Origin: Phycisphaerae bacterium
Lineage (GTDB): Bacteria; Planctomycetota; Phycisphaerae; UBA1845
Reading direction: 5' to 3'
DNA length: 52,923 nucleotides
NCBI GenBank assembly: GCA_029260215.1
Contig: JAJDDQ010000029.1
Location: forward strand, 1 to 52,923
In this document: piece after piece, positions 1 to 52,923 of the stretch
Position numbering within the stretch: position 1 is the first letter of the stretch
Layout of the letters: every line of letters starts with the position of its first letter
Notes under the pieces: model-generated
What the model saw: the letters and a program-made list of their open reading frames with translations, nothing else
Databases searched by the model: none
Told to the model about the DNA's origin: nothing
Made by a program: the position numbers and the translations under genes

Positions 1-1
1 C

Positions 2-307
2 CGGCGACTGACGAAGCGTCTGCGCCGCTATGGCGAATACATCTTCACGTTTTTGGATTATTCCTTCGTGACGGCGGACAATAACTTCGGCGAACGACAG
101 ATTCGCCCGGCGGTTATTCTGCGGAAAAACAGCCAGTCCAACCGTAGCGACCGGGGCGCCGCCACGCAGGCCGTCCTCATGAGCGTGTACCGCACCCTAC
201 GCCTTCGAGGCCTGAATCCCACACGAACCATCGTCCACGCCATGAAAAACTACCTCACCACCGGCCAACTCCCCCGATTACCCCGACGCGACATTGCAGA
301 CGGCTGA
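2..307 (+). CDS. IS66-family transposase, C-terminal fragment (5' end outside window)
   Basis: The frame is open from the first bases and ends at TGA 305-307, so only the last ~101 residues are present. They contain the signature of the end of the IS66 DDE domain: NNFGERQIRPAVILRKNSQS, then RGAATQAVLMSVYRTLRLRG and a tail ending TTGQLPRLP. In IS66 transposases the E of N-x-E-R is the last residue of the DDE triad, and it is present here. The protein would catalyse cut-and-paste or copying of its element. The accessory TnpA/TnpB proteins and left end would lie left of the window. No clear right terminal inverted repeat was found in the 16 bp before the next gene. Intactness of the element cannot be judged. 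Confidence 0.9.
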   Translation, partial: RRLTKRLRRYGEYIFTFLDYSFVTADNNFGERQIRPAVILRKNSQSNRSDRGAATQAVLMSVYRTLRLRGLNPTRTIVHAMKNYLTTGQLPRLPRRDIADG

Positions 308-322
308 TCTCTTACTTCGCTA

Positions 323-814
323 CTAATTGGCTTTTCTTTCGACACTTAAGCCGCATTCAGGGCATACGGACTTTGATGCGCGAAGATCATAGCCGCAATT
401 GGAACAATAATGTCCACCGGACTCCGTATCTTCTCTGAGAAGTCGCCGCACTCGATGCCCAATAACGGCGAGACATGTGATTCCCGGTACCCAAAGTGGC
501 AATTGAAATGCCCAGCCACCGGCGGTTACATAGACAAGCCCGAGTCTAGTACCCGAGTACGGCCCAGTGTACCAGAATGGCAACCAATATGTTCCTAGGC
601 CAGCGTATCCAAATTCGAACTCTGGTGAGCCATTTGGAACGGGGTGGAAATCGTGGCAGAACCATAGCAGCCCACCGTGGACACCACCACGATTTGCCGC
701 AATACGAAAAGTTGGATTTATGTAGCTAAGTCCCCAAAGAAAGAGCGTCGCAGTTAATGCAATCGCTGCACCAGTCGGCACGCGTCGGGCAAGTCGCCTA
801 ATTGCTACAGGCAT
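323..814 (-). CDS. small membrane protein with C-terminal zinc ribbon
   Basis: A 163-residue protein with one or two hydrophobic segments near the N-terminus (about residues 14-32), another around 105-120, and a C-terminal double-CxxC zinc ribbon (YCSNCGYDLRAS...CPECG, about residues 137-155). This ribbon is a frequent tail on short planctomycete membrane proteins whose function is unknown to me. The gene follows the Rhs gene on the same strand after about 103 bp and has similar, lower-GC codon use to the Rhs tail. That is the position expected for an immunity protein, but immunity is inference from position only. It could equally be an unrelated lineage-specific protein. Confidence 0.75.
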   Translation of the reverse strand: MPVAIRRLARRVPTGAAIALTATLFLWGLSYINPTFRIAANRGGVHGGLLWFCHDFHPVPNGSPEFEFGYAGLGTYWLPFWYTGPYSGTRLGLVYVTAGGWAFQLPLWVPGITCLAVIGHRVRRLLREDTESGGHYCSNCGYDLRASKSVCPECGLSVERKAN

Positions 815-917
815 TTACTTCTTCCGTTTCGCACACAAGGGAATCACATAGCTTCGCACGACTCGTCATCTCCAATGCGTTTTGACTCGCATGCATCATT
901 GATGTTTACAATAGAGT

Positions 918-3900
918 CTAGTCGGGCTCTCCATAGACACTTCTAAAGCTATTGCCGGGCCCTAGGGTGTCGATTGTTGGCTTCTTTTTGTATAGATCGT
1001 CAGGCTTGGTCCACCTTGGGTCGGGAGTCGCAGTAACGCAACAAGCGTCATTCAATCGTATGTATAAGATCTTGGGGCCTATGTTGACAAGCATGTTAAA
1101 CAACCCCTCGCCCTCACCAGACGCCTTTTTACCAAAATTGTTGAAAAACCAAATCACGAAATCTTTAGGGGCCGCACCACCAGGAAGACGATCAAGTTGG
1201 GTACTCATTAATTTGATTTTCGGAGCGTGTTTCAAGTTGAATGTAACTTGTCGCGCTGCTTTGCAGTCACATCCTTCATTGACCATGAAGTTAGCCAATT
1301 TGGCTCCGTCAAAATTACGGTGTAACCAAGAACTGAGAACGCGATCTCTTTCGCGTTCCGGCCGTAGATCCTTGACGACTTGGATGATTTGCTTTCCAAA
1401 CTGCTGGTGCGACAATTGTCCGCGTTGGAGTTGGTCCTGCGCTGCTTTTCTCCGATCAACAAGGTTTGTAATGGACGTCCGCACGTGGACTCTTGCCTTC
1501 CTTGCGGAAAGGAAGATCGCAAGAACCTTGTTCCAGTGCTTCCGGCAACTCTTCACAGACATCAATCCGAGAGGATCAAGAAAGCCAGCCGGGTTAGTCC
1601 GTACATATTCGTACAAATTCAACCCGTCGACGTACCCGAGCGGATCGCGTTGCAAAAACCTCCCATGCACCGGATTGTAGGCCCTGGCCCGGTAGTGGTA
1701 CAGGTCGAACGCCGGCTCGGTGATGTCCTTGACGTAGCGGTCCAGGCGGCGGCCGGTGAAGTAGTAGGGATTGCCGTACAGCGATTCGGTACGCAGAACG
1801 CCCTTGGCACTGAACACGCTCACATCACCGAAGGCGTCGTACTTGTACGTCTCGACGTCCTTGCTGCCGTCGAGCAGCAGCGTCGGCGTGTGCAGGGATT
1901 CGTGAACGTAGGTGTAGGTCTTTTCGGTAGTCACGTCGGTGAAAGCCAGGTGCTCGTCAATGTACGTTGGCCCGTCGATGAAAACACGGACCGGCGTGCC
2001 CTGACCGGTTCCCGGCACGGGCGAATCGTGCTCAGCCAGCACGCGCTGGCCGTCGTAGTAGTAGAGCGTCGCTTCGGTCGATTGACCGTCGCGGACCGTG
2101 GTCTGAATGCGCCGCCCCAGCGAGTCGTAGTCGGTGGTGGCCAATTCCGACCACGTCGGCGGATCCGGTTCGAAGCGTTCGATACGCCGCAGGCGATTCT
2201 CGAAGTCGTAGGAGTAGCGGTCAAGATTCTCATCGACGTAAACGTTGCCGGCATTGTCGTACTGAATCTCGGAACCGTCGATTGAGGCGTACTCGTTGGC
2301 CGGGTTGTTGGAGCCGTAGTTGATGATCGATCCCGCGCGGGAGTCCGAGTACTTATCTCGATTGCCGAGCGAATCGAGATTCCATTCTTCCTTGCCTCCG
2401 CCGTTGACCCAATAATTCGCTTCGGCCAGGCGGTGGAGTTTGTCGTACTTGTAGGTGATCGTGTCGTTGGCCACCGCGTGTTTGGTGATGGTGGCGGTGA
2501 GGCGGTTGCCGACGCTGTCGTACGTGTAGTCGAAGCGTGGTTTCTGGAAAGTTCTGCCGCCAGACAGCACCTCGTTGTCGATGACCAGGATGCGCCGATG
2601 ATCATCGTAATCGAGGCTGTGGAGCACGACGGCGTCCGGCTGGTATATCTGCCGCGAGTCGAGGTAAAGCCCCTGGTAGTTGTAGTTCGCAAGCTCCTCG
2701 CCGTCACGAACGATGCCTGTCACGCGATTCAAGCCGTCGTAGCCGTAGGTCAGGCACGTGTAGACCGGGCTGGAACAATCCATGCTGATGCGGTTGCCGG
2801 CCTGATCGTAGTCGTACTGGATCGTGACGGTATCGCCGCCGGTTCCGAAGTGGCGTTGCGTTTCGGACGTCATCTGCGACAGGTCATTGTACGTAAACGT
2901 CGATCGACTGAATTCAGGCGTAAGCAGCCTAGCAACGCGCTTCGTAAAGTACATGCGGCCAAGGGCGTCGAACAGGTAGGAATCAAAGAAGTCGTCCTGC
3001 GATTCCATCCTTGTTATCACCATGCCCCGCGGGTCGTAAGTGTAGTCGGTAACAATGCCGCGCTGATCCGTCCGCTGGGTACGCCGTCCGAGCCCGTCGT
3101 ATACCTCCGTGACGGTGTTGTTGCCGGAGGTGTCCGGCAGCGTCGTCTTCGTGCGCCGTCCGAACAGGTCGTACTCGTATTCCGTACGCTGATCCTGAGG
3201 ACCATCGTGGGCCTCCACGTATGCGAGACGATCCAGGCGATCGTAATCCATATCCGTCGCGCGGGCCAACTGGTCGCCGAATGCTTCCGTGGTGCGGATC
3301 AATCGGCCAAGAAGGTCATATTCTGTCTTGGTCTGCGCGCCGTTGGCGTCCGTCACAAGCGTCGCTCGGCCCGCATCGTCGTACCCGTAGCTCGTTACCA
3401 ACGTGGCCGTCCCTTGTGCGGTTTCGCTGGCCAAGCGGGCCAGCCCATCGTAATCAAACGAAAAACACCGAAGCCCAAGCGTTCCGCAGGCGTTCGGATC
3501 GGGGCACGCGCCGAGGTCGCAGACCCTGCGCTCCACAAGCAGGCCGCTGGTAATGTCGTAGACTTGAAGCGTCCAGTTGCCCCCCGCGTCGGTCATCTTG
3601 CCCGCTCGACCGATGCCGTCGAACTCGTGCGTGTTCGTGCGTGCGACCGCACTGTTCATGTTGTAGCTTTTTTCGGTGGTTTGGCGATCGTCATCGTCGT
3701 ATTCGTAGTCCGTGACCTGATCGGTCGTAACCGAGGGTGTGGCCACGCCGGACGCGGCGTTGGCCATGCGCGCGTGCTGCGTCAGCCGGTTGGCTTCGTC
3801 GTAGTACCAGCGTTCCTGCGCCACCGGTGTCATGAGGCTGCCGTCGTCATTCGTTCGTCGCACCAGATTCCCCCGGGCGTCGTAGGTCTGAACGGCGTAA

Positions 3901-5996
3901 TGGTTGGCCGGGTCGGTGACGACGACGGCTCGACCCATCGCGTCGTACTGGTAGCCGGTTGTGATGGCGGCACCGGTCGGGTCCTGAATCTCGGCGATCT
4001 GCCGCCCGGCGGCGTCGTACTGGTAATCCGTACTCTCTTCGACGACCCCGTTTACATCGGCGTTCACACGCGTGAGCGATGTTGTTTCGCCGAGCGCGTT
4101 GTAAGCAAAGCGCGAAACCTGATCCACCCCCTCGACAATCGTCGGGCTAAGACCATCGAATGAGTCATTGTTCACCCGCGCAGACCTGTAAACCAGACCG
4201 GCATCGTTGAACTCCGTCAGGGAGATGCTGTCCTCGGTATCTGAATCGGCATCTTGCAGCACGCGGCGTCGCTCCATGAACACGCGACCGTATGCATCAA
4301 AAGATGTCACCGTATCTTGAATTCCATCGACAAACGACCGCGTCACGTTTCCCGCATCGTCGTACTCGAACTGCGTCGTGATTTGGGCATCCGGGTTGGC
4401 GCAAGTGGCCGAATCGCACGTGCTCTGGTTCGTCAATCGACCGAATTCGTCGTAATCGTTCACCGTGAACGTCCCGTTCGGGTGAGACGAACTCGCAATG
4501 TCGCCATCCGGCGTGTATGTGTTCGTCGTGGCCAGCGGCGCAACGCCCGGCCCTTCAACGGTCTCAGTCTCGACCAGGCCGTGACCGTTGTTGATCGTCG
4601 TGCTGACCACGCCTGTCGGCGATGTTGTCGTTTCGACCCGCCCCTGATCGTTGTACGTGTAACTCGTCTCACTTATGTGGCCCGCATCCAGCGTCGACAG
4701 GAGCCACGTGCCCGTTGTTGTGTCGTAGCTCCACGAGGAAACGGCGTAACCGTCCGAAGGAGCGCTTGGCGCGAATGGAACGTCGCCCATCGCCACACTC
4801 TCGGTCTCGATCCGTCCGGAAACGGCGTGGTAGGTGGTTTTCGACTCTTCAAGCAGATCGAGTGTGCCGGGCGGTTGCGCCGGATCGAACGTGAGATCGA
4901 TCAAATCCCCCTCAAACGCGAGCGTGCTTATTGAACGCCCATGCTCATCGTATCCCGTTGCACGGACGAGTCCTGCGGGGTTTCGAGTGAAAATCACCTC
5001 ATCGTAGCCGTTGTAGACGTAGTCGGTCGTTCGTAGCAACCCACCGCCATGCTCGACATTCTTGATAAGACGACCGAAGTCATCGAATACATAGTCAGTT
5101 GTGACCGTGCCGCCGGACGGACTGGGTCGCGTTTCCGAAATGACGCGGCCTGCATTGTCGTACACAAACGAGGTGACGATGGCATTCGTTTGTCCGATGC
5201 CCCCGGCGGGCGAGCGCGTCGCCGTCAGAACACGAGCGGGCTGAGCAGGGTCATCGTACCCGTAATTCACAACCATCCCCGACGGATCGACGGATTGAGA
5301 CAGGCGATAGTCACCAAGGCCCGTACTGTACGCGTACGTCTCGATCCTGTGATCGAGGCGTGCAGCCAGCGTCGATACGGAGCGCCTGAAGGATTCCACG
5401 ACGCGTGTACTGCCCGCAGTATTCGGCGTACCCGTGGTCTGCAATATCGTCACATCCTCTGCACCGGAGGGACGGATAATCGATCGCGTCTCCGTTTGAC
5501 CGTTCTCGACGGTCGAATAGGTTGTCACGATCGGAGTTTCAGTTGGCGTGGCCATCGCCTGCACGAGGTCGGGGGATTCTCGCATTTCCGTCAGGCGTCC
5601 TACGGCGTCATAGGACTCTTCGCGTACCGCCTCCCACACGACCTGCTGGCTGTCCGTCCTTTCGCGAGATCGAATCGTAGCCGTATACGATCCATCGGGT
5701 TGATAGGTGTACGCGCGCGTTTCCACCGTCACCAAGATACCGGCAGCGTCCAATTCGCGATGAGCGAGAAGGCGATTCGATGTGTCGTAATCGAATTCCT
5801 CAAGAGTCGTGCGCGAACCGGGGTCCGCCGCGGAAGTCGTGATGACCAGCGGCAAGCCGTCGTCATTGGTGTACACGAATCGATCCGTTCCGCAGCCGCA
5901 TCCTCCACCCGAGGTGACGCCGATGGTCTTTGAAGGATCATTCTCGTCGTAATAGACGGCAGGATGAGCACCGGGTCCGGTGGCTGCATGCCACAC
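918..5996 (-). CDS. Rhs/YD-repeat protein with variable C-terminal domain; probably N-terminally truncated
   Basis: 1692 residues from a GTG at 5996. Dozens of YD repeats (patterns such as YDxxGRL, YDALGR) fill residues ~1-1400. They lead into the conserved Rhs-core end: YHYRARAYNPVHGRFLQRDP, then GLNLYEYVRTNPAGFLDPLGL near residue 1478. In Rhs and related polymorphic-toxin proteins this shell encloses a variable effector that follows the core. Here the tail is 214 residues (bases 921-1562), rich in Lys/Arg, with a Cys pair CDCK and a later CC. I do not recognise it as a known toxin. The frame is open only to TAG 6033-6035. There is no signal peptide, and the protein begins inside repeat-type sequence, so the 5' part is probably lost and the GTG start is arbitrary. 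Confidence 0.88.
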   Translation of the reverse strand: MWHAATGPGAHPAVYYDENDPSKTIGVTSGGGCGCGTDRFVYTNDDGLPLVITTSAADPGSRTTLEEFDYDTSNRLLAHRELDAAGILVTVETRAYTYQPDGSYTATIRSRERTDSQQVVWEAVREESYDAVGRLTEMRESPDLVQAMATPTETPIVTTYSTVENGQTETRSIIRPSGAEDVTILQTTGTPNTAGSTRVVESFRRSVSTLAARLDHRIETYAYSTGLGDYRLSQSVDPSGMVVNYGYDDPAQPARVLTATRSPAGGIGQTNAIVTSFVYDNAGRVISETRPSPSGGTVTTDYVFDDFGRLIKNVEHGGGLLRTTDYVYNGYDEVIFTRNPAGLVRATGYDEHGRSISTLAFEGDLIDLTFDPAQPPGTLDLLEESKTTYHAVSGRIETESVAMGDVPFAPSAPSDGYAVSSWSYDTTTGTWLLSTLDAGHISETSYTYNDQGRVETTTSPTGVVSTTINNGHGLVETETVEGPGVAPLATTNTYTPDGDIASSSHPNGTFTVNDYDEFGRLTNQSTCDSATCANPDAQITTQFEYDDAGNVTRSFVDGIQDTVTSFDAYGRVFMERRRVLQDADSDTEDSISLTEFNDAGLVYRSARVNNDSFDGLSPTIVEGVDQVSRFAYNALGETTSLTRVNADVNGVVEESTDYQYDAAGRQIAEIQDPTGAAITTGYQYDAMGRAVVVTDPANHYAVQTYDARGNLVRRTNDDGSLMTPVAQERWYYDEANRLTQHARMANAASGVATPSVTTDQVTDYEYDDDDRQTTEKSYNMNSAVARTNTHEFDGIGRAGKMTDAGGNWTLQVYDITSGLLVERRVCDLGACPDPNACGTLGLRCFSFDYDGLARLASETAQGTATLVTSYGYDDAGRATLVTDANGAQTKTEYDLLGRLIRTTEAFGDQLARATDMDYDRLDRLAYVEAHDGPQDQRTEYEYDLFGRRTKTTLPDTSGNNTVTEVYDGLGRRTQRTDQRGIVTDYTYDPRGMVITRMESQDDFFDSYLFDALGRMYFTKRVARLLTPEFSRSTFTYNDLSQMTSETQRHFGTGGDTVTIQYDYDQAGNRISMDCSSPVYTCLTYGYDGLNRVTGIVRDGEELANYNYQGLYLDSRQIYQPDAVVLHSLDYDDHRRILVIDNEVLSGGRTFQKPRFDYTYDSVGNRLTATITKHAVANDTITYKYDKLHRLAEANYWVNGGGKEEWNLDSLGNRDKYSDSRAGSIINYGSNNPANEYASIDGSEIQYDNAGNVYVDENLDRYSYDFENRLRRIERFEPDPPTWSELATTDYDSLGRRIQTTVRDGQSTEATLYYYDGQRVLAEHDSPVPGTGQGTPVRVFIDGPTYIDEHLAFTDVTTEKTYTYVHESLHTPTLLLDGSKDVETYKYDAFGDVSVFSAKGVLRTESLYGNPYYFTGRRLDRYVKDITEPAFDLYHYRARAYNPVHGRFLQRDPLGYVDGLNLYEYVRTNPAGFLDPLGLMSVKSCRKHWNKVLAIFLSARKARVHVRTSITNLVDRRKAAQDQLQRGQLSHQQFGKQIIQVVKDLRPERERDRVLSSWLHRNFDGAKLANFMVNEGCDCKAARQVTFNLKHAPKIKLMSTQLDRLPGGAAPKDFVIWFFNNFGKKASGEGEGLFNMLVNIGPKILYIRLNDACCVTATPDPRWTKPDDLYKKKPTIDTLGPGNSFRSVYGEPD

Positions 5997-6326
5997 GCTG
6001 GCATCATGGAAACCACACCCGCAAGCACTACACTAACCGGCCACTGGGCCGATCCTATTCTTCTGGGACTGAAACGGGGACGCAGCTAGTTTTATGAGTC
6101 TGAAGCCGCGACCCTTTCCTTGCGGAAGCAGCCACACTCGTCTCTTCCCTGCCTACTCGTCGCGCCAGCGGGCGGCTTCGTTGGGGCGGTTGTTGGATTC
6201 GTAAAGACTGGCAAACCCAGGACTGCCACCTAGCTATTGACGCAAAGCAGCCAATCGGGTGGCGTTTCGGTATGCCTCGTGATGCTCGAATCGATACTGT
6301 GGGTGTGGTCGTTTCTTGTGGCGTGG

Positions 6327-6404
6327 CCTGGTCAGCCCCAAAAGGGCCAGTGAGCGGGTCCGTGGCTTGCCGTTTGGCGGACGCCGCGATGTCAGAAGGT
6401 GTTC
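6327..6404 (+). repeat. dispersed repeat family C, copy 1
   Basis: About 80 bp closely matching the reverse complement of 12061-12145, with the shared core GTGGCTTGCCGTTT and GCGATGTCAGA. It lies in the ~540 bp between the truncated Rhs gene and the neuA-like gene. That gap (5997-6540) also holds a stretch around 6065-6095 (ACGGGGACGCAGCTAG) of a kind often seen in dispersed intergenic repeats. No gene is supported in the gap; long reading frames there are opposite-strand shadows or repeat artefacts. Confidence 0.65.
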
Positions 6405-6540
6405 CCCGTGAAAGCAGCGCCCGCCCAATGTCGGCTGTCGGTTTTCTGCTTTCGACTTTCTTCGAGTGCTGTCGAGCGTTACGGTCCCGGCATAATGCGT
6501 CAAGTTCCACCGCCCGGACCACCGATAGTAACACCATTCC

Positions 6541-7272
6541 ATGTTCACCACCGGTGTCATCCTGGCCCGCGCCGGCAGCAAAGGCCTGCCGGACAAGTGC
6601 GTCAAGCTTCTGCTCGGGCGGCCAATGATCGAATACACATTCGAGCACGCACGGCAGAGTCGCCTGCTGAACCAGATCGTGCTGACCACGGATTCAGCCG
6701 CAGCGACGGAACTGGCAGCCAAGCGCGACATACGCGTGGTCAGCCGTCCGCCCGAATTGGCCAACGACACCGCAACGGTCGATGCAGCCGCCCGACACGC
6801 CCTGGCGACCCTCGAAGCCGACGGCGCCCCAAAATCGGATGCGGTCGTGTTTCTCTACGGCAACATTCCCGTACGAGCCCCCGGAATCATCGATCGCGTG
6901 ATCCGTCATTTGGCGGACACCGGTGCGGACTCGGTGCGGACCGTCGCACCCGTCGGCAAGCAACACCCCGATTGGATTCACCGGCTCGACGACGATCGCA
7001 TGATTCAGTTTCGCGAGAACAGCATCCACCGCCGACAAGACCTTTCGCCTCTGTACTACCACGATGGCGCGGTGGTGGCTGTCACACGAAACGCCCTCGA
7101 CGCTGGCGGCGCAAAGGAGGCTGACGCCCACGCATTTTTCGGAACAGATCGGCGAGCCGTCGTGCAGGAACCCGAAGACGCGGTCGATGTCGATACCATC
7201 ATGGACCTGTACGTGGCTGAGGCTGTGATGAAAGCGCAGCGTCAGAACATGCGCATGTGGACACCGCCATGA
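6541..7272 (+). CDS. neuA: CMP-nonulosonic acid (sialic/legionaminic-type) cytidylyltransferase
   Basis: 243 residues, usual length for the family. The N-terminal nucleotide-binding motif is ARAGSKGLPDK (residues ~9-19), close to the ARxGSKGxxxKN signature of acylneuraminate cytidylyltransferases. It is followed by TTDS and the LYGNIPVR region (LQPTSPLR position in many relatives). The C-terminal EPEDAVDVDT matches the family end (E..IDID...D). The enzyme would transfer CMP from CTP to a nine-carbon 2-keto sugar acid in the cytoplasm. The TGA overlaps the next start as ATGA, so it is coupled to neuB. The exact sugar (Neu5Ac, legionaminate or pseudaminate) cannot be fixed from sequence alone. 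Confidence 0.85.
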   Translation: MFTTGVILARAGSKGLPDKCVKLLLGRPMIEYTFEHARQSRLLNQIVLTTDSAAATELAAKRDIRVVSRPPELANDTATVDAAARHALATLEADGAPKSDAVVFLYGNIPVRAPGIIDRVIRHLADTGADSVRTVAPVGKQHPDWIHRLDDDRMIQFRENSIHRRQDLSPLYYHDGAVVAVTRNALDAGGAKEADAHAFFGTDRRAVVQEPEDAVDVDTIMDLYVAEAVMKAQRQNMRMWTPP

Positions 7273-8342
7273 ACGAGCACATCCAGCCCAACATCGCACC
7301 CGTGCAAATAGGCCGACACAATGTCGGCACGGGCGAGTCGGTGTACATCGTGGCTGAGGCGGGCGTCAACCACGACGGGGATTTCAACAAAGCCGTTGCA
7401 TTGATCGACGCAGCCGCTCAAGCAGGCGCGGACGCGGTGAAATTCCAGGTATTCACCGCTTCAACGCTCGTAACCGCGACGGCACCGACCGCAGCCTACC
7501 AGTGCGATCGCACCGCCGAGCAGGTCCAACGCGATATGCTCGAAAGGCTGCAATTATCGGACGATGCATTCCGGCAACTGGCTGACCGCTGCGCCCAACG
7601 ATCCATAGCATTCCTGGCCACCCCCTTTACCCCGCCGGACGTGCGGAAAATTGTGGGTTTCGGCGCACCCGCCATCAAGATCGCCTCGACCGACATCGTT
7701 GACGTGGAACTGCTTGCGACAGCCTGCGAAACCGGGCTGCCGCTGATCCTGTCCACAGGCGCCGCCGACGAATCGGAAATCGCCGCAGCCGTCGCGCTGA
7801 TCGAATCATGGGATGCGTCGGACCGTCTGATCCTGCTGCATTGCGTCAGCGCCTACCCCACGCCGCTGGCCGAGGCGAATCTTGGCGCGATCGGGAAACT
7901 TGGGCGGCGATTTGGGGTTTCGGTGGGATACAGCGATCACACGATATCCGAACGGACCGGTGCTCTGGCCGTCGCCGCCGGAGCAGCCGTTCTCGAAAAA
8001 CACATGACGCTGGACCGCGATCTTCCCGGTCCCGATCACGCGATGTCCCTCGAACCGGTCGCCTTGGCCAATTACGTGAAACACGCCCGCGAAGCCTGCG
8101 CGGCGATGGGCACGGGTGAGATCGGTGTGCTGCCGATCGAGCGGGAGGTGCGCAACGTCGCAAGGAAGACGATTGTGGCTGCCCGGGATATCGCTACGGG
8201 CGAGTTGATCGCCCGCGATATGCTGGTTTGCAAGCGGTCCGGTTCGGGGTTGGCGCCCAAAGAAATCGGTCGGTTGGTCGGTAAGCGTATGCACGATGCC
8301 GTGTCAGCCGACATGCCGGTCACGATGGACATGGTCGGATGA
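7269..8342 (+). CDS. neuB: nonulosonic acid synthase (N-acetylneuraminate/legionaminate synthase-like)
   Basis: 357 residues from the ATG at 7269, chosen over an in-frame GTG at 7257 because it forms an ATGA overlap with neuA. The NeuB TIM barrel begins VYIVAEAGVNHDG and has DAVKFQ, KIAST and the metal-ligand-bearing GYSDHT, then EKHMTLDRDLPGPDHAMSLE, all strong family signatures. The last ~60 residues form the SAF (antifreeze-like) domain, with RKTIVAARDIATGE and KRSGSGLAPKEI. It condenses a 2-acetamido hexose (ManNAc or its 6-deoxy-diamino analogue) with phosphoenolpyruvate. It also overlaps the next start by ATGA, so the three genes form a coupled operon. Confidence 0.93.
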   Translation: MNEHIQPNIAPVQIGRHNVGTGESVYIVAEAGVNHDGDFNKAVALIDAAAQAGADAVKFQVFTASTLVTATAPTAAYQCDRTAEQVQRDMLERLQLSDDAFRQLADRCAQRSIAFLATPFTPPDVRKIVGFGAPAIKIASTDIVDVELLATACETGLPLILSTGAADESEIAAAVALIESWDASDRLILLHCVSAYPTPLAEANLGAIGKLGRRFGVSVGYSDHTISERTGALAVAAGAAVLEKHMTLDRDLPGPDHAMSLEPVALANYVKHAREACAAMGTGEIGVLPIEREVRNVARKTIVAARDIATGELIARDMLVCKRSGSGLAPKEIGRLVGKRMHDAVSADMPVTMDMVG

Positions 8343-9475
8343 GTCGCGCAAAACGCAAAATCGCCGTCGTCACCGGTACGCGTGCGGAGTATGGGTTGCT
8401 CCGCAGCACGATCGAAGCGGTGGCCGACCACCCGCGACTGTCTTTGAGCATCGTGGCGACGGGCATGCACTTGCTGCGGAAGTTCGGTTCCACGGTGCGC
8501 GAGATCGAACGCGACGGTTGGCCTATCGCGGCGCGCGTGCCGATGCAGCGCGGGCACGATTCCACCTTGGACCAGGCCGAGGGTCTCGGACGGGGGATTG
8601 CCGGCATCGCTCGATTCCTGGAGGCGGACAGGTCCGATATTATCGTCGTACTCGGCGACCGCATCGAGGCGATGGCCGGTGCGCTGGCGGCGGTCACCAC
8701 CGGACGATTCGTGGCCCACATTCACGGCGGCGACCTTGCGCCGGGTGACATTGACAACTGCCTGCGCGACAGCGTGACCAAGCTGGCCCATATTCATCTG
8801 GCTGCCACACGCGACGCTGCCGAGCGTATTATCGGAATGGGTGAATCACCCCAAAGCGTTCACATCGTCGGAGCGCCCGGGCTGGACGACCTCATGCGTA
8901 TCAAGAATGAGGCGAAACACCCAAAAACCGGGCAATCGCGCAAGGCGATCGTGATTCAGCACCCCGTAGGCCGAAGCACCGCGGTGGAAGAGCGGGCGAT
9001 GAACAACATCCTTCGGGCTGTGCGTTCGCACGGGCTTGACGCCGACGTGGTGTATCCCAATTCGGACCGTGGACATTCCGGCGTGTGTCGCGCGATCGAC
9101 CGTCACGCGTCGCAGCCCGACGGCGGACAAACCATTCGAGCGGTTCGTTCTCTGGATCGGGAGCGATTCCTCGACGCGTTGCTGGTGGCGGATGTGGTGG
9201 TCGGCAACTCATCGTGCGGCATTATCGAGGCACCGGTTGCGGGCACGCCGTCGATCAACGTCGGGGATCGGCAATCGGGACGGCTCCGCGGCGGTTCGAC
9301 GGTCATTGATTCAGGAGAAACTTTTGCGGAAGTGTCTCAGGCGATTGAAGCGGCTTTGAATCGCCAACGTCCGAATAAGCTGCGTTCACCGTACGGTTCC
9401 GGCGGGGCGGGCGAACGAATCGCGGAAATCCTCGGTCAAATCCGGTTGAATGACGCGCTGCGGCAGAAGTGTTGA
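8339..9475 (+). CDS. neuC: UDP-GlcNAc 2-epimerase, hydrolysing (NeuC-like)
   Basis: 378 residues of the GT-B-fold UDP-N-acetylglucosamine 2-epimerase family. The N-terminus has TGTRAEYGLL, typical of NeuC/NnaA hydrolysing enzymes. HIHGGDLAPGDIDNCLRDSV corresponds to the active-site GG(E/D) region. The C-terminal VVGNSSCGIIEAPVAGTPSI and NVGDRQSGR are the UDP-binding signature. It would convert UDP-GlcNAc (or a UDP-diacetamido sugar) to the free 2-epimer used by NeuB. The ATGA overlap with neuB implies translational coupling. It completes precursor formation, condensation and CMP activation in three genes; no sialyltransferase or transporter is visible nearby. Confidence 0.9.
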   Translation: MSRAKRKIAVVTGTRAEYGLLRSTIEAVADHPRLSLSIVATGMHLLRKFGSTVREIERDGWPIAARVPMQRGHDSTLDQAEGLGRGIAGIARFLEADRSDIIVVLGDRIEAMAGALAAVTTGRFVAHIHGGDLAPGDIDNCLRDSVTKLAHIHLAATRDAAERIIGMGESPQSVHIVGAPGLDDLMRIKNEAKHPKTGQSRKAIVIQHPVGRSTAVEERAMNNILRAVRSHGLDADVVYPNSDRGHSGVCRAIDRHASQPDGGQTIRAVRSLDRERFLDALLVADVVVGNSSCGIIEAPVAGTPSINVGDRQSGRLRGGSTVIDSGETFAEVSQAIEAALNRQRPNKLRSPYGSGGAGERIAEILGQIRLNDALRQKC

Positions 9476-9529
9476 GGATCGATCGAAACGCTGATTCGTC
9501 CTAATTTTGTCGGCCCCTATCGTCGATAA

Positions 9530-9548
9530 CTAGCGTGGCATTCGCTAG
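9530..9548. promoter_or_regulatory. inverted repeat upstream of HDOD gene
   Basis: CTAGCG and its perfect complement CGCTAG flank a 7-base spacer, about 42 bp upstream of the HDOD start, in a gap that must hold the promoter. It could be a small operator or hairpin. No T-run follows, so it is not a good terminator for neuC. Confidence 0.3.
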
Positions 9549-9590
9549 AGAGACGGATCCAGGGGAATTTCACAGTTTTTCGAGGTCACC

Positions 9591-10475
9591 ATGACGGCCA
9601 ATTTAACCGCGCCCGCCAATCCAATTGTCACCGACGCCCTCAACAAATGCGGCGATATTTCGACGTTGCCGGAAGTGACATCGAAGATTATCGAACTGGT
9701 GGACGATCCTCAGAGCACCGCCCGGGACATGCATGAGATCATCAAGACTGATCCGGCGTTGTCGGCGCGCATCCTGAAGGTGGTCAATTCCGCCTTTTAC
9801 GGTTTGCCGGGGCAGATCGCCAGCGTCGATCGTGCGATTGTGCTGCTGGGGCTGTCCGCCGTGAAGAATGTCGCCATCGCCGCCTCCATCTCGCGCATGT
9901 TCAAGAGCCAGGACGTCGGTGGTGGTTTTACGGCTAAGGACATTTGGCGTCACAGCGTGGGTGTCGGCGTGGCGGGTCGGTCGCTGGCCCGTGCGGTCGG
10001 GTTTGTCGGAGCGACGGACGAAGTGTTCCTGGCCGGTCTCATCCACGACCTTGGCATCATGATCGAGCGTCAGGCTATGCCCGAGAAGCTGACCGAAGTC
10101 GTCGAGCGCTGCATTTCCGCCGGCGGAAGCTTTCTGGATCTTGAAAACGAAATCATCGGCGCGGATCACCAAGCCTTTGGCGACGGATTGGCGACCAAGT
10201 GGAAATTCCCGCGCGCGTTGCGCGCCGTGGTCGGGCTGCATCACGATCCGGAGCGCTTGGCCCCCGAGCTGCGTGCGTTCGGTCGGATCATCCAGTTTGC
10301 GGATATCTGGTGCTGCCAGGAGCGGGTCGGATTCCACCTGACCGCCGGTCACGAAAGCCTGACCGACGAGCATTTCGAGGGGATCGGGCTGGACCCGGAA
10401 GCATTGGCTGAAATGACCGAAGACCTCCACGAGCAGATCGTCAACGCGGAATCCACGCTCAGCCCCGCAGGATGA
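9591..10475 (+). CDS. HDOD domain signalling protein
   Basis: 294 residues. The HDOD domain (about residues 20-215) is recognised from LPEVTSKIIELVDDPQSTA, then IIKTDPALSARILKVVNSAF, YGLPGQIASVDRAIVLLG and GLIHDLGIM. HDOD proteins are HD-GYP-like regulators that mostly lack phosphodiesterase activity and act in signalling and stress or motility control. No receiver, GAF or GGDEF domain is attached. The ~80 residues after the domain have no recognised fold. It stands alone, 115 bp after neuC and about 140 bp before a prepilin-like gene. A role in surface or pilus control is possible but only suggested by position. Confidence 0.88.
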   Translation: MTANLTAPANPIVTDALNKCGDISTLPEVTSKIIELVDDPQSTARDMHEIIKTDPALSARILKVVNSAFYGLPGQIASVDRAIVLLGLSAVKNVAIAASISRMFKSQDVGGGFTAKDIWRHSVGVGVAGRSLARAVGFVGATDEVFLAGLIHDLGIMIERQAMPEKLTEVVERCISAGGSFLDLENEIIGADHQAFGDGLATKWKFPRALRAVVGLHHDPERLAPELRAFGRIIQFADIWCCQERVGFHLTAGHESLTDEHFEGIGLDPEALAEMTEDLHEQIVNAESTLSPAG

Positions 10476-10483
10476 CGCGCTGG

Positions 10484-10504
10484 GCAGGCCCAACCCCGGC
10501 CTGC
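10484..10504 (+). terminator. possible stem-loop after HDOD gene
   Basis: GCAGGCC and GGCCTGC form a perfect 7-bp G+C-rich stem with a 7-base loop, starting 8 bp after the HDOD stop. There is no downstream U-run, so if it terminates it is not a classical intrinsic terminator. Confidence 0.35.
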
Positions 10505-10581
10505 TGCAAGCCTTGGCCCGACAAAGATTTACACAAATCAGCCCGATCGCGCACAAGCTTGACGGTGTGTGTTGCGTTAAA

Positions 10582-10605
10582 CTGTTTGGATCGTGGTCCA
10601 AACAG
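10582..10605. promoter_or_regulatory. perfect 9-bp inverted repeat just upstream of prepilin-like gene
   Basis: CTGTTTGGA, six bases, then TCCAAACAG: a perfect palindrome ending 13 bases before the ATG at 10619 and abutting the likely ribosome-binding purines (GGTGAGG, 10605-10611). A TTGACG at 10559-10564 could be a -35 element just upstream. The position fits a repressor operator over the promoter/start region, or an mRNA hairpin controlling ribosome access. Confidence 0.5.
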
Positions 10606-10618
10606 GTGAGGCGGGCAT

Positions 10619-11263
10619 ATGGGTCGCAAACGCGCTTTTACGTTGATCGAGTTGCTGGTGGTCATTGCCATCATCGGGGTGCTGACGGCTATTCTCATGC
10701 CCAGCCTGCGCAAGGTGAAGGTTCAGGCGCGGCGGACGAAATGCGTCACGAACCTCCACCAAATCGGCTTGGGTATGCAGAGCCTATTGAATGACAACAA
10801 CGATCGTTATCCGCGGGTCTCGTGGGTGCCGTCGCGCGGCCCGTTCCCGCTGCCGTCCAACGGCGATCCCGTCTACCTCGCCGACGTGCTGACGCCCTAC
10901 GTGAACAGCAGCGAAGCTATCTTTCACTGTCCCGACGACCAGCCCGGTCGCGTCGATCGTGAGCCGCCGATGAGCGGGATGAGTTTTTTCGAGACGGAGC
11001 GCAGCAGCTACGAGTATCGAGTGCGCTTCGCGGGGCGCTCCATCGACGAAGTGGCCGGCCGGCGGAGAGAGCGCACGGGCCAGCCGACCCCGACGAATAC
11101 GATTTGGATCATACGCGACTATCACAATTTCCACAGAATCGAGAGGCGCTTGTCCGACGAGAACGAGGATAATTACGATGACGACTCCTCGCCTGGCATG
11201 CGTGTGCGGCAACGAAACTACTTGTTCGCGGACGGGCACGTCGGCGACTACGAGAACTATTGA
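10619..11263 (+). CDS. type II secretion/pilin-like protein with N-terminal methylation motif
   Basis: 214 residues. The N-terminus MGRKRAFTLIELLVV continues into a ~20-residue hydrophobic helix, the class III (prepilin peptidase) signal. The residue before the cleavage point is Ala rather than the usual Gly, which prepilin peptidases often tolerate less well. After the helix comes KCVTNLHQIGLGMQ, and near the C-terminus NYLFADGHVG, the pattern of the very large family of planctomycete prepilin-like proteins (DUF1559-like, ending in H-x9-DG type motifs). Such proteins are exported to the envelope; roles are mostly unproven. The stop is 11 bp before the next ATG, so the following lipoprotein gene is probably in the same operon. 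Confidence 0.85.
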   Translation: MGRKRAFTLIELLVVIAIIGVLTAILMPSLRKVKVQARRTKCVTNLHQIGLGMQSLLNDNNDRYPRVSWVPSRGPFPLPSNGDPVYLADVLTPYVNSSEAIFHCPDDQPGRVDREPPMSGMSFFETERSSYEYRVRFAGRSIDEVAGRRRERTGQPTPTNTIWIIRDYHNFHRIERRLSDENEDNYDDDSSPGMRVRQRNYLFADGHVGDYENY

Positions 11264-11274
11264 GGGATACGAAC

Positions 11275-11913
11275 ATGCGCACCATCCGGACACTAATGTG
11301 CATAACTTTGGCTGCCATCACACTGTCCACCGGCTGCTCCGACGCGCCGAAGAATGGGGACGTGGATCTGCCGGAGGAACTGACTGTTGAGAAGCTGCGC
11401 GAGGCGGCCAAGGAACAACCTCAACTGGCGCGTGCTTCTGTGCGCGAGGCCATGCGCAGCGAGGAGCTTACTGAGGAGCAGAAACGCGCTGCCATGCGCA
11501 ACGCGCGTCGCGTGATGATGGAGCGGATTGGGGAGCGCATCGACGAATACGAAAACGCACCCGAGGATCAGAAGGAAGCGGTCTTGGATCGGCACATCGA
11601 CGAATTCGCGAAGATGCGTGAGCAATGGGCTAAGGATCGGGAGGCACGACGCAAGGAGCGCGAAGCCAACGGGGAGACCGAGGAACAGCAACGCGAGAGC
11701 ATGCGCCAGCGGTTCGCCGGTGGCCAAACCCGAGGCCAGCGCAAAGCCCGTTCCGAATCACGGAATCCCGAAGCGAGCGTGCGACGGATATCCTACTTCC
11801 AGAAGATGCGCAGCCGGGCTGAGGCGCGGGGCATCGAGATGCCCGGTCGAGGCGGTCCCGGCGGATCACGTGGCGGCGGCGGTCGAGGCGGGCGTGGCGG
11901 CGGACGCGGGTAA
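11275..11913 (+). CDS. predicted lipoprotein, Glu/Arg-rich helical with Gly-Arg tail
   Basis: 212 residues from ATG 11275; an in-frame TTG at 11260 is rejected because it precedes the signal peptide. The signal peptide ends in the lipobox LSTGC, with Cys21 as the lipidated residue. The body is charged and helical, full of EELTEEQKRAAMRNARR-like segments. The last ~25 residues are almost only Gly and Arg (GRGGPGGSRGGGGRGGRGG), a disordered RGG-type tail. No catalytic motif is seen. The charged repeats resemble periplasmic helical sensors in general shape only. It follows the prepilin-like gene closely and probably shares its mRNA. Confidence 0.72.
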   Translation: MRTIRTLMCITLAAITLSTGCSDAPKNGDVDLPEELTVEKLREAAKEQPQLARASVREAMRSEELTEEQKRAAMRNARRVMMERIGERIDEYENAPEDQKEAVLDRHIDEFAKMREQWAKDREARRKEREANGETEEQQRESMRQRFAGGQTRGQRKARSESRNPEASVRRISYFQKMRSRAEARGIEMPGRGGPGGSRGGGGRGGRGGGRG

Positions 11914-11933
11914 GCCAGCGCGTCCTGGACCGG

Positions 11934-11963
11934 TAGTGCATTGTCACACGTGAATTGATGGGT
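11934..11963 (+). repeat. isolated end of MITE-like family A
   Basis: TAGTGCATTGTCACACGTGA and the following bases match one end of the family A elements (for example 13221-13250 and the reverse complement of the right end at 37989). No partner end was found nearby, so this is a solo or truncated copy. Confidence 0.5.
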
Positions 11964-12060
11964 AATTCGGACATCTCCGGTGCGTTTGAAGATGGGCGTC
12001 ATAGACGGTTGTCTCGGTCCACCGCTTCCTTACGGGCGCGGCTCTGATTGTCTCTTCATG

Positions 12061-12145
12061 TCGAACGCTCTCTGACATCGCTGCGTCTGCTAAACGGCAA
12101 GCCACTGCTACGCTTGTTGGCCCTTTCGGGGTTTTCCGCCCTGGT
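12061..12145 (-). repeat. dispersed repeat family C, copy 2
   Basis: Inverted second copy of the ~80-bp repeat at 6327-6404. The two share long identical blocks separated by scattered substitutions. The 318-bp gap between genes (11914-12231) is otherwise occupied by the isolated family A end and sequence with no recognised feature. Confidence 0.65.
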
Positions 12146-12231
12146 TTCAGTCTGGATCGCACGTCGTCTTTTGTGCCGAACAAATTCACGATCGGTGAAC
12201 CCGTCGGGCGGTCGATACGTAGCGTGGTAGG

Positions 12232-13167
12232 ATGCGTAGCCGATTTATCACAATCTGGATCGTCATGCTTGGTGCCGGAATCGGCTTGTGGGGAACGATT
12301 GCGCTGTGGAATCAGCCAGCGAGCGCCCTCAGCAGCGAGGATCCCTGGGATTTCTGGGAGAATGTCGAAGGCCCGCGCAAAGCGTGGAAGGCGATCGGCT
12401 GGATGGACGCCCGCAAGGTTCGCGAATCCTCCGGCTTGGTTAAGAGCCGGACCTACGACGATGTTTATTGGACGCACGGCGACTCGTTCAACGAGCCGGC
12501 GATCTTCGCCGTGCGGGCCGACGGCGAGGTGCTGGCCAAGGTGCGCGTGACTGCGCCGAACGTGGATTGGGAAGACATCGCCATCGACGACGACGGGTTT
12601 CTGTACATCGCCGATATCGGCAACAATTGGAAGTGGTTGGGGCGTCGTCACATTTTCAAAGTTCGCGAGCCGAACCCATTCAAGGACGACGGCAAGACCG
12701 CCCGCGTGGAAACGGTCTACTCGATCAGCTATCCGAAAAAAGCGTTCGACGCCGAAGCATTCTTCGTCCACAAGGGGATCATGTATCTCGTAAGCCGTCA
12801 CGATGAGACCAAGGCACGCATCTACCGGCTCGCGCTCGACGAGCAGAACGCGGTCACGCTCAAGGAGATCGCGGCGTTGCGTGTGTATTTGGCTGCCGGT
12901 GCGGACCTTTCGCCCGACGGCACGCGGCTGGCGGTCTGCACGATTCGCGACACGTGGATTTACGATGTCAACGACGACATGACGCCCGTCGAAGGAAAGA
13001 AACCGGCGTTCGTGCGTTACCCAAACGATCAGGTCGAAGCCTGCTGCTGGGATGGGGGCGATCTTGTGCTGACCAACGAGCGTGGGCGCATTTTTCGCGT
13101 GACGGCTGAGGATATCGAAACGGGCGTCATATTCGTCCCGCCGGTCATGATGAAAGATCGCAAATAA
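12232..13167 (+). CDS. secreted/anchored beta-propeller-like protein of unknown function
   Basis: 311 residues. The N-terminus MRSRFITIWIVMLGAGIGLW is a signal peptide or membrane anchor. The mature part reads like a propeller of short strands: DWEDIAIDDDGFLYIADIGN, then EAFFVHKGIMYLVSR, GADLSPDGTRLAVCT, AWVTYDV-like blades and CWDGGDLVLTNERGRIFRV. WEDIA...YIADIGNN recurs in uncharacterised secreted proteins of several phyla. No enzyme active site is recognised. ATG 12232 has GGTAGG immediately before it, too close for a normal ribosome-binding site, so translation may be leaderless. It is a single gene flanked by repeats. Confidence 0.7.
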   Translation: MRSRFITIWIVMLGAGIGLWGTIALWNQPASALSSEDPWDFWENVEGPRKAWKAIGWMDARKVRESSGLVKSRTYDDVYWTHGDSFNEPAIFAVRADGEVLAKVRVTAPNVDWEDIAIDDDGFLYIADIGNNWKWLGRRHIFKVREPNPFKDDGKTARVETVYSISYPKKAFDAEAFFVHKGIMYLVSRHDETKARIYRLALDEQNAVTLKEIAALRVYLAAGADLSPDGTRLAVCTIRDTWIYDVNDDMTPVEGKKPAFVRYPNDQVEACCWDGGDLVLTNERGRIFRVTAEDIETGVIFVPPVMMKDRK

Positions 13168-13220
13168 TCGTCGGTGTCATCGGATCGGCTCTAACGCAAG
13201 TGGCGGAGGCCGGTCTCCTT

Positions 13221-13362
13221 TAGTGCGTTGTCAAGCGTGAAATGACGGGTGGGTACCCCAGGGCTTTGGCCATGGGGGAGTCGAATCGAAGGACCGCTCG
13301 ACTCTCCCACCTCTGAAGAAGTGGGGCACCCAACCGTCTAATTGAGTTGTGACAATGCACCA
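13221..13362. repeat. MITE-like element, family A
   Basis: A ~142-bp element. The left end TAGTGCGTTGTCAAGCGTGA and the reverse complement of the right end (TGGTGCATTGTCACAACTCA) are imperfect terminal inverted repeats of ~35 bp. Both run into a G+C-rich palindromic middle (GGGTACCCC...GTGGGGCACCC), with GGGGGAGTCGAAT inside. It carries no gene and lies just upstream of a clear promoter. Confidence 0.7.
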
Positions 13363-13370
13363 GCGTTGAT

Positions 13371-13399
13371 TTGGCGTTTTAGCGGTTTCGCTTACAATA
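13371..13399 (+). promoter_or_regulatory. sigma70-type promoter for the 13441 gene
   Basis: TTGGCG (13371-13376), 17 bases, then TACAAT (13394-13399). This predicts a start of transcription near 13406, about 35 bp before the ATG, leaving room for the AGGAGG-like site at 13429-13434. The -35 box lies 9 bp beyond the MITE-like element. Confidence 0.55.
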
Positions 13400-13440
13400 G
13401 TGTCGTTGCTGACCGGCGAGGGGTTTTTGGAGGAATTGTC

Positions 13441-14808
13441 ATGAATGCTCGAATTGGATTGGCTGTCGCGACCGTGATCGGTTGCCTTTTTCAGGGTGCA
13501 GCCCTGGGCGGGGACAACGGAATTCTGCGTGCCCGGGTGGAGCAGCAGTTTCGGGCTATGTCGGAGTCGGCCCACGATGCTTTTGACGGGTTACTCTTTT
13601 ATCCCAAAGACATCCGCGATGCCTGTCTGGAGCTTTCGCAGTATCCGGCGCTGGTCGTAAGACTCAACATGGCGCGCGAGTTTGGCGGGCTTGCGGCGGA
13701 GAAAGCACTTCAGGGCTATCCGCCATCGGCGCGTGCGGCGGCCCGCGTGCTCAGTTCATCGCCGCGTATTATGGGTATCCTCGAAGATGATCTTGTCACG
13801 ACCGGACTTGTGGGGCGCGTGTACGCCGACGATCCGTTTACGGTCAGCAGAATCATCGACGGTATGGCTCGTGATGCGCAGACCGGTGTGAATCAATCGG
13901 TGGACGCCTGGGTGACGATTCTGTCAGACGACGCAGTCGCGCTCGGCGAGCTGCGGCGGGCCAGTGCAGACTTTGCCGTCGAAGTGCGCAACGGTTCCCT
14001 GGCATCGCTTTCGATCAACGTCGGCTACAATTTCGGATTCGGGTTTGAAGTTTCGCCGGCGGACGAGGTCGCGATCTACTACACGCCGTCCTACTATCAG
14101 ACGGAATACGTGCTCCGCTACGCCGACCGCTATCCCAATCTGGTCAATTCGATCATCTTCCACCACGGTCGCAATCGCAGCCACAGCATGAGCGACTATC
14201 GGCGGGCGGTTGATCGTTGGTATGACACGCGCATGCGGTATTACGACGATGATTTTTTTCTTGCGGCTGGTCGCACGAAACGGCTCGCGGACGCAGCCCG
14301 TTTCGAGCGTCGATTCCGGCAGACCCTCAAGGGGCGATCCGCTTCGCTGGCGGAGCGCGAAGCTTACCTTCGTCGGTATTCGTCTGATTACGCAACCTTG
14401 CGCGGATTCAGCAGCAGGCCTCGGAGCGTTGCGGATCGCCTGCGTTCCGGCGTGGGCAAGGACCGCGTGCACGGCCGGCTTGATGTTCGCGGTTCGCAGG
14501 GTCGCGGCCACGATGGCGGTCCGCGTCGCACACCGTCGGGTTTGAAACGGCCGTCGTCGCGCACGCGTTCGCCGGGCAAGTCGGCCGTCCGTCGTCCGAC
14601 GCAAGACAAGGGCAAGGACCGAATCGGCACAAGGAACCCCACGCGAAGCCGCCCCGCCGGCGTGTCCCGCGTCAAGCGGCAGGCACCCTCACGGGATTCG
14701 CAGTTGAATCGAGGCCGGCGCGTTCATCGCAGTGTTTGGGACAGGGGTGGTTCGCGCAAGGCGACGCAAAGCGGCAGCACGAAAAAGAAGAAACGCAGCC
14801 CGCGCTAG
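13441..14808 (+). CDS. secreted protein of unknown function with long basic C-terminal tail
   Basis: 455 residues from ATG 13441, chosen for its good ribosome-binding site and because it begins a signal peptide (MNARIGLAVATVIGCLFQGA, cleavage after ALG); longer frames run into the repeat. Residues ~25-330 form a globular part with helical early segments (FYPKDIRDACLELSQYPALV) and a Tyr-rich middle (YYTPSYYQTEYVLRYADRYP). This is faintly like DUF3300-type proteins around the YP...L...YP pattern, but I cannot confirm that. Residues ~335-455 are a disordered tail dominated by Arg, Lys, Ser and Gly, ending TKKKKRSPR. Such a tail could bind nucleic acid or anionic wall polymers. It is probably monocistronic. 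Confidence 0.68.
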   Translation: MNARIGLAVATVIGCLFQGAALGGDNGILRARVEQQFRAMSESAHDAFDGLLFYPKDIRDACLELSQYPALVVRLNMAREFGGLAAEKALQGYPPSARAAARVLSSSPRIMGILEDDLVTTGLVGRVYADDPFTVSRIIDGMARDAQTGVNQSVDAWVTILSDDAVALGELRRASADFAVEVRNGSLASLSINVGYNFGFGFEVSPADEVAIYYTPSYYQTEYVLRYADRYPNLVNSIIFHHGRNRSHSMSDYRRAVDRWYDTRMRYYDDDFFLAAGRTKRLADAARFERRFRQTLKGRSASLAEREAYLRRYSSDYATLRGFSSRPRSVADRLRSGVGKDRVHGRLDVRGSQGRGHDGGPRRTPSGLKRPSSRTRSPGKSAVRRPTQDKGKDRIGTRNPTRSRPAGVSRVKRQAPSRDSQLNRGRRVHRSVWDRGGSRKATQSGSTKKKKRSPR

Positions 14809-14831
14809 GAGCCGAGTTGAGCTTGGAACGA

Positions 14832-15000
14832 CAGATGGGTGGCCCACCTCTTTAGAGGTGGGGGAGTCGAATAGCCCTTGGATTCGATTTCCCCACGGCT
14901 AAAGCCACGGGGCACCCGCCGTGGGGATATGCTGCAACCGCGGCCTCTTAGCTACGCTGGCAGACCGTGCCACCCATCGAATAACGTGCGTCTACGCACT
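14832..15000. repeat. composite MITE-like element, family A
   Basis: The first part (14832-14917) resembles the middle of the 13221-13362 element in inverted orientation (GGGGGAGTCGAAT core, GGGGCACCC). The second part (14930-15000) resembles the right half of the 37850-37989 element (CTACGCTGGCAGACCGTGCC, then ACCCATC) and ends in the family terminus, AGTGCGTAGACGCACGTTAT on the reverse strand. The left terminus is missing. It ends 41 bp before larE. Confidence 0.65.
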
Positions 15001-15040
15001 GGTTCGCTCGATGGTTTCGTGTGAAGTTGGCAGAGAAACA

Positions 15041-15895
15041 ATGACGGAATCACTGGGACTGGATGCCAAATTCGCGAGCATGAGGGAGATTCTGCGTTCG
15101 CTCGAACGTGTGGCCGTCGCGTTTTCAGCCGGTGTTGATTCGACGCTGGTGCTCAAGGTTGCGGTTGATGTTCTTGGCTGTGACAACGTTGTGGCAGTCA
15201 CCGCGAAAAGCGACAGCCTCGCCCGGTCCGAGTTCGAGGATTCAATCAGGTTGGCCGACCTCGTCGGGGCTGAGCATGTGGTCATCGAGACCGACGAGTT
15301 TGACAATCCGGACTACTTGGCCAACCCGACCAACCGCTGCTACTACTGCAAGACCACGTTGTACGAACATCTCGATCGGTTTTTGAAAAGTCGCGGTCTG
15401 AGGTTCGCGATCAACGGCATCAATGCGGACGACCTCGGCGACTGGCGCCCTGGGATTCAAGCTGCCGACGAATTCGGCGTGCGCGCTCCCGCCGCCGAAG
15501 CGGGCCTGACCAAGGATGACGTGCGCGCACTGTCGCAACGATTGGGCTTGCCGACGTACGACAAGCCCGCAAGCCCGTGTCTTTCAAGCCGTGTGCAATA
15601 CGGGGAGTCCATCACGCCGGCGAAACTGCGCATGATCGAATCGTGCGAAGCCTATCTGCACGAGCTTGGTTTCCGCGTGTGTCGCGTGCGTCATCACGAT
15701 ACCATCGCCCGCATCGAAGTGCCGGTTGAAGATATTCCTCGATTAGCGAACGGCGACATGCGGTCGCGCGTCGAAGCCCATTTTCGCAAAGCTGGTTATC
15801 AATACATTACGCTCGATCTCGGCGGATTCCGCAGCGGGAGCATGAACGAAGTGATCGAAGTCGGATTGCCCGCAGCCGGGTCGGCGCGTCGCTGA
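15041..15895 (+). CDS. larE: LarE-type ATP-dependent sacrificial sulfur transferase
   Basis: 284 residues from ATG 15041. The PP-loop ATP pyrophosphatase motif is VAFSAGVDSTLVLKVA (SGGxDS-like, with Ala for the second Gly). The family motifs NRCYYCKTTLY, INADDLGDWRPGIQAA and KPASPCLSSRVQYGESIT follow; the Cys in PCLSSR is where many LarE enzymes carry the Cys that donates its sulfur. LarE makes the thiocarboxylates of the nickel-pincer nucleotide cofactor from pyridinium bis-carboxylate mononucleotide. LarB, LarC and LarA are not in the window, so it is an orphan here. In-frame starts upstream (14921, 15011) lie in or near the repeat and are less likely. Confidence 0.88.
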   Translation: MTESLGLDAKFASMREILRSLERVAVAFSAGVDSTLVLKVAVDVLGCDNVVAVTAKSDSLARSEFEDSIRLADLVGAEHVVIETDEFDNPDYLANPTNRCYYCKTTLYEHLDRFLKSRGLRFAINGINADDLGDWRPGIQAADEFGVRAPAAEAGLTKDDVRALSQRLGLPTYDKPASPCLSSRVQYGESITPAKLRMIESCEAYLHELGFRVCRVRHHDTIARIEVPVEDIPRLANGDMRSRVEAHFRKAGYQYITLDLGGFRSGSMNEVIEVGLPAAGSARR

Positions 15896-15993
15896 GCGCG
15901 ATCGCTCTCAATGCGTGTTTTGCGGTGAATGCGGATTCTGCTCTCGGTGCATTCTCGATCCACAGGTAGCGTATTGCGGTTGTATCCTTGGGG

Positions 15994-16026
15994 GCGTCCG
16001 CGCGAACTGAAGTTCGCGGCTCGCTG
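15994..16026. repeat. 33-bp palindromic dispersed repeat, copy 1
   Basis: It contains the perfect palindrome GCGAACTGAAGTTCGC and matches the reverse complement of 50558-50589 with one visible difference. It sits just beyond the 3' end of gatB, between convergent genes, where it may act as a transcript-end hairpin. Confidence 0.7.
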
Positions 16027-16050
16027 CGCTTGGCGTGGAGCCGATCCAGA

Positions 16051-17541
16051 TTATTCCTGCGTGGATTGTTCGCGAAGCCTGGCTTCGATCAGTGCGCCGA
16101 CGAGTTTGGGATTGGCTTTGCCCGCCGATATTTTCATCACCTGCCCTCGGAGAAAACCGGCGGCTGCTTTGGCTTTTTTCGGATTGCCGGCTGCGTCGCG
16201 GACAGCCTGCTCGTTCGCTGCGAAGGCTTGTTCGATCCATGCCTGCGTTTCGCCCGTGTCGAGCACGGCGCGCAGTCCCATCGATTCCGCCAGTTTCATC
16301 GGTGAATCGGGTGAGTCGAGCATTGCGCCGGCCACCTTAACCGCGGACGTGGCGCTGACCGAATCTTGATCGACCATGTTGGCCAACTCGGCAATGCGAT
16401 CGGCGGATATGCCGAGATCGCACACGCGCGCATCGCGATCAGCCGCGAGCTTGGCCCACAGATTTACAAAATGCTTGCCCAGTGTTTTCGGGGACGCGCC
16501 GGCTTCGACGGCGGCGTCGAACAGGTCAGCCGTTGCACGGTCGGAGACGATGACGGCTGCATCGTCTGGGTTCAGGCCGAGGTTGTTGACCAACTCCGCC
16601 CGGCGTTTGAGCGGAGCCATCGGCAACTTCGCCCTTCGCGTCTCCAGCCAAGCCTCCTCGGTTGTCGCGGGAACGAGGTCGGGTTCCGGGAAATATCGAT
16701 AATCGTGGGCCGCCTCCTTGCCGCGCTGAAAAACCGTGACACCGCGATCGTCGTCCCAGCCGCGATTTTCGTTGGGGCGATCGTTGATGACGTAATCGTT
16801 GTCCGCGAGCCAATCCTGAATCTGCCGTTGATACTCGTATTCGATGGCTCCGCGCACGGAGCGGAAGCTGTTGAGGTTTTTGATTTCGGAAATCGGCGTA
16901 CGGAAGGTTTCGCCTCCCGCATTGATTTCGACGTTGATGTTCGGCTCGAAGCGCATCTGCCCCATCTGCATATTGCCATGCGAAACACCGAGATAAGTAA
17001 CAAGTCGCTGCAGCTCGGTGCAGAAGGCGTAGGCGTCGTCGGCTGACTCGATTTCGGGCAGGGTGACGATTTCCAGAAGCGGCGTGCCCGTGCGGTTGAG
17101 ATCGACCAGCGTACAGCCGGGTGTGTCGTGGATGTTTTTTCCGGCATCCTCTTCGAGATGCGCGCGCAGAATGCTGATGCGGCGGGGCTGACCATTGGCA
17201 TTGAACTCAAAGAATCCGTCGCAGGCTACAGGCAGGTCGTACTGGCTGGTTTGATAATTCTTGGGCAGATCGGGGTAATAGTAACTCTTGCGATCCCATT
17301 TGGAGAGGCGGTTGATCGCACAATTGAGCGCCAAACCCGTATCAACCGAAAACTCGAACGCACGACGGTTCATCACCGGCAGCGCTCCGGGCAGCCCCAG
17401 GCAGACGGGGCAGGTTCGGCTGTTGGGCGGTGCGCCGAATTCCACCGCACACCCGCAGAACAGCTTGGTGCGCGTCGCCAACTGAACGTGAATCTCGAAA
17501 CCCACGATCAACCGATGTGTGATATCTTTTTCCGAATACAT
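16051..17541 (-). CDS. gatB: aspartyl/glutamyl-tRNA(Asn/Gln) amidotransferase subunit B
   Basis: 496 residues from ATG 17541, giving the usual family length; an upstream in-frame start at 17595 adds 18 residues unlike the family. GatB signatures: VGFEIHVQLATRTKLFCGC, TCPVCLGLPGALPVMNRRA, SKWDRKSYYYPDLPKNYQTS with the Zn-site Cys near residues 30-45, and QMGQMRFEPNINV. The C-terminal ~150 residues are the YqeY-like helical tRNA-binding tail. It phosphorylates Glu-tRNA(Gln) or Asp-tRNA(Asn) so that ammonia from GatA can amidate it. gatA and gatC are not adjacent. Confidence 0.96.
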   Translation of the reverse strand: MYSEKDITHRLIVGFEIHVQLATRTKLFCGCAVEFGAPPNSRTCPVCLGLPGALPVMNRRAFEFSVDTGLALNCAINRLSKWDRKSYYYPDLPKNYQTSQYDLPVACDGFFEFNANGQPRRISILRAHLEEDAGKNIHDTPGCTLVDLNRTGTPLLEIVTLPEIESADDAYAFCTELQRLVTYLGVSHGNMQMGQMRFEPNINVEINAGGETFRTPISEIKNLNSFRSVRGAIEYEYQRQIQDWLADNDYVINDRPNENRGWDDDRGVTVFQRGKEAAHDYRYFPEPDLVPATTEEAWLETRRAKLPMAPLKRRAELVNNLGLNPDDAAVIVSDRATADLFDAAVEAGASPKTLGKHFVNLWAKLAADRDARVCDLGISADRIAELANMVDQDSVSATSAVKVAGAMLDSPDSPMKLAESMGLRAVLDTGETQAWIEQAFAANEQAVRDAAGNPKKAKAAAGFLRGQVMKISAGKANPKLVGALIEARLREQSTQE

Positions 17542-17605
17542 AGTTGAAATCGTCAACAGTGCGATACGCGGCCACACGCCCCGAGCGTTTCGCAAATTGG
17601 CTGGG

Positions 17606-18361
17606 TCAGAGACGGCTCGCGATAGCTTGTGCGAGGGGGCTGACCATCAGGGGCACGACTTTCTCCGCCGCCAGCTCGACCGCCCGATCATACAGGCTGG
17701 CTGCCACATCGGTGAGCGAGCCTTCCTGATCATCGAGCCAGTACTTGCGCAGCGTCAGGTAGACGCTCAGCGCCTGTCGTTCAAACTCAGCCGTGCGCAC
17801 CTCGAAAGTCGTCGTGCGGGATTTGGTCTCGATGTAGGCCTGCAAGTCGCATTCCTCGGTCAGACCGATGCCGAAATACGGCTGGGAGTCGATCACGTGG
17901 CGGGCATCATCGCCGAGCAGAAACCCGCTGAGCGGATGATCGGCGAAGAGCGTTTCAGCCACCAGTTCGTCGTGATTCCCCTGATATTCGAGATCGAATC
18001 CGAAGACGACTTCCAAATGGTCGTAGTCGATGTCACTGAAGGTCAAGTGGTACGGCGCCTGTTCGAGCACGATGTCCGACATCGCCTTGGCTGTCGCGAC
18101 ATCCGGCGGGCCGAAATGCCCGAACCGCAGGCTGTTGGGCTCAAGTCGCAACCACCTTCGCGAGATGCCAGCCCCCGGATCCTCTTCGAGGATCAGGCAG
18201 CCGTCTTCGCGACGGCGAAACTTGGACAGCTTTGGAAATTCCTTGCGAATGCGCTCGAAAAAATGCAGCACGGTCTCGCGCTCAAGCGGCAGGTCCAGCT
18301 TGAGAAACAGCCTCGTAGTGATGCAAAAATCGTCGCAAACGTCGCCGAACCCGGCATTCAT
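17606..18361 (-). CDS. conserved protein of unknown function
   Basis: 251 residues, start ATG 18361 with GAGG 8 bases upstream. No signal peptide, no membrane segment, acidic and apparently cytoplasmic. It is alpha/beta in character: an N-terminal strand TTRLFLKLDLPL, a charged helix with EFPKLSKFRRRED, then RRWLRLEPNSLRFGHF, and helices toward the C-terminus (YLTLRKYWLDDQEGSL). I recognise no catalytic motif. The strand-line-helix order vaguely recalls TIGR04255-type proteins such as the one at 46371-47180, but there is no clear shared motif. It follows gatB upstream on the same strand with a 64-bp gap, so co-transcription (this gene first) is possible. Confidence 0.75.
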   Translation of the reverse strand: MNAGFGDVCDDFCITTRLFLKLDLPLERETVLHFFERIRKEFPKLSKFRRREDGCLILEEDPGAGISRRWLRLEPNSLRFGHFGPPDVATAKAMSDIVLEQAPYHLTFSDIDYDHLEVVFGFDLEYQGNHDELVAETLFADHPLSGFLLGDDARHVIDSQPYFGIGLTEECDLQAYIETKSRTTTFEVRTAEFERQALSVYLTLRKYWLDDQEGSLTDVAASLYDRAVELAAEKVVPLMVSPLAQAIASRL

Positions 18362-18503
18362 GGGCGAACCTCAGCAAAGACGGTTGTGGTACAGCTTCTT
18401 TTTTACCATTATGATCCACGCTTCGGTGCGAAGCAACCGATAATCCAAAGACCGCACGCGACGCCGAAAACGTGATAACACCCTGAACGATCAGGAGTTG
18501 CAG

Positions 18504-19271
18504 ATGACCGCAATCGTATCGCCGACCACGACCGAACGCACCCTTCGTACGATAGGCCTGCTCGCCCTGTTCGGCTTCTTCAGTGGTTGGTTCCTTTACG
18601 ACGCGACGGTCGGCTACCCGCACAAAAATCTCAAGAAAGCGGTCGAGGTGCTCGATCCCGTACCCGACGAGCTGCCGCCCATCAACGAACGCGTCACATC
18701 CAAAAACATCGCCGCGTTGATTCCCAAACAGGGCGAACCGACGCCGATGTCGGAATTCGTCGAAAAAATCGGCGAGCCGGGTTGGAAGAACGAAGCAGGC
18801 GACAGTGCTTATTACTTCGGTCCCGGCGGGCGTCTCCGTTTGGGGCTTGTGGGCGAACGGGTTGTACGGGCGGAATTCACCGAAGGCGTACATACCGAAA
18901 TGGATTTGAGTTTCCAGAAAGTGCTCGGCGGAATGCTCGTGCCGCTCACGCTCGTCATGCTGTTGCAGCTCGTGCGTGTCGTGACGACGCGCGTGGAACT
19001 CAGCGACGCCGGCCTGAAAGTGCGTGGTCGCAGCCCGATCCCGTTCGACGCTATGCAAAACTTCGACGCGACAAATTACAAGAAAAAGGGTTGGCTGGAG
19101 TTGGCCTACCAGGATGGTGACCGAACCAGGACCGTTCGGTTGGACGATTACGTCATTCGAGAATTCAGACCCATCGTTGCGGAAATCTGCGCACGATGCG
19201 GATTCGATGATCCCTTGCCGCAACAACAAAGCGAAGTCGCACAAGCCGACTCAGCCTCAAGCGCGGGATGA
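18504..19271 (+). CDS. inner-membrane protein of unknown function with two transmembrane segments
   Basis: 255 residues from ATG 18504, with CAGGAG 6 bases before it. One transmembrane helix lies near the N-terminus (about residues 17-34, GLLALFGFFSGWFLYDAT) and another in the middle (about 150-170, LGGMLVPLTLVMLLQLVRVV). Between them is a ~110-residue soluble segment, PTPMSEFVEKIGEPGWKNEA, which may bind a ligand. After the second helix a beta-rich domain (LSDAGLKVRGRSPIPFDAMQ) looks like the bacterial PH-like domains that follow membrane segments. Function unknown. It is divergent from the upstream gene, and its end overlaps the end of aroK by 15 bp, tail to tail. Confidence 0.75.
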   Translation: MTAIVSPTTTERTLRTIGLLALFGFFSGWFLYDATVGYPHKNLKKAVEVLDPVPDELPPINERVTSKNIAALIPKQGEPTPMSEFVEKIGEPGWKNEAGDSAYYFGPGGRLRLGLVGERVVRAEFTEGVHTEMDLSFQKVLGGMLVPLTLVMLLQLVRVVTTRVELSDAGLKVRGRSPIPFDAMQNFDATNYKKKGWLELAYQDGDRTRTVRLDDYVIREFRPIVAEICARCGFDDPLPQQQSEVAQADSASSAG

Positions 19272-19796
19272 CTCACGGCGGGCGATTTCCGAGGCGATGT
19301 CCTCCGGAGTCCGCCCTTCAGTCTCGACGATGATGTTGGCGGCTGCGTTGTAGAGAGGCTCGCGGCGGACGAGAACCGCCTTCACTTCCTCCAGTCCGTC
19401 AAGCTTGGTCAGCGCAGGGCGCGTTCGCGACGACGACGCATCAGTTTCGATGCGTTTGTGCAATTCCTCGGCCGAACACTTCAGCCAAACCGTCCAGCCG
19501 GTTGCTTTCAGGCGACACGTGTTCTCCGCGCGTTCCACCGCGCCGCCGCCCACGCTGATAATCGTGCGCGTGACAGTCGCAGCCCGTTCGATCGCAGCCG
19601 TCTCGCGCTTGCGAAAACCGGCTTCGCCTTCGCGGGCGAAGATGTCCGCCACGCAAGCCCCAGCTTCACGGGCGATTTCCGCATCCGTATCGATGAACGC
19701 CCGCCCCAACCGATCAGCCAACACTCGCCCTACCGTCGTCTTGCCGCTACCGCGGAAACCGATGAGGATGATGTTCGATGCGGGCTGATGCGTCAT
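19257..19796 (-). CDS. aroK: shikimate kinase
   Basis: 179 residues, standard length. Walker A is GFRGSGKTTVGR (residues ~13-24), followed by the shikimate-binding FIDTDAEI (D34/D36 region) and FRKRE, and SVGGGAV, a strong shikimate kinase signature. The lid is around SSSRTRPAL, with the conserved Arg. It phosphorylates shikimate at the 3-hydroxyl using ATP, in the cytoplasm. Its ATG overlaps the stop of aroDE by 4 bases, so the three consecutive activities (dehydratase, dehydrogenase, kinase) are translated from one mRNA. Confidence 0.96.
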   Translation of the reverse strand: MTHQPASNIILIGFRGSGKTTVGRVLADRLGRAFIDTDAEIAREAGACVADIFAREGEAGFRKRETAAIERAATVTRTIISVGGGAVERAENTCRLKATGWTVWLKCSAEELHKRIETDASSSRTRPALTKLDGLEEVKAVLVRREPLYNAAANIIVETEGRTPEDIASEIARRESSRA

Positions 19797-21337
19797 GGTC
19801 GCGCGTCCAGAGATTCCGATACGATTTCCGCGAACTGTTCCACATCGGCCATCTGCTGAGTCCAGTACTCGAACTGCATCGCAGCCTGCCGAACGTACAT
19901 ACCCACGCCGCGAACACAGCGACCGCCGGCGGCAGCAGCTTCGCGAAGGAGTCGCGTTTCGGCTGGCTTGTAGACCGAATCCATCACCATGACGCCGGAA
20001 CGCAATGCATCTGTGGGCATGGGGGATTCCGCATCGTCGGGTTGCATGCCGATGCTCGTGCAGTTGATGAGAATTTCACCGGTCGCCGCCGCGCGATCCT
20101 CCCACGGACGCGCGTCGCACTCGAACGCATCCGCCAGAGCCTGCGCACGCGATGCGTCGCGGTTGAAAATCGTCACACGCGCACCGCAGTCCACCAAGCC
20201 CGCCACCATCGCCCGTGCTACACCGCCCGCACCGAGCACATCGACGGGGACATCCTCAAGACTCGCGTCTTCATCGCCCAGTTCCGCCATGAGCGTTTCG
20301 ACGGCTGCGTCGCAATCAGTGTTGCAGCCGCAAACCTCGCCGTCCTCGAAACGCAGGGTGTTGGCTGCCCCTATGATGTCCGCCGGAGGATCGACGTGTT
20401 CACCGATGTATTCAAGAGCGTGTTCCTTGTGCGGCGACGTCACGCTGAACCCGCGCACGTCAAGCCACTCGCGATCGCGACAACCGTCGATGAACGCGTT
20501 GAATTCTTCCGATGTCGATCCGACGAGAAACGGCAGATAGACCGCGTTGATCTTCGATTCCGCGAACACGCGATTGAACAGGTCAGACCCCGCTGACTGC
20601 GCCACCGGATTCCCAATCAAGCCGTAGACTTCCGTGGCTTCGTCGATTTTGTCGAATCGGAATCGTCCGATCATTTCGTCCAGCGTCAGTTGCCCGGGCG
20701 CGACGGTCGCATCGCCCGCAACGGCTGCATAGCTCGCGTAGGCGTTACACTTGGGCGCGAGCGTGCGCGAAGGCTGCCCCGCCTCCCCCATGCAGATTGC
20801 GATCGTCCGATCGGGAAACTCCTGCCAGAGATCGAACGCATCGAAATTGTCCGAGATCGACGTCGCAGGCCAGGCGATTTTGACGGCGGTCGCTTCCGGC
20901 ACGTCGTGCATACGGCCTGCGAGTTCGTGCAGATCGTCGGGCCGACCTTGAAAATCGTGATGCGAAAGTATCAGCGCGGGCGCGGAAACGCGCGCGTCGC
21001 GCAAAATTGCAAGCAGGTCGCTCCGGGCCGGCGATGAACGCTCCCAGTCCACGAATTCAAAGTCGATAAACCCCGCACCGCCGCGTGCAGCCCTGATTAA
21101 AATCGCCGCACGATGCTCCGCCGCCTCGCGAGAAAGCCCGCCCTGATGCACCGGGCGGCAGGTCGCCAGCCACTGCCCCACGGGCAGCCTCTTGGCCAGG
21201 TCTTCGACGGATTCCCCCGTACGCAGACCGTCCAAACGCACCTCGACCACGTCCGCCCCGCCGTCGAACGCCTCCGCCGACCGTGCCGCCACACGGTCCG
21301 CCGTCTCCTCAAGAATGCTCGCAATCAACATCGTCAT
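19793..21337 (-). CDS. aroDE: bifunctional type I 3-dehydroquinate dehydratase / shikimate dehydrogenase
   Basis: 514 residues, start ATG 21337 with GGAG 7 bases upstream. Residues ~1-225 are the type I dehydratase: VEVRLDGL, the catalytic His127 in LSHHDF, and the Schiff-base Lys153 in AVKIAW. Residues ~238-510 are the dehydrogenase: plant-like GFSVTSPHKE with catalytic Lys304, GAANTL, GCNTD with Asp341, and Rossmann VLGAGGVARAMV. This fusion order is that of plant and chlamydial enzymes. The shikimate-binding motif, normally GxPxxHSxSPxxHN, reads GNPVAQSAGSDLFN: the second Ser and both His are replaced. The first Ser (S248) remains. The dehydrogenase may therefore be altered in affinity or substrate. 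Confidence 0.93.
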   Translation of the reverse strand: MTMLIASILEETADRVAARSAEAFDGGADVVEVRLDGLRTGESVEDLAKRLPVGQWLATCRPVHQGGLSREAAEHRAAILIRAARGGAGFIDFEFVDWERSSPARSDLLAILRDARVSAPALILSHHDFQGRPDDLHELAGRMHDVPEATAVKIAWPATSISDNFDAFDLWQEFPDRTIAICMGEAGQPSRTLAPKCNAYASYAAVAGDATVAPGQLTLDEMIGRFRFDKIDEATEVYGLIGNPVAQSAGSDLFNRVFAESKINAVYLPFLVGSTSEEFNAFIDGCRDREWLDVRGFSVTSPHKEHALEYIGEHVDPPADIIGAANTLRFEDGEVCGCNTDCDAAVETLMAELGDEDASLEDVPVDVLGAGGVARAMVAGLVDCGARVTIFNRDASRAQALADAFECDARPWEDRAAATGEILINCTSIGMQPDDAESPMPTDALRSGVMVMDSVYKPAETRLLREAAAAGGRCVRGVGMYVRQAAMQFEYWTQQMADVEQFAEIVSESLDARP

Positions 21338-21396
21338 GGTTTGCTCCGATTTATTCGTTGCGGCATGTTACCATCGTGGCGGATGAACGCATCCGC

Positions 21397-21402
21397 TATA
21401 AT
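21397..21402 (+). promoter_or_regulatory. -10 element for the 21447 gene
   Basis: A perfect TATAAT lies 45 bp before the ATG at 21447 in the 109-bp divergent gap. The -35 region is poor. It is the only consensus -10 box in the gap. Confidence 0.4.
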
Positions 21403-21446
21403 ACTCATCGGAGTCGGTTCGCGGGGAACCGGCTGGAGCGTGCTTG

Positions 21447-22709
21447 ATGAAACTGATTCTTCGGACAATCGCGTGCCTGATTCCGTGCGTAGCCGCCGGC
21501 GCTCAGCCGAACGACCGCCCGTTTGTGCAGCAGTCGTTCAAATCGGCCCGAAGCATCGCGAAGCGAGAGGGCAAGATCGTTTTCGTGAGCTTTTACACCG
21601 GCTGGTGTGCCTATTGCAGGCAACTCAACAAGACGACCTATACAGACGATCGCGTCATTGGATGGCTGAGCGAAAACACGGTACCCATCAAGGTCAACGC
21701 TGAGGTTCAGGCCGACTTGGCGCGAAGATTTCGGGTCAGCACCTATCCCACCATGATTTTCGCCCAACCCGACGGCAGCGAGATTTCCCGAATTACCGGG
21801 TACGTGACGACCGACGTGTTTCTCGAAACCGCGCGCCGCGTCGGCGAGCTTGCCCGTTTGCTGCCGAATAAGAATTCGCGCGATCCGCGCTCGCGCCGCG
21901 ACAATGCCATGGCGCTTGTCGCTGCCCGACGCTTTCCTTCCGCGCTGAGCGAATTGTTGTGGTGTTACGATCAGGGCGCATCGCACGATCCCTCATTCGC
22001 GGGGGCGGAGCGATCGCAAGTTCTGACATGGATCACGGAGCTGTCTGACCACCATCCGCCCGCCCGGCCAGCCATGATTCTCCGACGCGACGCTATTCGC
22101 GACGAAATCCTTCGAGGCCGAAGCGGTTTCTTCGGCGTGCTCGATTTTTCGATTCTCAACAAGCATCTCGGGCGGGCGGACGACACGCTCGCCGTCTACG
22201 ATCAGCTTCGCACGTCGCACCCCGATTGGCCGACGGTGTCGCTACTGAGACGTCGCGTCTTCGACCAGCTTCGATCCGCCCGACGCTACGAAGAGATCGT
22301 CCGAAGCGAAGACATAGACCGCAAGGTGTCCGCTATTTTCAAGCGATTCGCGAATACATCGTCGCGGATTCCAGCCGCCATCACCGGTACCGAGCGTGCG
22401 TCATTAATCGCAGTGCAGCGGCGGACCGCGATCAACGAAATATCCGCCTACTACGAAGTGCTGCTCGGTGCGGGAGAGTCCGCTGAAGCGAAAGGATTGG
22501 CTGATCGAATCCTGGAGACGGACGCGTCCTCCGAAACCTACCTCGCGCTGGCCAGCGCGGGCTTGCGATCCGGTCGCCCAACGCCCGCGAATTTACAACA
22601 CGCTCGGCAGGCGAAATCACTCAGCCAAGACGAAAGCGACGTTCTGCGCATGACCATTCAGCAGTTGGAATCCCGGTTCGGCGGGAACGGTCAGGTTGAA
22701 TCTCCATAG
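21447..22709 (+). CDS. secreted thioredoxin-like protein with helical repeat region
   Basis: 420 residues from ATG 21447 (a TTG three bases earlier is in frame). A signal peptide MKLILRTIACLIPCVAAGAQ is followed by a thioredoxin-fold domain, residues ~28-135. The redox motif WCAYC has Cys54 and Cys57, and the cis-Pro loop is STYPTMIF. The fold resembles the periplasmic DsbD-gamma/thioredoxin-7 group, which keeps other thiol proteins reduced or acts in cytochrome c maturation. Residues ~150-420 are helical and TPR-like (ADDTLAVYDQLRTSHPDWPT, SAEAKGLADRILETDASSET), a likely protein-docking part. It is a single gene transcribed away from aroDE. Confidence 0.82.
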   Translation: MKLILRTIACLIPCVAAGAQPNDRPFVQQSFKSARSIAKREGKIVFVSFYTGWCAYCRQLNKTTYTDDRVIGWLSENTVPIKVNAEVQADLARRFRVSTYPTMIFAQPDGSEISRITGYVTTDVFLETARRVGELARLLPNKNSRDPRSRRDNAMALVAARRFPSALSELLWCYDQGASHDPSFAGAERSQVLTWITELSDHHPPARPAMILRRDAIRDEILRGRSGFFGVLDFSILNKHLGRADDTLAVYDQLRTSHPDWPTVSLLRRRVFDQLRSARRYEEIVRSEDIDRKVSAIFKRFANTSSRIPAAITGTERASLIAVQRRTAINEISAYYEVLLGAGESAEAKGLADRILETDASSETYLALASAGLRSGRPTPANLQHARQAKSLSQDESDVLRMTIQQLESRFGGNGQVESP

Positions 22710-22863
22710 AGACTCTCGCATCATCGACCGAAATTTCCGACATGAGATCACGCGCAGACCCAGGGCGATGAGGTTTACACGCCACCGGGCGCGACCATAA
22801 TTGCAACCGTCGCAATCTGCGGCAACGAGTTTATCAACAGTACGGAAGCCAAGCTGCGAAACC

Positions 22864-23679
22864 ATGCCGAAACCTCGCAAACAGTCCGTCGAACGCTACC
22901 ACGATCGCGTCGCGCACAACTACGATCACAGCTACGACGATGCCTATTGGCAGTGGCATGACGCGATCACGTGGGAACACATCAAAGCCAACCTGCCGGG
23001 CGATCAGCGGGCACCCGTGCTGGACCTCGGCTGCGGGACGGGCAAGTGGGGCGTCAAGCTTTCAAGAAGCGGATTCACCGTGACGTGCGTCGATATCAGT
23101 CGCGCCATGGTCGATCGAGCCGCCGCCAAGCTTGAGGAATCTGGCGACGAACGGGCGACGTGTGTGCAGGCTGACCTGTGCGATCTGTCGGAACTGCCGG
23201 CTGACCACTTCGCGCTGGCAGTGGCGATGGGCGATCCCATTGGTTGCACGAAGTCGCCCCCGAAGGCGCTCAAGGAAATCCGCCGCGTCTTACGCCCCGA
23301 CGGCATTTTGGTGGCCACCTTCGACAACAAGCTCAGTGCGCTGGACTACTACTTGCACAAGTCCGACCCGTCGGTCATGGAGGAGTTTTTGCGTCGGGGC
23401 CAAACGCGCTGGCTGACGCGCGACCGCGAGGAGCAGTTCCCTATCCACACCTACACGCCGGCGGAAGTGCGCAAGCTGCTGTCCAAGGCGGGTTTCAGTG
23501 TGCTCGACATGATCGGCAAGGTGGTACTGCCCATGCGACGCTACCGTCACATTCTGGAAGAGTCACAAGCGCGCAGGCGGTGGATGAAAATCGAGAAAAC
23601 GCTTCATCGCGACCCGGCTGCGATCGGCAGAGCGTCGCATATTCAGGTGGCAGCCAAGGTTGCGTCCGGCGATGAGTAG
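22864..23679 (+). CDS. class I SAM-dependent methyltransferase
   Basis: 271 residues from ATG 22864; an in-frame TTG at 22801 would add a 21-residue leader without family support. Motif I is VLDLGCGTGKWGVKLS (about residues 48-63), then CVDISRAMVDRA (motif II with the acidic ribose-binding Asp) and the late motif RVLRPDGILVATFDN. These define a UbiE/COQ5-like Methyltransf_11 fold. The substrate cannot be predicted; the N-terminal YHDRVAHNYDHSYDD region is typical of small-molecule methyltransferases. It has no close partner: the next genes converge on it across a 175-bp gap in which nothing clear was seen. Confidence 0.88.
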   Translation: MPKPRKQSVERYHDRVAHNYDHSYDDAYWQWHDAITWEHIKANLPGDQRAPVLDLGCGTGKWGVKLSRSGFTVTCVDISRAMVDRAAAKLEESGDERATCVQADLCDLSELPADHFALAVAMGDPIGCTKSPPKALKEIRRVLRPDGILVATFDNKLSALDYYLHKSDPSVMEEFLRRGQTRWLTRDREEQFPIHTYTPAEVRKLLSKAGFSVLDMIGKVVLPMRRYRHILEESQARRRWMKIEKTLHRDPAAIGRASHIQVAAKVASGDE

Positions 23680-23854
23680 CACATAGCCAACTCTGCTCTG
23701 ACAGGATTCGTCCACTCTTTCGGTGCCGCGACCGTAGAGCGGTTTCCCGAGCAATAGCAGACGGCCATCGCACGTTTGCGGTTCAGATAAGACGCCCTGA
23801 TACGCTCTGAGAGAATGTCTGTGATGGCTGTAGTTTGTAGAGTGGGTACAACGA

Positions 23855-24697
23855 CTACGCTGCGAGGAACGACCACAACAGCACAGTCACACCTAGCGGC
23901 CAGCAGTAGTAGGCGAAATACTGAATCTTGTCGCGCACGACCAGTCCCATCAGAACACGCAGCGCGATCGCCCCGCTCACGAACGAAACAGTCGCACCGG
24001 CAAGCGTCGGCCCCCAGATGATTGTTCCCAATTGCTCCGCGGGAAGGTCGAACGTGTCCTTCAGTTTGATCAGCCCCGCGCCGACGATCGGTGGCACGGC
24101 GATAAGGAAACTGAATTCGGCAGCCCACCGCCTTTTGATACCCAGCATCATGGCTGTGCAGATCGTCGACCCGCTGCGCGAGATGCCCGGCAAGATCGCA
24201 CAACCCTGTGCCAAACCGACAAGCCCCGCTCGCCACCAGCCGATCCGCCGCCATCCTCTTCGAGGTCGGGGCAGTCTGCCCACGGCAAAAAGCAGCGCAC
24301 CCGTAACCAGCAGTCCAAACCCGGTCGAACCCATTGAGTCAAACGCGCTCTCGAACTCGTCCTTGAACGCCAAGCCGATAACGGCGGTCGGTACGCATGC
24401 GATCATTCCCAGGCACGCAACCATGACAGCCGTTCGCCGACCGGCAAACCCCGGACGCAGTTCAGCCGCCAGCCGCCGTGCAAATCGCAGAAACGTACCG
24501 GAAAAAACGACAAAAACCGCCAGCAACGTGCCGAAGTGTGCGACGACGTCGAACAACAGCATAGCCGGTGAATCGCCGGGCAGCCCAAGCATTTCCTGCG
24601 TGATAACCAGATGCCCGCTGCTGCTGACCGGCAGGAATTCCGTAACGCCCTGCACAAAACCCAGCACCGCCGCCTGGAAATAGGTGAGATCCGCCAC
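23855..24697 (-). CDS. uppP: undecaprenyl-diphosphate phosphatase
   Basis: 280 residues, about eight transmembrane helices. Both family signatures are present: QGVTEFLPVSSSGHLVI near residues 15-31, and LPGISRSGSTI near 166-176, carrying the catalytic Glu, Ser and Arg. It dephosphorylates undecaprenyl diphosphate to recycle the lipid carrier for peptidoglycan and other envelope polymers, and overexpression of the family gives bacitracin tolerance. It starts at GTG 24697 inside the stop of pgsA (TAGTG overlap), so it is translationally coupled in a rimO-pgsA-uppP operon. Confidence 0.96.
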   Translation of the reverse strand: MADLTYFQAAVLGFVQGVTEFLPVSSSGHLVITQEMLGLPGDSPAMLLFDVVAHFGTLLAVFVVFSGTFLRFARRLAAELRPGFAGRRTAVMVACLGMIACVPTAVIGLAFKDEFESAFDSMGSTGFGLLVTGALLFAVGRLPRPRRGWRRIGWWRAGLVGLAQGCAILPGISRSGSTICTAMMLGIKRRWAAEFSFLIAVPPIVGAGLIKLKDTFDLPAEQLGTIIWGPTLAGATVSFVSGAIALRVLMGLVVRDKIQYFAYYCWPLGVTVLLWSFLAA

Positions 24698-25305
24698 TAC
24701 TTAGGCGCTTCCGAAAACAGTGATCGGGCTTTGATGATGTACGTGGCCAGCGACGCCGCAGTGATCGCGACCGTCGCCCAGACAAACACCTGCGGAACAA
24801 TACCGAACCAGCCGGTGTCATCGGTTTGAAGATGGGCGGCAGCGATCAGCAGCAGGGCAATCGTCACCGACTGAATCCACATCTTGGCTTTGCCGACATA
24901 CTCCGCCCCGAATTGTACGCCGCGCGATTCCGAAAAACCGCGAAGCCCGGTTACCAGCAACTCACGCCCCAGAATGACGACCACCATCCACGGCTTCAAT
25001 TCGGTCACGTTTCGGCCTGTCGCATCGCAAAACGCAGGGCCTGCGAGAATGATGAACGATCCGCAGACGAGGACTTTGTCCACGAACGGATCGAGAATGC
25101 GCCCGAGGGCGGTCACCTCGTTTCGCTTGCGCGCGTAATACCCGTCGAGCCAATCGGTGGCGGCGGCTACGATGAACATCGCCAGCCCGATGTCAAGCAA
25201 CAGCGGCGACGGGTCGCGCTGCGAGTATTGGCCTAGCGTCACAAAAAAAATGATCGCCAGCGCCAATCTTGCGAGTGTAATCTGGTTGGGCAGGTTCACC
25301 ATCAT
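24697..25305 (-). CDS. pgsA: CDP-diacylglycerol-glycerol-3-phosphate 3-phosphatidyltransferase
   Basis: 202 residues with four or more transmembrane helices. The CDP-alcohol phosphotransferase signature is complete: DWLDGYYARKRNEV then GRILDPFVDK, that is D54-G55-x2-A58-R59-x8-G68-x3-D72-x3-D76. It makes phosphatidylglycerol phosphate in the inner membrane, the first step to phosphatidylglycerol and cardiolipin. A related phosphatidyltransferase using another alcohol is possible, but LPNQITLARL at the N-terminus favours PgsA. It begins 3 bp after the rimO stop and its stop overlaps the uppP start. Confidence 0.93.
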   Translation of the reverse strand: MMVNLPNQITLARLALAIIFFVTLGQYSQRDPSPLLLDIGLAMFIVAAATDWLDGYYARKRNEVTALGRILDPFVDKVLVCGSFIILAGPAFCDATGRNVTELKPWMVVVILGRELLVTGLRGFSESRGVQFGAEYVGKAKMWIQSVTIALLLIAAAHLQTDDTGWFGIVPQVFVWATVAITAASLATYIIKARSLFSEAPK

Positions 25306-25308
25306 GGA

Positions 25309-26667
25309 TCACAAGACGGGCAGCGAGACACGCGTGGGAACAGCCACCAGATCGTAATCGGAGCGGGCTGTGCAGCGAACCTCGACGAACGATCCCGCAG
25401 AAATATCGGGATCCTGAACCCACGTCACGCTGTCCACCATCGGTGCCTGCCCTCCATGTCGTGCGGCCGCGACTCCGTCCGAAGAGGGAGCGTCCACCAG
25501 CACGGTCATCGTTTGGCCTACCATTTCGTCGGCGCGATCGAACGCGACTTGCTGTTGCACGGTCATGAGTGTATCGACGCGCTCGGTCTTGATCTTGTCG
25601 TCAATCTGATTCTGCATGCGCCCCGACGGCGTTTCCGCCTCCAGCGAATACGGAAACACACCGAGCGCGTCGAATCTGAACGCTTCGACAAAATCGACCA
25701 GCTCCCGAAATTCCTCGTCGGTCTCACCGGGGAATCCGGCGATCAGCGTCGTGCGAATATGCACGCCCGGAATGCGCTCGCGAAGTTTGGACAGCAGAGT
25801 CTCCGTTTCGCGGCGCGTCACCCGACGGTGCATAGCCTTGAGCATGCGGTCGTTGATGTGTTGTAACGGGATGTCGATGTACTTGACCACGCGATCGCAC
25901 TCGGCGATGGCGTCGATCATCGCGTCCGTGAATATGGAAGGGTAGACGTACATCAGCCTCAGCCATTCCAAACCGTCCACGGTATTCAATTCACGCAGCA
26001 GGTGGGCGAGCGTGTAGTCCTCGCCGAATTCCTGGCCATAGCTCGTGGTGTCCTGCCCGATGAGGCTGATTTCGACGGCACCGTCACCGACCAGTTCCCG
26101 CGCCTCAGCCATCACGATATTTGGCGGCTTGCAGTGCATCGGCCCGCGGATGGAGGGAATCGTGCAAAACGTGCATTTCTGGTTGCAACCCTCGCTGATG
26201 CGCAGGTAGGCGTAGTGTCGCGGCGTAAGGCGCAGACGGGTAAAGTCAAGCTGCACGTAGGGGTGGTAGTCGCCGAGGTACAAATCGCGTGTGCCGCTTT
26301 CGCCGGACTTTTTCGCAATGACGGCCCGCACGATATCGTCCCGATTGTTCACCCCGACCAAGGCGTCGATACCGTCAACCGCGTCCAGCAGAGACTGTTT
26401 GTCACGCTGGACCAAGCAACCCGCCACAACGACGCGCTTGCATCGGCCTGTCGTTTTCTGGGCCACCGCCTCCCGGATGCACGCGATCGCCTCAGTCCGA
26501 GAGGCTTCCAGGAAACCGCACGTGTTGATGACGATCGTATCGGCATCGGATTCGTCGTTGGTCAGCGCACAACCAGCCTCCGCCAGCTGCCCCAGCATCT
26601 TTTCGGAGTCTACAAGATTCTTGGCGCAGCCAAGGGCTACAAAGGCTACGGTGTTTTGCGTCGGCAT
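25309..26667 (-). CDS. rimO: ribosomal protein S12 methylthiotransferase
   Basis: 452 residues from ATG 26667; an in-frame start at 26700 would add 11 residues. The N-terminal UPF0004 domain has three iron-sulfur Cys (C14 in LGCAKNLVDSE, C50 in NTCGF, C84 in AGCL). The radical SAM motif is SEGCNQKCTFCTIPSIRG (C161, C165, C168), and IDIPLQHI and YPSIFTD are typical of RimO. The TRAM domain fills the C-terminal ~65 residues. It adds a methylthio group to an Asp of ribosomal protein S12. LGCAKN and RGPMHCKPP favour RimO over the tRNA enzyme MiaB. It heads the rimO-pgsA-uppP operon. Confidence 0.95.
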   Translation of the reverse strand: MPTQNTVAFVALGCAKNLVDSEKMLGQLAEAGCALTNDESDADTIVINTCGFLEASRTEAIACIREAVAQKTTGRCKRVVVAGCLVQRDKQSLLDAVDGIDALVGVNNRDDIVRAVIAKKSGESGTRDLYLGDYHPYVQLDFTRLRLTPRHYAYLRISEGCNQKCTFCTIPSIRGPMHCKPPNIVMAEARELVGDGAVEISLIGQDTTSYGQEFGEDYTLAHLLRELNTVDGLEWLRLMYVYPSIFTDAMIDAIAECDRVVKYIDIPLQHINDRMLKAMHRRVTRRETETLLSKLRERIPGVHIRTTLIAGFPGETDEEFRELVDFVEAFRFDALGVFPYSLEAETPSGRMQNQIDDKIKTERVDTLMTVQQQVAFDRADEMVGQTMTVLVDAPSSDGVAAARHGGQAPMVDSVTWVQDPDISAGSFVEVRCTARSDYDLVAVPTRVSLPVL

Positions 26668-26759
26668 TAAGTCACTTTCGCTAAGGAATCCAAACCCCAC
26701 GCATCATAATCTTCACCCAAGGCAAACGAAAGCGCCGCCGATAAGCCGGTGGCCAACCG

Positions 26760-26789
26760 TTGCAACATTCCCGCACCAGCGTCTACAAT
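26760..26789 (+). promoter_or_regulatory. sigma70-type promoter for groES-like operon
   Basis: TTGCAA (26760-26765), an 18-base spacer, and TACAAT (26784-26789), ending 28 bp before the ATG at 26818. No CIRCE-type operator (TTAGCACTC-N9-GAGTGCTAA) is present, so classic HrcA control of this GroES-like gene is not indicated. Confidence 0.5.
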
Positions 26790-26817
26790 GCCGCGACAGC
26801 AAGAGAGGAAATGTCGA

Positions 26818-27138
26818 ATGGCCAAACCAGCGTCCACAAAATCAAATTTGGAAACGATCGAGCCCCTGGGCAAGCGTGTGCTGATTCGCAAGGATGCGGA
26901 CAAGAAGCGCACCAAGGGCGGCATCGAATTGCCCGATTCCGTGGAAATCCCCACGATCACCGGGCGTGTGGTCACCGTATCGACCCAGGTCGAACACGAC
27001 GAGGATTTCCCCATCCGCCGCTACGACAAAGTTCTTTTCAACCCGAAAAACGCGATCCCCGTCGATTTCGAAGCAGACAACCAACTTTTCGTCGTCCCCA
27101 TCGAGGATCTCGTGGCTGTTTTCCGCAAGGAGGGCTGA
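26818..27138 (+). CDS. GroES-like co-chaperonin (divergent)
   Basis: 106 residues from ATG 26818. The GroES fold is seen in IEPLGKRVLIRKDADKKRTK (strand plus mobile-loop start), GGIELPDS (usually GGIxLP), TGRVVTV, YDKVLFNPKNAIP and the C-terminal VPIEDLVAVF. GroES caps GroEL; here the mobile-loop region is changed (ELPDSVEIP) and no groEL is adjacent. Planctomycetes often carry several groES/groEL copies, and this may be a solo variant. The gene appears to lead an operon with the BtpA-like and S66 peptidase genes, which follow without gaps. Confidence 0.82.
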   Translation: MAKPASTKSNLETIEPLGKRVLIRKDADKKRTKGGIELPDSVEIPTITGRVVTVSTQVEHDEDFPIRRYDKVLFNPKNAIPVDFEADNQLFVVPIEDLVAVFRKEG

Positions 27139-27142
27139 CACC

Positions 27143-27955
27143 ATCGCCCCCGCAACGCACGCTACGCAACCCCCGGCAGAATTCCCCAAGCCGCTGATTG
27201 TCGGAATGATCCACCTGCCCGCTCTGCCCGGCAGCCCCAGCCACCACCTCCCGATGGGCGAAATCATTGAACGGGCGATCTCCGACGCCCAAATTTTGCG
27301 TTCCGCCGGATTTCGCGCGGTCATGATCGAAAACTACGGGGATATCCCCTTCACGCCAGACGAAATCGACCCAGCCACCGCGTCCGCGCTGGCGATTGTG
27401 GCGGCTGCGGTCAAAGCGGACGGCAACCTGCTGGTCGGGGTCAATGCGTTGCGCAACGACGCCCGATCCGCGTTGGGCGTTGCGGCTGCGTCGGGCGCGG
27501 ACTTCATTCGCGTCAATGTCCACATCGGAGCAGCCGTCACGGATCAGGGAATTCTCGAAGGCAAAGCCGACCGGACATTACGCTACCGAAAACTGCTCGG
27601 CGGCGGGATGGCGATTTTCGCCGACGTGCATGTCAAACATGCATCTCCGCTCGGTGAAAGTGATATCGCACGGGCCGCAGAGGAAACCGCCTACCGGGGC
27701 ATGGCTGACGGGTTGATCGTTTCGGGCACAGGCACGGGTCAGCCGGCCGATCTGGAGCATCTCCAGCGCGTGCGTGAGGCTGTTCCCGATCGCCCGCTGC
27801 TCGTTGGCAGCGGTGCTTCAAAAGACACAATCGCCGGAATATTGGACGTGGCGGACGGAGCCATCGTGGGCACCTCCATCAAAACAGACGGTCGGACGGC
27901 AGCGCCGGTCGATCCCCATCGGGCGGATGCCTTCATGCGGGCCGTCGACGGATAG
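27143..27955 (+). CDS. BtpA/SgcQ-family TIM-barrel protein with apparent AUC start
   Basis: 270 residues if it starts at ATC 27143. Family motifs: LIVGMIHLPALPGSPSH, RAVMIENYGDIPF, GVNALRNDARSALG, FIRVNVHIG, FADVHVKHASPL, and VGSGASKDTI with the terminal phosphate-binding GTSIK. BtpA is linked to photosystem I biogenesis in cyanobacteria, and SgcQ-like members occur in sugar-catabolism clusters; the true reaction is unknown. Between the groES stop and the barrel's first strand there is no ATG, GTG or TTG in frame. The first ATG (27206) would remove that strand. AGGAGG at 27128-27133 is 9 bases before ATC 27143, ideal spacing. The stop TAG directly abuts the next ATG. Confidence 0.85.
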   Translation: MAPATHATQPPAEFPKPLIVGMIHLPALPGSPSHHLPMGEIIERAISDAQILRSAGFRAVMIENYGDIPFTPDEIDPATASALAIVAAAVKADGNLLVGVNALRNDARSALGVAAASGADFIRVNVHIGAAVTDQGILEGKADRTLRYRKLLGGGMAIFADVHVKHASPLGESDIARAAEETAYRGMADGLIVSGTGTGQPADLEHLQRVREAVPDRPLLVGSGASKDTIAGILDVADGAIVGTSIKTDGRTAAPVDPHRADAFMRAVDG

Positions 27956-29044
27956 ATGGCCAAGAAACGCACGATCCGATTGTGGTCGATCGCCACGCCT
28001 TTTGGCCAGGTAGCGTCCAAGCTTGGTTGCCAAAATACGCAAAAATTCCTGAAATTCGTGCAAAACGCAGTCGGCAGCGACTATCGCGTGACGACGGACA
28101 ACCGACTGCTTAACGCGGCTGAGGACGATGATCGCGGCGGGCGGACGGACGACGCGGCCCGTGCCCGCGAGATCGAAAAAACGTTGGCCGACGATTCCGT
28201 AGCGGCGGCTGTCGCTTTGCGCGGCGGTGCGTGGCTCATCCGCATTCTGCCACGGATCGACTTCAGTGTTCTCAAACGGCGAAAGCGACGCATCGCACTG
28301 TTTGGGTTTAGCGAGATCGCGCCGCTCATCAACATTGCGTCCCAGTACGAATCTGTCGTCGCGTACCATGATTTGTGTCCGGCTTTCCTGCTGCCGGGCA
28401 TGATTTTCCATGCTCGGGAAGACGTGGAGCGCCTGTACGGCGAACAGATGGCTGCGGACGAAGCGATGGCCTTTGGACGTGGCTGGGCGATGGGGAAGTT
28501 TCGCAGTGAATTCGCCGAGTTTTTCCGCGACGCCGTCTCCATGCTCGAAGGACGCGGGAGCAGCCGGGAAGTCTCCGGCTGCCTCGTGGGGGGCTCACTC
28601 ACCCGAGCCAAGCGTGTTTCCGTCGTCGGTGGAAACCTCACCACGATCGTTCCGTTGCTAAATTCGCCCTTCGCCGGTGCGATCGAGCCAGCGAAGGGGC
28701 GATGGCTGCTGATCGAGGATTGGCGCGAATCGCCGGATCGGATCGACCGTTTGCTGTCGCATTTCAGCCTTTCGGGGCAACTGTCCCGTTATGAAGGGTT
28801 CATCGTCGGGACGTTCCGCGAACCCGACGGAGATTGTGCGGAGGCCGCCGTCAGGGCGCTCAAACGCCATCTCGGAAGCGCCCAGCCACCGATCATCCTC
28901 ACGGGCGACATCGGGCACCAGTACCCCATGTCGCCATTACCGATCAATCGCGCACTGACCATTCACCCCGAACTCAAGAAGCCCGGAACGCGGCGGCGTA
29001 TCTCGATCCGCCCGAATTGGCCTGAACTGGCGTTCAGTAATTGA
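27956..29044 (+). CDS. S66-family LD-carboxypeptidase-like serine peptidase
   Basis: 362 residues. The S66 (LdcA/MccF) features are RGGAWLIRILPRIDF; the nucleophile elbow LFGFSEIAPL (Ser119); GGNLTTIVPLLNSPF; LLIEDWRESPDRIDRLL with a likely catalytic Glu254; and GDIGHQYPMSPLPIN with His321. This gives the Ser-Glu-His triad order of the family. LdcA removes the terminal D-Ala from muropeptide tetrapeptides during wall recycling, and MccF cleaves microcin C. The N-terminal ~60 residues are longer and more charged than usual. It follows the BtpA-like gene with TAG immediately followed by ATG, so they are coupled. Peptidoglycan recycling is the more likely role, but the substrate is unproven. Confidence 0.8.
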   Translation: MAKKRTIRLWSIATPFGQVASKLGCQNTQKFLKFVQNAVGSDYRVTTDNRLLNAAEDDDRGGRTDDAARAREIEKTLADDSVAAAVALRGGAWLIRILPRIDFSVLKRRKRRIALFGFSEIAPLINIASQYESVVAYHDLCPAFLLPGMIFHAREDVERLYGEQMAADEAMAFGRGWAMGKFRSEFAEFFRDAVSMLEGRGSSREVSGCLVGGSLTRAKRVSVVGGNLTTIVPLLNSPFAGAIEPAKGRWLLIEDWRESPDRIDRLLSHFSLSGQLSRYEGFIVGTFREPDGDCAEAAVRALKRHLGSAQPPIILTGDIGHQYPMSPLPINRALTIHPELKKPGTRRRISIRPNWPELAFSN

Positions 29045-29173
29045 AATCCTCGCAGTCAGCGCGCCTTCGCCCGCTGACGCATATTCGGCTAGGATGGGGG
29101 CTGCTTCGGAATCGCCTCGGACGGGTGAGGTGCCCGCCCGGGCGATCGGTATAGGCCAAGGGAAACAGGACGC

Positions 29174-30112
29174 ATGATCGGACCACACAAACGGATACTG
29201 GTAACGGGCGGAGCCGGCTTCATCGGCTCGCACGTGAGCGAGTCTTTTCGCCTGGACGGCTGCGAGGTCGTCGTGCTCGATGACCTCTCGATGGGCTCGC
29301 GCGAGACGCTGCATAAGGGCATCGAATTCATCGAAGGCGATGTGCGCGATGTCGAAACCGCCCGCAAAGCAGTTAAGGGCGTGGACGCGGTGATTCATCT
29401 GGCTGCCCGCGTGAGCGTGCGCAATTCCTGCGACGCCTTCACCGACGATGCCTCCGTCAACGTCATTGGCACGCTGAGCATGCTCGATGCCTGCAAGGAC
29501 TCGGGCGTCAAACGTTTCGTCTATGCTTCGTCTATGGCGGTCTACGCCGACTCGCCCGAGCCGACGCCGATAGCGGAAACATACGCCTGCAAACCCATCA
29601 GCCCTTACGGCGTGGGCAAGCTGGCCAGCGAGCAATACGTGCGCACCATCTGCCCGGAAATCGGAATCGAACCAGTCGTGCTGCGTTTCTTCAACACCTA
29701 TGGCCCCGGTCAAACGCTCACGCCCTACGTCGGTGTGATTACCATTTTCGTGAACCGCCTGCTGGACGGTCTGCCGCCGATCATCTTCGGCGACGGCGAG
29801 CAGAAACGCGACTTCATCAGCGTGGACGACATCGTGACAGCCTGCGCACTCGCGCTCGAATCGGACAGCGGGGGCGAGACGCTGAACATCGGCAGTGGTG
29901 TGGCTGTCTCCGTGAATCAGTTGGCCAACGTCCTGTGCGAGATGATCAAGCCGGACCTCAAACCGCAGTACGAGTCCGCCAAGCCGGGCGAACTGCGCAA
30001 CTGCATCGCCGATATCACGCGGGCCAAGCGTGTGTTGGGCTACGCGCCGCTCGGCATGGTTGAGGATATGCTGGAAGAGATCATCGAACACATTAAATCC
30101 ACGCGGAACTGA
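29174..30112 (+). CDS. NAD-dependent nucleotide-sugar epimerase/dehydratase (extended SDR)
   Basis: 312 residues of the UDP-glucose 4-epimerase family. The NAD-binding GxxGxxG is TGGAGFIGSHV (residues ~10-20), HLAARVSV is the usual HLAA, and the active site is SSMAVYADS plus YGVGK (Tyr and Lys of YxxxK). RFFNTYGPGQ and FGDGEQKRDFISVDD are family motifs. Likely reactions are 4-epimerisation of UDP-Glc or UDP-GlcNAc, or a related dehydration, feeding envelope polysaccharide. The closest look-alikes are WbpP-type UDP-GlcNAc 4-epimerases, but the substrate is inferred. It stands 17 bp before the next gene, so they are likely one transcript. Confidence 0.9.
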   Translation: MIGPHKRILVTGGAGFIGSHVSESFRLDGCEVVVLDDLSMGSRETLHKGIEFIEGDVRDVETARKAVKGVDAVIHLAARVSVRNSCDAFTDDASVNVIGTLSMLDACKDSGVKRFVYASSMAVYADSPEPTPIAETYACKPISPYGVGKLASEQYVRTICPEIGIEPVVLRFFNTYGPGQTLTPYVGVITIFVNRLLDGLPPIIFGDGEQKRDFISVDDIVTACALALESDSGGETLNIGSGVAVSVNQLANVLCEMIKPDLKPQYESAKPGELRNCIADITRAKRVLGYAPLGMVEDMLEEIIEHIKSTRN

Positions 30113-30129
30113 CGGGGCGGGCGGGAACC

Positions 30130-30930
30130 ATGAGCGTCGGCGACGGGCTGTTCTATATGCCCACTTCGAGTGTCTATGGTCGCCCCGAGGCACACGGGCT
30201 TGCCTTTGAAAACGTCTATTTCAAGAGCACTGGCGGGACGCGCCTGCATGGCTGGTTTCTTCCGTCTGAGGGCGTGGCGCGTGGAACGATCGTTCATTTT
30301 CACGGCAACGCGGGGAACATCACCGGGCACTTTGAGCACGTGAAATGGCTGCCGTCAGCCGGGTGGAACGTGCTGTGCTTCGACTATCGCGGATACGGGC
30401 AATCGACCGGCAAACCGACGCGCCGCGGCACGGTTGACGACGGGCTGGCGGCGGTGGAATACGCAGCCTCACGCGACGATGTGGACGCGTTGAAGATCGT
30501 CGGCCTGGGGCAATCGCTCGGCGGCGCGGTCGGAATCGTGGTGGCGGCCAAACAGACTATTCTTCAGGGATTTGCGGCTGAGGGTGCGTTTTGCCATTAC
30601 CGCACGGAGGCGGCTTTTGTGTGCAGGCAGAATCTCTTCGCCAAACCGTTCGCCGGCTGGCTGACGCGGCGGGTCATTTCGGTGGACCTCGAGCCGATCG
30701 ACTGGGTGGCACGCATCGCCCCGCGCCCGGTCATGTTCGTGTGCGGCACGAGCGATCGGATCGTCGACTATCGCCAATCGCTCGCCCTCCATGAGGCAGC
30801 GGGGGAGCCGAAGTCGTTGCATGTCATCGAAGGCGGCGGACACGTTGATGCGATGTGTACCCCCGAGCGGCGCGCGTGGTTCACGGACTTCTTGGACGCC
30901 GCCATTTGCCGGCAACGCGACTCACAATAA
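30130..30930 (+). CDS. alpha/beta hydrolase
   Basis: 266 residues. The fold markers are FHGNAGNITGH (oxyanion hole HGN), DYRGYGQSTGKP, the nucleophile elbow GLGQSLGGAV with Ser near residue 135, and a late Asp and His (SDRIVDYRQS and GGGHVDAM). This is the FrsA/BAAT-like DUF1100-type of serine hydrolase often seen as a general esterase, with no signal peptide. The product is unknown. It follows the epimerase gene closely and converges with the SDR gene after about 35 bp. Confidence 0.87.
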   Translation: MSVGDGLFYMPTSSVYGRPEAHGLAFENVYFKSTGGTRLHGWFLPSEGVARGTIVHFHGNAGNITGHFEHVKWLPSAGWNVLCFDYRGYGQSTGKPTRRGTVDDGLAAVEYAASRDDVDALKIVGLGQSLGGAVGIVVAAKQTILQGFAAEGAFCHYRTEAAFVCRQNLFAKPFAGWLTRRVISVDLEPIDWVARIAPRPVMFVCGTSDRIVDYRQSLALHEAAGEPKSLHVIEGGGHVDAMCTPERRAWFTDFLDAAICRQRDSQ

Positions 30931-30965
30931 GTCTTGCCCGTCGCGTACGCCGGGATACTGAACCG

Positions 30966-31667
30966 TCACGTATTGTTCACGTAGATCGTTTGTCCCACAC
31001 TGTACCGGCACGCGGGTGTGGTCATCTGAAACACCATCTCGGCGATGTCGTCGGGCTGAAGACACTGATTGGCTGGGAAGTCCGGGAATGGGCCTCTGAG
31101 CATCTGTGTGTCCACCGCACCGGGGCCTACCGCGTAAACGCGAATGCCGTGCTCCGCGCCCTCTTTGGCCAACGCTTTGGTCAGCAGTTCCACAAATGCC
31201 TTGGACGCTCCGTAAGCGGCGAAACCGGGAAAGGGATCGACGGCTGCCATCGACGAGATGTTGATGATAGTCCCGCCGCCGCGTTTGCGCATCGCCGGCC
31301 AAGCCGCTCGGCAAGCGTAGAACACGCCCGAAACATTCACGCCGATCATCGAATCGAACACGGTGGTGTCGAAGGATTCGAGGTCGTTGTTCGGGGCGAC
31401 GCCGGCATTGTTGACCAGAACGTCAAGCCCGCCGCACTCGTTCACCGTGAAATCGATCATGGCCTGCACGTCGTCGAGCGAGGCCACGTTCGTCAGGATC
31501 GTTTCACAGGAGCCACATTCAGCCTCAATCAGCTTTTGGGTCTCGTCGAGTTGCGACTGGGTTCGGGCGGCAGCCACCACAAGGTAGCCGTCTGCCGCGA
31601 AACGTCTGCAAATCGCCCGTCCGATTCCGCGTCCGCCACCGGTGACGAGAGCAATAGGTCTATTCAT
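30966..31667 (-). CDS. short-chain dehydrogenase/reductase
   Basis: 233 residues, classical SDR. The cofactor motif TGGGRGIGRAI lies at residues ~9-19, NNAGVAPN at ~87-94, the catalytic Ser in ISSMAAVD, and YGASK (Tyr-x3-Lys) at ~150. AARTQSQLDET after the second strand (Arg following Ala) suggests NADPH. The overall pattern is that of FabG-like 3-oxoacyl-ACP reductases, but many substrates share it. The C-terminal segment TPACRYSVGQTIYVNNT resembles the usual VTGQ...VDGG end, with Ser for Thr. It is transcribed toward the alpha/beta hydrolase; no operon partner. Confidence 0.88.
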   Translation of the reverse strand: MNRPIALVTGGGRGIGRAICRRFAADGYLVVAAARTQSQLDETQKLIEAECGSCETILTNVASLDDVQAMIDFTVNECGGLDVLVNNAGVAPNNDLESFDTTVFDSMIGVNVSGVFYACRAAWPAMRKRGGGTIINISSMAAVDPFPGFAAYGASKAFVELLTKALAKEGAEHGIRVYAVGPGAVDTQMLRGPFPDFPANQCLQPDDIAEMVFQMTTPACRYSVGQTIYVNNT

Positions 31668-31736
31668 GGGTCATTCCGCTCCGTTTGAAAATGGGGCAGG
31701 TTCCCGATCGCTCGATCGCATCGACGACCAGCTTCG

Positions 31737-31875
31737 CAGCCTGTTGAAAGAGTGTGGAACGGGTTTCCAACCCGTGTTTTCACTGGTCGAGAAACCAGTG
31801 CCGCGTCGAACACCATCTTTTGCACCGGTTGGAAACCGGTGCCACACGGAAAGTGTTTGTTCTTCAACAGGCTGT
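31737..31875. repeat. MITE-like element, family B
   Basis: A ~139-bp element bounded by perfect 12-bp terminal inverted repeats, CAGCCTGTTGAA and TTCAACAGGCTG. Inside are three hairpins: ACGGGTTTCCAACCCGT, a CACTGGT-centred one, and CACCGGTTGGAAACCGGTG. Frames read through it give the GTGFQPV-type artefact peptides common in planctomycete genomes. It lies in the ~330-bp gap between the divergent SDR and pheS genes; nothing else clear was found there. Confidence 0.75.
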
Positions 31876-32001
31876 TAGTGGTTCTACGAGCAAATCGCGA
31901 TCCGGTCGATGGGCCTGCGGTGATTCCGCCGATCTTGTATTCTCGCGCGGCAGGCCTAAGCTATTCGTCTTGAAGAATTTGAATACGCTGGAAACCAAAC
32001 G

Positions 32002-33075
32002 GTGGACCTGAAGCAACTCGAAACACAACTATCTGTCCTGCATGAAGATACGATCAAAGCGATCGTGGCAGCGGGTTCGCTGGATGCGCTACGCCATCTC
32101 GAATCCGGTGTCCTGGGCAAGACTGGAACGCTTGGGGCGCTGCTGGGCACAATCAAGGAGTATCCGCCCGCGGAACGCGGGAAGGTCGGCCAAACGCTCA
32201 ATCGGGCCAAAACGGAAATGACCAAGGCCTTCAAGGAGGCTGAGGCGCGAATCAAGGCGGGGGCGGCTGCTGCGGAATCATCGAAGGCTGCCACCTACGA
32301 TCCGTCGCTGCCGGGAAGGCGGCTGCCGCTGGGCACGTTCCACCCGGTGACCATCGTGCAGATGCAGGTGGAGGAGGTTTTTCGGCGGCTGGGTTTTCTC
32401 GTGGAGACAGGCCCGGAGATGGAGACGGAGCATTACAACTTCGAAGCGCTCAACATCCCCAAGCTGCACCCTGCCCGTGACATGCAGGACACGTTCTGGA
32501 TGACGAACGGGATGCTGCTGCGTACGCACACATCTCCCGTACAGGTGCGTGCCATGGAGCGGCACGGCCCGCCGCTGCGCGTCATCGCGCCGGGCCGATG
32601 CTTCCGATATGAGACGATTGACGCCTCCCATGAAAACACGTTCTTTCAGGTTGAGGGCTTGATGATCGACCGGCATATCTCCATCGCGAATCTGATCGCG
32701 ATGATGAAGCTCCTTTTGCGCGAAGTGTTTGGTCGCGATCTCAAGGTACGTTTGAGGCCTGGGTATTTTCCATTCGTCGAGCCGGGTTTCGAGCTGGACA
32801 TGAGCTGCCTGATCTGTGACGGCGATGGATGTGCGACGTGCAAGCGGTCGGGATGGATCGAGGTGCTGCCATGCGGCATGGTGCATCCGAATGTGCTGCG
32901 CTCGGGCAACATTGATCCGGACGAATACACGGGGTTTGCCTTCGGGCTTGGTTTGACAAGGTTGGCGATGATGAAGTTCGGTGTGGCGGACATTCGCGGT
33001 TTGAACGGCGGCGACCTGAGATCGCTCGTGCCCGCCTCCCGGCTCACCGGCCCTACGGTCTCGGCGAAAGGCTGA
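32002..33075 (+). CDS. pheS: phenylalanyl-tRNA synthetase alpha subunit
   Basis: 357 residues from GTG 32002. The N-terminal helical coil (~residues 1-95) is followed by the class II core: PGRRLPLGTFHPV, FEALNIPKLHPARDMQDTFW (motif 2 region), LRTHTSPVQVRAM, RVIAPGRCFRYETIDASHEN, and motif 3 FGLGLTRLAM. A CLICDGDGCATCKRSGW Cys cluster stands before IEVLPCGMVHP, as in many bacterial alpha subunits. Together with PheT it charges tRNA-Phe in the cytoplasm as an alpha2beta2 tetramer. pheT starts 7 bp downstream; the rpmI-rplT pair often found upstream is absent. Confidence 0.97.
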   Translation: MDLKQLETQLSVLHEDTIKAIVAAGSLDALRHLESGVLGKTGTLGALLGTIKEYPPAERGKVGQTLNRAKTEMTKAFKEAEARIKAGAAAAESSKAATYDPSLPGRRLPLGTFHPVTIVQMQVEEVFRRLGFLVETGPEMETEHYNFEALNIPKLHPARDMQDTFWMTNGMLLRTHTSPVQVRAMERHGPPLRVIAPGRCFRYETIDASHENTFFQVEGLMIDRHISIANLIAMMKLLLREVFGRDLKVRLRPGYFPFVEPGFELDMSCLICDGDGCATCKRSGWIEVLPCGMVHPNVLRSGNIDPDEYTGFAFGLGLTRLAMMKFGVADIRGLNGGDLRSLVPASRLTGPTVSAKG

Positions 33076-33082
33076 CACGACG

Positions 33083-35491
33083 ATGCTCATTTCATTGAAC
33101 TGGATACGCGAGTTCGTCGATTTGCCCAGCGATCTTTCGCCCAAAGAATTGGCGGACCGTTTCACGCTGATCTGTGCCGAAGTCGAAGACGTCACACCGA
33201 TCGAGGTCTGTGCCGACGGTTTGATTTGTGCGGAAATCACGAAGCTCGACGCGGTCGAAGGTCGCTCGGATGTCCGGGCAGCCGTGATGGACATTGGCGG
33301 CGGCAAGACGGTGGAGACGGTGACAGCCGCTCCGGATTTGAACGTCGGCGATCGCGTGGTGTTCGCACCGTCGGGCGCTTCGGTCAAGGCGTTGGGCGCC
33401 ATCAAGGATTCGACGGTCGCGGGCCTCAAGAGCAGCGGCATGATTTTGCCCGGTGATGCGGTCGGAATCGACATGGCGGCGCGCGAAGCGATCTTCCTGC
33501 CGCCGAGTGTTCAACCGGGCCAACCGCTTGAGTCCGAAGTGTTCGACGATTGGGTGATCGAGGTGGACAACCACTCGATCAATCATCGGCCTGACTTGTG
33601 GGGGCATTACGGCATCGCCCGTGAATTCGCCGCCATCTTCGGGTCGCCGTTGAAGCCTTACGCGGTGGCTGAGCTTGAAGAGTTGAGCGACGCATCGCTC
33701 CCGGAGATTCCGATTGAGATTGACGACGCCGATGCCTGCCCGCGATATTCGGGACTGCGACTGAAGGGATTGACCAATCAGCCTGCGCCTCTGTGGATGC
33801 AGTTGCGTCTGGGGCATGTCGGCCTGCGACCGATCGACTGCCTCGTCGACTTGACCAACTACATCATGTTCGAGCTGGGCCAACCGATGCACGCCTTCGA
33901 TGGAGATAAGGTTGAACGCATCGGCGTGCGTGCGGCGGACGCGGGCACAAAGTTCGTCACGCTGGACAACGTCGAGCGCACGCTGCCGGGCGGGGCGTTG
34001 ATGATTACCACCAACGGCTGCGAACCGATCGCGCTGGCGGGCATCATGGGCGGTGCGGAGACCGAGATTTCCGAGGGTACGCGGACGATGCTCCTGGAGT
34101 CCGCCAACTTTCATCCCTATGTTATTCGCCGGTGCGCGACGCATCTCGGTCATCGCACCGATGCCAGCGCCCGTTTCGAAAAATCGCTCGATCCGAATCA
34201 CACGGTGTTGGCAATCCAGCGTTTTGTGCATTTGGCTGCGGAGGAATTCGCCGACTTCGCGCTGGACAGTCGCCTGAGCGATGCTTACGCGAAACGATTG
34301 CCGGACATTTCCGTCACCATCGATCCGAAGTTCGTGGCTCGGTTCATGGGGCACCCGGTCTCACGCGAACAGATCACAGACATTCTGACCCGACTGGAAT
34401 TCAAGGTTTCCGACGCAGGCGAGAAGTTGAAGGTGGACGTTCCGAGTTTTCGTGCGACGCGCGATATCGAGATTGAGGCTGACATCATCGAGGAAGTGGC
34501 GCGCTACGTCGGGTACAACAACATCGAGCCGGGCTTTCCCGAAGTCGTCGTCCGTGCCCTGGATTCGAACCCGTTGCAGCGAATCGAACGCGAGGGGCTG
34601 CGGGCGATGGTGATGTCTTTCGGTATGACCGAGGTTCAGGATTACATCTGGTACAACTCGGAGTGGTGCAACCGTCTAGGCTATGATCCGCAGAATTGTC
34701 TCACGTTGCGCAACCCCGCCGCCGCCGGAATGGAACGACTGCGACAGTCGCTCATGCCGGGCATGCTTTCTTTCGGCAGCCAGAACCGTCACCATTTTTC
34801 GGAATTCCGCATGGTGCAACTGGGCAGCGCGTTCCCCGTCGACGATCCGAAAATCTGTGAGACCAGACGACTCGCCTTGCTCTGCGGCCTGCGTGACAAA
34901 TCCGCGGAGGACGCATTGCTGGCGGAACTGAAAGGCGTCATCGAAAACTGGTCGTGGCAGGTTTTGGACAGGCCGGCGGACTTTGCCGCTGCCGATGCGA
35001 ACCCAGCCAGGCCATGGGAACACGAACACAAGACCGCGTCGATTCGTATCGCGGGCAATGCGGTTGGCCGCGTCAGTGCCATTCCACTGGCGCTGCGTCA
35101 ACGTATGGACGAGCATCTGGCTGCCTGGTCGCTGGTGTGGGCGGAATTCGATCTCGATCCGCTGGCCAACTTGGGCGAGCACGTCGAGAAGCTGCCACCC
35201 GTGCCCGCGTTCCCGGAGGTCGATCTCGATTTCTCGATCCTGGTCGATGCCTCGCGACGCTACACCGACGTGACCGAAACGCTCAGCCAGTTCGACGACG
35301 CCATCCTGAATCGCATAACGTTCATCGAAAGCTACGAAGGAAAGTCAGTCGCAGCCGGCAAACGCGCGCTGACCCTGCGTGCCCGCGTAGGCCACAAGGA
35401 AAAAACGTTGGAAGAAAGCGACCTGGCCCGTTTTCACGAGTCCATCACAACTTATCTGAACGGTTGCAACATGGAGCTGCGCGGCACGTGA
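33083..35491 (+). CDS. pheT: phenylalanyl-tRNA synthetase beta subunit
   Basis: 802 residues, family length. It begins MLISLNWIREFVDLPSDLSP, followed by a B2 tRNA-binding (EMAP-like) part to ~residue 155. The B3/B4 editing domain (DNHSINHRPDLWGHYGIARE and LRPIDCLVDLTNYIMFELGQ with PMHAFD), a B5 DNA-binding-like part (RATRDIEIEADIIEEVARYV), the catalytic-like core and a C-terminal FDX-ACB domain (last ~95 residues, FPEVDLDFSILVDAS) all follow. It forms the tRNA-Phe synthetase with PheS and edits mischarged Tyr. Its TGA overlaps the next gene's GTG (GTGA), coupling a lipoprotein to this essential operon. Confidence 0.97.
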   Translation: MLISLNWIREFVDLPSDLSPKELADRFTLICAEVEDVTPIEVCADGLICAEITKLDAVEGRSDVRAAVMDIGGGKTVETVTAAPDLNVGDRVVFAPSGASVKALGAIKDSTVAGLKSSGMILPGDAVGIDMAAREAIFLPPSVQPGQPLESEVFDDWVIEVDNHSINHRPDLWGHYGIAREFAAIFGSPLKPYAVAELEELSDASLPEIPIEIDDADACPRYSGLRLKGLTNQPAPLWMQLRLGHVGLRPIDCLVDLTNYIMFELGQPMHAFDGDKVERIGVRAADAGTKFVTLDNVERTLPGGALMITTNGCEPIALAGIMGGAETEISEGTRTMLLESANFHPYVIRRCATHLGHRTDASARFEKSLDPNHTVLAIQRFVHLAAEEFADFALDSRLSDAYAKRLPDISVTIDPKFVARFMGHPVSREQITDILTRLEFKVSDAGEKLKVDVPSFRATRDIEIEADIIEEVARYVGYNNIEPGFPEVVVRALDSNPLQRIEREGLRAMVMSFGMTEVQDYIWYNSEWCNRLGYDPQNCLTLRNPAAAGMERLRQSLMPGMLSFGSQNRHHFSEFRMVQLGSAFPVDDPKICETRRLALLCGLRDKSAEDALLAELKGVIENWSWQVLDRPADFAAADANPARPWEHEHKTASIRIAGNAVGRVSAIPLALRQRMDEHLAAWSLVWAEFDLDPLANLGEHVEKLPPVPAFPEVDLDFSILVDASRRYTDVTETLSQFDDAILNRITFIESYEGKSVAAGKRALTLRARVGHKEKTLEESDLARFHESITTYLNGCNMELRGT

Positions 35492-36513
35492 CCCGAAAAG
35501 CGTCAGCCATCGTTCTGATCACGGGCACGCTGCTTGGAGTGACCGGCTGCCCGCAGTACCACGATTCCAGCGTCCCCAACGAGATCGCCCGCCTGTCCGA
35601 CCCCGCCTCCGGTGCGGACTACCTTCTTTACGTGCCATCCACTTACGACAAAGGCGAGCAATGGCCTTTGATCATTCTGTGTCACGGCACGCGCCCGTGG
35701 GACACTGCCCGCAGGCAAATTCGGGATTGGGTTCAGTTGTCGGAGGAGCACGGGTTCATCGTGGCTGCTCCGTACCTTCGAGGCACCTCGGCAGTGCCCA
35801 TGCCGGCGATCGCCAAACAGATGAAAAAGCAACGCGAGGATGAACGGCGCATTCTGGGCGTCGTTCGGCACGTTCGCGCGGGACACAATATTTCGAGCGA
35901 CCGCATCTTTCTCACCGGGTGGTCCGCGGGCAGCTTCGCCGTGCTCCACACAGGCTTGGCCAATCCGACGGTGTTTCGCGCCATCGCCGTTCAGCAGGGA
36001 AACTTCAAAGCTGCCTATTTCGCGGACGTCAAGGATCGAATCGACTCCCATCAACCGGTCGGTGTTATTCACGGATCGATGGACCTGCTCACCGGGCGCG
36101 ACGCCAAAGTTTGCATCGACTGGCTGGAGAAGAACAACGTCAATCTGCATCGGCTGCGCGTCTTCGGCGGCCATCGCAGCCACCCGGTGCCGGTGCTCAC
36201 GTTCTTCGAAAACGTTGTCGAGCGCGAGCCTTGGCTGCACATTCGCACGCTTGGTGTCGAGGACGGCGACGACATGACCGCACGGTTCAAAATTCGCAGT
36301 TCGTTCAAACCGGAGCAATACGAGTGGGATTTCGGCGACGGCGAAGACTCACCCGCAGCCGAACCGATTCACCGTTACGAACATCCGGGCGAGTACGTCG
36401 TCACACTGACCGTGGTCGCACCGGGCGGTAAACGGATGAGCCGATCGACGTTGTTTCGCGTACCGCACTTCGAGGCGATAACGCCCAAACGCTCGAGCTG
36501 GAACGATGGGTAA
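35488..36513 (+). CDS. lipoprotein esterase/PHB-depolymerase-like hydrolase with PKD domain
   Basis: 341 residues from GTG 35488, which overlaps the pheT stop. The signal peptide ends in the lipobox GVTGC (Cys21). Residues ~45-250 form an alpha/beta hydrolase of the LpqC/poly(3-hydroxybutyrate) depolymerase kind: LLYVPSTY, ILCHGTRPWD, nucleophile elbow GWSAGS (Ser146), HGSMDL with likely Asp, and GGHRSHPVP with the His. Residues ~265-330 are a PKD repeat (YEWDFGDGEDSP, then HPGEYVVTLTV), a beta-sandwich that often binds polymer or protein outside the cell. The substrate is unknown; feruloyl- or acetylxylan-like esterases are alternatives. Coupling to pheST is unusual and may be incidental. 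Confidence 0.82.
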   Translation: MTRKASAIVLITGTLLGVTGCPQYHDSSVPNEIARLSDPASGADYLLYVPSTYDKGEQWPLIILCHGTRPWDTARRQIRDWVQLSEEHGFIVAAPYLRGTSAVPMPAIAKQMKKQREDERRILGVVRHVRAGHNISSDRIFLTGWSAGSFAVLHTGLANPTVFRAIAVQQGNFKAAYFADVKDRIDSHQPVGVIHGSMDLLTGRDAKVCIDWLEKNNVNLHRLRVFGGHRSHPVPVLTFFENVVEREPWLHIRTLGVEDGDDMTARFKIRSSFKPEQYEWDFGDGEDSPAAEPIHRYEHPGEYVVTLTVVAPGGKRMSRSTLFRVPHFEAITPKRSSWNDG

Positions 36514-36611
36514 GACGACGAATGCTTCTATGGCTTCAACTGCGCGTAGTGTCGAATGATGGAAAACGATATTGGGGCACATCCTACTCGCGCGGATGCG
36601 ATGACCGCGCT

Positions 36612-36716
36612 CTTCCTCCCCTCCTTGATAAGGAGGGGCCGGGGGAGGTTCTTCTTGCAAAGCCGCGCGTCACTTTGGTCTAAACCCCCCTGTATCCCCC
36701 CTTTGCAAGGGGGGAA
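36612..36716. repeat. G/C-run palindromic repeat pair
   Basis: CTCCTTGATAAGGAG (perfect around its centre) and, ~75 bp on, CCCCCCTTTGCAAGGGGGG are palindromes linked by GGGGGAGGTTCTTC-type sequence. This kind of intergenic repeat is seen in many bacteria. It lies in the 495-bp gap between the PKD lipoprotein and the transporter gene. Confidence 0.6.
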
Positions 36717-36791
36717 GTTCGGACGCCCGTCGACGTTTGAGTCAACGCAATTACCAATCCATCGCACGACATCGGCTGGCGCAAGAGAAAA

Positions 36792-36825
36792 CCGCCGTGG
36801 CGGTGGTTCCGATCCGCCACGACGG
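36792..36825 (+). terminator. GC-rich hairpin, possible terminator or repeat
   Basis: CCGCCGTGGCGG and CCGCCACGACGG pair almost completely around a 10-base loop, followed by TCTCTCCGGAGA. A short T-rich stretch is absent, so termination would be weak. It may instead be part of the repeat-rich gap (36514-37008). Confidence 0.35.
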
Positions 36826-37008
36826 TCTCTCCGGAGAAGGAGGAATAGCACGGTTGTCACTGATTACTCGTGCATTGGGAGCATAGGGCGCTCCGTGGAG
36901 AATTTCCGTCGATAATTGTCGTCACATCACCGCAAGCGTTCTAGCGCTCTCAATTGAGCATCACACGCCAGCCGATCGGTCGCCGAACATCGTCGCGGAT
37001 GCCATGCC

Positions 37009-37761
37009 ATGAGTCCCGACACGCTGACCGCCCTTTGCGTGACCGCCGCCGTCATCGGCACGATGCACACGTTACTAGGCCCCGACCATTACGTGCCGTT
37101 CATCGCCATGTCGCGCGTGCGCGAGTGGCCGCTGCCAAAGACAATCGCAATCACCATGATGTGCGGCCTCGGCCACGTCATCGGATCCATCGCACTCGGT
37201 TCCCTCGGCATCGCGGTCGGCTTGGCCGTCGGCGGGATGGAGGCGGTCGAAGCGATTCGCGGAAGCATCGCGGGTTGGCTGCTGCTCGGGTTCGGACTCT
37301 GCTATTTAGCCTGGGGCGTCCGTCGGGCGTACAAACCGCGTCCCCATGCCCACTGGCACGAGCACGAAGACGGCACGGTCCACCGGCACGAGCACCAGCA
37401 TGATGCCGATCACAGCCTGCCGCGCTTCGACGCACCGCGACACCGTCACACGCACGCACACGATTCGCCCGCATCCGAAAAGAGCATCACACCGTGGGTG
37501 CTGTTCGCCATTTTCGCCTTCGGCCCCTGCGAGCCGTTGATCCCATTGTTGATGTACCCGGCTGCGGAATTGAGTTGGTTCGGCGTCGCGACCGTGACGG
37601 CTGTTTTCGCGTTGGCGACGATCGGCACGATGACGACGATCGTTGTTCTGACCGTCGTCGGTCTCGCGCGCGTGTCCGTACCCTGGCTGACGAGATGGTC
37701 GCACGCGACGGCTGGGGCTGCCTTGGCTGCCTGCGGAATCGCCATCAAGTTGGGCTTGTAA
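37009..37761 (+). CDS. UreH/RcnA-like metal transporter with His-rich loop
   Basis: 250 residues, about six transmembrane helices in two groups of three. The first helix has GTMHTLLGPDHYVPF (His20, Asp26, His27), similar to the HxxxxDHxxA motif of UreH-like and NicO/RcnA nickel-cobalt transporters. The cytoplasmic or periplasmic loop at residues ~110-155 is strongly His-rich (HWHEHEDGTVHRHEHQH, HRHTHAHD), typical for Ni/Co/Zn handling. The second half repeats the layout with FGPCEPLIPLLMYP. Direction (uptake or efflux) and metal are unknown. It stands alone in a repeat-rich gap; larE is a nickel-cofactor gene 22 kb away. Confidence 0.8.
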   Translation: MSPDTLTALCVTAAVIGTMHTLLGPDHYVPFIAMSRVREWPLPKTIAITMMCGLGHVIGSIALGSLGIAVGLAVGGMEAVEAIRGSIAGWLLLGFGLCYLAWGVRRAYKPRPHAHWHEHEDGTVHRHEHQHDADHSLPRFDAPRHRHTHAHDSPASEKSITPWVLFAIFAFGPCEPLIPLLMYPAAELSWFGVATVTAVFALATIGTMTTIVVLTVVGLARVSVPWLTRWSHATAGAALAACGIAIKLGL

Positions 37762-37849
37762 TCGTCTCCCCAACGCGACACGCATTTGCAGGCAGCGCCT
37801 CAGTTTCGTAGTGTGACAGGTATGTTGAACCGACGATACATTCGACGGC

Positions 37850-37989
37850 TAGTGCTCCGACATAGCTCATCTGATGAGTCGGGTGGCACAGTCTGGCGTA
37901 GCCAGGCCGTGGAAACCTGTAGCAACCACGGCCTCCCGGCTACGCTGGCAGACCGTGCCACCCATCAAATGACGTGCGTCAATGCGCTA
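37850..37989. repeat. MITE-like element, family A (most complete copy)
   Basis: A ~140-bp element. The left end TAGTGCTCCGACATAGCTCA and the right end read on the other strand (TAGCGCATTGACGCACGTCA) start similarly. After TCGGGTGGCACA / GATGGGTGGCAC they pair through CGTAGCC and GGCCGTGG, giving ~60 bp of imperfect terminal inverted repeat. CTAG occurs at both outer edges. Its right end overlaps the start of the TPR gene at 37969. Confidence 0.75.
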
Positions 37990-38736
37990 GGTCTCATCGC
38001 GATTGCCTTGCTCGTCGTTGCCGTCGCAACCGCAACGGCCCAGAAGACGGACATACCATCCGCGCAACCGATCGAACCACCGTCGCGGGCGCTTGGCACA
38101 TGTTTGCGACTGATTCAATCAGAACGCTATGGCGAAGCGCGCAAGCTGGCCGACAAACTGGTCAGGGATTTTCCGAAATCTTCCCGAGCCTGTCTCATGC
38201 TTGCCCTGGCTGACCACAAGAATCACCGATACGAAGCGGCGAAGCCGAATTTCGAAAAGGCGATGGAACTCGATCCCCACGACCGCGCCGTGTGGAGCTT
38301 CTACGGCTGGTGTCTCTACAACTTGGGCAGGGCGGACGAAGCCCGCGGCATGTTCGAAAAATTCTTGAAAGCTCAACCGGACTATGCGGACGCTCATTTC
38401 GCCATCGGCTTGCTGGATTTCGAAGCGGACCAAATCGCCGACGCAACGACGCGATTCCAGACGGCCATCAGATTGTCGGCGGCGGCCAAGAGTCGGAGCG
38501 AGGAGGCCAAAGCCCGCGCTCGGTTGGCCGACGTATTTGTAAGACAGGAAAAACTCGAACAGGCAAAACAGGAACTGGAGAAAGCAGTCAAACTGAACCC
38601 GAATCTCTACGGTGCCTTTTTCAAGCTTTCGCGCGTGCGGCTGCGCCTCGGTGACAAGGAAGGTGCGGAGCAGGCGCGACGCATGTACGACCTCGTGCGC
38701 GAGCGCATCAGGCCGACGAAAGGGCACGCGGAATGA
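37969..38736 (+). CDS. exported TPR protein
   Basis: 255 residues from ATG 37969, the first in-frame ATG before the hydrophobic segment LGLIAIALLVVAVATATA. That segment looks like a signal peptide but lacks the usual positive residues at its start. At least four TPR units follow (for example KNHRYEAAKPNFEKAMELDP, VWSFYGWCLYNLGRADEARG, KLEQAKQELEKAVKLNPNLY). TPR pairs with CRTAC1 proteins are recurrent, and the stop overlaps the next start as ATGA. The start codon and first ~7 codons lie within a MITE-like element's terminal repeat, so the native N-terminus may have been replaced or shortened. An alternative start is a TTG within the hydrophobic segment. Confidence 0.8.
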   Translation: MTCVNALGLIAIALLVVAVATATAQKTDIPSAQPIEPPSRALGTCLRLIQSERYGEARKLADKLVRDFPKSSRACLMLALADHKNHRYEAAKPNFEKAMELDPHDRAVWSFYGWCLYNLGRADEARGMFEKFLKAQPDYADAHFAIGLLDFEADQIADATTRFQTAIRLSAAAKSRSEEAKARARLADVFVRQEKLEQAKQELEKAVKLNPNLYGAFFKLSRVRLRLGDKEGAEQARRMYDLVRERIRPTKGHAE

Positions 38737-40400
38737 CGCGGACAAACTTAATGGTCGCGGCAGCGGTATTGGCTCTGTTACCTAGCCCATTCGCACGCGC
38801 CGCCGACATTCGATTCAGTGATTTCACCCAGGCGAGCGGAATCGATCTGACACTAACCTGCGGCGGGACACCTTCGCGCGAGATCATCGAAGTCGACGGC
38901 GGAGGCGTTGCGTTCATCGACTTCGACAACGACGGCGACTGGGACATCTTTTTCGCCAACGGTGCCCGCATGGCCGACCCCGAGCATGGGCCAGGGTCGA
39001 AACTCTACGAGAATCGCGGCGACGGCACGTTTCGCGATGTCACCCAATCCATCGGGATAACCCTGACGCGCTGGGCGACGGGCGTGGCTGTTGGAGATAT
39101 TGACGGCGATCGGTTCGACGATCTGTTTATCACCTGCTATGGCCGAAACGTGATGCTCAAGAACGATCGCGGCAAGCGCTTCGTCGATGTCACGCGGGAA
39201 ACCGGCCTCGGCGATACACGCTGGGCAACGAGCGCAGCCTTCGGTGACATCGACAACGACGGCGACCTCGACCTTTACACGGTCAACTATCTCGTCTTCG
39301 ACGCAAACCATCCGCCAAGCCGGCAGGGCAAGGAATACAAAGGCGTGAACGTGATGGCCGGCCCGCACGGACTCGTCGCTCAGGCTGACATTCTGTACGA
39401 AAACACCGGTGGGCGATTCAGGGATATCACCGAAGACAGCGGCTGTGGCAGTGTTCGAGCGGGCTACGGACTGGTCACGACGATGATCGATTTCGACGAC
39501 GACGGCCGACTGGATATCTTCGTCGGAAACGACTCAGCCGAGAATTTCCTGTTTCACAACCTGGGCGGCAACCGATTCGAAAACGTAGGCCCGTTCGCCG
39601 GCGTCTCGGGAAATATGGACGGCAGCAACCAGGCCACGATGGGGATCGCGTTGGCCGACGTGGATCGCAACGGACGCGTCGATTTCTTCACAACCAACTT
39701 CTCGAGTGATACCAACACACTGCACCTCAATCTCGACGGCGTGTTCTTCGATGATCGCACGAGTCAGTTTGGCCTAGGCCTTGTGAGTCGGGAGTTTCTG
39801 TCATGGGGCTGTGGATTTTACGACTTTGATTCGGACGGCGACGAAGACCTGTTCATCTCCAATGGCCACGTCTATCCGCAGGCCAAGACGCACGACATTG
39901 ACTCAGACTACGAGCAGCCGCCCGTCCTGTTCGAACGCAAAGGCCCACGCTTCGAGCGCCTCACGTACCAGGGCAGCCCGTTCGAAACGCCGCTCAAGGG
40001 TCGAGCCGTAGCCTTCGGCGATATCGACAACGACGGCGATGTGGATATCGTGCACACAACATTGAACGACCGCGTCCGCATCTGGCGAAACGAATCACCG
40101 CGAGCGTGCGTAGCCGTTGTGGAATTGAAACAGGACAGCCACAACCACCGCGCGTATGGATCGATGGTCGAGCTGTCAGTCGGTGGAAAAACGTATCGAC
40201 GCTGGATCACCGGCGGCGGCAGCTTCCAATCCGCCAACGCACCGGTCGCCTACTTCGGCCTGGGAGACATTAAGGACACCGAGGCTGTCCTGAACATCAC
40301 CTGGCCCGACGGTGCGAAGACAACGGTCAAGAACGTGCCATTGAACAAGCGGCTAACCGTAACGCCGAAGTCCTTCCAAGCGACGGACCTCGATAGATAA
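38733..40400 (+). CDS. CRTAC1-family secreted protein (FG-GAP/VCBS repeats plus ASPIC/UnbV domain)
   Basis: 555 residues. A signal peptide ends around LPSPFARAA (residue ~24). Four to six FG-GAP/VCBS repeats follow, each with a calcium-type acidic loop such as DFDNDGDWDIFFANG, DIDNDGDLDLYTVN, DFDDDGRLDIFVGN and DFDSDGDEDLFISNGH. The last ~90 residues are an ASPIC/UnbV domain (GSMVELSVGGKTYRRWITGG, then YFGLGDI and ITWPDG). It would fold as a beta-propeller outside the cytoplasm, with roles in adhesion or binding. It is translated with the TPR gene (ATGA overlap), so the two products may act together. Confidence 0.92.
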   Translation: MTRTNLMVAAAVLALLPSPFARAADIRFSDFTQASGIDLTLTCGGTPSREIIEVDGGGVAFIDFDNDGDWDIFFANGARMADPEHGPGSKLYENRGDGTFRDVTQSIGITLTRWATGVAVGDIDGDRFDDLFITCYGRNVMLKNDRGKRFVDVTRETGLGDTRWATSAAFGDIDNDGDLDLYTVNYLVFDANHPPSRQGKEYKGVNVMAGPHGLVAQADILYENTGGRFRDITEDSGCGSVRAGYGLVTTMIDFDDDGRLDIFVGNDSAENFLFHNLGGNRFENVGPFAGVSGNMDGSNQATMGIALADVDRNGRVDFFTTNFSSDTNTLHLNLDGVFFDDRTSQFGLGLVSREFLSWGCGFYDFDSDGDEDLFISNGHVYPQAKTHDIDSDYEQPPVLFERKGPRFERLTYQGSPFETPLKGRAVAFGDIDNDGDVDIVHTTLNDRVRIWRNESPRACVAVVELKQDSHNHRAYGSMVELSVGGKTYRRWITGGGSFQSANAPVAYFGLGDIKDTEAVLNITWPDGAKTTVKNVPLNKRLTVTPKSFQATDLDR

Positions 40401-40429
40401 CTCCGCCGCTTCGCTCGGATCGAAATCAC

Positions 40430-42091
40430 TTAATCCGTGAACGCAAGCTGAAACGCCGCGACATCCGCCCAATCAACGTCACCGTCACCGTCCGAGTCAA
40501 ACGGTTCGCACCCGCTCGCAGCATTCACATCAGCCCCGGAGACGCAATCCAGAAGCGTATCGAAATCGTTGACATCCACGTCGGAATCACAATCGGCGTC
40601 ACCCAAGCCCGATTCGTACGCGCCCATGTCGACACGGGAGCACAGAATGCGCGCGTGGCCGTCAAGATCGAATTCCGACCCCGCCGGCGGATTCAGATTG
40701 GGATCGCCCGCATCGATGCCCAGCGACGCCGACGTCAAGCGGTAATCCCCGCCAACCATGTCTGCGAACTGTGGATCGGAGGCGATGTTGTCCTGTCCCG
40801 GCCCGGCCCAGCCGCCCTGGACGGTGCTGTAACGTACGGTCGTATTGCCGGCGCCACTGTTGGTGATTTGCGAGCCGCTGTTGGCCCAGATGATCGAGCT
40901 CCAGATTTGCGGGGACGTGCTGATGCTCAAAATACCGCCAACCGAACTGGTGACGGAATTGTCCACAATCGTGCAGTTCCAAAGCGCGGGGCTACTGCCG
41001 CCAGTGTTGAGCATCGCGCCACCGTTTCCGGCGGAATTGTCCGCGATCAGACAGTTGCGTAACTGCGGATTGGACTGGGTGTTGTACATGCCGCCGCCCT
41101 GCCCGCTGGCCAGCGTGAGCGAGTTGCCCACAAACTCGCAATTATTGAACCTCGGGCTGACGGCCTGATTGTAAACGCCGCCGCCGAATCGGGCGATGTT
41201 GTCGATGAACCGGCAATTATTCAAACGCGGCAAACCGCCGTTGGCCATGTACATCCCGCCGCCGAAACCTGAATTCGCGGTGGCTCGGTTACCCTCGAAC
41301 ACACAATTCGTCATCACGGGGCTGCAATTGCCGAACGTTTCCACGCCCCCCGCGCGCCGCGCTATGTTGTTGGCGAATCGACAGTTCGTAACCGTCGGGC
41401 TGGAGCTGCTGAACATGTCCCACGCTCCGCCGAACGCGCCGCCGTTGTTGTCTTCAAAGACGCAGTTTTCAATCGTCGGGCTGCTGGCACGGAAGTACAT
41501 CGCTCCGCCGCCGAACACGACGCGGTTATTGTGGAAGCGGCAATTGCGAATCGTCGGATGGCTGCCGTCTCGAACAATCATGCCCGCACCAACCTGATCG
41601 AGCATGCTGGACCCGTGGTTCGCGTTCCCTCCGGTGATTGAGAAACCATCCAGCACCGCCGTCACCTGTGCGAAATTCCCATCCACCACGTTGTAGGAAT
41701 TCTCCGCCACGTTGGGATCGTTGCCGGAAAGATCACCGCTGAGTATCGTTTCGTTGGCGGCGATGTCGCGCTGCGCGCGGGAGACTTCGCCTCCATCAAA
41801 CCCGCCGTACAACTCGACATTGCTCTTGAGCAGAAACGACGAAAACCGGTTGCCGCTGGTGGACGGTACATAGCGACCGGCTGCCACCCAAACCTCATCG
41901 CCAGCGCTCGACCCCACCAACGCCGTTTGAAGCCCGCCGATTCCGCGATACGCGTCAGCCCAACTCGTGCCGTTGTTCGCACCCGTTGCGAGCGCCCCGT
42001 TCACATACGTCACACCGCCGGCGACCGCGTGCCCACCGAACAGTCCACCCATGACAGCCACACCCGTGCAAAAAATTCCCAGCCTGCTCAT
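40430..42091 (-). CDS. secreted right-handed beta-helix protein with dockerin-like C-terminus
   Basis: 553 residues from ATG 42091, with AAAGGAA about 11 bases before it; longer frames are not supported. A signal peptide (MSRLGIFCTGVAVMGGLFGG) leads into VTYVNGALATGANNGTSWAD, the usual start of choice-of-anchor Q / DUF1565-type proteins. Residues ~130-430 hold about a dozen helix turns with the pattern P-x-[IFL]-x-N-C-x-[FI]-x-x-N (ASPTIENCVFEDN, NPQLRNCLIADN). The last ~60 residues have two EF-hand-like loops, GDADCDSDVDVNDFDTLL and DSDGDGDVDWADVAAFQ, as in dockerin-like tails common in Phycisphaerae. It converges with the CRTAC1 gene (29-bp gap). The substrate is unknown. Confidence 0.9.
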   Translation of the reverse strand: MSRLGIFCTGVAVMGGLFGGHAVAGGVTYVNGALATGANNGTSWADAYRGIGGLQTALVGSSAGDEVWVAAGRYVPSTSGNRFSSFLLKSNVELYGGFDGGEVSRAQRDIAANETILSGDLSGNDPNVAENSYNVVDGNFAQVTAVLDGFSITGGNANHGSSMLDQVGAGMIVRDGSHPTIRNCRFHNNRVVFGGGAMYFRASSPTIENCVFEDNNGGAFGGAWDMFSSSSPTVTNCRFANNIARRAGGVETFGNCSPVMTNCVFEGNRATANSGFGGGMYMANGGLPRLNNCRFIDNIARFGGGVYNQAVSPRFNNCEFVGNSLTLASGQGGGMYNTQSNPQLRNCLIADNSAGNGGAMLNTGGSSPALWNCTIVDNSVTSSVGGILSISTSPQIWSSIIWANSGSQITNSGAGNTTVRYSTVQGGWAGPGQDNIASDPQFADMVGGDYRLTSASLGIDAGDPNLNPPAGSEFDLDGHARILCSRVDMGAYESGLGDADCDSDVDVNDFDTLLDCVSGADVNAASGCEPFDSDGDGDVDWADVAAFQLAFTD

Positions 42092-42522
42092 CAAACAACA
42101 TTCCTTTCGTTGATAGACCGCACCCGCGACCCGCATCGGTCGTGGACGTCTAAATTCTGTGGATAGTGATCCGGCAGCGCTACCGGCCCAAGCTCGGTAC
42201 GGCCAAGACCGCCCCCTCCTCGCGCTCGCCACGTGGAGTGTTCACCCCGCAGTATAGGCCAATCCCCCGCCAAAACCAAAAACCCTCGGCAAGGGGAGAT
42301 CACCCCATCACGCATCGAAAACTTGGGGCGAAAACCCCTCATTCAATAACTCAAGCATCGTTTGAAATCGCGCATTCAATTTCGTCGCGAAATGCATCAA
42401 TTGATTGGCCAACCGCCACGGCCATCGCGTCCTCAGCGTCGAAAAACGACGTTCGACCAACAAACATGCGTCTGCCGTGGCAATCATCCCGCGATTCCTG
42501 CGACCACCCATTTCCCCTCGCC

Positions 42523-42858
42523 TATAATCACTCACAAGAGAGGCAGCGCGGGATCAGGAAAAAAAGTGGTTCGTTTTTCTGAACCGGCGCACCTTGCAGA
42601 TTGGCTTGGAACGGCGGGTAGCGGCGCGAAATCAGGGTGATCGCTCTATGTGGAAAATTCAAGCCAACGGGAATTATCGTGAAAATCGGAAAATAGCCGA
42701 TAATATGTGACAGAACGAAGTCGCAAGTCCGTAGACATCTAACAGACAACTGGAACGAATCGCGGCGAAGCCATTCGCTTTCCATTAACAACGACTTTCC
42801 TTTCCTCCGTGGAGAGACCCGGGCGCGCTTGGCGCGTCCGAGTCTTTCCCCTTTTTTT
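42523..42858 (+). ncRNA. candidate small RNA or long leader transcript
   Basis: A perfect TATAAT on the plus strand (42523-42528) would start a transcript near 42535. It would pass through a stable hairpin (42568-42585) and end at the hairpin plus T-run at 42816-42858, about 320 nt in all with no good reading frame. It matches none of the RNA families I know by sight (RNase P, tmRNA, SRP, 6S). It may instead be a leader ending in an attenuator for the gene at 43001. Confidence 0.3.
42816..42858 (+). terminator. intrinsic terminator
   Basis: GACCCGGGCGCGC and GCGCGTCCGAGTC form a 13-bp stem (one mismatch, one G-U pair) around TTG. TTTCCCC and a run of seven T (42852-42858) follow. No coding gene is upstream on this strand for more than 2 kb, which is why a noncoding transcript is proposed. 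Confidence 0.6.
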
Positions 42859-43000
42859 GCCCGCACAGAATCCACAACCAGGTCAGCTCCATGAGTTGCA
42901 ACCCACCCGCGACGGATTATCCTCGTCGAGGATCGCGTCAGGCCGAGTGGGTATTTGCCCGACGAGGCGGCGCGGGCGTTACCAATGTCGAGGTTGAACC

Positions 43001-43558
43001 ATGATGAAGCAGATTTTGGCTTGTTGGCTTTTGGCGACGCTCGCGGTCGCGGAAACCCCGGAAAAAAAGACGCCCGAGACCACGAAGCAGGCAATCACCA
43101 AAGCACCGGAGAAGCTGACCCAGCCTGAGCTGGAGGCTCGGTTCCGTGAAACGCTGAACGGTGCGGTGTTCAAGGGGTCGTGGCAGATGACCAACGAAGA
43201 TGGTCTTAAAGGCAAGGCTGCCCTCAGCGAACCGCGAGATGAAACCTATACGATATCCAGAATCACCAAAGTCGCAGGCGATCGGTGGATCATCATGGCC
43301 CGCGTGCAATACGGCGACAGTGATGTGACACTCCCCGTGCCGGTGCGAGTCGTCTGGGCGGAGGATACGCCGGTCATCACGCTCGACACGCTGGACATGC
43401 CGGGGCTTGGCACGTATTCCGCCCGCGTCATGGTCTACGGTCGATTTTACGCGGGCACATGGTTCGGAGACTGCTACGGCGGCATCCTCTCGGGACAAAT
43501 CCTTCACCCCGAAGATGCCGAGAAGATCGCCACACCAAAGACGAACAAGAGCGAGTAA
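43001..43558 (+). CDS. secreted protein of unknown function
   Basis: 185 residues; ATG 43001 (a second ATG follows at 43004) with GAGG about 7 bases upstream. A short signal peptide MMKQILACWLLATLAVAE is followed by a Thr/Lys/Pro-rich linker to ~residue 40. Then comes a compact beta-rich domain: LNGAVFKGSWQMTNEDGL, YTISRITKVAGDRWIIMARV, DVTLPVPVRVVWAEDTPVIT, GTYSARVMVYGRFYAGTWFG. The even spacing of strands and Trp/Tyr suggests a small beta-barrel or lipocalin-like fold. No enzyme motif is seen. Similar secreted proteins occur in planctomycetes as far as I recall, without known function. Confidence 0.75.
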   Translation: MMKQILACWLLATLAVAETPEKKTPETTKQAITKAPEKLTQPELEARFRETLNGAVFKGSWQMTNEDGLKGKAALSEPRDETYTISRITKVAGDRWIIMARVQYGDSDVTLPVPVRVVWAEDTPVITLDTLDMPGLGTYSARVMVYGRFYAGTWFGDCYGGILSGQILHPEDAEKIATPKTNKSE

Positions 43559-43844
43559 CAAAGCGAATTCAACGCTTGAGCGGCGGTTTGTGTTGGTCAT
43601 TGATTGAGCGTCCGCGCGAAATACAGTGTTCAACCTGGGCTGGCATCCTCGCGGAGATATGCTTCCGGAAGGTGCAAATTCGGCGTTTCGTTGGCGCGGG
43701 GCGACGGGATCAGCCGAAGAGTCATAACAAGTAGCCAGTGTGAGCGTACGCACCGACGGTTGACGCCTGGTTGTTTCTTGCCAGACTTCACATTTCGTGG
43801 ATCGCGTGCGAGCTCGTTGTCACTCTCATGAAAGGATATCACGG

Positions 43845-45377
43845 ATGAAATTATTCGATGCGGGCGGTGCATTCGTTTTGGGTTTGGCCTCACTGCCGCT
43901 GGTGGCGATGATGGGGTGCCCGATGTTACCCGGAGACATGAACGACAACGTCAACATGAATTCGAGTGACAATGCGAACATGAACGGCACCGATGCGAAT
44001 GCGAACGACAACGCAACAGTCAATGAAAACGACAACGGCGGCAGCCCAACCGTCGGCGACGGCGAACCTGCGGACGACCTGTGGACCACACCCGCTGGCA
44101 GCCGCACGAGCTACTCCTTTCTCGACACACCGTTGCCCGCGGATTTCTTTGGCCAGGGCTCCGATTTGTTTGATGGCACGGTCGATCTGATGGGGGCGGC
44201 CCTCGACCCGGCGCTCGGACCTGCGGACACCATTGTTCGCCGCTTGCAGGACATCTGCCCAGCCGAAGTGGGCGAGACGGTCACGGTCGATGTCGAGATC
44301 GTGGCGTTAAGCCTTGTCAGCGTCGAACCGATCACCGTAACATTCAACGGCGGGCAACTCGCAGAGCAGTGGGACGTCGAAGTATGTCTATCCTCCTTCC
44401 CACAGGAGACCGGCAGCATGACCATCACGCTCGACGAGGAAGATTGCGGCACGTTCGATTCAAACATTCCGGTGCTGCCCAAATTCACGTTCATCCGTCG
44501 ATCCACCGGTGCTGGGCAATTCGTCGATTGCGGCGAACGCGACCAACTCTGTGAAGGCCTCGATCTCGAAGGTGAGGACAACGACTGGGTGCTCATCGGC
44601 GGGCCTGCGGACTACGATCCCGCTTCCAACGGCATTTTGCGCACACCCGCAGGTGTCCAGATCGACGCCGACTGTGACGGTCAAGCCGAAACAATGACAC
44701 TCGAAGCCTCCAGCTGTTTCCAAGCCGGCATGAGTTGTCGCGGCGGTTTCGAATGCACGTTCAACGAGGAAGCGGAAGGTCGTCTCGACAGCGGAGCAGG
44801 CGGACAACACACATCGTTCATCAACTCCGAGGACGACATCGACAGCGACGGTTGGCCTAACGACTGCGACAATTGCCCGGAGGACGCCAGCCCCGATCAG
44901 ACCGACTCCGACGGCGACGGATTGGGCGATATTTGCGACAATTGCCCGGACGACGACAACCCGGATCAAGCCGACGGCGATGCCGACAACATCGGCGACG
45001 TCTGCGACAACTGTCCCGACATATCCAACGAAGACCAGGCTGACGCGGACGACAACGGTGTCGGTGATGCGTGCGAAGGTATCCCCGGCGAATGGGAGGC
45101 GGTCCTGGGCGTGTACGTACTTTCAGGCAGTTGCGAAGGCAGTGGCCAAACGGTTACGCTCGCAGCGGCTGGCGACCTGATCGTCCTTCAAGGATTGCCC
45201 GGCAACGACGACATCACACTCACTTGCGACGGCGCGACGGCGACCGGCGCGAACGTCACCGCCTTCGGGCAGGGCGGTCACGATCTGACGCTGACCATCG
45301 ACGGCGTGAACATCAACCTCAGCCTGCTCCAGCCGGAAACCCTCGGCTCGTGCAGTTCAACACTGACGCCGCAGTAG
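43845..45377 (+). CDS. lipoprotein with Asn/Asp-rich linker and TSP3-like calcium repeats
   Basis: 510 residues from ATG 43845, with AAAGGA about 9 bases upstream. The signal peptide ends in the lipobox VAMMGC. Residues ~33-70 are almost only Asn, Asp, Met, Ala and Thr (NDNVNMNSSDNANMNGTDAN), a low-complexity linker common in planctomycete surface proteins. A globular domain of unknown type fills ~75-330. Residues ~340-410 carry three thrombospondin type 3-like units (DSDGWPNDCDNCPEDASPDQ, DSDGDGLGDICDNCPDDDNP and a third) that would bind calcium and form disulfides. A final ~90-residue beta domain ends the protein. It is followed by a strong terminator. Confidence 0.82.
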   Translation: MKLFDAGGAFVLGLASLPLVAMMGCPMLPGDMNDNVNMNSSDNANMNGTDANANDNATVNENDNGGSPTVGDGEPADDLWTTPAGSRTSYSFLDTPLPADFFGQGSDLFDGTVDLMGAALDPALGPADTIVRRLQDICPAEVGETVTVDVEIVALSLVSVEPITVTFNGGQLAEQWDVEVCLSSFPQETGSMTITLDEEDCGTFDSNIPVLPKFTFIRRSTGAGQFVDCGERDQLCEGLDLEGEDNDWVLIGGPADYDPASNGILRTPAGVQIDADCDGQAETMTLEASSCFQAGMSCRGGFECTFNEEAEGRLDSGAGGQHTSFINSEDDIDSDGWPNDCDNCPEDASPDQTDSDGDGLGDICDNCPDDDNPDQADGDADNIGDVCDNCPDISNEDQADADDNGVGDACEGIPGEWEAVLGVYVLSGSCEGSGQTVTLAAAGDLIVLQGLPGNDDITLTCDGATATGANVTAFGQGGHDLTLTIDGVNINLSLLQPETLGSCSSTLTPQ

Positions 45378-45406
45378 GCAACCGGCGTTAATCCAAATCA
45401 ACCGCG

Positions 45407-45443
45407 ATCAGCCCCGAGGCATCGAGCTTCGGGGCTGATTTTC
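45407..45443 (+). terminator. intrinsic terminator after 43845 gene
   Basis: ATCAGCCCCGA and TCGGGGCTGAT make a perfect 11-bp stem with an 11-base loop, followed by TTT, 30 bp after the stop codon at 45377. It also lies just beyond the 3' end of the convergent cassette, so its stem may serve both directions. Confidence 0.85.
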
Positions 45444-45465
45444 ATTGTGGGGGCCGTGCCAATCA

Positions 45466-45909
45466 TCATTCGGTGGTGTGGACGTAAACGATTCTGGTTT
45501 TCTTTGCGAGCGTGCTCCAAATCGTTTTTGTAAAAGGTTGACGCGCTGTCGGGACCATGACGCAGTGGTTCGCATCCTCATGTGTCGGATCCATCTCGAT
45601 ATCGAGCCCGAGGCTGCGAACGACACCGATTGAAACTGCACAAACACAAGAACCGCGTAAATTACATTGTCCAAATACCAACTCGACTAAGCGTTTTGGT
45701 GAATCGTCGTCAACCCGCACAGTCCAAGAAGGGTACTCACCGTCGCGGCGGGGTTTTAAGGCGAACGACGTTGCCGTAAGCCCAACACCCGGCCGGTCAA
45801 TCGTTGGGGGCTGACCTGACGCTGATACAAGTAGCCGACGAAGGATGATCGTGTCTTCGCCCAGCGCAGGCGTGGGTCCATCGGCCGCACTTGCGAAAAC
45901 ATCTCCCAT
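45466..45909 (-). CDS. third gene of TIGR04255 cassette; small protein of unknown function
   Basis: 147 residues, ATG 45909, with CGAGG just before it and only 12 bp after the stop of the preceding gene. No signal peptide or membrane segment. It has FALKPRRDGEYPSWTVRVDD, a central SCVCAVSIGVVRSLGLDIEM, then DPTHEDANHCVMVP with a DxxH and NHC arrangement, and PFTKTIWSTLAKKTRIVYV at the end. The order (a WxV strand, a Cys-rich turn, then an acidic-His motif and a C-terminal helix) suggests a compact alpha/beta domain that might bind metal or be catalytic. I cannot name the family. Confidence 0.7.
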   Translation of the reverse strand: MGDVFASAADGPTPALGEDTIILRRLLVSASGQPPTIDRPGVGLTATSFALKPRRDGEYPSWTVRVDDDSPKRLVELVFGQCNLRGSCVCAVSIGVVRSLGLDIEMDPTHEDANHCVMVPTARQPFTKTIWSTLAKKTRIVYVHTTE

Positions 45910-45921
45910 GCCTCGATCCGT

Positions 45922-46389
45922 CTATTGAGACAACATCGCTGACAAGTCGCCGGGAAGACGCGTGCGAGACTCGTAGTCCCGTGTTGAGTCTACTTCATCC
46001 AGGAAAACGTACTCCATGAGGCCGCTTGGCAAGATCGTCACATCCAAACTGACATTCCCCAAATCCCAGCATAAGCCGACATTGCCATCGGGCGTCGCCG
46101 CGATAGTTGGTTCATGTGCTTTGATACTGCTTGCAATCGCATATATAACTTCGACGGCCACTACGATGGAACGATTGTCCACTGTCACAGCGCCGTAGCT
46201 ATCCCAATTCGGCTCAAGCTCGGATAGGCCTTTGATACTTTGCACGACGCAATCCAGCCAGGAAGGAGGATGAAGTCTACCGTAACCCCAGGAAAAGGCT
46301 TGGGTGTCGGTTGTCGTCGTGACTATTGGAACAACGTGGTTGTAGACATCGATTGATTGAAAAAATGCACTCAATGTATTCGCCCCCAT
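45922..46389 (-). CDS. second gene of TIGR04255 cassette; WDSYGA-motif small protein
   Basis: 155 residues, ATG 46389. It overlaps the end of the TIGR04255-like gene by 19 bp. Residues ~50-130 hold LSELEPNWDSYGAVTVDNRS, then IAATPDGNVGLCWDLGNVSL and VTILPSGLMEYVFLD. The NWDxYGA segment followed by a DGxVxLxW segment recurs in short uncharacterised bacterial proteins; I do not know a proven role. The first 45 residues are variable. No catalytic motif is clear. Cytoplasmic by sequence. Its placement between two other cassette genes suggests a complex or toxin/antitoxin-like unit, which is inference. Confidence 0.72.
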   Translation of the reverse strand: MGANTLSAFFQSIDVYNHVVPIVTTTTDTQAFSWGYGRLHPPSWLDCVVQSIKGLSELEPNWDSYGAVTVDNRSIVVAVEVIYAIASSIKAHEPTIAATPDGNVGLCWDLGNVSLDVTILPSGLMEYVFLDEVDSTRDYESRTRLPGDLSAMLSQ

Positions 46390-47180
46390 CGCTCATCTTG
46401 AATTCGACGCTCCGTGAGACACGCAAAACCGCACACGACCCAGTCGTGGGCGAGGCGTAGTGATCCCGCCACATCTTGCGGACCTTCGTCTTTGTGCAGC
46501 ACTCGCCCTGTCAGCCTCAATGCAACGAAATCACCTTGATCGGGTTTGTCCTGGAGAACGGCAATCGATGCCTCAGCGTACAATCGGCCTGCATTTTCGG
46601 GAATCACAAACACCCGATTAAACGTGACAGCCTCGGGAATGGGCAGGAATGTGTCAGACAAATCCCATTCCACGCCCGCGAAGACCGTCGCAAACAAGCC
46701 GGATGCCGATTCGCCCTTTTCGGGAAAAATGTGGTTGACGTAAGTGACTTCACAGAGTTGTGGGGCCGGCGTCTCCAAGCCACTTCGCTCGCAAAATGTC
46801 TGAAACGCTTCGAACTCGGATCGGAAACGTTCGACGTTGGCCTCAAACGAAGGGTAGGTATTGTCTTCTCCCAATCGCCAATTGAGCAAGAAGCGATCCG
46901 GCTGAACTTGTATCAACTCGGTCTCACTGGCCGATGAAAACCAGACGCGTTCCGGCGTCCCGCTGCCCACCCGAAATTCTGGCCGTTGCGAGGCATACCG
47001 CTTAGGAAAATTCTCGGAAACTTGGGGCAAGCGAGCCTGATCGGTTGGCGTCGGAAACTTGTCAGCAATGGTCGACCAGTACGTCCCAAAATGCGCGTTC
47101 CGGAACCCCAACAACTCCGGAAACTGCACGCTTATGACCGTTTCGACAACGGGTGGATTCTCATATTTCGGTGTCGACAC
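46371..47180 (-). CDS. TIGR04255-like protein, first gene of three-gene cassette
   Basis: 269 residues from GTG 47180, with GAAGGAG 7 bases upstream. The N-terminus KYENPPVVETVISVQFPELL is the usual start of the sporadically distributed TIGR04255 family (PPVxExVxxVxF). LIQVQPDRFLLNWRLGEDNT, YPSFEANVERFRSEFEAFQT, and CEVTYVNHIFP match the middle (output line with WR, then ELxYxN). The last third is beta-rich with VALRLTGRVL and LRLAHDWVVCGFACL. The function of this family is unknown. Patchy distribution, lower G+C than neighbours, and a tight operon with two small proteins point to a mobile accessory module. Confidence 0.82.
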   Translation of the reverse strand: MSTPKYENPPVVETVISVQFPELLGFRNAHFGTYWSTIADKFPTPTDQARLPQVSENFPKRYASQRPEFRVGSGTPERVWFSSASETELIQVQPDRFLLNWRLGEDNTYPSFEANVERFRSEFEAFQTFCERSGLETPAPQLCEVTYVNHIFPEKGESASGLFATVFAGVEWDLSDTFLPIPEAVTFNRVFVIPENAGRLYAEASIAVLQDKPDQGDFVALRLTGRVLHKDEGPQDVAGSLRLAHDWVVCGFACLTERRIQDERWGRIH

Positions 47181-47206
47181 AATCCTACTCCTTCAGATAC
47201 CACTTG

Positions 47207-47215
47207 ATTATAGCA
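47207..47215 (-). promoter_or_regulatory. extended -10 promoter for TIGR04255 cassette
   Basis: On the minus strand the bases read TGCTATAAT, a perfect TATAAT with the TG extension. The motif begins ~27 bp upstream of GTG 47180 and is followed by the strong GAAGGAG ribosome-binding site. A TTGACG farther upstream (47235-47240) is 22 bases away, too far for a normal -35, so the extended -10 would carry the promoter. It serves only this cassette. Confidence 0.55.
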
Positions 47216-47305
47216 TCCTCACCTGCGGTGGCGACGTCAAGCCTCGATTCAAGCCCGACGATTCCAACCGCTTGCCAATTCCACGATTGCTGCCAAAATC
47301 CAATC

Positions 47306-48739
47306 ATGCTCAAGAACGAATACCCCTACTACCTCGCCAACGAAGCCAGGCAAGCCAACAACGACCTCGTGGTCACGAACAAGTACACTGGCCAACCGGC
47401 TACACGCGTCGCGATGGCTGATGCCAATGTGATCGACACAGCCATTGCCGCCGCCGTCGATGCTCAGCACGCCTGCGCGACCATGCCCTCCTTCGCGCGG
47501 GCGGCGGTGCTGAACCACGTGGTCGAACGCATGAAGGAGCGGTTCGAAGAGTTGGCATACGCGCTCACCATCGAAGCGGGCAAGCCGATCAAAGACGCAC
47601 GCGGCGAGGTCACGCGCGGCATCGAGACGTTTCGCATCGCGGCTGAGGAATCCACACGCATTTACGGCGAATACGCACCGCTGGACATTTCGCCCCGTGC
47701 GGAAGGGTACGAGTCCATCTGCAAGCGCGTACCCATCGGCGTGTGTTCGTTCATCTCGCCGTTCAACTTCCCCATCAACCTCGCTGCCCACAAAATCGCA
47801 CCGGCCATCGCGTGCGGCTGCCCGTGGGTACTCAAACCCGCATCGCGCACGCCGATCGGTGCGATCATCATCGGCGAGATACTGGCTGAAACCGATCTGC
47901 CCAAGGGCGCGTTCAGCGTTCTGCCCTGCTCCCGCGACGGAGCCGACCTGTTCACGACGGACGAGCGATTCAAACTATTGTCGTTCACCGGCTCGCCCGA
48001 GGTCGGCTGGAAACTCAAGGCGAAGGCCGGCAAGAAAAAAGTCGTACTCGAACTCGGCGGCAACGCAGCCTGCATCGTGTACAAGGATTGCGATCAGGAT
48101 TACGCAGTCGCCCGCATGATGATCGGTGCGTTTTACCAATCCGGACAATCGTGCATCGGCGTGCAGCGCGTTATCGTGCATGAATCCATCTACGACGATT
48201 TCAAAATGAAGCTCGCGGTGGCGGCGGAAGAACTCATCGCCGGCGACCCGCTGGACGAGAAAACGTTCGTCGGGCCGATGATTACCGAAAACGACGCCAA
48301 GCGCATCGAGAAATGGGTCAACACCGCTGTCTCGGGCGGCGCGAAAGTGCTCTGCGGCGGTCGTCGGGATGGCTCCATCTACCACGCAACATTCGTCGAA
48401 AACGCACCGACCGATTCCGAACTGTACTGCCACGAAGCGTTCGGCCCCGTGGCTGTCATCGAGCCGTTCAAGACATTCGAGCAGGCGTGCGAGCGTGTGA
48501 ACGATTCCGACTTCGGTTTGCAAGCGGGCGTCTTCACGCGCGACATGCACAACGCCTTCTACGCATGGAACAACCTCGAAGTCGGCGGCGTGGTCATCAA
48601 CGACGTCCCCAGCTTCCGCGTTGACTCCATGCCCTACGGCGGCGTCAAAGACTCCGGCCTCGGCCGCGAAGGCATCCGCTACGCCATCGAGGACATGACC
48701 GAATTGCGTTTGATGATTCTCAACCGCATCGGCAGATAA
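47306..48739 (+). CDS. NAD(P)-dependent aldehyde dehydrogenase
   Basis: 477 residues from ATG 47306; earlier in-frame starts lie in the cassette promoter. ALDH motifs in order: SFISPFNFPINLAAHKIAPA, GCPWVLKPASRTPIGA, LSFTGSPEVGWKLK, VVLELGGNAACIV (general-base Glu), the catalytic Cys in YQSGQSCIGVQRVIVHES, and CHEAFGPVAVI. The GQxC is intact. It resembles the lactaldehyde/phosphonoacetaldehyde/GapN side of the superfamily; the true substrate is uncertain. It is transcribed toward a second ALDH-fold gene (29-bp convergent gap), which suggests related aldehyde chemistry but not co-transcription. Confidence 0.92.
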   Translation: MLKNEYPYYLANEARQANNDLVVTNKYTGQPATRVAMADANVIDTAIAAAVDAQHACATMPSFARAAVLNHVVERMKERFEELAYALTIEAGKPIKDARGEVTRGIETFRIAAEESTRIYGEYAPLDISPRAEGYESICKRVPIGVCSFISPFNFPINLAAHKIAPAIACGCPWVLKPASRTPIGAIIIGEILAETDLPKGAFSVLPCSRDGADLFTTDERFKLLSFTGSPEVGWKLKAKAGKKKVVLELGGNAACIVYKDCDQDYAVARMMIGAFYQSGQSCIGVQRVIVHESIYDDFKMKLAVAAEELIAGDPLDEKTFVGPMITENDAKRIEKWVNTAVSGGAKVLCGGRRDGSIYHATFVENAPTDSELYCHEAFGPVAVIEPFKTFEQACERVNDSDFGLQAGVFTRDMHNAFYAWNNLEVGGVVINDVPSFRVDSMPYGGVKDSGLGREGIRYAIEDMTELRLMILNRIGR

Positions 48740-48768
48740 CCTCGGCGCAATCAACGCCGCGAACACTG

Positions 48769-50436
48769 TTAGACCTGCACGCGCGACTCGACCAATCGAA
48801 ACCGGCTCGCCACAAAGGCCGCGTCGCAGAACGTCGCATTGCCGGCGGGGTTGGCACCGGTCACGTGGAAATCGCTGAAGGCCGCGTTCTGATTGACATA
48901 AACCTGACCCGTCAGATTGCACGAAACGGGAACGCCCGCAGCCGTCAGCACATCCACACCGCGATCAAGCACACCCGCGTCCGTCGAATACAACCCGCAG
49001 GAAATCGCACCATGCGCACGAGCCGCCTCGACCGTTAATTCGAGGCTGTGGTCCGTGCTTTCGGTCGCGATGATGTACGCGATCGGCCCGAACATCTCAC
49101 GCATGAACAAGTCCTTCCGATCAGCCGTCGTCTTGAGCACAACGGGCGTGCGCACGCACGCATCGGGAAACTGCTCGTGTGCGACGCTTTCGGAGGCTCG
49201 GAGCACTTCCGCTCCACTTGTGCCAACGCTTTCGATCCGCTCCAGCGTTCGTTCGTTCTGAATCGCTCCGAGAATCTCAACCGCGCGAGCAGGCTCACCC
49301 AGCAACCAGTTCAAAGCTTTCACGATGGCAGCGGCTGCGTCGTCGAACGTGATAACCGCGTCGCCGGATTTGATGCCCGACTTCGGGATGAAGATATTCT
49401 GCGGAGCGGTACACATCTGGCCAGAGTAGAGGCCTAGCGAAAATGCGAGGTTGCCCGTAACCGCTTTCAAGTCCGACACCGAGTCGAACACCACACAGTT
49501 CACGCCGGCTTTTTCCGTAAACACGATGGCTTGCTTGGCATTTTGCTCGATCCAGTTTCCGTATTCCGTCCCGCCGGTGTAGTCCACAATGCCGATCTGC
49601 GGATGCGTCACCAGATCGCCGGTGATCGGTTTGTCGAGCGTATCGACAGCCAGCGTGACGAGATCGGGATCGAAACCCTGATCGCTCAACACGTCGCGAA
49701 CGATCTCGACCGTCATCGCAAGCGGCAGCACCGCGCGCGGATGAGGCTTCACAATAACGGCATTCCCGGTAACGAGGCTGGCGAACAAACCGGGGTAGCT
49801 GTTCCACGTCGGAAACGTCGAGCATCCGACCACAGCCGCCACACCGCGCGGCACGAGACGAAACCGCTTTTCGAGCGTTACCGAATCGGTCTTGGAAACC
49901 CGCTTCGTCCATGTCGCGACGGTGGGATGACGGGTCATCTCCTCGTAGGCGTACGCGACCGCCTCCAACCCCCGATCCTGCGCGTGAGGCCCCCCCGCCT
50001 GAAAGGCCATCATGAACGCCTGCCCCGTCGTCTGCATCACCGCGAAGGCGATCTCGAAGCTGCGCTTGTTCAGTCGGTCCAGTGCTTCCAGACATACGCC
50101 GGTCCGGGCAGCCACACCCGCGTCACGCCATTTCGCGGCTGCGTCACTGGCGGCTGAAATCATCGCGCCCAAGTCCGGCGACGGATAGCGAATGTTCAGT
50201 TCCAAACCAAACGGCGACTTCTCATCACCGACCGTGCCCGCGCCGGCTGGTTGACCGATGGAGAACGTGGAGTTGCGACGTGCCTCGAACGCAGCCCATC
50301 CTTCCTTCTTCGCGTGTTCCCCGTAAATCCTGCCGCTGGGAACTTCGGGATAGGGAGACCAGAAATCCCGCTTGTGAATCGCTTCCACGGCGGCTTCAAG
50401 CGTCTTTTGGTGTGTCTCGAAAAGCGAATGACTCAT
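48769..50436 (-). CDS. PaaN-like aldehyde dehydrogenase
   Basis: 555 residues from ATG 50436, with AAGGAA about 9 bases upstream. It begins SHSLFETHQKTLEAAVEAIH and has RDFWSPYPEVPS and GWAAFEAR, the long N-terminal region of the PaaN branch. Core motifs: VAAVVGCSTFPTWNSYPGLF, VKPHPRAVLPLA, VFTEKAGVNCVVFDS (Glu), LGLYSGQMCTAPQNIFI (Cys), and NLTGQVYVNQNAAFSDFHVT. PaaN-type enzymes are linked to oxidation of the ring-opening aldehyde in phenylacetate catabolism, but no paa genes are visible, so the physiological aldehyde is unknown. Confidence 0.85.
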   Translation of the reverse strand: MSHSLFETHQKTLEAAVEAIHKRDFWSPYPEVPSGRIYGEHAKKEGWAAFEARRNSTFSIGQPAGAGTVGDEKSPFGLELNIRYPSPDLGAMISAASDAAAKWRDAGVAARTGVCLEALDRLNKRSFEIAFAVMQTTGQAFMMAFQAGGPHAQDRGLEAVAYAYEEMTRHPTVATWTKRVSKTDSVTLEKRFRLVPRGVAAVVGCSTFPTWNSYPGLFASLVTGNAVIVKPHPRAVLPLAMTVEIVRDVLSDQGFDPDLVTLAVDTLDKPITGDLVTHPQIGIVDYTGGTEYGNWIEQNAKQAIVFTEKAGVNCVVFDSVSDLKAVTGNLAFSLGLYSGQMCTAPQNIFIPKSGIKSGDAVITFDDAAAAIVKALNWLLGEPARAVEILGAIQNERTLERIESVGTSGAEVLRASESVAHEQFPDACVRTPVVLKTTADRKDLFMREMFGPIAYIIATESTDHSLELTVEAARAHGAISCGLYSTDAGVLDRGVDVLTAAGVPVSCNLTGQVYVNQNAAFSDFHVTGANPAGNATFCDAAFVASRFRLVESRVQV

Positions 50437-50557
50437 GGTGCTGATTCCTTGGTTTGGCTGGGAAAAGATTATCGACGCGGACGATAAGTGACTCTCGAAG
50501 CCCATGCAAGCGCCGGTATGCGCATCAACGAAAACCCACCGTACGCCCGGAAGACCC

Positions 50558-50589
50558 AGCGAGCTGCGAACTTCAGTTCGCGCGGACGC
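50558..50589. repeat. 33-bp palindromic dispersed repeat, copy 2
   Basis: Inverted copy of 15994-16026, again centred on the GCGAACT-AGTTCGC palindrome and again in a gap beyond a gene end (50437-50637, between the divergent-ended PaaN start and the end of the VKOR fusion). No other feature is seen in that gap. Confidence 0.7.
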
Positions 50590-50637
50590 ATACTTTTCGA
50601 TCCCAACGACTACCGCCACGAATCACACGGGGCAAGA

Positions 50638-51987
50638 CTAATCGGATTCAGCCTCATGCGCCCGCGACGATCGCCGCGCCTGCTCGGCGGCGAGCATCTT
50701 GGCCCGACTGATCTTGTACATCGAACCCAGCCCCTTCCAAAATCCTTCAACACCGCGTGCCCAACTTTCGACGGCTCGATTGTTGAGATAGACGCTTGGT
50801 GTGCTGCGTACGCCAAGTTCATGAGCCAGTGCGATGTCCTCGGCGATGCGCTGGCTGACCTCTTCCGACTCCATTACCTCAGCCAGCCGCTCCGCGTCCA
50901 GCCCCAGGTGTTCGCCCGCCTCGACCGCTCCGATTTTCGCGAGCGTCTTCTGGTTGTCGAAGAACCAGTCGTGGGCCTCCCAGAACTTCTCGTTCCCGCC
51001 GACAATCCGGACAGCCTCAGCCAGCCGCGCGATCCTGCATGCCTGTGGATGCGTGCGTCTTCTGGTGTGCGGGTTGCAATCCGAACACAGCGGGTAATGC
51101 TTGTACGCCACCTGCACGATTCGGCCGAACGCTTCGTAAAATTTGTCCTCGAAATCCGCCGCGAATTTCCGGCACGCACTGCACTCGAAATCACTGAACA
51201 CCACGAGCGTCGGCACCTTGTGGGCGGCGTGTCGAATCGGATCGTCGGGGCGAACGTTTATGTTCTTAACATTGCCGGCCATGTGCATGGACACCAACGC
51301 CTGCACGCTGCCTTGAATCTTCTCAACGACGGCGGACAGCTTCGCATTCGTAATCTTGAGCGCTTTGACCGAAACCATTTGAAGCTCGAGCTGCGCGATT
51401 CCGAGACCAAGCAGAATCGCCACAATCGCCAAGCGCCCCGTTGGGTAACGAACGGCAACGGTCGGAACCTCGGGCGCAGCGTCTGTCTGAGTCTTCTTTT
51501 TCCGAGGCCAAAGCAGTGCGTTGCAGATCAACATCACGCCGTTAGCTGCGTGCGTCATGACACACAACGGGCACCACGTTTTCAATTCCGTGCCCATCAC
51601 GGCCATGAATCCAACAGAACCCGCGAACGCGACCGCGTTTATCCCCAGCGGCAGGAGGTGCCAAAACCGACCTTCGTGATTGGCTCGGCCCACCGCGAGA
51701 AACCAAACCAGCATCGCGGAGAAATAGCCCATCCCGATCAGCGCTACCGGCAAGCGGCCTCGACCGTCGTCGCTGCCGTCGGCCGGAAGCGGCGGGAACA
51801 TGCCCCAGCGACTCGACAGCACGGCGTCACAACTTCGGCCCCCCTCCTCGCCCGATTCACACAACGCGCTCATCCACTCCGGCGTGGGGCCGAAATGCAT
51901 GTGCTTGGACAGCAGCTTCTCCGACAGGAAAAACCCCGCCAGCGAAGCCACGAGCGCAATCGCAAGGAAGAACCAGTGAAACTTCAT
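50638..51987 (-). CDS. vitamin K epoxide reductase-DsbA-like fusion
   Basis: 449 residues from ATG 51987; longer in-frame starts lie in a MITE-like element. Residues ~1-160 are a VKOR-like membrane domain with four or more helices; the loop Cys43/Cys53 (CESG...SCDAVLSSRWG) and the quinone-side WCPLC (Cys139, Cys142) are both intact. A fifth helix (~185-205) leads to a DsbA-like thioredoxin domain with FECSACRKF (Cys269, Cys272) and STPSVYLNN (cis-Pro). Such fusions form disulfides in exported proteins and pass electrons to quinone. A KHYPL strand precedes the helical insert, as in DsbA. Confidence 0.92.
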   Translation of the reverse strand: MKFHWFFLAIALVASLAGFFLSEKLLSKHMHFGPTPEWMSALCESGEEGGRSCDAVLSSRWGMFPPLPADGSDDGRGRLPVALIGMGYFSAMLVWFLAVGRANHEGRFWHLLPLGINAVAFAGSVGFMAVMGTELKTWCPLCVMTHAANGVMLICNALLWPRKKKTQTDAAPEVPTVAVRYPTGRLAIVAILLGLGIAQLELQMVSVKALKITNAKLSAVVEKIQGSVQALVSMHMAGNVKNINVRPDDPIRHAAHKVPTLVVFSDFECSACRKFAADFEDKFYEAFGRIVQVAYKHYPLCSDCNPHTRRRTHPQACRIARLAEAVRIVGGNEKFWEAHDWFFDNQKTLAKIGAVEAGEHLGLDAERLAEVMESEEVSQRIAEDIALAHELGVRSTPSVYLNNRAVESWARGVEGFWKGLGSMYKISRAKMLAAEQARRSSRAHEAESD

Positions 51988-52009
51988 CGGCGGGTCTCCG
52001 GAATTCCAA

Positions 52010-52140
52010 CAGCCTGTCGAAGGACACTGGCTATTGGTGTGGCACCGGTTTTTAACCGGTGCAAACGATAGTGTTCTGAGCAATACCGATTCTTAATCGA
52101 TGAATGCACGGGCTGGTATCCCGTTCCACAATTGTTCAGT
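52010..52140. repeat. MITE-like element, family B, inverted copy
   Basis: The left end CAGCCTGTCGAA differs by one base from the terminal repeat of 31737-31875. The right end on the other strand (ACTGAACAATTGTGGAACGG) matches that element's GTGTGGAACGG interior. Internal palindromes CACCGGTTTTTAACCGGTG and ATCGATTAAGAATCG-type sequence are present. It separates the VKOR fusion (start 51987) from the SUI1-like gene; nothing else is seen in 52141-52277. Confidence 0.65.
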
Positions 52141-52277
52141 ATCCAGTTTGCGTTCATGGATCGAATCGTGGTCGGTTGAGGCCGCGCTGTCACGTCGGCA
52201 AGCCACGTTCGTTACGTCAACGTGACCGTTGATCTGCACTCGCCATCAAGCGTCGGAACGTTTGCGGTTGCCTTCAA

Positions 52278-52643
52278 TTACCCGCCGGCTTGTTTGGCTG
52301 GATAGCCAAGTTCAAGAAGAATCGCCTGGACACGTTCGCGGTGATCGCCTTGAATTTCGATCCGGTCGCCAGCTACAGTCCCGCCGGCAGCACACTCAGA
52401 CTTGAGTCGTCGCAGGATGTCGCCGAGGTGGGAGGCATCGGGATCGAGGCCCGTTACCACCGTCACCGTCTTGCCTTTCCGCCTCTTTTCCCGACCCACG
52501 CGCACACGCTGATCCGCCGGACGCACGATGGCGCCGCGCGCGTTACGCGGGCAGTCGCATTCCCCCATCGGCTTCTCACAAACGGGACACGTGACAGGAC
52601 GCTCCAGCAATGTTCCGTCAAATAATCCTGACATGCCCAGCAT
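52278..52643 (-). CDS. eIF1/SUI1-family protein with N-terminal Cys cluster
   Basis: 121 residues from ATG 52643 (ATG 52634 is an alternative). Residues ~55-118 are the SUI1 fold: KTVTVVTGLDPDASHLGDIL, LKSECAAGGTVAGDRIEIQG, and HRERVQAILLELGYP. This is the bacterial YciH-like branch of translation initiation factor eIF1, where the SUI1 domain sits on the small ribosomal subunit and checks the start codon. Residues 19-31 hold CPVCEKPMGECDC (four Cys), a likely small zinc site. It is a standalone gene. Confidence 0.85.
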   Translation of the reverse strand: MLGMSGLFDGTLLERPVTCPVCEKPMGECDCPRNARGAIVRPADQRVRVGREKRRKGKTVTVVTGLDPDASHLGDILRRLKSECAAGGTVAGDRIEIQGDHRERVQAILLELGYPAKQAGG

Positions 52644-52714
52644 CGTAATCGATGTGCTTCATTCCATCGACGGCATCCTGGCACGGGTGCATCCCAAAAC
52701 GGGTGGCAATTCGC

Positions 52715-52800
52715 AGTGCAGGGTGGCACGGTCTACCGGCGTAGACGGTAGGCCGTGGGCGTTGCTGAACACCACGGCCTGTCTGCGCCAGACCGTGAAA
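52715..52800. repeat. MITE-like element, family A, right end truncated
   Basis: AGTGCAGGGTGGCACGGTCT at the left matches the family A terminus region, and GGCCTGTCTGCGCCAGACCG at the right is its inverted counterpart. The outer right end is lost where the IS110-like leader begins (about 52801). Confidence 0.6.
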
Positions 52801-52897
52801 CTATGAAGCGAGCCTCCCCTTGGGTACGTTCGGGGTCTTGAATCGGGGGTCGTATCCCCGACATGGAAGCCCCAGAACCTCAAAAAGGAGACTCACT
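52801..52897 (+). ncRNA. possible IS110-family left-end leader (bridge-RNA region)
   Basis: About 97 bp between the truncated repeat and the ATG at 52898. It contains the hairpin TCGGGGGTCGTATCCCCGA (52843-52861) and an outer GGGG...CCCC pairing. In IS110-group elements the noncoding left end upstream of the transposase encodes the guide (bridge) RNA. Only position and structure support this, and the region is shorter than the best-studied example. Confidence 0.3.
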
Positions 52898-52923
52898 ATG
52901 TGGTCGATCGGAATCGATGTTCA
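52898..52923 (+). CDS. start of a probable IS110-family transposase (cut by window end)
   Basis: ATG 52898, with AAAAAGGAG 8 bases upstream, begins MWSIGIDV, and the next codon starts with CA. IS110 transposases typically begin with a short stretch ending GIDVHK, where the Asp is the first of the DEDD catalytic acids (RuvC-like fold). Only eight full codons are visible, so the family is inferred from this stretch, the strong ribosome-binding site and the adjacent palindromic repeat, a preferred kind of insertion site for the family. Confidence 0.55.

What the first reader, a model, noticed from the sequence alone, without database searches (positions are those of the whole stretch)
45466..47215. 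Compact three-gene accessory cassette headed by a TIGR04255-like protein
The sequence shows three overlapping or nearly touching genes (19-bp overlap, 12-bp gap) on one strand, with their own extended -10 promoter and strong ribosome-binding site, G+C visibly lower than both neighbours, and a terminator just beyond the end. TIGR04255 is a known, patchily distributed family without assigned function. Its two partners, a WDSYGA-motif protein and a 147-residue protein with DxxH and NHC motifs, are also uncharacterised. Patchy, self-contained operons of small cytoplasmic proteins are often defence, toxin-antitoxin or effector-immunity systems; that last step is inference.
Basis: partly seen in the sequence, partly recalled or inferred. 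Interest (0 to 1): 0.72.

Follow-up and report, generated by a model that had tools for sequence, protein, structure and literature searches.

The report
Three-gene cassette, swappable toxin-like effector
A patchily inherited set of three small bacterial genes turns out to be a conserved module, also seen on viral contigs and a plasmid, that looks like a self-poisoning or phage-defence system whose last gene is predicted to be shaped like an ADP-ribosylating enzyme.

Summary
The cassette is real: TIGR04255 protein (P1), WDSYGA protein (P2) and a 147-residue protein (P3), minus strand 47180-45466, G+C 53.7% against 59.5% for the window. It is a conserved unit. In 294 genomes of the phylum, 18 of 21 P3 places lie beside P2 and 15 of 21 also beside TIGR04255, all 15 in the order P1-P2-P3. 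Of 80 loci found by P1 alone, 51 carry P2 and P3, in at least nine phyla. All three viral contigs found with P1 carry the three genes. P2 and P3 are relatives of PADLOC's defence candidate PDC-M32, where P2 is fused to a different N-terminal domain in place of P1. P1 also occurs with other pairs that end in PIN, HEPN, DUF7689 or a 'CDLE' protein. Every structure that the P3 model matches at Z 4 or more is of the ADP-ribosyltransferase clan; conserved R, S and H sit on strands 1, 2 and 5. Best reading: a tripartite toxin-antitoxin-like module with P1 as shared carrier or sensor, P2 as cognate linker or antitoxin, P3 as effector. Function is inferred, sequence profiles do not support the fold, and the third triad residue is not canonical.

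The parts
46371..47180 (-). P1: TIGR04255 family protein, 269 aa, GTG start; shared carrier/sensor component of the module (role inferred)
   Evidence: NCBIfam TIGR04255 69 bits, cut-off 30; AlphaFold2 model pLDDT 93.2, pTM 0.91, resembling guanido-kinase catalytic domains, TBP and AdoMetDC
45922..46389 (-). P2: WDSYGA protein, 155 aa; cognate partner of P3 (proposed linker/antitoxin)
   Evidence: Matches C-terminal 261-353 of PADLOC PDC-M32A, E 2.6e-5; 39 of 50 family members match; fused to another N-terminal domain in PDC-M32A-type plasmid proteins
45466..45909 (-). P3: 147-aa protein with predicted ADP-ribosyltransferase fold, conserved R24, S61, H115; proposed effector
   Evidence: Model pLDDT 88.9; all 22 PDB entries listed at Z 4 or more are ART families (families named); S in 95 of 95, H in 90 of 90, R in 86 of 95; at least 3 of 44 members match PDC-M32B
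47207..47234 (-). Candidate extended -10 promoter (TCGCCA, 16 nt, TATAAT with TG)
   Evidence: Consensus scan, 10 of 12; not above shuffle expectation
47188..47193 (-). Ribosome-binding site (AAGGAG) of P1
   Evidence: Read from the sequence
45406..45440 (+). 15-bp hairpin, terminator-like for the convergent left-hand gene; lies just beyond the cassette end
   Evidence: Terminator-like site with T-run on the + strand

Best explanation
The cassette is a mobile three-gene toxin-antitoxin-like conflict module. P3 is the effector: a small intracellular protein with the ADP-ribosyltransferase fold, predicted to use NAD+ (or an ADP-ribosyl or phosphate-bearing relative) through its conserved Arg (strand 1), Ser (strand 2) and His (front edge of strand 5). 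P2 is its dedicated partner, which holds P3 in check and couples it to P1. P1, the TIGR04255 protein, is a shared carrier or sensor: the same P1 family is combined elsewhere with other middle gene/effector pairs, including PIN and HEPN RNase-type proteins. On a trigger such as phage infection, P1 would let go of P2, and P3 would stop growth or phage production, as the SecB-like chaperone does for antitoxin and ADP-ribosyltransferase toxin in CmdTAC. Shown here: conserved gene set and order, co-inheritance, swapping of partners, viral-contig and plasmid carriage. Predicted: the P3 fold and residue positions. Inferred: which protein is toxin, antitoxin and sensor, the trigger, and the chemistry.
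For: Linkage: in 294 genomes, 18 of 21 P3 places beside P2, 15 of 21 beside both (window included), 15 of 15 in order P1-P2-P3. P1-only search: 51 of 80 loci with P2 and P3 downstream; 47 of them with a whole P1 and P3 come from nine phyla. In the 80 loci the P2 and P3 profiles, iterated on all ORFs, hit only at the cassette position, 54 of 54 and 53 of 53. Co-inheritance: distances correlate, rho 0.63-0.78, best of 999 permutations under 0.25. Exchange: 161 distinct P1 proteins, 86 with P2+P3, 14 PIN, 4 HEPN-type, 10 DUF7689, 19 CDLE type; P2 and P3 never with those other pairs (Pfam names for examples). Known candidate: PDC-M32A/B models match P2/P3 members; the two-gene form is read directly on three plasmids. 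Mobility: all three viral contigs found with P1 carry the full cassette, one between tail genes, one beside an integrase; M. paragordonae plasmid copy next to mobF. Fold: all 22 entries listed at Z 4 or more are of six ART families; conserved R, S, H on strands 1, 2 and 5 of the model, the ART triad positions. Precedent: CmdTAC (PMC11618068, abstract and sections 4, 6 and 12 read).
Against: Best Z for P3 is 7.6, within the range that models without a clear match reach. Foldseek alone gives no E below 0.001 in PDB; only 2 of its first 50 rows (AvrPphF ORF2 and Tse2, E 0.26 and 0.33) are ART structures, and many others are gyrase or topoisomerase chains. Profile comparison of P3 with DUF952 and KptA gives probabilities under 1%, and Pfam and PDB sequence searches are empty. 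The third triad residue is His, where the described clades have Glu, Asp, Gln or a hydrophobic residue, so P3 may do other chemistry or none. The SecB-like fold that a TAC chaperone would have did not appear for P1. No antitoxin family was recognised among ten middle proteins of other cassettes. P1 is on average more alike within a phylum (45%) than between phyla (37%), so part of the history is vertical. The window locus sits among housekeeping-type genes (my reading), not in a defence island. Neighbour defence genes have no control.
Confidence: 0.52

Rival explanations
1. P3 is a non-toxic ADP-ribosyltransferase-fold protein (a nucleotide or RNA-end processing enzyme, or an inactive ligand-binding relative such as the DUF952 type), and the module is a small accessory metabolic, RNA-repair or sensing operon rather than a toxin system.
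For: The best fold matches are Tpt1/KptA, an RNA 2'-phosphotransferase; the DUF952 protein CC0527 is also matched (that DUF952 has no known activity is recalled). His stands where the described triads have another residue. The window copy lies among ordinary genes (my reading).
Against: P1 is exchanged among pairs that end in PIN and HEPN domains, both typical toxin folds; carried by viral contigs and plasmids; patchy and in nine phyla; related to a PADLOC defence candidate.
Confidence: 0.25
2. P1 (TIGR04255) is itself the active element (enzyme or toxin) and P2 and P3 are a two-protein regulator or immunity pair.
For: P1 is the first and longest gene and has invariant polar residues in 75 aligned sequences (Q91, Q93, N100, E144, N149); fold searches place it near guanido-kinase and AdoMetDC domains.
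Against: P1 is the constant part while the other two genes are swapped for pairs that include PIN and HEPN domains; a two-gene form with P2 and P3 but without P1 exists; Z about 9 at 4 Angstrom rmsd does not show guanido-kinase function.
Confidence: 0.1
3. The cassette is a prophage or plasmid accessory gene set with a role other than defence, for example superinfection exclusion or interference with rival elements, kept only while the element lives.
For: Full cassette inside a tail gene cluster in one viral contig and beside an integrase in another; mobF plasmid neighbour.
Against: The genome collection gave 201 P1 relatives, the viral collection three contigs (other patterns were used in part), and single-protein searches of the plasmid and phage collections found one plasmid record or none. 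This reading overlaps with the best explanation rather than excluding it.
Confidence: 0.12

Closest known systems
PADLOC candidate PDC-M32 (PDC-M32A + PDC-M32B)
   Same: The C-terminal domain of PDC-M32A is the P2 family (39 of 50 members match) and PDC-M32B is related to the P3 family (at least 3 of 44 match); on three plasmids the two lie side by side in the same order (found by similarity to a PDC-M32A-matching protein, not scanned against PADLOC themselves).
   Different: There the P2 domain is fused to a different N-terminal domain of about 250 aa; here P2 is a separate gene and TIGR04255 takes that place. The one paper found that names PDC-M32 gives it no function (PMC12429752, passages read).
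CmdTAC and other toxin-antitoxin-chaperone (TAC) systems
   Same: Three genes; one component type shared by different toxin-antitoxin pairs; an ADP-ribosyltransferase-fold effector in CmdTAC (PMC11618068, abstract and sections 4, 6, 12; PMC5105189, passages).
   Different: The shared component is TIGR04255, for whose model no SecB entry was listed; it comes first in the operon; the effector residues are R-S-H, not H-Y-[EDQ]; neutralisation is untested.
ADP-ribosyltransferase clan (Tpt1/KptA, DUF952, AvrPphF ORF2, Tse2, DarT)
   Same: Predicted fold; conserved residues on strands 1, 2 and 5.
   Different: No detectable sequence similarity; His in the third triad position.
TIGR04255 family (NCBIfam)
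   Same: P1 is a member by score.
   Different: 0 papers in the held library name the family; here it is seen to be the common part of several three-gene cassettes.

Membership tests
NCBIfam TIGR04255 | Score over the curated cut-off across the profile | tested here: met
   69 bits against 30, profile 1-240 of 252
PADLOC PDC-M32 | A protein with the P2-type C-terminal domain | tested here: met
   Window P2 E 2.6e-5 to PDC-M32A 261-353
PADLOC PDC-M32 | That domain carried on a ~375 aa protein with the PDC-M32A N-terminal domain | tested here: not met
   P2 is a 155-aa separate gene; P1 has no PADLOC match at E up to 1
PADLOC PDC-M32 | PDC-M32B beside it | tested here: inconclusive
   Window P3 itself does not match; at least 3 of 44 family members do; the P3 profile matches the small protein of three plasmid PDC-M32-type pairs, E 9e-10 to 8e-16 for 1000 sequences
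ADP-ribosyltransferase clan | ART fold | tested here: met
   Predicted model only; 22 of 22 PDB entries listed at Z 4 or more are ART families, best Z 7.6, rmsd 3.0 over 95 residues; Foldseek alone not significant
ADP-ribosyltransferase clan | One of the described triads H-H-h, H-Y-[EDQ], R-[ST]-E | tested here: not met
   R-S-H at the positions (triads from PMC7955679 passages)
ADP-ribosyltransferase clan | Profile similarity to a clan family | tested here: not met
   Pfam none. hhalign, 44-row P3 alignment: DUF952 score 9.6, shuffles mean 10.0, reversed 12.0; KptA 15.2, shuffles mean 11.9 and best of 40 16.6, reversed 11.8. 95-row set: probability under 1% for both
ADP-ribosyltransferase clan | NAD-dependent transfer activity | not testable with these tools
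   Bench assay needed
Toxin-antitoxin-chaperone (TAC) systems | Three genes of one operon, one component shared among different toxin-antitoxin pairs | tested here: inconclusive
   Three genes in fixed order with one part shared among different pairs is shown; that the pairs are toxin and antitoxin is not; co-transcription is inferred from overlap
Toxin-antitoxin-chaperone (TAC) systems | Chaperone related to SecB | tested here: inconclusive
   No SecB entry among the listed structure matches of the P1 model; absence from the list does not exclude it
Toxin-antitoxin-chaperone (TAC) systems | Toxicity and neutralisation dependent on the third component | not testable with these tools
   Bench assay needed

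The most novel reading that the evidence does not exclude
TIGR04255 proteins define a new class of tripartite conflict modules in which one shared carrier/sensor protein is combined with exchangeable linker-effector pairs (ART-fold, PIN, HEPN, DUF7689, CDLE-type), a second route to the TAC principle without SecB; and the P3/PDC-M32B family is an undescribed ADP-ribosyltransferase clade with an R-S-H triad and therefore possibly a new ADP-ribosyl or phosphoryl transfer chemistry used against phages.
Probability: 0.33. Interest if true: 0.82.

Novelty: new variant of a known kind. Interest (0 to 1): 0.62.

Why it matters
It gives a family with no assigned function (TIGR04255) a testable role as the constant part of modules whose effectors are swapped, and gives the defence candidate PDC-M32 a proposed effector and an alternative gene architecture. 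If right, one binding partner could be probed against several effector types, and a compact ADP-ribosyltransferase-fold family with an unusual third active-site residue would be open to direct biochemical test.

Tried and rejected
SecB-like P1: my first idea, from the order of strands and helices in the model; the structure searches listed guanido kinases, AdoMetDC and TBP and no SecB, so P1 is not called a SecB relative.

Sequence proof of the ART fold: hhalign of the 44-row P3 alignment against DUF952 (8 sequences) and KptA (8) gave probabilities under 1%; the DUF952 score was at the shuffled mean, the KptA score above the reversed decoy and the shuffled mean but below the best of 40 shuffles. 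With 95 P3 and 32 DUF952 sequences the probability stayed under 1% (without decoys). Pfam on 44 members and PDB sequences gave nothing. One search was given an unsuitable stretch and found nothing; the DUF952-PDB link (CC0527) was then seen.

A relation of the PDC-M32A N-terminal domain to P1 was not seen: the P1 profile does not match the three plasmid PDC-M32A-type proteins. In L184 a 307-aa gene matches only that domain (profile 4-252); the gene after it reads like a PIN protein to me (no family search made). A search of 240 genomes of the class of G355 with the PDC-M32A model found 5, all by the P2 part only.

Antitoxin families in the middle proteins of PIN, HEPN and CDLE cassettes: none found by Pfam in ten proteins. 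A search of 149 genomes with one such middle protein gave 3 matches, in its last third; two lie in genomes and contigs where one search has TIGR04255 close by, the third is a short ORF near a contig end (L290), so it decides nothing.

Defence islands: 139 of 178 neighbour ORFs were scanned. The 25 PADLOC models listed of 159 matched include BREX, type I, II and III restriction-modification, HEC and MADS genes, one member each, and one protein can match several models. The planned control was not built, so no enrichment is claimed. The 25 Pfam families listed of 159 are mostly of metabolic or housekeeping kind. tblastn of single proteins found nothing for P2 and P3 in plasmids and P3 and P1 in phages and one plasmid record for P1.

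P3 places without P2/P1 (3 of 21): one (L032) follows a 374-aa protein that begins like the PDC-M32A N-terminal domain, whose C-terminus I did not compare with P2; one lies beside what reads like a transposase gene (L250); one (L036) is weak and was not found again by the later profile. Rows left out before alignments: P3 10 of 53, P1 8 of 82, P2 5 of 54 locus members (truncated, duplicate or very divergent); one search uses 47 cassettes with P1 of 240 residues or more and P3 over 110.
Full report
Observation. The window (G000 contig 22; 4.97 Mb, 88 contigs, 97% complete) carries three minus-strand ORFs at 47180-46371, 46389-45922 and 45909-45466, overlapping by 19 bases and then 12 bases apart. 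P1 is a TIGR04255 protein (69 bits, cut-off 30). P2 and P3 have no Pfam, NCBIfam or PHROGs match above a cut-off; P2 matches the C-terminal part of the PADLOC candidate PDC-M32A (E 2.6e-5, profile 261-353 of 375). G+C is 53.7% against 59.5% for the window and about 60% for both neighbours; third-position G+C is 52-59% against 71-79%. The promoter is a consensus match no commoner than in shuffles, and the hairpin beyond the end is oriented as a terminator of the opposite gene.

The unit is conserved. TIGR04255 occurs in 24 of 60 genomes of the order, 18 of 36 in the window's family, own genome included. In 9 of the 20 loci first fetched, the window's included, the next two genes on the same strand are P2-like and P3-like; for two of the nine (L004, L007) the P3 score is weak. 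Profiles of P2 and P3 built from those loci (P2 with nine rows, P3 with eight, L004 left out) were then used separately on 294 genomes of the phylum: P3 gave 21 places in 16 genomes, P2 35 places in 24, TIGR04255 67 places in 51. 18 of 21 P3 places have P2 beside them, 15 of 21 also TIGR04255, and 15 of 15 are in the order P1-P2-P3; without the window 17 and 14 of 20, and 14 of 14. P1 members that the TIGR04255 search misses exist (for example beside the P3 of G140), so 15 is a lower bound.

A scan of one genome per species with P1 alone kept the best 80 of 201 relatives. 51 of the 80 have P2 and P3 downstream, 2 only P2, 2 only P3, 25 neither. Within these loci the two profiles, iterated on all ORFs held, hit nowhere else (54 of 54 and 53 of 53 at the cassette position). 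47 of them plus the window were compared: distances of P1, P2 and P3 correlate (rho 0.63, 0.70, 0.78; best of 999 permutations under 0.25), they come from nine phyla, and the nearest P1 lies in the same phylum in 25 of 46 cases; mean P1 identity is 45% within and 37% between phyla. The window's nearest P1 relatives are 47-49% identical and come from Planctomycetota (two) and Acidobacteriota (one). I read this as a unit that is inherited together and has crossed phyla, with some vertical descent.

The site is not fixed. The neighbouring aldehyde dehydrogenase is found in 36 of 60 genomes at E up to 1e-100. None of the 19 other copies fetched, with at most 1.5 kb on each side, has a P1, P2 or P3 hit.

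Mobile carriage. P1 searches of viral contigs gave three distinct contigs, and all three carry P1-P2-P3. In one the cassette lies between a minor tail protein and a long tail protein with J similarity; in another it is followed by an integrase gene on the other strand (PHROGs). The third looks to me to have an integrase-like gene on one side and a terminase-like gene further off; no family search was left to confirm it. A Mycobacterium paragordonae plasmid has TIGR04255, P2 and P3 next to mobF.

Partners are exchanged. Among 161 distinct P1 proteins in the loci held at that point, 86 are followed by P2+P3, 2 by P2 only, 1 by P3 only, 14 by a PIN protein, 4 by a HEPN-type protein, 10 by a DUF7689 protein, 19 by a protein with a 'CDLE' motif, 23 by something else (16 of these with at most 1.5 kb visible), and 2 are cut off. 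Part of this set was fetched because of P2/P3 hits; in the set found by P1 alone the numbers are 52 P2+P3, 6 PIN, 4 HEPN, 4 DUF7689 and 8 CDLE of 79, the other five being partial, cut off or other. Pfam confirms PIN in three of three tested, HEPN in one of three tested, and DUF7689 in one of one; one CDLE protein tested has no Pfam family. The other HEPN assignments rest on my profile and a recalled motif. P2 and P3 are not found with those other pairs. So P1 is the constant part, and each effector-like last gene has its own middle gene.

The same P2-P3 pair without P1. PADLOC's PDC-M32 consists of a protein of about 375 residues and a small one. 39 of 50 P2 members match PDC-M32A and at least 3 of 44 P3 members match PDC-M32B. 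Three plasmid examples (Limnohabitans, Rhizobium, Rhodococcus), found with a protein that matches the PDC-M32A N-terminal part, show it directly: 373-401 residues with P2 at the C-terminus, then a 139-143 residue P3. Their N-terminal 250 residues do not match the P1 profile; a gene matching that part alone occurs in L184. The fusion suggests that P2 is what couples P3 to whichever carrier is present (inference).

What P3 is. The AlphaFold2 model (44 sequences) has pLDDT 88.9 and pTM 0.82. Of the 1000 chains that Foldseek ranks highest, every entry that VIA-align lists at Z 4 or more (22) is an ADP-ribosyltransferase-type protein: Tpt1/KptA (best Z 7.6, 3.0 Angstrom over 95 residues), AvrPphF ORF2, Tse2, the DUF952 protein CC0527, DarT and cholera toxin A; the next rows fall to Z 2.6 and below. 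Foldseek's own ranking is not significant: no E below 0.001, and only AvrPphF ORF2 and Tse2 among the first 50 rows are ART structures. The families are named as ART clan or known ART domains in PMC7955679 (passages read; that cholera toxin A is Pfam's Enterotoxin_a is recalled). That paper places the active-site triad on strands 1, 2 and 5, the last at the front edge of strand 5. In 95 P3 sequences the best conserved residues are S (95 of 95) and H (90 of 90 with a letter there), then R and a Phe (86 of 95 each). In the model R24 lies in strand 21-26, S61 is the first residue of strand 61-64 and H115 the first of strand 115-120. Leaving out the short hairpin 36-46, the strands are 21-26, 61-64, 88-93, 102-106, 115-120 and 139-143, so R, S and H fall on strands 1, 2 and 5 (the counting of strands is mine, and I could not inspect coordinates). 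This agreement comes from conservation, not from the structure search, and is the strongest argument for the fold. Against it: Z below 8 and no sequence-profile support. The viral-structure library gave one protein of 149 residues with probability 1.00, E 0.0022 and no name at hand. His in place of Glu is not one of the three described triads; the reaction may differ from ordinary ADP-ribosylation, or be lost.

What P1 is. The model (75 sequences) has pLDDT 93.2. Foldseek's only match below E 0.001 is an AdoMetDC/prozyme chain, followed by TBP and McsB; VIA-align lists creatine and arginine kinase catalytic domains (Z up to 9.1, about 4 Angstrom). No sequence relation to them was found. I take this as a binding scaffold, not as evidence of kinase activity.

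How it most likely works. By analogy with CmdTAC (PMC11618068: abstract, sections 4, 6 and 12 read), where a SecB-like chaperone, an antitoxin and an ADP-ribosyltransferase form a complex that phage capsid protein takes apart, P1 would hold P2 and through it P3. A trigger that takes P1 away would free P3. TAC systems likewise combine SecB-like chaperones with toxin-antitoxin pairs of several families (PMC5105189, passages read). The assignments of toxin, antitoxin and sensor are inference.

Context of defence. Of 139 neighbour ORFs of cassettes (178 available) some match BREX, restriction-modification, HEC and MADS models; the Pfam families listed for the same set are mostly of metabolic or housekeeping kind (25 of 159 shown). 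Without a control this is only suggestive. The window copy itself lies between a calcium-binding-repeat-like protein gene and aldehyde dehydrogenase genes (my reading).

Literature. Searches for TIGR04255 gave 0 papers; PDC-M32 gave one, which reports it as found by PADLOC in prophages of Sinorhizobium meliloti (passages). These searches cover the held open-licence library only.

Verdict. A real, ordinary-looking three-gene operon that is in fact a conserved, mobile, modular unit. I file it as a variant of the PDC-M32/tripartite toxin-antitoxin kind, not as a member of PDC-M32, TAC or CmdTAC, because defining features of each were not met, inconclusive or not testable.

Noticed in passing
L153:9449-9901, L162:3842-4291, L167:9536-10048, L179:6613-7158: P1 is followed by a middle protein and a DUF7689-type protein with NC(I/V)AWAA and (T/S)HAARQL motifs (Pfam confirmed for L162 only); a conserved Cys and His suggest a papain-like peptidase (my guess).
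   Followed up: partly
L107:9206-9778, L118:9213-9818, L147:9443-10021, L165:6370-6981, L183:2106-2669: P1 followed by a middle protein and a protein with a (Q)(A/T/D)CD(L/I) motif and a strongly conserved PPYREHL(S/A)Q(A/S)FARFFMRVGLP end; no Pfam family in the one tested (L107).
   Followed up: partly
L171:8777-9942, L151:8720-10006, L135:8771-9885, L160:8792-9611: P1 followed by a long middle protein and a HEPN-type protein (Pfam HEPN in L171; L135 and L151 below threshold; L160 not tested): another RNase-type effector in the same slot.
   Followed up: partly
L184:1483-2807: The N-terminal domain of PDC-M32A occurs as a separate gene directly before a gene that reads like a PIN protein, so this domain too may serve several effectors.
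   Followed up: partly
L012:1483-3741: A TIGR04255 gene is followed by a 262-aa protein and a metallo-beta-lactamase-fold-like protein (read by eye).
   Followed up: no
L250:1177-3420: A lone P3 lies beside a transposase-like gene on the other strand (read by eye), perhaps the remnant of a disrupted cassette.
   Followed up: no
window 1-2000: The left end of the window has the lowest G+C of the window (49-53% in 1-kb windows), lower than the cassette.
   Followed up: no
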